In this document: in pieces, positions 1-35,886 of the stretch
Layout: each line of letters starts with the position of its first letter
Position numbering within the stretch: position 1 is the stretch's first letter
Source of the DNA: an uncultured Fidelibacterota bacterium
GTDB lineage: Bacteria > Fidelibacterota > Marinisomatia > Marinisomatales > UBA1611
Assembly (NCBI GenBank): GCA_902611135.1
Contig: CACLYL010000010.1
Location: 1-35,886 of the forward strand
Reading direction: 5' to 3'
DNA length: 35,886 bases
Notes under the pieces: generated by a model
The model's database searches: none
What the model was told of the DNA's origin: nothing
The model's input: the letters and a program-made list of their open reading frames with translations, nothing else
Translations under genes and position numbers: made by a program

Positions 1-1
1 A

Positions 2-736
2 AGGCTAGAGGATGGGAAAATAGCTGTTTTAAATAGCTCTGTAAAATTTTTCTACCAAGATGGGAAAATCACCGAAAATAATGATGATTGGCTAGATGAA
101 TATGATGATTTTAAATATGATCAAGATATATCTTCATTTGATGATAGTTATAAATACAAAGGACAAGAAAAAACAAATCAAGCATATTATAAAATATCTA
201 TTTTTGGGGCTGGAGCCACAGCTCTAGGGTTGAAAGATATAAATGGTATTAGTACAGGATCTGCAAATCCAGTACACTTTGGTATTGGTTTTCAATCTCC
301 CTACATAATACTTGGAGCGGTTGATGCGTCCCCAGGAGCATATTTAATGCTTTATGGTTATGATGATAAATATATGGGGAAGGTTAGCGCATATCAAATG
401 GTAGCAAATGGGAGTTTTGATTTAAATCCAATATTTTTCTTCTTCCCAGATTGGTTCCATTTTTGCTTTAATGTGGGATTATCATATAATAACAAGATAA
501 AAGTTGACCCTGGAAGCGAACCTTGGACCGATGGTTCGGTACCGCAAGATAATTTTGGAGGATTTGGATTAAACACAGGCCCTTCTTTTAACTTTTCTTC
601 AAGTACCTTCCCAATGGAGCTACATTTATTTAGTCATATGAATCTAGTTCCACAAAATGGGGAATGGGCTCCTGCTAAAACACCCTTGCTAAATTTTGGC
701 GCAAACATTGTAATTGTTATGAAAAGAGGGAGATGA
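2..736 (+). CDS. Hypothetical protein, 5'-truncated by the window edge; possible outer-membrane/surface protein
   Basis: Frame stays open upstream of the listed ATG at 230 to the window start (...RLEDGKIAVLNSSVKFFYQDGKITENNDDWLDEYDDF...), so the real CDS begins outside the window; stop overlaps the next start (ATGA). Confidence 0.7.
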   Translation, partial: RLEDGKIAVLNSSVKFFYQDGKITENNDDWLDEYDDFKYDQDISSFDDSYKYKGQEKTNQAYYKISIFGAGATALGLKDINGISTGSANPVHFGIGFQSPYIILGAVDASPGAYLMLYGYDDKYMGKVSAYQMVANGSFDLNPIFFFFPDWFHFCFNVGLSYNNKIKVDPGSEPWTDGSVPQDNFGGFGLNTGPSFNFSSSTFPMELHLFSHMNLVPQNGEWAPAKTPLLNFGANIVIVMKRGR

Positions 737-1662
737 GCATTAAGCATCTTCTTGATAATTTATTTATAATACAACTTTTAATTCCATTATTCTACTCTTT
801 TAGTCAAACTTTATCCAATGGTCAAATTACTTTTAATTTCAATGGGGCGGTAGATGGTAATTTTAATTCAATCACTGAAGATAGCATTCCAACAGGGATA
901 TTAATTAATGAAGAAAATTCAGAAAATTCTCAAATTATTATTGCTGGCATCTCTAATCAAGATGAAAATAGTTTCAGCATTTTCTTATCTGTATTGCAAG
1001 ACACAGTATTTCCTCTTCAAACTAGAACCTGGGAAATACCAGGTCAGGGTAATGAAGATGATCCTTTAAGTCTTGAAGCATTAACAATTTTTTTACCAAA
1101 TATTGATTCTAGTTTTGCAGAGCAAATTTTTGATATAGTGACTGATTCAACAGATCAAAGTGACTCGATAAACCTTGAAGCCATTTTAGAGCAATTTAGT
1201 GATGATTTATATCTTGGCTTATCAGGCGAGCTAGACTTTCATACCGTTAATGATACATTTATTGGTGTAAGCTTTAATATATTTATGGTAAAGCCCGCTT
1301 TTTATTTTCCTCCCCATACTATAAATATTCAGGATGGGCAAATGGACCTAAATTTGGTTCTAAACTCTTCTCTGTTGACTGATAAAAAGGTTAAGGATCA
1401 AAGGATGGCATCCATTAATAGATGTTATCCAAATCCCTTTAACTCAGTGTTAGGTTTAGAACTAAATTTAGGAGAAGTAAATAATTTATTAACAGTATAT
1501 GATATAACGGGAAAAGAAGTCCAAACTCTGCTTCCAAGAAGGCTAAGCCAAGGGAAACATGTAATAAAATGGAATGCTAAAAATTTAACTAGTGGACCAT
1601 ATTTCATTATGATTCAATCTGGGAACACAAAAAAAGTAAGACGAGTGACATATTTAAAATGA
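733..1662 (+). CDS. Secreted protein with C-terminal type IX secretion sorting domain (T9SS type A-like)
   Basis: N-terminal signal-like segment; C-terminus 'CYPNPFNSVLGLELNLGEVNNLLTVYDITGKEVQTLLPRRLSQGKHVIKWNAKNLTSGPYFIMIQSGNTKKVRRVTYLK' matches the Por/T9SS sorting-domain pattern (YPNPFN...YDITGKEV...G.H...W...SGxYFxxxxS). Confidence 0.85.
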   Translation: MSIKHLLDNLFIIQLLIPLFYSFSQTLSNGQITFNFNGAVDGNFNSITEDSIPTGILINEENSENSQIIIAGISNQDENSFSIFLSVLQDTVFPLQTRTWEIPGQGNEDDPLSLEALTIFLPNIDSSFAEQIFDIVTDSTDQSDSINLEAILEQFSDDLYLGLSGELDFHTVNDTFIGVSFNIFMVKPAFYFPPHTINIQDGQMDLNLVLNSSLLTDKKVKDQRMASINRCYPNPFNSVLGLELNLGEVNNLLTVYDITGKEVQTLLPRRLSQGKHVIKWNAKNLTSGPYFIMIQSGNTKKVRRVTYLK

Positions 1663-1970
1663 AAAACAGTATAATTTTAAAATCATATGAAGTTCTTAAT
1701 GATATGATACTACTAAAATGGGATGATGAAACAGAGAGCTTTTTGCATTTAAAAAAAATGAGGGAAAATTGTCCTTGCGCTAATTGCGCCGGTGAAAAAG
1801 ATGTTTTCGGTAATATATATAAGGGACCTAAACAAGTAATTACCGAAAACAGCTATGTACTTAATGGGATGCAACCTATAGGATACTATGCTCTAAGGCC
1901 ATTTTGGGCTGATGGCCATCATTCTGGTATTTATTCATTTGCAATATTGAAAGATTTATCAGAAGGGTAA
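1659..1970 (+). CDS. DUF971 family protein (gamma-butyrobetaine hydroxylase N-terminal-like)
   Basis: 'LLKWDDETESFLHLKKMRENCPCANCAGE' with CxC/CAxC cysteines typical of DUF971; ATGA overlap with upstream gene. Confidence 0.75.
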   Translation: MKNSIILKSYEVLNDMILLKWDDETESFLHLKKMRENCPCANCAGEKDVFGNIYKGPKQVITENSYVLNGMQPIGYYALRPFWADGHHSGIYSFAILKDLSEG

Positions 1971-2027
1971 TAAGATTAATTTAATGCTTGTTGTTTAATA
2001 TTAAATAACAACTTATGTTAGAGTCCG

Positions 2028-2978
2028 ATGAAACAAGGTTTATTCTTTTTAATTTTACTTTTTTTTTCAAATCTTCTTGCTAAAGAACTAAAAATAGAGC
2101 AAATCTTTTTAGAGGGTTCAATCCTCAACCCTAGAGAAGAAATATCAGGAATGGATTGGTATAAAGAGCATTTGTTTTTATTACCAGAAAATCAAAATAA
2201 CTATTTATATGTTATCCCAAAGAGAGAGATTTATAAATCACTAAATTCTTCAAACAAAATAAAAATCCTACCAAAGAAAAGTAACTTTATTGCTCCAGAT
2301 TATAAACGGTTAATCAAAGGTTTTGAAGGTTTTGAGTCTATAGCTTTTCATAATGATAGATTTTTTATTACCATTGAAGCAAAAGAGAGAGACATAATGA
2401 AATCATATATTATTTGGGGCGAAATAGACGCAAAATCTTTTACTATGAAATCAAAAAAAGAAGACGTTTTAGAAATAAAAACACCTGTGCAAATCAAAAA
2501 CATGACCTATGAAAGTGCCTTAATTTATAAAGATATCGCCTTATTTTTATATGAGGCAAATGGTAAAAATTTGCAAAAAGATGTATTTCAACAAGCCATC
2601 TCTTTGAAAGATTTTTCGATTTCAAATATAAAATTCCCCAATATTGAATATAGAATTACTGATGCTACTAGAATAGATGAAAACAATAAGTTTTGGGCCA
2701 TAAATTATTACTGGCCTGGAGATAAAAAACACCTCAATCCAGTGGAAGATTATTTAAATACATTGCCAAAGTCATCTAATAAAATTGAGAGAATTGTTGA
2801 GTTTGAGATTAAACATAATGAAGTGGTTTTTTCAGGGTCCGAGCCAATTGAATTTAGCTTAGATAATAAAAATTCAAGAAACTGGGAAGGTTTAGTCAGG
2901 TTAGACAATCAGGGCTTTTTAATTGCGACAGACAAATATCCTGAAATGTTATTAGCATTTGTAGAATATAAGTATTGA
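2028..2978 (+). CDS. Secreted hypothetical protein, esterase-like phytase/beta-propeller-like
   Basis: Signal peptide-like N-terminus; 'EISGMDWYKEHLFLLPEN', 'GFEGFESIAFHNDRFFITIEAKE', 'NWEGLVRLDNQGFLIATDK' resemble E-SG / D-EGI / N-EGL motifs of esterase-like phytase propellers. Confidence 0.45.
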   Translation: MKQGLFFLILLFFSNLLAKELKIEQIFLEGSILNPREEISGMDWYKEHLFLLPENQNNYLYVIPKREIYKSLNSSNKIKILPKKSNFIAPDYKRLIKGFEGFESIAFHNDRFFITIEAKERDIMKSYIIWGEIDAKSFTMKSKKEDVLEIKTPVQIKNMTYESALIYKDIALFLYEANGKNLQKDVFQQAISLKDFSISNIKFPNIEYRITDATRIDENNKFWAINYYWPGDKKHLNPVEDYLNTLPKSSNKIERIVEFEIKHNEVVFSGSEPIEFSLDNKNSRNWEGLVRLDNQGFLIATDKYPEMLLAFVEYKY

Positions 2979-3010
2979 AAAATGAGAAAGGTTGATTAAA
3001 AAGTTAATCT

Positions 3011-3775
3011 ATGAAAATTAAGTTTAAACATTCACTTTTTATTTTTTTTATAACCGTCCAATTCGTGTTTGGTTGGGGGAAAACTGGCCATCGGATTGTA
3101 GGAGAAATTGCAGAAAATTATTTGACAAAAAATTCTAAACTTCAAATAAAAAAGTTAATAGGTCACCACGACTTATCAAGAATAAGTAACTGGGCAGATG
3201 AAATTAAATCTAATCCTAAATGGGACCATGCCTGGGATTGGCATTATTGCACGATACCTGATGGAGAAAATTATGAAAAGGGCAAACATAAAGGCCAAGC
3301 AGTAGAAAAGGTTCTTGATTTTACCAAAACATTAAAAAGTAAAAAGTCAACTAAAGAGGATAAAGTTATTGCTCTTAAATTTTTAGTCCATCTAATAGGA
3401 GACCTGCATCAACCTCTCCATGTTGGGAATGGGACCGATAGGGGTGGAAATGATGTGAAAGTGAAGTGGTTTGGAGAAGCAACAAATCTTCATAATGTTT
3501 GGGATACCAGACTCATAAACCTTCAAGAGTTAAGTTACACAGAATATTCAAATTACCTTTTATTAAATATAGATTATTCCTTGATTCGAGAATGGCAAGG
3601 AGCTAACATTTTAGAGTTTATTAATGAATCAAAAGAGCTTAGAAAAAGGTGCTACGAATTTAAAGATAGCGACCTCAGTTGGGATTATTTTTACAATAAC
3701 AAGGAACTTCTTGAAAAGAGGCTCATTCAAGGAGGGGTTAGGCTTTCAGGAGAAATCAATAGAATTTTTAAATAG
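3011..3775 (+). CDS. S1/P1-type zinc nuclease, secreted
   Basis: 'FVFG|WGKTGHRIVGEIAE' (mature N-terminal Trp), 'ISNWADEIK', 'HYCTIPDG', 'FLVHLIGDLHQPLHVGNGTDRGGNDVKVKW', 'NLHNVWDTRLI' are the family zinc-ligand motifs. Confidence 0.93.
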   Translation: MKIKFKHSLFIFFITVQFVFGWGKTGHRIVGEIAENYLTKNSKLQIKKLIGHHDLSRISNWADEIKSNPKWDHAWDWHYCTIPDGENYEKGKHKGQAVEKVLDFTKTLKSKKSTKEDKVIALKFLVHLIGDLHQPLHVGNGTDRGGNDVKVKWFGEATNLHNVWDTRLINLQELSYTEYSNYLLLNIDYSLIREWQGANILEFINESKELRKRCYEFKDSDLSWDYFYNNKELLEKRLIQGGVRLSGEINRIFK

Positions 3776-3777
3776 AT

Positions 3778-4524
3778 TTATTTTGATTTACCTTGTGAAG
3801 CTACCGCATCAGTCTTTTTCTGTATTTCATCTTGGTCACCAAGATAATAACTTGCTATTGGTTTAAGATTTTTGTCAAGATCATATATAAGAGGAACAGC
3901 AGTAGGGATATTATATTTCAAAATCGCATCCTCAGTCATTTGATCAAGATACATTACTAGAGCTCTCAAAGAATTACCATGAGCAACGATTAATACCCTT
4001 TTACTGTTTAAAATATCAATCTTTATGTTATCATGCCAATACGGTAAGAATCTATTTACAGTATCAGCTAAACATTCCGCACTTGGAATTAAAGATGTCT
4101 CTAATTCTTTGTATAACTCATCGTGCTTAGGGTGCCTAGTATCAGACTCTTCAAGTTTAGGCGGCGGGGTTGAATAACTTCTTCTCCAAATCAAAACTTG
4201 ATCATCGCCATATTTTTTTGCTGTTTCTAATTTATTTAACCCTTGTAATGCCCCATAGTGTCGCTCATTTAAGCGCCAATTGTAATGGATTTTAACATCT
4301 TCGATTTTCATAGTATTTAAGCATATCTCCATTGTTCTATTTGCTCGTTGTAAAACCGAAGTGTATACAGTGTCAAAAGAAATGTTTTCCTTCTTCATTA
4401 ACGAACCTGCAGTTTTTGCCTCATTTTTTCCTTTTTTTGTTAGACCGACATCAGTCCATCCTGTAAATCTATTTTCTAAATTCCACTGACTTTCACCATG
4501 CCTTAATAAAACAAGTTTAAACAT
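3778..4524 (-). CDS. gpmA: 2,3-bisphosphoglycerate-dependent phosphoglycerate mutase
   Basis: 'LVLLRHGESQWNLENRFTGWTDVGLTKKG' RHG motif, 'WRLNERHYGALQGLNK', 'VAHGNSLRAL'. Confidence 0.95.
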   Translation of the reverse strand: MFKLVLLRHGESQWNLENRFTGWTDVGLTKKGKNEAKTAGSLMKKENISFDTVYTSVLQRANRTMEICLNTMKIEDVKIHYNWRLNERHYGALQGLNKLETAKKYGDDQVLIWRRSYSTPPPKLEESDTRHPKHDELYKELETSLIPSAECLADTVNRFLPYWHDNIKIDILNSKRVLIVAHGNSLRALVMYLDQMTEDAILKYNIPTAVPLIYDLDKNLKPIASYYLGDQDEIQKKTDAVASQGKSK

Positions 4525-4772
4525 TCTAGCTCCAAAGATTATGACAAAATTGTGGTCTATTTTATTTATTTAAAATATTTTTTTATAGAAATAATCATTA
4601 TTTATTAAAACAACCTTTTTAATTTAAATACCTTTTTACTTTTAATATATTTACAGATCTAAGGGCGAAATGTCGGAATATAAATATTTTAAAATCTAGT
4701 GTAAAAATTTTATAACTTAATATCTAACCGGTTTCAAACAGTCTCTTTAAATTTTTTACGTGTACATCCTAA

Positions 4773-4804
4773 TAATTAGTTATTAAATTTCATTGAACTA
4801 ATTA
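4773..4804. promoter_or_regulatory. Perfect 9-bp inverted repeat (TAATTAGTT-14 nt-AACTAATTA) in the 5' leader of the TonB-dependent receptor gene
   Basis: Arms 4773-4781 and 4796-4804, upstream of the RBS-like TTAGGAG (4814-4820) and ATG at 4829. Confidence 0.3.
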
Positions 4805-4828
4805 CAAAAATACTTAGGAGTATTAAAC

Positions 4829-7618
4829 ATGAATCGATTTAAACGAATCATTTTTATTTTTAATGCCTTAGCCTTTTCTTCAACATTGCTTGCTCAAATG
4901 ACTGTTTCTGGTACAGTATCCGATGCTGTTACTGGTAAATCACTTTCTCAAGTGAATGTTGTCGTTGAAGGAACAAACAAAGGCTCAGCGACAGATAACA
5001 ATGGTAATTTTACTATTGGTAATGTTTCTAATGGCTCAACTATTACCGCTTCAATGATTGGATATACAAGTCTTTCATTGCAAGCATCGACCAATCTTAG
5101 TTTTTCACTACAGCCGAGTCTGATTGAAATGTCTGGATTAGAGGTTCTAGCTTCCAGAGCCGATGAGACAACACCTGTAGCGTACACTAACGTTAGTAAG
5201 GAAGAGATGGAAGTTCGACTTGGTTCTCAAGAAATTCCCATGGTCCTAAATACTACGCCCAGTGTCTACGCTACTCAACAAGGTGGCGGTGCTGGTGATA
5301 CAAGAATAAATGTCAGAGGCTTCAACCAAAGAAATGTAGCAGTAATGATCAATGGAGTACCACAAAATGACATGGAAAATGGCTGGGTATATTGGTCAAA
5401 TTGGGATGGTGTTGGAGATGCAACATCGTCTATCCAAATGCAACGCGGTTTGAGTGCTGTTAACTTGGCTACCCCTTCAATCGGTGGTACTATGAATATC
5501 ATAACTGATCCTGCAGCATTAGAGAGAGGTGGATCATTTAAACAAGAATTAGGTGCAGGGGCGTTTTTAAAATCAACTATCAATTACAACACAGGATTAA
5601 TTGCAGATAAATATGCTTTTAGTTCAACCCTTGTCAAAAAAACAGGTGATGGAATCATTGACGGTAACTGGACAGATGCCTATGCATATTATTTGGGATC
5701 AAGTTATCAAATGAATGATGCGAATCGTTTCGAATTATTTGCTATTGGCGCTCCACAAAGACATGGACAAAATCTATATAAACAAAATGCTTCTGCTTAT
5801 AGTCAGGAGTTTGCAGAAGATGAACTAGGATATACTCCAGAAGCTTTAGATGCTTATACGGAAGCCACTCATGGCGAAGGGGGTCGTTTCTATAGCCAAA
5901 ATTGGAATAACGTAAGTGAATCATACACTGGACAACAATACTGGTATATGTATGGAGCAAGGACTGTAGATAGATATAAAAAAGGTATCCTTAATGAAAG
6001 AGAAAACTTTTTTCATAAACCTCTAGTAAATTTAAATCACTACTTAACTTTTAATGATAAGATGAACTTATCCTCCATCGTTTATTGGTCTGGCGGTTCT
6101 GGAGGAGGTACTGGAACGTACAATAACGATTGTGCTACCTATGACAGCACCTCCGGAGAATGGGTTAAAAATACTGGTTCTAGTGGATTTATTTGGGATT
6201 ATTCTGGTCCTTCAAGGCTAGCTGATTGGGATAGCAATATTGCTATGAATGCAGGAACGGAAGATCGCAAAGGTGGTGTAAAAGAAGCTGGCGAATCACT
6301 TGCCATTTTAAGAAACAGTATAAATCGACAGAACACATATGGAGTCATCTCTAAGTTTAACCTTGACATGAGTGATGCCATTAAACTGCAGTTTGGATTA
6401 GACTGGAGAACAGCAGGAATCGAACATGCTCGCGAAGTTCGTGATTTACTAGGTGGATCATTTTTTACTCGATATGGAAATGCAAATGATCCTGATGGAG
6501 GCGCCGAAGTTGGCTTAGGTGATATTATTGCATATCATAATGAAACTACTGTTGACTGGCTAGGTGTTTTTGCCCAAGGTAATTATAGTTCAGGCCCCTT
6601 ATCAGCCTACGGAATGGCAGGATTCTCTACTATTTCCTACACATATGAAGACCACTTTGCAGCAGACACAGATAGCGATGGAAATACAGTTAACAACTTG
6701 ATTGAAGCTGATCCAATTTCTGCAATGCAGTTCAAGGGTGGTGCTATGTACGATTTAAATGATAATCTTAGTTTATTTGGGAATTTTGGTTTAGTTGAAA
6801 AACCACCAATTCTCGATAATGTAATCGATGAGGATGGTAATAAGGCCGTCAACATAACAAACGAAAACTTTACTAGTTTAGAAGGTGGAGTTAATTATCG
6901 TATGAGCAACATGGCAGTTAAAGCTAATTACTATTTAACTAATTGGAATGATAGAAATCTAACAAAAGCGCTTACCACCGGACAAGGCTCAAGTGGAGAT
7001 ACTGAAATCATCTATTTAACAGGTGTAAATCAAATGCATTCAGGCTTTGAGACAGAAGTTTCATATCAAGTAATGGACATGCTTCGCATCGATGCAGCCG
7101 CTGGTTTTGGAAGTTGGTCTTTTGTTGATGATGCAAGTGGTACATTAAAAGATGAAGCTGGAAACACACTTGGTCAATATAACTATGCACTTAAAGACCT
7201 AAAAGTAGGCGATAGTCCTCAAACATCAATGGCTTTGGGATTGACACTAACTCCAATGGAAGGACTAAGTTTACAAACCTTAGTTAACTACTACGATAAT
7301 AATTTTTCGGATTGGAGCCCTTCAGCTAGAGAGTATGATGAAGGTGATTCACCAGATAGAACGCCGGTATGGATGGCACCATCTTATTCTAAGGTAAATC
7401 TGCATATTAATTATGATTTACCTATGCAACTCGCTGGAACAAACGTAACTGTTTTTGCTCATGTTTTTAATCTATTGGACGCTGTGTATGTACAAGATGC
7501 CACTGATAATAGCAGATATAATGGATACAACGATGATGGTACTCATGATGCATCTAGCGCTGAGGTATTTTTAGGTATTCCTAGATATTTTAATGCAGGC
7601 TTGAAAATTAATTTCTAA
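4829..7618 (+). CDS. TonB-dependent outer-membrane receptor with N-terminal CarboxypepD_reg-like domain
   Basis: 'VSGTVSDAVTGKSLSQVNVVVEGTNKGSATDNNGNFTI', plug domain 'RINVRGFNQRNVAVMINGVPQNDMENGWVYWSNWDGV', C-terminal barrel ending in 'YFNAGLKINF'. Confidence 0.93.
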   Translation: MNRFKRIIFIFNALAFSSTLLAQMTVSGTVSDAVTGKSLSQVNVVVEGTNKGSATDNNGNFTIGNVSNGSTITASMIGYTSLSLQASTNLSFSLQPSLIEMSGLEVLASRADETTPVAYTNVSKEEMEVRLGSQEIPMVLNTTPSVYATQQGGGAGDTRINVRGFNQRNVAVMINGVPQNDMENGWVYWSNWDGVGDATSSIQMQRGLSAVNLATPSIGGTMNIITDPAALERGGSFKQELGAGAFLKSTINYNTGLIADKYAFSSTLVKKTGDGIIDGNWTDAYAYYLGSSYQMNDANRFELFAIGAPQRHGQNLYKQNASAYSQEFAEDELGYTPEALDAYTEATHGEGGRFYSQNWNNVSESYTGQQYWYMYGARTVDRYKKGILNERENFFHKPLVNLNHYLTFNDKMNLSSIVYWSGGSGGGTGTYNNDCATYDSTSGEWVKNTGSSGFIWDYSGPSRLADWDSNIAMNAGTEDRKGGVKEAGESLAILRNSINRQNTYGVISKFNLDMSDAIKLQFGLDWRTAGIEHAREVRDLLGGSFFTRYGNANDPDGGAEVGLGDIIAYHNETTVDWLGVFAQGNYSSGPLSAYGMAGFSTISYTYEDHFAADTDSDGNTVNNLIEADPISAMQFKGGAMYDLNDNLSLFGNFGLVEKPPILDNVIDEDGNKAVNITNENFTSLEGGVNYRMSNMAVKANYYLTNWNDRNLTKALTTGQGSSGDTEIIYLTGVNQMHSGFETEVSYQVMDMLRIDAAAGFGSWSFVDDASGTLKDEAGNTLGQYNYALKDLKVGDSPQTSMALGLTLTPMEGLSLQTLVNYYDNNFSDWSPSAREYDEGDSPDRTPVWMAPSYSKVNLHINYDLPMQLAGTNVTVFAHVFNLLDAVYVQDATDNSRYNGYNDDGTHDASSAEVFLGIPRYFNAGLKINF

Positions 7619-7631
7619 GTTAAGTTAAACC

Positions 7632-7671
7632 AATAAATAAAAAAGCCTCTTAGGAGGCTTTTTTATTTATT
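7632..7671. terminator. Bidirectional rho-independent terminator
   Basis: Perfect 18-bp stem AATAAATAAAAAAGCCTC / GAGGCTTTTTTATTTATT with TTAG loop, between convergent genes, A-tract on one side and T-tract on the other. Confidence 0.88.
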
Positions 7672-9493
7672 AAAAGAATGATGGTACTTCAATATCAAAG
7701 ATTGAAGGTAACTTATCTTCAAATGAAAAGCCCACCATTAAACCAAAGTAGGTCCAATAGGTCTGAACCTCTTTACTAAAAGTAGTGGAGACCCAATTAA
7801 CTTGGGAAGTGATTCCAATATTCATAGGTGTTGGTAAAAGATTATATATTATGGTATAGCCAAAAGTAAAACCATACCCTGGCGAAACTAGACCTCCTCC
7901 AATTCTCAATCCACTTTCCATTGCTTTAGGTATCCAAAACCAGGCCAACCTTGGATCAATTTGCGTTGTAATAAAGTAACTAAGCGTTTGAAAGTTTTCT
8001 TGTAAGCTATCTGATTTAAAGTCATACCAATTAATGTCTATACTTAAATTGATATTCTTATTACTTATTCTAAACATATTTCTGTTGCCAAGCCCAAAAG
8101 TATAATGCATACCAACAATATGGCTATCTAAGGTGGTTTCAATAAAGAACGGTTGGCCTAACGAAAAAGTTAAATATGCTTTTGTTTGTTCAGAATTAAA
8201 TAATGAATCTTGAAGCGCTCGTTTAGCTTCTCTGGCTAATTTTTTAGCCTCTTTCCTTTGTTTTCTAGCTTCTTTTCTACCCTCTTTTGCTTGTTCTTTT
8301 GAAAAGTCTTCTATTTCTTTTGCTTTTCTAACAGCATCTAAAGAGGCTTTTGCCTTTGCCGCTTCCAATCTGGCCTCCTCTGCATCTCTTTCAGCGTCAT
8401 ACATCCTTTCAATTGCTTTTTGTGCTTTCACTTTAGCCATATCCATTTCTTTCTCAAACGATTCAGTATCTTTGGCTAATCCTTCTGCTCTTTTCAAAGC
8501 TTTATTTGCATTTTTAGCAATTCTATTCGCCTCATTTAACGCTTCTTTTGCTTTTAGAACTTCTTGATTTGCTTTTTCAAGAACTTCATTTGCCCTATTA
8601 GCAAATTCTAAAGCTAACTCCAATGATGTAAGATTTTGTAATGTATGATCAATTACCTTTCTACCTGTCCATTCTAAATTATAGGCATATCTGTCAATTG
8701 GCATATATGGTATTATTTTTCTCTCTATTTCTTTCCCTCGCTCATCGATTAAAACTCTAATAGTTTCCTGTTTAGGGCGGTCATGAATAAATTCCTTGGT
8801 ATAAAAAATTTCATTCTTAGAGTTAAAATATTGTATCATTCTCAGGTCAATACCATTTTCCCAAAAAGTTAAATGCCTTCCTACAAAGTTTTTATCAGAA
8901 TCAAAATATGAAGACTCAATAACTTCTGCTGAAAAACTATCACCCTTATATCGTGTGTAATTAAAATTGTAATAAAAATAAATGTAATCCAAATGATCTC
9001 TAAAAGCAATTGCCTTTGGCCTCCCATCATTGCGACTTTTTACATCTGCAATCCAATCTGTCCGGACTAGGCTTAATTGATCAGAAAATAAAAATTCGTC
9101 TAATTGTGAGGCGTTTCCTCTGGTATGAAACTTAACTTTGTATTCAGATCTAAGGCCTGATTTTGACCATAAAAAGTAATAAGTTTCTCTTTCTCTATTA
9201 TTTTTATCAATGGTTGTAACAGTTTTTATTCTTTTTTCTTTGTTAAAAGAAACCTTGTAAAAGGTATCACCTATAAAACTTGCTTCATCACCTTTAAAAT
9301 CTAATACTCTTTTATAGGGGTTCCAGTATCTATAGTACGAAAATTGATTGTCTATGCTGTTTGAGCTTTCTTCGTTTGTTAAAATAATTGTTGGGATGAA
9401 AGAAAATAAAAGGGTTTTAATAATTTTATTGCTCAGGCTAGACCCCAGCTCATTAATAAAATCATTAAAAAGAATAAAGAAAAGCCTGTCCAT
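7670..9493 (-). CDS. Envelope protein: N-terminal unknown domain, Ala-rich coiled coil, C-terminal putative outer-membrane beta-barrel
   Basis: Residues ~290-432 are a long A/K/E heptad-like segment (ANRANEVLEKANQEVLKAKEALNEANRIAKNANKALKRAE...); the last ~170 residues are amphipathic beta-rich and end in Phe ('...FGLMVGFSFEDKLPSIFDIEVPSFF'). Start site uncertain because the ORF overlaps the upstream gene by 61 bp. Confidence 0.65.
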   Translation of the reverse strand: MDRLFFILFNDFINELGSSLSNKIIKTLLFSFIPTIILTNEESSNSIDNQFSYYRYWNPYKRVLDFKGDEASFIGDTFYKVSFNKEKRIKTVTTIDKNNRERETYYFLWSKSGLRSEYKVKFHTRGNASQLDEFLFSDQLSLVRTDWIADVKSRNDGRPKAIAFRDHLDYIYFYYNFNYTRYKGDSFSAEVIESSYFDSDKNFVGRHLTFWENGIDLRMIQYFNSKNEIFYTKEFIHDRPKQETIRVLIDERGKEIERKIIPYMPIDRYAYNLEWTGRKVIDHTLQNLTSLELALEFANRANEVLEKANQEVLKAKEALNEANRIAKNANKALKRAEGLAKDTESFEKEMDMAKVKAQKAIERMYDAERDAEEARLEAAKAKASLDAVRKAKEIEDFSKEQAKEGRKEARKQRKEAKKLAREAKRALQDSLFNSEQTKAYLTFSLGQPFFIETTLDSHIVGMHYTFGLGNRNMFRISNKNINLSIDINWYDFKSDSLQENFQTLSYFITTQIDPRLAWFWIPKAMESGLRIGGGLVSPGYGFTFGYTIIYNLLPTPMNIGITSQVNWVSTTFSKEVQTYWTYFGLMVGFSFEDKLPSIFDIEVPSFF

Positions 9494-10293
9494 GTCCCTG
9501 TTTGAAATCTTTTATTATAATCAATTACATCTTCTTCCAACGACTGATAATTAAGTACAATTGTTTCATGCTTCCCCTCCTCGACAAACACATCTAAGCG
9601 TCCCATAATTAAAATATCGTTTACCATTTTATCTTTCGGGCTTAGCCTATCAGAATCTTCAGTACTGTTATTTGGGAAATAACCAACTTTATGCCACCCT
9701 GGTAAAACATCAATAGGGTTTTTTAGAGGGGAATATCCAACCAATTGATTATCAACATATACCGGCAGTCCCTTTGTATCGCAGATAATTTCAAGCATTG
9801 TTCTTTGTCTATCATCCTTCCAACTTAATGGATGAGTTTTTTTCCTAGCATCTTTATCATCAGGAAAAACAAAAGAGGGATTAATGACTTTCTCCTCAGC
9901 ATATTCAGAAAATTTTAAACTTAAAAGAACTCTCTGATTGTTATCAATTAGTACTATATCAAACGAACCAATTTTTCTAGCAACCTGCAAAGATAATTGC
10001 AAACCATTTTTAGACCATGTTTTTTCAATTTTTTGGATAGGATATGAATTTATATTATCAGTAAAATCTAAGTCTGGTTTTATTATGTTGTAAAAATTTA
10101 TAGTGAACCAATTATCTTGCTCTAACCAACCACTGATATCAGATCTATCTATTATGTCTGACAAAGCAAATTCAATATTTATCCCGGTTTCTAATGATTG
10201 AGAGTTAGAATAAACAACAGTAGGCATATCTTGAGAGATCAATAATTCAAATGATAATATGAAAAAAAAGTGCCCTAAAATATAGGATTTCAT
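9433..10293 (-). CDS. PEGA-domain protein with AMIN-like N-terminal domain and C-terminal TM helix
   Basis: Signal peptide; 'ISGWLEQDNWFTINF'; PEGA-type 'CDTKGLPVYVDNQLVGYSPLKNPIDVLPGWHKVGYFP'; C-terminal 'WTGFSLFFLMILLMSWGLA'. Confidence 0.7.
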   Translation of the reverse strand: MKSYILGHFFFILSFELLISQDMPTVVYSNSQSLETGINIEFALSDIIDRSDISGWLEQDNWFTINFYNIIKPDLDFTDNINSYPIQKIEKTWSKNGLQLSLQVARKIGSFDIVLIDNNQRVLLSLKFSEYAEEKVINPSFVFPDDKDARKKTHPLSWKDDRQRTMLEIICDTKGLPVYVDNQLVGYSPLKNPIDVLPGWHKVGYFPNNSTEDSDRLSPKDKMVNDILIMGRLDVFVEEGKHETIVLNYQSLEEDVIDYNKRFQTGTWTGFSLFFLMILLMSWGLA

Positions 10294-10299
10294 ATAAAT

Positions 10300-11724
10300 T
10301 TATTCTTCTTCAGAAATAGCTAAGTTAATTCTAATTTTTTGTGATTTTCCTTGAGGGATATAAACATCTTGATAATCTGGAACTCTCATTGCAAACTGGG
10401 GCCTAGGCGTATTAGGATCTATAACTCTAATTCGATGCCATCCAGGGTTAACTGATAATTTCTTTATAGGCGTTTTCCCCATATATGAGCCATCGATATA
10501 GACATTTGCACCTTCAACATTGCATGAAAGTTTTAAAAAAGTTTTTCTCTTTGATAAGTCTGGTGGTAATAAGGTAATCTCCTGAGCGTTAGGTAATTTC
10601 CTCGTTTCTCGTTTTACTTGCGTGCTAATCGGAGGTTTTTTTAAAATATCCTCTGCAGTTTCAGAGTCTATTGAGTTAGAAAAACTTTGGTTCTCAATCT
10701 GGTTGATTTCTTGAGATTTTACCGTTGCATTTAGTGGACTTAATCCTGAAAGTGCTCTTATTAATTCTTTCAGGGTTGCTTCACCAACGATTCCATCTAT
10801 TTCAGAACCATTAAATCCTCTATCCATTTGAAAACTAATTACAGCTTCCTCTGTCAGCTTGCCATATTGACCATCAACGCCATTGCTGAACGGCCCATTT
10901 AGACCCAAATCATATCCTAATGATATCAGAGCCTCCTGTAAAATTTTAACTTTTGATGATCGATTAACACCTGATAACAAAATGCCGTTATCTAAAATTG
11001 ATAATATTGGGGAAGTTTTGACATTGTTCCTAATCGCTAATTCTCTTTTTGCTTTATCATCTATTTTTGGAGGTTTAAACAAACTTTCGGATAATGATAC
11101 TTTATTTTTTATAACAAGGGGTTTTGGGGATTCATCACTTGCTAAGCCATCGGATGCATCATCCGTTGAATACCATTTATTATACCAAACAAAATATTTT
11201 TCAGGTCCGTATTTGTCGCGTGCATATATAAAAGAATCATAAAAAGGAGAACCTTTTGCCTCATTAGGTGGGAGAGAAAAGACTAAATTCCCATTATCTT
11301 TTTCCAAGCTTTCAACCTCGGTAATTAAGCTATCATTTAAAGTATCCCAAACTTGAACAAGAATGACTCGACTGGCTTTTGAATGAAAAATCTCAAAATC
11401 CTGTATTGGCCTCTCAAATAAATAACCTAATTGGACAGACTCGTTATTTTTAGTTGTTTCTAAATCCATCAAAGGTGGCTCAAAAACTATATAATCCATA
11501 GATTGTTTATTGAGAGATGTTTTATTAAATGTCAAGTAAAACCAGTTTTCTTGTCCTGCCCAACCAGCAACATCTTCAATATCTATTGTATTTTTAGTTA
11601 CAATCCTTAGTAAAGTACCATTACTCTTTTTATGGGTGGTAACTAATTGGATTTCATTAAAACTACAATAAAGTACATTTAAAAGTGAAAATAAATAAGC
11701 TATATATTTTGTATTAAAGTTCAT
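10300..11724 (-). CDS. AMIN-like / peptidoglycan-binding domain / PEGA domain protein
   Basis: N-terminal 'VAGWAGQENWFYLTF' (similar to neighbouring ORF); PG_binding_1-type 'SSKVKILQEALISLGYDLG...VDGQYGKLTEEAVISFQMDRGF..DGIVGEATLKEL'; C-terminal PEGA 'CNVEGANVYIDGSYMGKTPIKKLSVNPGWHRIRV'. Confidence 0.8.
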   Translation of the reverse strand: MNFNTKYIAYLFSLLNVLYCSFNEIQLVTTHKKSNGTLLRIVTKNTIDIEDVAGWAGQENWFYLTFNKTSLNKQSMDYIVFEPPLMDLETTKNNESVQLGYLFERPIQDFEIFHSKASRVILVQVWDTLNDSLITEVESLEKDNGNLVFSLPPNEAKGSPFYDSFIYARDKYGPEKYFVWYNKWYSTDDASDGLASDESPKPLVIKNKVSLSESLFKPPKIDDKAKRELAIRNNVKTSPILSILDNGILLSGVNRSSKVKILQEALISLGYDLGLNGPFSNGVDGQYGKLTEEAVISFQMDRGFNGSEIDGIVGEATLKELIRALSGLSPLNATVKSQEINQIENQSFSNSIDSETAEDILKKPPISTQVKRETRKLPNAQEITLLPPDLSKRKTFLKLSCNVEGANVYIDGSYMGKTPIKKLSVNPGWHRIRVIDPNTPRPQFAMRVPDYQDVYIPQGKSQKIRINLAISEEE

Positions 11725-13456
11725 TTAGTTTTTTACGGTATTTCTCCAAGCTAAAAATATCGATTGAGGGATCCTCTCCTCTTAGTTCCTTTTCTTTTAT
11801 ATTTACCCTTAAAGCCTTTATTTTTTCTTTTATAGGTGCCGAAATTAAGATTTTTAAACAGTCTGAGACAATTTCTTCTGCTTCTACATTGCCTAAATCT
11901 TCCATTAATATCTTTATTATGGTACTTTTTTCTTCGTTATCTGGAATATTTTCTATTATTTTTGAAAAATTATTTTCTGAAACTTGAATTGCTTTTTCTG
12001 CAATGTTTTTTAACACAGGATTTTGAAAAAGATCTGTTGAAACTTTATCTTTAACATATTGCCTAGTAGATTTTTTCTCATTCAATAACAATTTTACCAA
12101 TTCAAACTGTGCTTTATCAACTTGACTACTAAAACTTGACTTGTCTTGTTCAGAATTGAGCTCAACGTTAGTAATAGATTTAGTTTTATTTTTATTAATT
12201 AAATTTATTAATTCTTTTTCTTCTAAGATTAAATTTTGCGAAAAAACTCTAATTAGATCATTTCTTGCTATCTTATTATCTATATTAACAAGATTTTTAC
12301 TAAGGTTAAGTATATATTCTTCTCTTTCTGCTCCTGTTAAGTTCTTTGCATTATAAAAACTTAAATGAAAAGAACAGTAATCTAAAGGATCCTCTATTGA
12401 TGCCTTTACAGTTTCAATCCCTTCATCTCGAACCCAATCATCAGGATCTTTTCCAGAAGGAGGTAAAATCACAGATGGATAAAGTCCTGTCTTAAAAAGC
12501 ATCCAACCAGCTTTGATTATAGCCTTCCCTCCTGCGGAGTCAGCATCATATAATAAAAGAACATTTTTTGTTACCCTTTTTAATGCTAATGCATGACGTT
12601 CAGTAAAAGCTGTCCCTGAAACGGCAACAACCGGTTCTACTCCCGCCTGAGTCATTTGTATTAGATCCATGTAACCTTCGACTAAAATTGTATAATTATA
12701 TCTAAGTATTGCGCTTCTAGAAAAATTTAGACCATAGAGGATATCACTCTTTTTGTAAATGATGGTTTCTGGGGAGTTCATATACTTTGACATATCGTCG
12801 CTCCCAAATATACGCCCTCCAAAACCAACAGTTTTCCCATTAAGATGATGTATTGGGAACATAATTCTTGATCTAAATCTATCAAATACCCCTTTCTTTG
12901 ATTTTATAAATAATCCTGATTCTTCAATATACTTTCTTCGATAACCTTTCCCTCTAAATTTTTTTACTAAATCATCCCAGATATTAAAAGATAGACCAAT
13001 TTTATACTTTTTAATCGTGTCAATAGTTAATCCTCTTTCTTTTAAATAATTCAAAGCTAACTTTCCTTTTTTAGAAAATAAATTTTTTTGATATAAATCT
13101 TCTGCAACTTCATGTAGTTCATAAAGAATAGAATATTTTTCAGGTTCAGATGTTTTAGCATTTTTTTTTATATCAACATTATACTTGTCGGCTAATAACT
13201 TAACTGATTCAGGAAATGAAATTTTCTGATAGTCCATTACAAAAGAGAAAACATTTCCTCCTTTCCCACAACCAAAACAGTGAAATATCTGTTTTTGATG
13301 AGCAACGCTAAAGGAGGGTGTTTTTTCATTATGGAAAGGACATAATCCAAAAAAATTATTCCCCTTTCTAATTAACTGAACGTATTGAGAAATAACATCT
13401 ACTATATCCGATAAATCACGAACTTTTTCAATGTCTTCTTGAGAAATTTTGTACAT
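11714..13456 (-). CDS. dnaG: DNA primase DnaG
   Basis: CHC2 zinc finger 'LCPFHNEKTPSFSVAHQKQIFHCFGCGKGGNVFSFV'; TOPRIM 'VEGYMDLIQMTQAGVEPVVAVSGTAFTERHALALKRVTKNVLLLYDADSAGGKA'. Confidence 0.97.
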   Translation of the reverse strand: MYKISQEDIEKVRDLSDIVDVISQYVQLIRKGNNFFGLCPFHNEKTPSFSVAHQKQIFHCFGCGKGGNVFSFVMDYQKISFPESVKLLADKYNVDIKKNAKTSEPEKYSILYELHEVAEDLYQKNLFSKKGKLALNYLKERGLTIDTIKKYKIGLSFNIWDDLVKKFRGKGYRRKYIEESGLFIKSKKGVFDRFRSRIMFPIHHLNGKTVGFGGRIFGSDDMSKYMNSPETIIYKKSDILYGLNFSRSAILRYNYTILVEGYMDLIQMTQAGVEPVVAVSGTAFTERHALALKRVTKNVLLLYDADSAGGKAIIKAGWMLFKTGLYPSVILPPSGKDPDDWVRDEGIETVKASIEDPLDYCSFHLSFYNAKNLTGAEREEYILNLSKNLVNIDNKIARNDLIRVFSQNLILEEKELINLINKNKTKSITNVELNSEQDKSSFSSQVDKAQFELVKLLLNEKKSTRQYVKDKVSTDLFQNPVLKNIAEKAIQVSENNFSKIIENIPDNEEKSTIIKILMEDLGNVEAEEIVSDCLKILISAPIKEKIKALRVNIKEKELRGEDPSIDIFSLEKYRKKLNEL

Positions 13457-13461
13457 TAAGG

Positions 13462-13983
13462 TTATGTTATATTTTTAAAATAAGCTTCAATTTTAATCAA
13501 ATTTTCATCCCAATGAAAAAATTCAACTAACCACAGCTTAATATTATATGAGTATTTTGCTAATATAGAATACTTATTAATGTAAGAATTCCATTTATCC
13601 AAGGGTAAAATTGATACAAACCAAATTAACATTGAGATGATAATGATCCCTTTAAGAAAGCCAAATACTGCACCTAATGATTTATTCATCCAATCATTAT
13701 TTTGATTCAAGAATATTATTTGAGCTGTTTTGAAAATAATTCTTGTTAAAATTAGAGTTAATGAGAAAATAAACGAGAAAGTTAGAAAATAAAAAGTCCC
13801 AATTTCGAGGGGCACTTCTTCTATATAGTATTCAGAAAGTTTTATAGAATATGTAAAAGAAATTAGAATAGAAATAATCAGCCCCAAAGTTTGACCAATC
13901 TGTTCAAGGAAACCACTTGAAAAGCCCCTAATTCCTGAAAAGACAATGAAAAGAAAAATTATTATGTCTAATAAAACGCCCAT
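13462..13983 (-). CDS. CvpA family membrane protein
   Basis: 'LLDIIIFLFIVFSGIRGFSSGFLEQIGQTLGLIISI' CvpA-type N-terminus, multiple TM helices. Confidence 0.8.
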   Translation of the reverse strand: MGVLLDIIIFLFIVFSGIRGFSSGFLEQIGQTLGLIISILISFTYSIKLSEYYIEEVPLEIGTFYFLTFSFIFSLTLILTRIIFKTAQIIFLNQNNDWMNKSLGAVFGFLKGIIIISMLIWFVSILPLDKWNSYINKYSILAKYSYNIKLWLVEFFHWDENLIKIEAYFKNIT

Positions 13984-14442
13984 TTATTCTAAAAGCTGTT
14001 TTAGAATTTCTCGAGCTTTATTCCCATCAATTAAAGAACCACCTTCTTTCATTATTATAGGCATCACTTTCCCTATGTCACTTAAGCTCTCTGCCTTAAC
14101 TTTTATAATAGCTTTCTCAACTAAATCTTGTATTTGTTCATCTGACAACATCTTTGGAACATAAGATTCAATAATCATTAATTCTAATTCTTCTTTCTCT
14201 GCTAATTCAAGACGTTTTGCTTCCTTATAAATATTAATAGATTCTTTTATTTGTTTGATACTTGTTCTTATTACTTTAATTACCTCATTTTCATTTAATT
14301 CTCTTCCTTTTGATATTTCGTTGTTTTTTAATTTAGCAATTAATGATCTTAAAACTATCAATTCATCATTTTTCCTCTTCTTAAGTGCACCACGCATATC
14401 TGATTTAATCTTTTCCAATATTTTCATTTTATCCTCTATCAA
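13984..14442 (-). CDS. GatB/YqeY domain protein
   Basis: 'MRGALKKRKNDELIVLRSLIAKLKNNEISKG...LSDIGKVMPIIMKEGGSLIDGNKAREILKQLL' matches the YqeY family. Confidence 0.9.
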   Translation of the reverse strand: MIEDKMKILEKIKSDMRGALKKRKNDELIVLRSLIAKLKNNEISKGRELNENEVIKVIRTSIKQIKESINIYKEAKRLELAEKEELELMIIESYVPKMLSDEQIQDLVEKAIIKVKAESLSDIGKVMPIIMKEGGSLIDGNKAREILKQLLE

Positions 14443-15226
14443 CTCTTTTCATTGCAAGCAACAGTGAATCCTTGTCTTTTTCAAAACCGATAAAGCGCCT
14501 ACCGGATACCTTTGATGCAACACCAACATCACCAATAGACATAAATGGATCCAAGACCCAATTTAATTTATATGTGCTTGACTTCATCATTCTTAAATAT
14601 AATTTTTGAGAATATTTAGAATTTTTATCTAATCCTCTCGGAATATCCACCCATAAATTAGAATTAGAATGATTAATATTATTTGTATCAATCTTAGATT
14701 CATTATTATCAAGAAAAATAAATTCATTGGATTTTGTTGCATACCATATATCCGAAGTATCATCAATCCACCCTTTTCTATTTTCAACCTTGGAAGATCT
14801 ATTGCGCCATATAATTCTAGATCTTACTTTAAATATATTGTTTAATAGGCTATGAAACATACTTGAGTATTGCCAATTAGTCATTAAGTATATAGAACCA
14901 GCCTCTTTCAAAACCCTTCTTGCTTCAATTAACCAGTTTTTATTCCACTGATAATAATCTTCTAACTTAAATTGTTTATCAATAAACGGTGCTCCAGTAG
15001 GGTCAGTAATAATTAAATCAATAGAAGCAGCTGGTATCCTTCTAATCCCCTTAAGACAGTCTGTTAGAAATAGACCTTCTTTCATCTTATCTTTCGATAA
15101 ATTGATTTCTTTATATGATTGTACAGCAGGTAAATATCTATTTAGATCGTCTATCGTCAACCCAGGAGACGTTTCAATAGAATTATTATTGAGTATATTT
15201 GATACTTCTTTTGGGCTATTTTGCAT
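14429..15226 (-). CDS. DNA methyltransferase, beta-class-like (motif IV before motif I), with atypical catalytic motifs
   Basis: 'IDLIITDPTGAPFIDKQFKLEDYYQWNKNWLIEARRVLKEAGSIYLMTNW' and 'VLDPFMSIGDVGVASKVSGRRFIGFEKD' align with motif IV and motif I regions of N6A/N4C methylases. Confidence 0.8.
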   Translation of the reverse strand: MQNSPKEVSNILNNNSIETSPGLTIDDLNRYLPAVQSYKEINLSKDKMKEGLFLTDCLKGIRRIPAASIDLIITDPTGAPFIDKQFKLEDYYQWNKNWLIEARRVLKEAGSIYLMTNWQYSSMFHSLLNNIFKVRSRIIWRNRSSKVENRKGWIDDTSDIWYATKSNEFIFLDNNESKIDTNNINHSNSNLWVDIPRGLDKNSKYSQKLYLRMMKSSTYKLNWVLDPFMSIGDVGVASKVSGRRFIGFEKDKDSLLLAMKRVDRG

Positions 15227-15365
15227 GTGAAAGTATAACGATAGTATATATTATTTCTAATATTTTAATAAAGAATTATCATTTAGTTTATAAAAGTAAT
15301 AATTTATTACGGTGAAAATATAGTCATGTTAATTTTATAAAATATCTTCCTAAAATAAAACTTAG

Positions 15366-15908
15366 ATGATAAAACACCTTCTCCTGGTATTCTTTATTTT
15401 TTTAGTCAAGTTAAATAGTAGTACTGTATCTCTAACAATATCAGAGGATCTTATAAATAACTATTTAGATACTGTTGGGGAATATAAGTATTATTCAAAA
15501 AGAGATAAGAGTGAATGGATTGTTCAAAATCCACATGTAAAAGTTCAAAATGATGAAATTATCTTCTTTTCAAAGGTAATTTACAAAAAAGATTTGGTAA
15601 ATATAAAAAAGGATGTAAAGCGCAACTTAAAAGTCAAGTATGATCTAGATAAAAATAATGTAAAATTAGTTTTTCAAAACTCTATTATATACATGGAAAG
15701 GCGAGGGAAACGTTTAGGGATGTTAAATTTAAAAGACCTCTACGAACCTAAACTCATTTTTAATGGTCCAAACTTGAAAACTAAAAGTTTTAAGATCAAC
15801 TTAATAAAAAGAAGAAAAGTATTTATTAATCCTAACTTTGCTGAAATTATCTTAAAAGAAAAGAGTATTGAATTAGTTCTAAATATTTCATTTAAAGATA
15901 AGCGTTAG
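15366..15908 (+). CDS. Small secreted hypothetical protein
   Basis: N-terminal hydrophobic signal segment 'MIKHLLLVFFIFLVKLNSS'; no family recognised. Confidence 0.6.
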   Translation: MIKHLLLVFFIFLVKLNSSTVSLTISEDLINNYLDTVGEYKYYSKRDKSEWIVQNPHVKVQNDEIIFFSKVIYKKDLVNIKKDVKRNLKVKYDLDKNNVKLVFQNSIIYMERRGKRLGMLNLKDLYEPKLIFNGPNLKTKSFKINLIKRRKVFINPNFAEIILKEKSIELVLNISFKDKR

Positions 15909-16786
15909 TGAAGATTTTAATTTCAAAACTTCCAAAATCTGGTTGGTGGAATTCAGGGATACCTAACTACAAAGATAATCCTGCTATGAAACAAGGAGTT
16001 ATTCCTAATTTTAATACATTAAATATGGAAAGAGAACATCTAATAAAAGTATTACGTCTTGAAAAGTATGACGTACTTGAAATAGAATTCCCAAAAGAAT
16101 TAGATAGCACGAACCCTAAACATGATTTTATTTTTGTAAGAGATCAATTTATATCTGATATAGATAATACCGTAGTTATTCTTAGAGCAAGAGAAAAACT
16201 TCGAAGAATAGAAAATATTGTAATGAAAAAGATTTTAAAAAAATATAATTATAATATAATAGAAATGCCGAACCTAAAAGATATGAAAGCGGACGGAGGA
16301 GAGTTTTATTTCTGTAATAAAGAAAGTATTCTTTTTAGCGGCATCCAAAGAAACACTAAGTTAGGGATAGATTTTGTATCAAAATCTATAAAAGCAAAAG
16401 AATTAATTATATTAAATGGAAAAGGATTTCATTTAGATACTTTCTTTACACCGGTTCTGAACGAATGCAACATTCTTTGTGCGGTTATTGCCTGCTGCAC
16501 GGTTTTAACAAAACAATCACAAAAATTATTAAAATCTTTTTGCTATGATCGCAAAATTCCTCTTTTTGATATTCCTGAAAATGATGCTATCGGCACTAAA
16601 AAGAAGGCGGGATCATTCGCTGTAAATTCTTTATCATTACCGGGCTTACTGATAGGACCAAGCAAGTTCAGTAACCCTGAAATTGATTTAAAACTTAAAG
16701 ATTTAGGAGTTAAGAGAATAATATCACCAGCTAGTCAATATCAATTAAGTGGCGGGTCTATTCATTGTGTAACAAACCAGTTATAG
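15908..16786 (+). CDS. Dimethylarginine dimethylaminohydrolase-like amidinotransferase-family (pentein) hydrolase
   Basis: GTG start 1-nt overlapping the previous TAG; 'FIFVRDQFI', 'ADGGEFYFC', 'GFHLDTFFTPV' and 'LSGGSIHCVTNQL' correspond to pentein catalytic His and Cys regions. Confidence 0.85.
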   Translation: MKILISKLPKSGWWNSGIPNYKDNPAMKQGVIPNFNTLNMEREHLIKVLRLEKYDVLEIEFPKELDSTNPKHDFIFVRDQFISDIDNTVVILRAREKLRRIENIVMKKILKKYNYNIIEMPNLKDMKADGGEFYFCNKESILFSGIQRNTKLGIDFVSKSIKAKELIILNGKGFHLDTFFTPVLNECNILCAVIACCTVLTKQSQKLLKSFCYDRKIPLFDIPENDAIGTKKKAGSFAVNSLSLPGLLIGPSKFSNPEIDLKLKDLGVKRIISPASQYQLSGGSIHCVTNQL

Positions 16787-16790
16787 ATGT

Positions 16791-17516
16791 TTATATACCT
16801 AGACCAAGTCTAAAATTAAAACTGCTAAATCCACTAGATTCAGGAATTACATCAGAAACCATTGTATATCTATAAAAAGCAAATAGATCAAATGTCAAAA
16901 GTCTAAATTGCAAACCTGTTTGAAGATGAAACCCAGTGGATTCAATCAAATTATCAGATAGATAATCTTCTAATGCTTTAGAGTCAAAGCTTCCATCTTT
17001 TAAATCAGTTTCACCATTTGCATTTTTTACAAACGACTCCATCATTTTTTGATCAATAAAGGGAGTAGAACTATGACGATTCATCCCTGCACCAGCATAT
17101 AATTTAGCTTTTGCTAAAAAGGGAATACCTAGCTTAAATATTGATTTTTGGATAGTTAGGTATGAATTAACACTGACATAAGCAAATGTAAGTGTATCTG
17201 GAGTTTGATTAGCAAGCTCCATTGCATCATTTACAAATGAAAAATCATAAAGATTCCCAATCAAATTAATATCGACATCTATATCTATAAATGGGATAAT
17301 ATCTAGATATAAATATCCCCCAAAACCATAAGCGTTTTCAAAACCAAATCTATCTATTTGACCAACTTTCTCCATTTGTCCTAAAATATCTATTTTTAAA
17401 TCAGATGAAGATTGGTCAACAACGAAGGATGAATATGGAATATTTAAACCAAAACCGCCTATTGAAAATGCAGAAGCAGGAATAATAATAAAAATCTTAA
17501 ACAGATATTTTTTCAT
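16791..17516 (-). CDS. Hypothetical secreted/outer-membrane barrel protein
   Basis: Signal peptide 'MKKYLFKIFIIIPASAFS'; alternating beta-barrel-like pattern; C-terminus 'FNFRLGLGI'. Confidence 0.55.
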   Translation of the reverse strand: MKKYLFKIFIIIPASAFSIGGFGLNIPYSSFVVDQSSSDLKIDILGQMEKVGQIDRFGFENAYGFGGYLYLDIIPFIDIDVDINLIGNLYDFSFVNDAMELANQTPDTLTFAYVSVNSYLTIQKSIFKLGIPFLAKAKLYAGAGMNRHSSTPFIDQKMMESFVKNANGETDLKDGSFDSKALEDYLSDNLIESTGFHLQTGLQFRLLTFDLFAFYRYTMVSDVIPESSGFSSFNFRLGLGI

Positions 17517-17625
17517 TTTTTTTACCTTTTAAAGTTGAGAGAGTAATCGATTATTTATATAATCGAATCAAATGACTCTTTGGATTCAAATATATTTACT
17601 CAATAAATTTACGCACAATAATCTT

Positions 17626-19890
17626 ATGATCATGCAAATAATCTTTTTTAAAGTTTTATTATTTAATTTTTTAATATCACAAAATCTTTTTTGGCCAACC
17701 GATGGCAAGAAGAATTTTTCATCAAATTTTGGTGAATATAGAAATGGTTTGTTTCATCTTGGATTAGATGTAAAAACGGATGGCATCGTTGGAAAAAAAG
17801 TTTTTGCAATCGATGATGGCTATATCCACAGAATGAGATCAGATTATACAGGTTATGGAAAAGCCCTTTACCAAACAACTGTATCTGGGCATGAAGTAGT
17901 TTATGCTCACCTTAAGAGCTTTACACCCTTAATGAATAAAGTATGGAGATTGCAACAAGCAAAAAGGAATAGTTATAAAGTAGATGCTCATTTTTCGACA
18001 CGAGAGTTCCAGGTTAAAAAAGGGGATTTAATTGGATATTCAGGTAATACTGGCAATTCATTTGCTCCTCACTTGCATTTAGAAATTAGATCAAGCAAAA
18101 GTGAGCCCTTGAATCCCTTAACTATGGGATTTAAGAATTTGCCTGACAATGTGATGCCCATACCAAAAGAATTAGCAATTATACCACTTTCTATAAAATC
18201 TATAATTAATGCAAGTCAACTTTCTCAAACAATACCACTTTTCAGAGATCAATCAGGTATTTATCACCTTTCTGATTCTATCAGTGTTTTTGGAGAATTT
18301 GGATTTGCCCTAAAAGCAGTAGATAAAAGGGAAGGGGCCAACAATATTTATCAATTTAATAAAGCAGAATTAAAAGTCAATAATGAACTCAAATTTAGTT
18401 TAGAATATTCAAAAATACCGTTTTATGAAAATAAGTTTGCAAAAGAAGTTGTTCAATATAATTTATTAAGAAATAACTTAGGGGAATTCCAAAAGCTATA
18501 TCGGGCTAAAGAACAAAAACAAATTTCTATCCACAATACAAAGGATAATGGGATCATAAACCTCCCTCCAGGCAACCACAATATTGAGATTATAATTTAT
18601 GATGCAGCTAACAATAAAGCTATAATTAAAGGCATAGTAGTAGGGTCCTTCCCCACAAGCATCAATGCAGAAGAGATTTTTAGAGACGAAAATATAATTA
18701 CTCTTGCCTTAACACCATCAAGAGGAAGTGTTCCTTTGAAAGATGTTATCTTATATAATTTCACACCTTTCGGTTTTGTTGACAAAAAGGTTAATATCAT
18801 TGAAAAGTCACAAGTAAAAGATAATTTACATGTGACCTTTTCTTCAAATGATAGTAGAAATCGAATAATCCAAATAATTGGTATTAATAAATTTGGTGGA
18901 ATAGTACAACCATCTCATTGGACAAATATAACCTCTACCAGTAGCATACTTGAAATAAATCCATCACTTAAAATTTCAAGTTCCAAAGAAGGTGTTTTAT
19001 TTCAAATAGATCTTGATAAATACATAAAAACACGAGCCATTTTGAAATTAGCAAACGACAATACGTTCACATCCTATAAAATGAACCAAGTAAGGCCAAG
19101 CACCTACATAACAGAGAAGCTTGATCATGATGTAGTTAAAGATATGGATCATGTATTAGTTGAGCTATACAGCAATGACAAAATTAAAGAAACGCGTTTC
19201 CACTATCAGTTAAAAGCTGTTGAATCAAAAGAGGAAACATCCATCTTCTCAAATGATAGAAACTGTACAATACATACTAAAACTGGATCATTATTTCAAA
19301 AGAATGTTCTTTGGATAGATAAAGTAAAAAGGTTTGCCGAAGTTGAAGATGGATTTCATCTATCCCCTGTATACCAACTTCAACCCTATGACCTAGCCTT
19401 GAAAGGTAAAATTGAAGTTCAATTAAAGTATAGTGAGGACTTAAGAGAACATTCTAATTTAGGTATTTATTATTATAATCAGAAAAATTCTGATTGGGAG
19501 TATTTAAAAACAGAACGTTTAAGAAACAGGTTTATTTTGAGAGCGGAGCTAACCGATATGGAAGCAATAACAATAATCCAAGATTTAAACCCGCCAAAGG
19601 TCATAAAAGCATTCCCTGAAAATGGAGGTAGATATTTATCCAAAGATATAAAAGGGATTCTAATTAATATAGATGATAAAATATCTGGTGTTGAACCAAA
19701 AGAAGAATCTTTTAAATTAAAGTTTAATGGCAGTGATCTTTACCCTGCTTATCAGCCTATAAAAAGGATTGTTTCTTATGATTTTGATAATAGCCTCAGT
19801 GCTGGACAGCATAAAATAGAATTCACAGTAAAAGACAGAATGAGCAATGAATTATCAAAAGTGATTCATTTTGTCGTAATAAAAGACTAA
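17626..19890 (+). CDS. M23 family metallopeptidase with long C-terminal region
   Basis: 'HLGLDVKTDGIVGKKVFAIDDGYIHRMRSDYTGYGKALY', 'VVYAHLKSF', 'GDLIGYSGNTGNSFAPHLHLEIR' (HxxxD and HxH); ORF is open from 17572, but the signal peptide fits a start at 17626 or 17632. Confidence 0.9.
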   Translation: MIMQIIFFKVLLFNFLISQNLFWPTDGKKNFSSNFGEYRNGLFHLGLDVKTDGIVGKKVFAIDDGYIHRMRSDYTGYGKALYQTTVSGHEVVYAHLKSFTPLMNKVWRLQQAKRNSYKVDAHFSTREFQVKKGDLIGYSGNTGNSFAPHLHLEIRSSKSEPLNPLTMGFKNLPDNVMPIPKELAIIPLSIKSIINASQLSQTIPLFRDQSGIYHLSDSISVFGEFGFALKAVDKREGANNIYQFNKAELKVNNELKFSLEYSKIPFYENKFAKEVVQYNLLRNNLGEFQKLYRAKEQKQISIHNTKDNGIINLPPGNHNIEIIIYDAANNKAIIKGIVVGSFPTSINAEEIFRDENIITLALTPSRGSVPLKDVILYNFTPFGFVDKKVNIIEKSQVKDNLHVTFSSNDSRNRIIQIIGINKFGGIVQPSHWTNITSTSSILEINPSLKISSSKEGVLFQIDLDKYIKTRAILKLANDNTFTSYKMNQVRPSTYITEKLDHDVVKDMDHVLVELYSNDKIKETRFHYQLKAVESKEETSIFSNDRNCTIHTKTGSLFQKNVLWIDKVKRFAEVEDGFHLSPVYQLQPYDLALKGKIEVQLKYSEDLREHSNLGIYYYNQKNSDWEYLKTERLRNRFILRAELTDMEAITIIQDLNPPKVIKAFPENGGRYLSKDIKGILINIDDKISGVEPKEESFKLKFNGSDLYPAYQPIKRIVSYDFDNSLSAGQHKIEFTVKDRMSNELSKVIHFVVIKD

Positions 19891-20270
19891 TGGAAGATAT
19901 TGTTAAAATTGCAATACTGATGAGAAGGAGAGCTTTTGCTCCTTATTCAAATTATAGAGTAGGAGCAGCTGTGAAAACAAAAACAGGAGAAATTATTGGC
20001 GGATGTAATATTGAATCATCGAGCTACGGGCTTACCTGTTGCGCAGAACGGGTAGCAATATACAATGCCATTTCAAAAGGGTTTAATCAATTTAATTCTA
20101 TAGCAGTGAGCACGAAAAATGCAGGTTATCCTTGTGGCGCATGTCGTCAAGTTATCTGGGAACTCTGCGAGGATATAATTATTTATATTTGTAATTCGAA
20201 AACACTGGTAAAAGAACTCAAATCTTCAGATTTATTGCCAAATCCTTTTAATAAATCCTTTTTAAAATAA
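19890..20270 (+). CDS. cdd: Cytidine deaminase
   Basis: 'APYSNYRVGAAVKTKTGEIIGGCNIESSSYGLTCCAERVAIYNAISKG' and 'PCGACRQVIWEL'. Confidence 0.95.
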   Translation: MEDIVKIAILMRRRAFAPYSNYRVGAAVKTKTGEIIGGCNIESSSYGLTCCAERVAIYNAISKGFNQFNSIAVSTKNAGYPCGACRQVIWELCEDIIIYICNSKTLVKELKSSDLLPNPFNKSFLK

Positions 20271-20272
20271 AA

Positions 20273-20866
20273 ATGCTTATAATTGGTATAGCTGGAGGAA
20301 GTGGATCGGGAAAAACATTTTTAACTAAAAAGATCTTTCGATCATTCAAAACTAGATGTGTTGTAATCCATCAAGACTCCTATTATAAAGATTTGTCGCA
20401 CCTAAGCATGAAAGAAAGAATATCAAATAATTTTGACCATCCTAACTCAATTGATATAAGGCTTTTAATAAAAGATGTTAAAACTTTAATTAATGGTGAG
20501 TCTATCCTTCAGCCAATATATGATTTTTCAAATCATACCCGAAAACAGAAATATTTAACTATAACTCCGAATCCGATTATTATTGTTGAGGGTGTACTAA
20601 TTTTTCATTTTAAAGAGCTAGCTAATCTATTTTCATTAAAGATATTCCTGGATGTTGATTCTGATATTCGCTTTATTAGAAGATTAAAAAGGGATGTTAA
20701 AGAACGAAAAAGACAAGTAAAGGATATTTGTAAACAGTATTTAAATTCTGTAAAACCTATGCACGAACTATTTGTTGAAAAGACAAAGTATAATTCTGAC
20801 ATTGTCTTAAAAAACCAATATGATTATAATCTTGTGCTAGATACAATAAAAAACAACTTAATCTAA
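20273..20866 (+). CDS. udk: Uridine kinase
   Basis: P-loop 'IGIAGGSGSGKTFLTKKI', 'HQDSYYKDLSHLSMKER', 'NFDHPNSIDIRLL', 'IIIVEGVLIF'. Confidence 0.93.
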   Translation: MLIIGIAGGSGSGKTFLTKKIFRSFKTRCVVIHQDSYYKDLSHLSMKERISNNFDHPNSIDIRLLIKDVKTLINGESILQPIYDFSNHTRKQKYLTITPNPIIIVEGVLIFHFKELANLFSLKIFLDVDSDIRFIRRLKRDVKERKRQVKDICKQYLNSVKPMHELFVEKTKYNSDIVLKNQYDYNLVLDTIKNNLI

Positions 20867-20870
20867 GTAA

Positions 20871-21425
20871 ATGAACCAAAGATTAAATAAGTCAGGTACT
20901 ATTGAAGTAATATGTGGATGTATGTTCTCTGGAAAAACTGAGGAACTTATTCGCAGAATTAGACGTGCTCAAATTGCTAGACTGTCAGTTATTGTTTTCA
21001 AGCCAATTATTGATTCGCGTTACAGCAAAACAGAAATTGTCAGTCACAACAATGATAAAATTAATTCCATCCCGATTGCTAAATCTACAGAAATGATTCA
21101 GTCTTCTAATGGTTGCGATGTAATTGGAATTGACGAGGCACAATTTTTTGATAAAGAAATTGTAGAAACTTGCATCACTCTAGCAAGGAGAGGGAAAAGG
21201 GTAATCATAGCTGGGCTAGATAAAGATTATAAAGGAGAACCTTTTGGTTTTATTCCTAATTTGATGTGTGAAGCTGATTACTTATTAAAACTAAGAGCCA
21301 TATGTGTGATTTGTGGAAACTTTGCCTCCTATACAAAAAGAATCACAAGTGAAACTAAACAAGTGGTTATTGGAGAATTAAATAAATATGAAGCTAGATG
21401 TCGAAAATGCTATAGTTTAGAATGA
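20871..21425 (+). CDS. tdk: Thymidine kinase
   Basis: 'IEVICGCMFSGKTEELIRRIRRAQIARLSVIVFKP', 'IGIDEAQFFD', 'VIIAGLDKDYKGEPFG', zinc ribbon CxxC pairs. Confidence 0.96.
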   Translation: MNQRLNKSGTIEVICGCMFSGKTEELIRRIRRAQIARLSVIVFKPIIDSRYSKTEIVSHNNDKINSIPIAKSTEMIQSSNGCDVIGIDEAQFFDKEIVETCITLARRGKRVIIAGLDKDYKGEPFGFIPNLMCEADYLLKLRAICVICGNFASYTKRITSETKQVVIGELNKYEARCRKCYSLE

Positions 21426-22663
21426 ATAATCTAGTTGGTATTATTGGAATTTTTGTTCTACTTGGGATCGCTTTTTTGATTTCAAATAATCGTTCAAAAA
21501 TAGACTATAAATTGATTGCATGGGGATTATGCTTGCAATGGTTTTTTGCCTTTTTTATTTTAAGCACACCTGTTGGTAGACCAATTTTTGGTTTTCTGGA
21601 TAAATTTATCAATAAAATTATAAGTTTTTCTAATGCAGGAAGTGACTTTTTATTTACTTCATTTGTTCCAGAGATTGGTTATCACTCTGCTCTTATTAAT
21701 TTTGCATTTCGAGCCTTACCAACAATAATATTTTTTTCAGCTCTAATTTCAATCCTATATCATTTAAATATTATCCAATTAATTATTAAGGTTTTGTCAA
21801 CAGTTATGCAAAAAACAATGAAAACCACTGGACCAGAAACTTTGAGTGTTTCTGCGAATATTTTTGTTGGACAAACCGAGGCTCCTCTTCTGATACGGCC
21901 CTACATAAATAACATGACAAAGTCAGAACTTATGGCAGTTACAGTTGGAGGTTTTTCAACAGTTGCTGGTGGTGTATTAGCAATTTATGTGAGCTGGTTA
22001 ACGAATATTAATGGGATTGCTGGTCATTTACTTGCAGCTTCAGTAATGTCCGCTCCTGCAGCGCTCATAATAGCTAAAATTATTTATCCAGAAACAGAAA
22101 TTCCAAAGTCTGTTGAAAAAGTCAATATAAAACTTGAAAAAAATAGTTCTAATATTATAGAAGCTTTTAGCGATGGCGCAACTGATGGTTTAAAGTTAGC
22201 AGGGAATATCGCAGCGATGCTGATAGCATTTGTCTCAATGATTGCTCTAATTGATTATTCAATAGGAGCTATTTATTCATATTTAGGATTTGGGAATTTA
22301 TCTTTAGATGAAATCTTAGGTCTTTTTTTTCAACCTTTAGCGTGGTCTATGGGTATCCCTTGGAATGAATCTTCTATTGCTGGAGCACTTATGGCGAAGA
22401 AGATTATATTTACAGAACTTATTGCTTATGCAGATCTAGAAAATTTAATAACTTCAAATAGTATTTCAGATAGGACAGCAATTATTTGTTCTTACGCATT
22501 ATGCGGATTTGCAAATTTTGGCTCTATTGGAATTCAACTTGGAGGAATTGGCAGTATTGCTCCAAAAAGAAAAAAAGACTTAGCTAAAATTATATTCAAA
22601 GCAATGATTGGAGGTGCATTAGCCTCTTGGTTAACAGCAACAATTGCAGGAATTTTAATTTAA
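21422..22663 (+). CDS. nupC: Concentrative nucleoside transporter (NupC/CNT family)
   Basis: 'FVGQTEAPLLIRPYINNMTKSELMAVTVGGFSTVAGGVLAIYVSW', 'GALMAKKIIFTELIAYADL', 'YALCGFANFGSIGIQLGGIGSIAPKRK'. Confidence 0.95.
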   Translation: MNNLVGIIGIFVLLGIAFLISNNRSKIDYKLIAWGLCLQWFFAFFILSTPVGRPIFGFLDKFINKIISFSNAGSDFLFTSFVPEIGYHSALINFAFRALPTIIFFSALISILYHLNIIQLIIKVLSTVMQKTMKTTGPETLSVSANIFVGQTEAPLLIRPYINNMTKSELMAVTVGGFSTVAGGVLAIYVSWLTNINGIAGHLLAASVMSAPAALIIAKIIYPETEIPKSVEKVNIKLEKNSSNIIEAFSDGATDGLKLAGNIAAMLIAFVSMIALIDYSIGAIYSYLGFGNLSLDEILGLFFQPLAWSMGIPWNESSIAGALMAKKIIFTELIAYADLENLITSNSISDRTAIICSYALCGFANFGSIGIQLGGIGSIAPKRKKDLAKIIFKAMIGGALASWLTATIAGILI

Positions 22664-22670
22664 TTACAAA

Positions 22671-23240
22671 ATGAATATATTAATAATCGGACCTCCTGGC
22701 GTAGGAAAAGGAACTCAGGCAAAGTTAATTAAAGATACACTTGGATTAATTCACTTATCAACAGGAGAACTTTTAAGGAAGGAAATAAAAACTAAATCAA
22801 AAGTTGGAATTATTTCCAAGCGATTCATTGATAAGGGAGAATTTATTCCTGATGATATTATGCTTGAAATAATAAATAATACGATAACAAGGCATAACTG
22901 TTTAAAGGGTTATTTATTTGATGGATTCCCAAGAACTCTACCTCAAGCAGAGGGACTTGATATGATTCTAAATAAATATAATTGTAATATAAATGCTGCC
23001 ATCAATCTAACAGCCAGTATTGAGGAACTCAAAATACGTTTGTTAAAAAGAAGTAATCAAGGCAATAGAAGCGATGACCTTCCATCCATTATAGATAAAA
23101 GGCAAAAGATTTATTGGATTCAAACTGCACCAATATTAAAATATTACAAAGCAAAAAACCTTTTGAAAGAGGTAGATGGTTTAGGTTCGATCAAACATGT
23201 TAATAAGAGAATATTAAATATTTTTAATTCGAATGATTAA
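22671..23240 (+). CDS. adk: Adenylate kinase, short (no zinc-LID) form
   Basis: 'ILIIGPPGVGKGTQAKLIKDTLGLIHLSTGELLRKEI', 'GYLFDGFPRTLPQAEGLD', 'RSDD'; no Cys LID insertion. Confidence 0.93.
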   Translation: MNILIIGPPGVGKGTQAKLIKDTLGLIHLSTGELLRKEIKTKSKVGIISKRFIDKGEFIPDDIMLEIINNTITRHNCLKGYLFDGFPRTLPQAEGLDMILNKYNCNINAAINLTASIEELKIRLLKRSNQGNRSDDLPSIIDKRQKIYWIQTAPILKYYKAKNLLKEVDGLGSIKHVNKRILNIFNSND

Positions 23241-23826
23241 AATAGGACTTACTGGTAGTATTGGTTCAGGAAAAAGTATTGTAAGTACATATTTTAAAAA
23301 GTGGGGTTGTTATATTTTTGATGCAGATAAGGTTTCAAAAAAAATATTATTTGAAAATGAGACGACACAAAATGAAATTATAGCAGAATTTGGTACTGAC
23401 GTCCTTGGAATTAATAAGAGGATAGATAATGTAAAGTTAGCTAAAATTGCTTTTCAAAATGAGGATTATCAATTAAGGTTAAATTCAATTATACATCCAT
23501 ACATTTTTAAAGAGATCCATACCTCAATTGATCAAATATCTAAAGAAGAGTCATATGATATCTTTGTCGTTGATGCTGCCTTAATATATGAAACAGGATT
23601 TGAAATACACATGGATTATGTGGTGGTCGTTACATCAAGATTAAAATTAAGAACTGAGAGAGCTTTAATCGCAGGAAGATTAAAAAGAGATGATTTTTTA
23701 AAAAGAGAAGCTCTTCAGTGGCCAGATCAAGATAAAGTTAAAGTGGCTGACTTTGTTATTCATAACAATGGAACGGAAGATGAGCTTAAGGAAGAATCAA
23801 AAAAAATATTTAATTATTTTAAATAA
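23233..23826 (+). CDS. coaE: Dephospho-CoA kinase
   Basis: 'IGLTGSIGSGKSIVSTYFKKWGCYIFDADKVSKKIL', 'HPYIFKEI', 'VVDAALIYETGFE'. Confidence 0.95.
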   Translation: MIKIGLTGSIGSGKSIVSTYFKKWGCYIFDADKVSKKILFENETTQNEIIAEFGTDVLGINKRIDNVKLAKIAFQNEDYQLRLNSIIHPYIFKEIHTSIDQISKEESYDIFVVDAALIYETGFEIHMDYVVVVTSRLKLRTERALIAGRLKRDDFLKREALQWPDQDKVKVADFVIHNNGTEDELKEESKKIFNYFK

Positions 23827-23836
23827 TTAATATTAA

Positions 23837-24301
23837 TTATCTCAAACTTATAGGTTTATCTAATACTTCTTTTAAAATAATAGCGCGCCTTATTGAGCTT
23901 TTATTATTTAGACTCAATTTTAAGTTTAACTCTGTTCTTTTTACTCTTTTTGTAACTTGATTAGTCAAGGTTTGATTATTTGAAAAGTCTAATCCTTTAT
24001 CATTGTTTGTTCTCTTTATATTAACAGAATTATCTTTTTTAGGATCTACTTTTGGAGTGTTGATTTTTTGATTAGCTTTTTCAGCTGGCGTAATAGATTG
24101 AACAATTTCATTATAATTTTTTTCAGTACTATCTCCAGCAATTCCTTTGAAAATATTTTCAAAATTAAAATTTAAATCATTACTTGATTTTGAATCATCC
24201 CAATTTGGATCAGATTGAATTTTATTTCTTTTTGCCTTATCTCTTCTATTTTTGAAAAAACCAGCAATTAAATACAAAAGCATTATTAGTATCCCTTCCA
24301 T
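23837..24301 (-). CDS. Hypothetical protein with single N-terminal TM helix
   Basis: 'MEGILIMLLYLIAGFFKNRRDKAKRNK' followed by a low-complexity polar region; overlap-free between coaE and the methyltransferase. Confidence 0.5.
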   Translation of the reverse strand: MEGILIMLLYLIAGFFKNRRDKAKRNKIQSDPNWDDSKSSNDLNFNFENIFKGIAGDSTEKNYNEIVQSITPAEKANQKINTPKVDPKKDNSVNIKRTNNDKGLDFSNNQTLTNQVTKRVKRTELNLKLSLNNKSSIRRAIILKEVLDKPISLR

Positions 24302-24302
24302 A

Positions 24303-25115
24303 TTAATCCTTCTTTCTTTCTAATAGATAAAGGACACCATTTGATAGAATTTCATCAAAAAGTGGAATATGGAAAATAAAGTTTCTAAGGCTAGGCAAGC
24401 CAAACCGATATGAATAAGCTGGCCTCAATATCCATCCTGTTTTTTTTAAAGTATTAAGGCCTACCTTTTTGATTATTTTATCCATTTCATATATTGATAT
24501 TCTGTTCCTTTTAGTATGGAACAGATAATCTATCTTTTTATCAGTACATGATATGAGTTTTAAATATAGTTTATATAAATAGTCAGGTAATAAGTGCAGG
24601 TAGGGTATTTTACCAAACAAGTTTGGTATTGTTTGTTGATGACCCGCATATGCACAATACTTTGGAGGGAAGGACATAAACAATTTCCCTCCTGGGTTTA
24701 ATAAATTAAATATATTATTCAAAGCTAATTCTTTATCTTCTATATGCTCAATGACATCTCTAATTATTATGGTGTCATAACTTTTTAAAGCATACTTCTC
24801 ATAAGATTTTTTGATACAAATATCTGCTTGGAATAAATTGATTTTTAATTTTTCATTTAATATTTTAGCATTATTATATCTAATATCTGATAACTCAAGG
24901 CCTGAACAATTTGCTCCTCTTTCATAATAGAAATTTAATAATCCTGCTTCAGCACAACCAATCTCTAATATATTTTGGTTAACAACATTTTCATCACCAA
25001 TAAACTTTAATAAGAAGTTCTTTGCGTACCATTGTTGCTCATCAAAACATCTCAAACACCTTTGTGATATCTTGTGAAGATTATTTTTTGAAGGTATACT
25101 TCCTAGTATTTCCAC
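24303..25115 (-). CDS. Class I SAM-dependent methyltransferase
   Basis: 'ILEIGCAEAGLLNFYYERGANCSGLELSDIRYNNAK', 'YDTIIIRDVIEHIEDKELALNNIFNLLNPGGKLFMSFPP'. Confidence 0.85.
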   Translation of the reverse strand: MEILGSIPSKNNLHKISQRCLRCFDEQQWYAKNFLLKFIGDENVVNQNILEIGCAEAGLLNFYYERGANCSGLELSDIRYNNAKILNEKLKINLFQADICIKKSYEKYALKSYDTIIIRDVIEHIEDKELALNNIFNLLNPGGKLFMSFPPKYCAYAGHQQTIPNLFGKIPYLHLLPDYLYKLYLKLISCTDKKIDYLFHTKRNRISIYEMDKIIKKVGLNTLKKTGWILRPAYSYRFGLPSLRNFIFHIPLFDEILSNGVLYLLERKKD

Positions 25116-25120
25116 TTTTA

Positions 25121-26107
25121 TTATTCTGCAACACTATCGTCTTGTGAAATTTTGTCTCTCATGGTTGTATCCGATTTGATATTCTCCATTTTATAAAAAT
25201 CCATAATGCCCATATTCCCTTCTCTAAAAGCTTGCGACATTGCTTTTGGTACTTCAGCTTCAGCTTCAACTACTTTGGCTTTCATCTCTTCAACCTTTGC
25301 TTTCATTTCTTGCTCTGCAGCTACAGCCATGGCTCTTCTGCTTTCTGCTTTTGCTTGAGCTACTTGCTTATCTGCTTCAGCCTGATCAGCATCAAGTTGA
25401 GCTCCAACATTTTTCCCAACATCTACATCTGCAATATCAATTGATAAAATAGAATATGCTGATCCTGAATCAAGACCTTTTACCAAAACAGCTTTAGAAA
25501 TAGCATCAGGATTTTCTAAAACTATTTTATAATTTGAAGAAGATCCAATTGCACTAACTATTCCTTCACCAACTCGTGCTATAATTGTGTCATCTGTCGC
25601 ACCACCAACTAATTGTTCAATATTAGTTCTAACAGTGACCCTAGCTTTTGCCATTAACTGAATTCCGTCTTTTGCAACTGCAGAGACTTTTCCTTGACTA
25701 GGGCAATCAATTACTTTAGGATAAACACTAGTTTTTACAGCATCATTAACATCTCGGCCTGCAAGATCTATAGCTGTGGCAGTTTCAAATGTTAAAGGGA
25801 TGCTTGCTTTATCAGAGGCAATTAAAGCTGAAACAACGTTTTGAACATTTCCACCGGCAAGAAAATGAGTTTCTAGCATATCAGTTGATATTGCATCCAG
25901 ACCAGCTTTATGTAGATTAATAACCCCATCAGTGACTAATCGGGGCGAGATTTTTCTAAGTCTCATTCTAATTAAGTCCACTATTCTAATTCTGCCAACA
26001 CCCAAAGAAACTATTCCTTGAATCCACATACCCACTGGGACAAAATATAAAATAAGCAGAATGACTATTAAAATCATACTGAGCATTAAGACTTGAACTA
26101 CTGGCAT
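25121..26107 (-). CDS. floA: Flotillin-like protein FloA (UPF0365)
   Basis: '[47 protein letters not shown]', '[27 protein letters not shown]', Ala/Glu/Lys-rich C-terminal coiled coil. Confidence 0.95.
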
Positions 26108-26121
26108 AAATTGACTCCTAA

Positions 26122-27474
26122 TTAATTACTTGTTTCTCTAACAACAATTCTATTCCCTTCCACTGAAAGAATTTCTACACTAACACCTTTTTCTATAAAT
26201 GTTCCCTCAGTTAGTGCAAATAAACGTTTATCTTTTATTACAATCCAACCAGATGGATGTAAATCAGTGTCTGCTAATCCTTTTTCACCCACAAATGATT
26301 CCCAACCAAATGAATTAGTAAAACCATCCTCTTTTTTTTGAGAATAAGGTGAAGTTAAGTCTTTCCAAAATTTTGTTTTTAGCATCATTTTTCCAAAAAA
26401 GTATAGCCCGATTATGGCTCCAACTATGCCTATTGTAAAACCATCCATTGCTTGATCTAAAACTTCACCTCCCACCGGAATGTCAGGGATTAAAAGTAAG
26501 TATAATGAATATAGTATTATAAAGAAACCCGCTATCCCTACTATTCCAAATCCAGGGATAACGAGTATTTCAAGAATTATTAAGGATATTCCACTAAACA
26601 TGTAAATCAGATCAGACATTGTTGCTAATTTAGCAATGTATGAAGTACTTAGAGACAAAATTAAGCAAGTAAGCCCAACTATGCCTGGAATACCCCATCC
26701 CGGACTCTGCAACTCAAATAAAATTCCTAGGAAACCAAAAGTTGTTAAAAGAGACGAAACGACCGGATTAGTTAGAAATCTAACAATATCTTCCGACCAG
26801 TTTTCATTTGAAGAAACAATTGATACATTATCTAAGGAGTACCCAAGATCCTCTATCAGCTCGTCAATATTTTCTACAGTCTCATCAGCAATTTTATACT
26901 TTAATGCTTGTTCAGTTGTTAATGAAATTAATTTTCCTTCTTTTCTGCCTTCAATATCCTCTACTTTTATTGAATCTCCGTTTATTAATAAAGATGAAAA
27001 TTTTAACTCTTCATCAACCATTCCTCTGGCAATCTCTTTATTTCTTCCTCTTTTCTCCGCTGTTGAAGCCATTTCCTCTCTCATAAAACTAATAACTTTC
27101 TCACTTCCCTTTTTCCCCGACATGTCCACAGCAGTAGCTGCTCCAATCAAACCGCCTCCAGACATATAAATTTTTTCACATGATAAAGAGATCAATGCCC
27201 CCGCAGAAATTGCTCTACGATTTATATAGGCTACAGACAAAATCTCAGTACCTAATATGGCGTCTTTGATCTGCGTAGCTGCATCAACTCGTCCTCCAAA
27301 AGTATTAATTTCAAAAATTATAGCGGATGCACCGTTAGCTTCTGCCTCTTTAATAGACCTTTCTATATAGGGGGGTAATCCTAAATCAATTGTCCCTTCA
27401 ATTGAAATCTTATAAATCTGGTTGGAAAAAAGAAAAGATGAAAAAGAGAGAATATATGTTATAAATTTTTTCAT
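26122..27474 (-). CDS. NfeD family membrane-bound serine protease (ClpP-class plus NfeD)
   Basis: '[20 protein letters not shown]', '[31 protein letters not shown]', multi-TM region and C-terminal OB-like '[24 protein letters not shown]'. Confidence 0.92.
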
Positions 27475-27565
27475 TATTGTTAAGTTATTAAGTCAAAATT
27501 TATAAACAAAATCTTCATTATTTATAAACAAAAACTACAATTTAAGTAATCAATTCACATACTAA

Positions 27566-28417
27566 ATGAATCTTAAAGAAAAATTAACATATATATCTTT
27601 AAAGTTACTAAAAAAGATTTTCTCATTACTAAACACAAGGTTAAGGTTTTGGGTTTCTAATTTTATTGCAATGATTATTTACTTTTTATTCCCTGTTCGA
27701 AAGAAAGTCGCCTTAAAAAACCTAAGTGTTGCTTTCCCAAAATGGAGTGAAAAAAGAAGAAGAGCAACCCTATTTAAATGCTATAAATTTTTTATTCATA
27801 ACTTAATTGAATTCTTAGCATTCCCTTATTCATGGCAAGGTATTGAAATAATAGTAAATGGAGAATCAAGAGTAAGAGAATTTTTAAAATTAAATAAGGG
27901 CGTTATATTCGTTACTGGGCATCTAGGCTCTTGGGAAATTATGGGTAGCTGGATAGGAAGGAATTTCCCTAAATTTACAGGGATCGCCATAAAACAAAAA
28001 AACCTGGGATCACATCAATTTTTTATTGAGCAGAGAGAATTAGCTGGAACAAGGCACATATTTAAAAGAGAGTCAATAAAGAAAATGTATAATGTGTTAT
28101 CTTCAAACGGGATTTTGGGATTAGTGAGTGATCAAGACGCCAAGAAGAATGGTGTTTTTGTTGATTTTTTTAATAAACCGGCGTCAACGCCGAAAGGCGC
28201 TGCGCTTTTTAATATAAATACTAATGCTCCTATAATTATTTCAATCTGCAATCAAATACATTATAACAAATATAAGATTACATTCTATCCATTAAGAGAA
28301 GATTATAAAACAGTAAAATCAATTACTCAAGGATATACGAGTATTTTGCAAAATAATATTGAAAAGTTTCCAGAACAGTACTTTTGGTTTCATAAAAGAT
28401 GGAAAACAAAGCCATAA
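27566..28417 (+). CDS. Lipid A biosynthesis lauroyl/myristoyl acyltransferase-like protein (LpxL/HtrB family)
   Basis: 'VIFVTGHLGSWEIMGSWIGRNFPKFTGIAIKQKNLGSHQFFIEQRE', 'GLVSDQDAKKNGVFVDFFNKPASTPKGAALFN', 'FPEQYFWFHKRWKTKP'. Confidence 0.92.
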   Translation: MNLKEKLTYISLKLLKKIFSLLNTRLRFWVSNFIAMIIYFLFPVRKKVALKNLSVAFPKWSEKRRRATLFKCYKFFIHNLIEFLAFPYSWQGIEIIVNGESRVREFLKLNKGVIFVTGHLGSWEIMGSWIGRNFPKFTGIAIKQKNLGSHQFFIEQRELAGTRHIFKRESIKKMYNVLSSNGILGLVSDQDAKKNGVFVDFFNKPASTPKGAALFNINTNAPIIISICNQIHYNKYKITFYPLREDYKTVKSITQGYTSILQNNIEKFPEQYFWFHKRWKTKP

Positions 28418-28435
28418 TTGTTTAAACATTAAATT

Positions 28436-29011
28436 ATGAAAAGAAAAATAACTAATTGGAAAACCTCTAATGCAATAGAGGAATGTATTAGAGTTTTAGA
28501 TAATGATGGAATAATTGCATATCCAACTGATACTTTATATGGCCTAGGTTGCAATGCAAAAAGTTTCAAAGCAATTAAAAGAATTAATAAAATAAAACGT
28601 AGAAAATCACCAATTAGCATAATAATTAACTCAGAAAAATCAATTTTAAATTGGATAAATGTAGATACTAAGTATAATAGATTTATTTTTGATAAGCTCT
28701 CTACCTCAAACACAGTAATCGTTCCCATCAAAAAGGGATTTGTTTCAGATCATATTTTAGGCAGTGGTCAAACACTTGGTGTTAGAATTCCTCACCACGC
28801 GTTCTGCTTTCAAATTACAGAAAAATATCCCAATCCAATTACAACTACCAGCATAAATACGACTGGTGAAAAACCACTTACAAGTCCCAATTTAATTAGA
28901 AAAAAGTTTGGAAAAGAGATTGACTTAATAATAGAAGATGGTATCATAGACAATAAAAGCTCTAAAATTTATTTATTCAAAAAAGAAGGATTTAAACTAT
29001 TAAGAAGTTAA
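28436..29011 (+). CDS. tsaC: Sua5/YciO/YrdC/YwlC family threonylcarbamoyl-AMP synthase
   Basis: 'LDNDGIIAYPTDTLYGLGCNAKSFKAIKRINKIKRRKSPISIII', 'VIVPIKKGF...LGVRIPHHAFC', 'ITTTSINTTGEKPLTSPN'. Confidence 0.92.
   Translation: MKRKITNWKTSNAIEECIRVLDNDGIIAYPTDTLYGLGCNAKSFKAIKRINKIKRRKSPISIIINSEKSILNWINVDTKYNRFIFDKLSTSNTVIVPIKKGFVSDHILGSGQTLGVRIPHHAFCFQITEKYPNPITTTSINTTGEKPLTSPNLIRKKFGKEIDLIIEDGIIDNKSSKIYLFKKEGFKLLRS
28984..28990 (+). promoter_or_regulatory. Shine-Dalgarno-like AGAAGGA, 8 nt upstream of the putative ATT start at 28999
   Basis: aaaAGAAGGAtttaaactATTAAGAAGTTA read directly. Confidence 0.5.
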
Positions 29012-29715
29012 TACTCATACTTTTTTCCCATCTATCCATTACAACTCTACAGGCATCAGACATTCCTTTTGAAATAGGTGAAACACTTAAATATCGAGCA
29101 TCTTTTTCCTCTATCCCTGCTGGAAGTGCAATTTTAAAGGTTATCAAAAAAGAGGTTATAAACGATATCAACACTTTTCACATAAGATTTAAAGCTCAGA
29201 CAGAGGGATTTACAGATCTAATTTTTCCAATTGACAATGTTATTAATATTTGGTTAGAGGAAAACTCCTTACTACCTATAAAGATTGAAGAAATTATAAA
29301 CGAAGGAAAATATTCTAGAAAAAGATTATATATCATTTATCAAAATCAAGGATATGGCATAATTAATAATGAGGATACACTTAAATTTGAAGAAGAGGTT
29401 CACTCTCCATATAGCCTTCTCTACTTTTTTAGAAAAAGTAATTTTAAAACATTAAATAAAAAGAAGATAAATATTCTTAAAAAAAAATCTTTTGAAACTC
29501 TAACAGTTGATATCAAGAGTAATTTAGAGGTCAATTCAAAATATGATCGCTGGCTTTCAACTCGTGTCGAGCCAAGAGGAGTTAAACGCGATAAATTTAA
29601 AAATGATTCTGCTATTTCTATATGGTTTGCTGAAGACAATAAAAAATATCCTATAAAGTTTTGGATAACAATGAAATATGGAGGACTGCTATTGGAATTA
29701 TATGAATCCGAATGA
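28999..29715 (+). CDS. DUF3108-like secreted protein, apparent non-canonical ATT start; absent from supplied ORF track
   Basis: Open frame (i)KKLILILFSHLSITTLQASDIPFEIGETLKYRASFSSIPAGSAILKV...VEPRGVKRDKFKNDSAISIWFAEDNKKYPIKFWITMKYGGLLLELYESE*; signal peptide follows the ATT directly; upstream in-frame stop TAA at 28993; no in-frame ATG/GTG/TTG near the N-terminus. Confidence 0.82.
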   Translation: MKKLILILFSHLSITTLQASDIPFEIGETLKYRASFSSIPAGSAILKVIKKEVINDINTFHIRFKAQTEGFTDLIFPIDNVINIWLEENSLLPIKIEEIINEGKYSRKRLYIIYQNQGYGIINNEDTLKFEEEVHSPYSLLYFFRKSNFKTLNKKKINILKKKSFETLTVDIKSNLEVNSKYDRWLSTRVEPRGVKRDKFKNDSAISIWFAEDNKKYPIKFWITMKYGGLLLELYESE

Positions 29716-30885
29716 TCAAAAAAACCGATTTATATCATTAAACATCACAGTAAGCATTAATAAAAGTAAAAATGACATTCCAATTTGCTGAATAACAATT
29801 CTTGTTCTTAGCGTTAATGGCCTCCTTATTAATGCTTCAATTGTGTGTAAAAAAATATGCCCTCCATCTAATCCAGGTATAGGGAGTATATTAATAAAAG
29901 CAAGATTAACACTTATTAAGGCCATAAAAGTAAAAAATGGAATCCATCCCGCTTCGGCAGTTTCTCCAGCCAGCTGTGCTATCATTATTGGACCTCCAAA
30001 GTCAGAAACACTTGCACTTCCTGAAATCAACATATTAATACTCATGATCATCATACCAAAACTACCAACAGTCCTGTTGTAACCTATAATTAAAGCATTT
30101 AAAAGAGAGATGTCTGAATATAAAATAACTGGAGAAATTCCAATTAAACCAATAGTATCTATTTTGCTACCGTTAGGAAAAGGTGAACTCATAGTTTTTA
30201 AGTCGTAATCAATTAGTTCGTCACCACGTTCAATAACCATCGAAATTTCTTCTTCAGGTAAACTATGAATGATAGATGTCAAATCATCCCAGGTACTAAC
30301 ACTTTTATCGTTGATGAATTTAATTTCATCTCCAGGCAACATGCCTGCAACTTCAGCAGGCATTCCTTTTTTAAGTTCTGATATTATAGGCTCATTTAAG
30401 ACCTCTGATTTTCCTTGATAATATCCAATAGTTGCAAAAATTATGAATGCTAAAAAGACATTCATTAGGACACCAGCACTTAATATCCAAATTTTTTCCC
30501 AATATGATTTAACAATAAATTCATCATCTTTGTACTGTACATCTGAATCTAAACTTTCATCTAGTATACCTGCCATTTTAACGTAGCCGCCTATTGGCAA
30601 TAGCGCAATTACATATTCTGTTTTTGACCCTTTTCGACCTGGTTTATTTATTTGGTTTGTGTAAATAACATCCCACTTCAACTTACCTTTCGACCATTTA
30701 AAAAAGTATACTTTAAGTTCTATGAAATCATTTAAGGATTTTAATTGAATGAATCTTGGCGGTATCCCAATTGAAAATTTCTCAACACGTACTCCAACTG
30801 AACGTGCTGCCTTAAAGTGACCATACTCATGTATAGTTATTAGAATTCCTAATATTAAAGCTGTCGACCATATTATTGTAAACAT
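29716..30885 (-). CDS. rseP: Site-2 zinc metalloprotease RseP
   Basis: 'HEYGHFKAARSVGVRVEKFSIGIPP', PDZ region 'GMPAEVAGMLPGDEIKFIND', 'NILPIPGLDGGHIFLHTIEALIRRPL'. Confidence 0.95.
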   Translation of the reverse strand: MFTIIWSTALILGILITIHEYGHFKAARSVGVRVEKFSIGIPPRFIQLKSLNDFIELKVYFFKWSKGKLKWDVIYTNQINKPGRKGSKTEYVIALLPIGGYVKMAGILDESLDSDVQYKDDEFIVKSYWEKIWILSAGVLMNVFLAFIIFATIGYYQGKSEVLNEPIISELKKGMPAEVAGMLPGDEIKFINDKSVSTWDDLTSIIHSLPEEEISMVIERGDELIDYDLKTMSSPFPNGSKIDTIGLIGISPVILYSDISLLNALIIGYNRTVGSFGMMIMSINMLISGSASVSDFGGPIMIAQLAGETAEAGWIPFFTFMALISVNLAFINILPIPGLDGGHIFLHTIEALIRRPLTLRTRIVIQQIGMSFLLLLMLTVMFNDINRFF

Positions 30886-30925
30886 ATATAAATTTAATTA
30901 CTAATTAGTAAAGAGTTCAAAAATA

Positions 30926-32074
30926 TTAGAATGAATAAACATAATTTTTTATCCAAATATCCAGCTCTTTAATATCATTTAATTTAGGTTCTTTCAACCA
31001 ATTATGGCGATCCATAGATTCTTTATTAATTTTATGTATCTTATGAAAAGGTATTTCACCTTTCAAAAATCTTTCAACTGCATAATCATTTGACAAATTT
31101 AATGCAGTTGGCGATGAGCCTAGCCGCTTTAATGATTTTTTAGCTAAAAGTAGACATGGAAATCTATTATAATCAGGGTCTTCAAAGGTTAGTTTATTTA
31201 TTTTAGAAAAATTTAAACTTTCCCAAGGAGCCCATACATGCCTTGGATAAGTTAGTGCATATTGAATTGGGACTTTCATGTCAGGCACGCCAATTTGAGC
31301 TTTAATTGAAGAGTCTATAAATTCTACCATTGAGTGAATTATTGATTGTGGATGAATGATTATATCAATCTTCTTTGCATCTAATTTGAATAACCAAAAT
31401 GCTTCAATGAGTTCAAATCCTTTATTCATCATTGTTGCACTATCTATTGAAATTTTTCTACCCATCTCCCAATTTGGATGAGCCAGCGCCTCTGATACTG
31501 ATATATTAGCAAATGTATCAAGTGCTCTTGTTCTAAAAGGACCCCCGCTACCAGTTAAAATTAACCTCTTTACATCAGATAAAACTTCGCCAGATAAACA
31601 TTGCCAAATTGCAGAATGTTCACTGTCAACAGGAAAAATTTTAGCACCTGATTTATTCATAGCTTCTTCAATCAATGACCCAGCCATTACCAGACTTTCT
31701 TTATTTGCAAGTGCTACATTGATGCCTTTTTTTATAGCACACAAAGTTGGCTCCATTCCAGAGGAACCAACTAGACCATTTATGATTAAGTCATTATCAC
31801 TTATTGATGAAATTTCAAGTAGTCCATTTCTACCTTTAAATAATTCAATATCATGATTGGTTATTTTATTTTTAAAAGTATGATAGGCTTCTTCGTCAGC
31901 AATTGATACATAAAGGGGGTTAAAGGTTTTTATTTGATTTATAAGAAGATCTATGTTTTTGTTACAACTAAGACCTATTACTCTAATCTCTTCCTTTAAA
32001 TTTTCTATAACTCTTAAAGCATTAATGCCTATTGAGCCAGTAGAACCTAAAATCGTTACTTTCCTAATTTTCAT
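30926..32074 (-). CDS. dxr: 1-deoxy-D-xylulose 5-phosphate reductoisomerase
   Basis: 'VTILGSTGSIGINALRVIENL', 'ALANKESLVMAGSLI', 'FPVDSEHSAIWQCL', 'LTGSGGPFRT', 'HPNWEMGRKISIDSATMMNKGFELIEA', 'IHPQSIIHSMVEF'. Confidence 0.97.
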   Translation of the reverse strand: MKIRKVTILGSTGSIGINALRVIENLKEEIRVIGLSCNKNIDLLINQIKTFNPLYVSIADEEAYHTFKNKITNHDIELFKGRNGLLEISSISDNDLIINGLVGSSGMEPTLCAIKKGINVALANKESLVMAGSLIEEAMNKSGAKIFPVDSEHSAIWQCLSGEVLSDVKRLILTGSGGPFRTRALDTFANISVSEALAHPNWEMGRKISIDSATMMNKGFELIEAFWLFKLDAKKIDIIIHPQSIIHSMVEFIDSSIKAQIGVPDMKVPIQYALTYPRHVWAPWESLNFSKINKLTFEDPDYNRFPCLLLAKKSLKRLGSSPTALNLSNDYAVERFLKGEIPFHKIHKINKESMDRHNWLKEPKLNDIKELDIWIKNYVYSF

Positions 32075-32726
32075 TAAATGATGCCTTTTTTAATTGAACA
32101 TGAAAAAATAATTGTTTTAAAATTACCTGAAATCTTTGTTTCAAATTGTAAACCTTTTATTTTAGTTAACCTACTAAAGTGTATAAAATTTATTTGACTT
32201 TCAATTTTCTTTGAGATGTTTTCGTAAAATTTATAGAATTTCTGATTATAAAAGGTAGATCCAAGGCCATAAGATATATTTATTGTTTTATAAGATAAAG
32301 CTTTTGAAACTTCAATTGTAATTGTAGATAACCTATAATCACTTAATCCTCTAAGATTTACTTTTTGCAAAGAACTAATCCAATTAGAACCTTTATTGTT
32401 TTTTGATACATATAATACACCAAACCCATATATATGAGGAGATTGTTTACCATGGTTGAAAGAGTAAATTTTTGAAATATAGGTTAAATTCTTTGTCAAT
32501 TTTAGAGAGTTTGAAAAGTTAGGGAGAAAATTATTTTTTTCAAATAATGACACCCCAAAGTCGATAGTAAATCTATGATCTGGAAAGGAAAATGAACTAA
32601 CTTGCCCTAACCATAGGGATGTTTTAGATAACTCTTCCTTTATAGTTTTTGAACACGTTTTGCAGTTATTAAAATCGAACTGAGCATGGACACTATTAAT
32701 TAAAAAAAAACAACTACATACTTCAT
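32074..32726 (-). CDS. Hypothetical exported protein, interrupted by a homopolymer frameshift near its N-terminus
   Basis: ATG at 32726 overlaps the lpxA stop (TAATG) and encodes MKYVVVFF then TAA at 32702-32700. The other frame continues as LINSVHAQFDFNNCKTCSKTIKEELSKTSLWLGQVSSFSFPDHRFTIDFGVSLFEKNNFLPN... The two frames meet at A9 (32702-32710, T9 on the coding strand). The listed ORF 32074..32553 is only the downstream part, from an internal GTG. Confidence 0.65.
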
Positions 32727-33502
32727 TAAATTATCCCTCTTTTTGAATTTTTGATAAATTCTAAAATCTGAACTTTTTCTCTTGAACTTTGAAAATCACT
32801 TTTTATAGCTTTAGTTGCTTCTGTAGTATTCAAGCCTGATCGGTAGATAATTTTATACATACTCCTTATTTTTTGCCTTGTTTTTTGATCAAAACCACTT
32901 CTTTTTAATCCAACAAGATTTATACCTTGATATTTTAATGGTTCTTTTGCAGCTAATATAAATGGAGGAATATCTTGAACCACCCTAAAACCTCCACCAA
33001 CAAATACATGAACCCCAATTTTACAAAATTGATGAACTAATACTCCACCTCCTAAAGAGGTATTATTATCAATTGAAACATGTCCTCCAAGTGTTGCCAT
33101 ATTTGCTAAAACAATATTATCCCCTAAAATACAATCATGTCCAATATGAACATACGCCATTAATAAACAGTTATCTCCAATTACTGTTTTCCCCAACGCC
33201 TTTGTTCCTCTATTAACTGTGACATATTCTCTTATAGTTACTCCATTCCCTATTATTGTCTCTGTGTTTTCTTGGTCAAATTTTAAATCTTGAGGAATTT
33301 CACCAATTGAACTATTATGAAAAATGGAGCAGTTTTCACCAATTCTTGTATAGTTACAAACTGTAACATAGTTCCCAATTTTTGAATTAGAACCAATATT
33401 AACATTATTTTGAATAACAGAGTAGGGACCTATAGTTATATTCGAACCTAAGGTTACATTTTCTCCTACTATAGCTGTTGGATGAATATTCAACTTTTCC
33501 AA
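32726..33502 (-). CDS. lpxA: UDP-N-acetylglucosamine acyltransferase
   Basis: Hexapeptide repeats 'IHPTAIVGENVTLGSNITIGPYSVI', 'IREYVTVNRGTKALGKTVIGDNCLLMAYVHIGHDCILGDNIVLANMATLGGHV', 'GVHVFVGGGFRVVQDIPPFILAA'. Confidence 0.97.
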   Translation of the reverse strand: MEKLNIHPTAIVGENVTLGSNITIGPYSVIQNNVNIGSNSKIGNYVTVCNYTRIGENCSIFHNSSIGEIPQDLKFDQENTETIIGNGVTIREYVTVNRGTKALGKTVIGDNCLLMAYVHIGHDCILGDNIVLANMATLGGHVSIDNNTSLGGGVLVHQFCKIGVHVFVGGGFRVVQDIPPFILAAKEPLKYQGINLVGLKRSGFDQKTRQKIRSMYKIIYRSGLNTTEATKAIKSDFQSSREKVQILEFIKNSKRGII

Positions 33503-33504
33503 CT

Positions 33505-33963
33505 TTAAATACGATCGACTATATTAGCAGAAAAATTAGAGCAAGCAACTAGATCACTTTTGACAAAACATTGTCCTTTAAATTTACACAGTCCCAATCT
33601 CTTTTTAATTAATTTAATATGTATTTTTAAAATGTCTCCTGGCACGATAGGCTTTTTAAATTTTGCATTTTCAACTGATGAAAAAAACATATTCTTCTCC
33701 AGAGGGTTTTCAACTTGACTCAATATTAAAAAAGAGCCTGCCTGAGCCATCATTTCAATGGTTAAAACTCCTGGCAAAACTGGCTGATTAGGGAAGTGAC
33801 CCTGAAAACATGGTTCGTTTATAGTAATATTTTTTTGAGCAATTAGATCATTCCCTAAGTTTTTTATTTTGACTTTATCAATCAAAATAAAAGGATATCG
33901 ATGAGGTAATACTTTTAAAATATCCTTTATCGAAAATACTTTTTTCTTTTTAAAATTTCCCAT
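33505..33963 (-). CDS. fabZ: 3-hydroxyacyl-[ACP] dehydratase
   Basis: 'VLPHRYPFILIDKV', 'NEPCFQGHFPNQPVLPGVLTIEMMAQAGS'. Confidence 0.96.
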   Translation of the reverse strand: MGNFKKKKVFSIKDILKVLPHRYPFILIDKVKIKNLGNDLIAQKNITINEPCFQGHFPNQPVLPGVLTIEMMAQAGSFLILSQVENPLEKNMFFSSVENAKFKKPIVPGDILKIHIKLIKKRLGLCKFKGQCFVKSDLVACSNFSANIVDRI

Positions 33964-33966
33964 CTT

Positions 33967-34911
33967 TTATTTATCCCTTAATTGTTTTAACTCTTTACTA
34001 TATTTTTTCTTTAACTTTTTAACAAATTCTACATTGCTTGCATGCCCTGCTCTTGCGGCTGTCACATGCCCCTTGATTGGATATCCTAAAAGTGCTAAAT
34101 CACCAATTAAATCTAAAGTCTTATGACGGACAGGTTCATTTTTGTATCTAAGAACTTTTCCATTTAAAATTCCATTTGCCCCTTTTATTATCTCATCTTC
34201 AATACCAAAAAGATCTTTTATTCTGTCCATTTCTAATTGATCTATTTCTTTATCTATTATGACTACTGCATTATCCAATGCTCCACCCTGAATCAAACCT
34301 CGCTCCTTGAGCATTTCAACCTCGCTTAAAAAACAAAATGTTCTAGCCGGAGCAACTTCAAATGCAAAGTCCTCTTCCATATTATATATAGCTTCATATT
34401 GAGTTCCTAATTGAGGTAACGGATATTCAACCATAAAAGTTATTCTAAAGCGATCAGAAGGTATCACATGAATGTCTATATCTCTGTATGAATTTGTATA
34501 ATTAACAGCCTCAGTAATTTCTAAGACCTTTCTCTCCCTATTTTGAACTTGAATACCAGATTTTATTATACACTCTACGAAATCTTTTGCACTACCATCC
34601 ATAACAGGAGGCTCTTTACCTGTTAGCTCAATAAGCATATTGTCTACTCGCAATCCGCTAACAGCTGCGAGGGCATGTTCCACAGTGTGAATTCTAACAC
34701 CGTTTTCTTCAATGGTTGTTCCTCTGGATATATCAACTACATGATCAATATCTGCCTTGATTTCAGAACAGTTTGAAATATCTGAACGTACAAAACAAAT
34801 ACCATAATTCTCAGGTGCTGGATGAAATGTAATTGTACTATCTACACCAGTGTGAAGACCTACTCCATGACATGAAATAGAACTTTTGATTGTCCTTTGT
34901 TTTCTTTCCAT
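33967..34911 (-). CDS. lpxC: UDP-3-O-acyl-N-acetylglucosamine deacetylase
   Basis: 'QRTIKSSISCHGVGLHTGVDSTITFHPAPENYGICFVR', 'THTVEHALAAVSGLRVDN'-type motif, 'RTFCFLSEVEMLKERGLIQGGALDNAVVI', 'RHKTLDLIGDLALLG'. Confidence 0.97.
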   Translation of the reverse strand: MERKQRTIKSSISCHGVGLHTGVDSTITFHPAPENYGICFVRSDISNCSEIKADIDHVVDISRGTTIEENGVRIHTVEHALAAVSGLRVDNMLIELTGKEPPVMDGSAKDFVECIIKSGIQVQNRERKVLEITEAVNYTNSYRDIDIHVIPSDRFRITFMVEYPLPQLGTQYEAIYNMEEDFAFEVAPARTFCFLSEVEMLKERGLIQGGALDNAVVIIDKEIDQLEMDRIKDLFGIEDEIIKGANGILNGKVLRYKNEPVRHKTLDLIGDLALLGYPIKGHVTAARAGHASNVEFVKKLKKKYSKELKQLRDK

Positions 34912-35885
34912 TATCTATTTCTTTTAAGTTTTTGTTGTATTTTTTTGATTTGCCCAATTAAAGCTTCTCTATTATGGAATTCCTTAATTTTTCGAGCAGG
35001 ATATCCTGCATAGGTATTATTCCCTTCCAAAGATTTAGTAACTCCGGATTGAGCAGCGATTGAAGAGTTTTTACCAATTTTTATATGTGAAGTAACACCA
35101 GATTGCCCTCCAAACGAACAATGATCGTCAACAACAGTACTCCCTGCTATGCCAACCTGCGCTGTAATGAAACAATTTTTACCTATTTTTACATTATGTG
35201 CAATATGTACTAAATTATCAATTTTAGTGGATTCTCCAATTAATGTACTCCCAATTGTGGCCCTATCTATTGAACAATTACTTCCAATTTCAACATTACT
35301 CTCAATTACAACATCCCCGGTTTGAGGAATTTTAATTATACTTTGTTTCTCATTTATAAATCCAAAACCATCAGCTCCAATAACAGTACCACTATGAATT
35401 TTTACATTATCCATGATTTTGATATTATTATAAAGTGTAACATTTGAAAAGATTTTACAATTTTCTCCAATTTCAGTATTCTCTTGAATTACTGAATTTG
35501 AACCAACTTCAGAATAATTCCCAATATTTACTCCTTTTTTAATCACAGCACCAGAATGGATTGTTACATCTTTTCCTAAAGTGACATTTTCCTCTATGAT
35601 AGATTGAGCGGAAATAAAAGGTTGAGCTTTCTTAATTGGATAAAATAGCTTTAAAGTTATTGCCATAGCTAATTGCGGGTTGTTAACAACAATCCCATGT
35701 GAAGATGTTTCATCTAAAAAGCTTTTATTACTTACAAAAAACGCACTCGCATTTGAATGTTTTAAAAACTTTTTATAAAGAGAATTTCCTAAAAAGGTTA
35801 TTGTTTTGGGGTGGCTATTATTAATTTCAGAAACACCTTCAATTAATAAATCCTTATTGCCTATCAATTGGCCTTTGACATATTT
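34911..35885 (-). CDS. lpxD: UDP-3-O-acylglucosamine N-acyltransferase, 5'-truncated by the window edge
   Basis: '[12 protein letters not shown]', '[53 protein letters not shown]'; frame open to window end ([21 protein letters not shown]), so the TTG at 35867 is not the real start. Confidence 0.96.
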
Positions 35886-35886
35886 A

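Follow-up and report, generated by a model that had tools for sequence, protein, structure and literature searches.

A conserved DUF3108 gene in the stretch of DNA analysed here (35,886 nucleotides, hereafter the window) reaches its first in-frame ATG, GTG or TTG only at codon 225. We think it probable that the gene is intact, that it codes for an exported, beta-barrel-like protein and that it is translated, presumably weakly, from an ATT codon at position 28999, with initiation proceeding via an AGAAGGA motif at 28984-28990 and/or by re-initiation after the overlapping tsaC gene. The window comes from the draft genome (1.36 Mb) of a marine, uncultured member of Ca. Neomarinimicrobiota (Marinimicrobia); the draft is 57.9% complete and is the single sequence for its species.

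The DUF3108 gene, its product and its neighbours

The open reading frame lies on the forward strand at 28999-29715 and consists of 238 codons and the TGA that ends at 29715. It is preceded by an in-frame TAA (28993-28995) and an ACT, opens with the ATT at 28999 followed by AAG AAG TTA ATA, and continues for another 233 coding codons. The product matches the DUF3108 profile (PF11306) with E = 1.5e-19 and 71.1 bits against a curated cut-off of 26, covering profile positions 1-207 of 209. An earlier note on this DNA, made from its letters, had described a stop-free frame running from this ATT, the in-frame TAA upstream, AGAAGGA at a spacing of 8 nt, a 13-bp overlap with tsaC, a DUF3108-like product, the lack of ATG, GTG and TTG near the N-terminus and the absence of the gene from its list of open reading frames, and all of these observations are borne out.

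Because no ATG, GTG or TTG occurs before codon 225 the gene is absent from ordinary ORF lists, and a list made with ordinary starts holds no ORF of at least 60 aa in this frame. Interior ATG, GTG and TTG codons have a combined frequency of 3.9%, at which a run of 224 codons without any of them has a probability of about 1.3e-4. In a census of 310 ORFs from the same genome (20 stretches plus the window, 436 kb) no other ORF has its first canonical start as far in as the DUF3108 gene, and the late-start ORFs next in rank were on inspection mostly interrupted genes or weak ORFs, or had an acceptable start. Three were considered as further start-less genes and rejected, L155 and L167 as interrupted genes and L170 for its fitting ATG. 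The L155 gene (contig C4, L155:11160-12340) is secreted-protein-like, contains three in-frame stops (TAA, TGA and TAA) in an otherwise coding-like sequence and is probably a pseudogene; the L167 gene (contig C17, L167:6000-7200) encodes a leucine-rich-repeat protein, contains one in-frame TAA and matches LRR profiles in its downstream part. The presence of ATT at 28999 is in itself not improbable in a genome of 31% GC.

Orthologues of the DUF3108 gene are present in 114 of the 130 genomes of the order; orthology spans the full length of the protein, internal stops are absent and the conserved positions are retained. An AlphaFold2 model (pLDDT 85.9, pTM 0.80) is confident except in the signal region. 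By eye the N-terminus is hydrophobic and led by lysine, with Lys/Arg followed by a hydrophobic stretch, and residues 2-12 form a helix in the model; the predicted signal peptide, IKKLILILFSHLSITTLQAS, is encoded at 28999-29058 on the forward strand, and the predicted mature protein begins ASDIPFEIGETLK. A PDB sequence search with the protein returned no significant relative. In a fold comparison the model is most like DUF1849 (6NTR), with weaker likeness to the YmcC-like 3FZX and to LolA-type proteins; the beta-barrel-like exported fold of 6NTR and 3FZX is common to the DUF3108 protein, but at TM values of about 0.58 and 0.38, respectively, and 6-10% identity this is a resemblance of fold only. 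The YmcC fold has already been assigned to DUF3108 proteins (PMC4364669). The product is likely an exported envelope protein, and a role in lipid or lipoprotein handling, as the modelled fold might suggest, is only a guess. In one genome of the order (G093) a pair of DUF3108 loci, very similar to each other, sits on separate contigs (L116 on C12 and L151 on C48), which may reflect either a duplication or a strain mixture.

Upstream lies the Sua5-YrdC gene tsaC (28436-29011, forward strand; PF01300, E = 8.9e-36), the tail of which reads ...LLRS-stop; its TAA at 29009-29011 places the overlap with the DUF3108 gene in the -1 frame. An arginine is found within the last four TsaC residues at 111 of 114 loci. 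Further upstream is a lipid A biosynthesis acyltransferase-like gene (27566-28417, forward strand; PF03279, E = 8.4e-42), and a gene for an M50 site-2 protease (RseP-like) is convergent with the DUF3108 gene (29716-30885, reverse strand; PF02163, E = 4.2e-56). RNA structure near the start is nothing special (z = -0.22), Rfam gave no match within the window, and a search for phage origin was likewise without a match.

Start codons at this locus and in relatives

AGAAGGA (forward strand, within the tsaC tail) has a predicted SD energy of -5.5 kcal/mol for the ATT at 28999-29001, compared with -1.4 and -1.6 kcal/mol for two ATA codons in the same frame, calculated with an assumed anti-SD that is not taken from this genome; of 265 genes sampled from the genome, only 20% have an SD this strong with that anti-SD. 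This argument is given less weight, as most relatives too have a G-rich tsaC tail at this position: AGAAGGA is in part a by-product of tsaC coding and may be nothing more than tsaC sequence. The N-terminus of the protein is a further guide. Of 108 orthologues, 106 have a Lys or Arg among residues 2-5, and these residues read KKLI from the ATT, whereas from the alternative ATA at 29011-29013 (forward strand; SD energy -1.4 kcal/mol) they read LILF, in an n-region (ILILF) that has no positive residue. The ATT is the sole near-cognate candidate that yields a signal-peptide N-terminus with Lys/Arg. It lies 27 codons from an invariant Glu, for which the distance from the start in orthologues has a median of 24 codons (10-90% range 29 to 22), and no start can lie further upstream, the frame being closed by the TAA at 28993, two codons ahead of the ATT. 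A missing upstream frame or exon was considered and rejected, since this TAA and the N-termini of the orthologues bound the start. Judged by SD energy, by how far it lies from the mature domain and by the signal peptide's need for a Lys/Arg, the ATT at 28999, which the earlier note had taken as the apparent start, is the best-supported and most plausible one.

The 5′ ends of 116 orthologous loci of the order were surveyed, and a correctly placed ATG was found in 90, only GTG or TTG in 23 and none of the three in the remaining three. One of these three is cut by a contig end, one has an ATG on inspection and the third is the present gene, which, the cut locus aside, is the only one of the 116 without a canonical start. 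The earlier note had read the ATT as a sign of deliberately low or regulated translation and had proposed its conservation among orthologues as a check. ATT is found at 1 of the 116 loci and relatives mostly start at ATG or TTG, so the regulatory reading is not borne out by the comparison, and a conserved regulatory ATT was rejected on the order-wide census, in which no other complete locus is without a canonical start.

A tsaC hit was obtained at 114 loci, and at 67 of these an NTG start is fused with the TGA of tsaC (ATGA 43, TTGA 20, GTGA 4). Such stop-start overlaps are the tsaC-DUF3108 arrangement of relatives; in contrast, the present locus has no fused start and a 13-bp overlap instead. 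In the register of the tsaC tail, the codon at the fused-start position is TTA here (29008-29010, forward strand) and CTA in the same-genus relative G001, with TAA as the tsaC stop in both, and no start codon sharing bases with the tsaC stop was found in the present gene. The same position is ATA in G013 (genus g3) and in two g4 genomes (G004 and G014), one of which we take to be AG-404-J18, a single-cell assembly. Canonical starts lie upstream in all four relatives (TTG after AGAGG in G001, TTG after AAGGG in G004 and G014, ATG in G013), and among the genomes that lost the fused start only the present one has no such codon upstream. The ATA of G004 and G014 was considered as a start and rejected, a TTG with an SD being present upstream in both. 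In G001, the DUF3108 ORF of which is intact at 47% identity, translation probably starts at the TTG, which lies four codons ahead of where the fused start has been lost. Just past the tsaC stop of G001 (L002 around 1390-1460) we also observed AAAGGAATATG, together with an out-of-frame ATG. That the fused start is lost and the gene then starts further upstream is, as far as these alignments tell, a recurring event.

Frame conflict with tsaC and rival explanations

In a -1 overlap, an NTG followed by A in the DUF3108 frame creates a TGA in the tsaC frame. Replacing ATT by ATG at 28999 shortens TsaC from 191 to 188 aa with loss of its Leu-Arg-Ser tail, whereas ATT followed by AAG leaves tsaC whole. 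Since the second residue is Lys, only a codon other than NTG can start the gene at 28999 without truncating tsaC. The relocated starts of G013 (ATG-GAA), G001 (TTG-TTT), G004 and G014 (both TTG-GAA) escape the conflict because their second codons begin with G or T. The conflict accounts for the ATT without regulation, and from the sequences compared the ATT looks like a species-level compromise and not a conserved control switch.

The usual state in the wider lineage is a start fused with the tsaC stop (ATGA, TTGA or GTGA), whereas the present genome has TAA as the tsaC stop and TTA at 29008 in place of the fused start. In the order of events that we propose, the fused start would have been lost first and the start would then have moved three codons upstream, into the tsaC frame. 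Ribosomes would bind AGAAGGA, possibly helped by those finishing tsaC nearby, and would initiate inefficiently with fMet at the AUU.

If the sequence contains an assembly or consensus error, or represents a strain variant, the start in the population would be a canonical one, such as TTG at 29008 (through A29010G, which restores a TTGA overlap) or ATG at 28999. A draft that is 57.9% complete and stands as one sequence leaves room for this, a single substitution would give the TTG with the length of tsaC unchanged, and TTGA overlaps are known in genus g11. We nevertheless consider it unlikely: a true ATG at 28999 is unattractive because the conserved tsaC tail would be lost, TTG at 29008 or ATG at 29011 would leave an n-region without Lys/Arg, unlike 106 of 108 orthologues, and the CTA of the same-genus relative means that the absence of a fused start is not peculiar to this assembly. 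Translation could also begin, through re-initiation once tsaC has been terminated, at another near-cognate codon such as the ATA at 29011, which has one base in common with the tsaC TAA. This ATA adjoins the ancestral start position, ATA is the start of all 18 infC genes examined in the family, and the fused starts of relatives suggest termination-coupled re-initiation; with its weak SD and no positive residue after the start, both of which the ATT provides, we regard it as quite improbable.

That the gene is an early pseudogene which has recently lost its start seems to us very unlikely, for although a canonical start is absent and interrupted genes occur elsewhere in the genome (L155 and L167), the 238 codons are open, the conserved positions are kept, the fold is confident and the same-genus relative, the ORF of which is intact, has lost the fused start too. 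A programmed frameshift producing a fusion with TsaC, which the -1 overlap and an A-run at 28979-28984 might bring to mind, is hardly credible and was rejected: a ribosome shifting at the A-run would terminate at the in-frame TAA that follows at 28993, inspection by eye from 28996 to 29011 revealed no slippery heptamer, and a fusion would bury the signal peptide.

Non-NTG starts in the lineage and in other bacteria

The DUF3108 gene, which we prefer to read as starting at the ATT of 28999, belongs to a known kind, that of non-NTG starts, and no new regulatory system comes to light with it. The classic ATT start is that of infC. All 30 infC genes examined in the order (L031-L060) start at ATA or ATC, and no canonical codon was found at the conserved N-terminus of any of them; because of this the lineage in all likelihood uses non-NTG starts. 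ATA is found in all 18 of the family's genes examined, and the rest of the order has ATC in 11 genes and ATA in 1, in agreement with the known non-canonical infC starts of other bacteria. Neither infC nor the universal L20 gene was found in the present draft, and its infC locus probably falls in an assembly gap. Loss of IF3 in the genus as the reason for lax starts was rejected because assembly gaps explain the missing infC: these drafts have no L20 gene either, and in one draft IF3_N sits at a contig end.

The S. aureus chromosomal genes cvfC1 (AUU), ccpN (AUA) and citZ (AUA) have an SD, and their starts were shown by ribosome profiling and reporters, AUU and AUA reaching in poor medium about 10% of the AUG level (PMC13009471). 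The starts of cvfC1 and ccpN are conserved and the AUA of citZ is specific to one strain lineage, whereas the present ATT occurs in one genome only. An AUU chromosomal start is also common to E. coli infC (PMC5472188) and, if one goes by what Binns and Masters 2002, cited in PMC13009471, state in their title, E. coli pcnB; for both there is experimental proof, and for infC also of IF3 feedback, whereas the present ATT is known from sequence. Starts of this sort are repressed by IF3 (PMC5472188). The GTC of Streptomyces sigR is, like the present start, a rare non-NTG codon misplaced by annotation, but 32 of 34 species share it and its repression by IF3 has been demonstrated (PMC5472188), again in contrast to an ATT seen in a single genome. 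By analogy with these systems, the output of the ATT start may be low and sensitive to IF3.

Whether the -1 overlap is a cause of non-canonical starts in general, such that a gene losing its fused ATGA could start further upstream only if its second codon did not begin with A or its start were not NTG, is a tentative idea and on balance a doubtful one; it fits the few cases seen in a handful of genomes, and our literature search met no such frame-conflict explanation for non-NTG starts. If the ATT start is real, this would be one of few ATT-started chromosomal genes, found in an uncultured phylum, and a conserved gene wholly missed by standard ORF rules. It suggests that a neighbour's overlapping reading frame is a simple and searchable reason for such starts, and if this is general, a hidden class of genes starting at ATT, ATA or ATC would exist at tight overlaps, missing from annotations.
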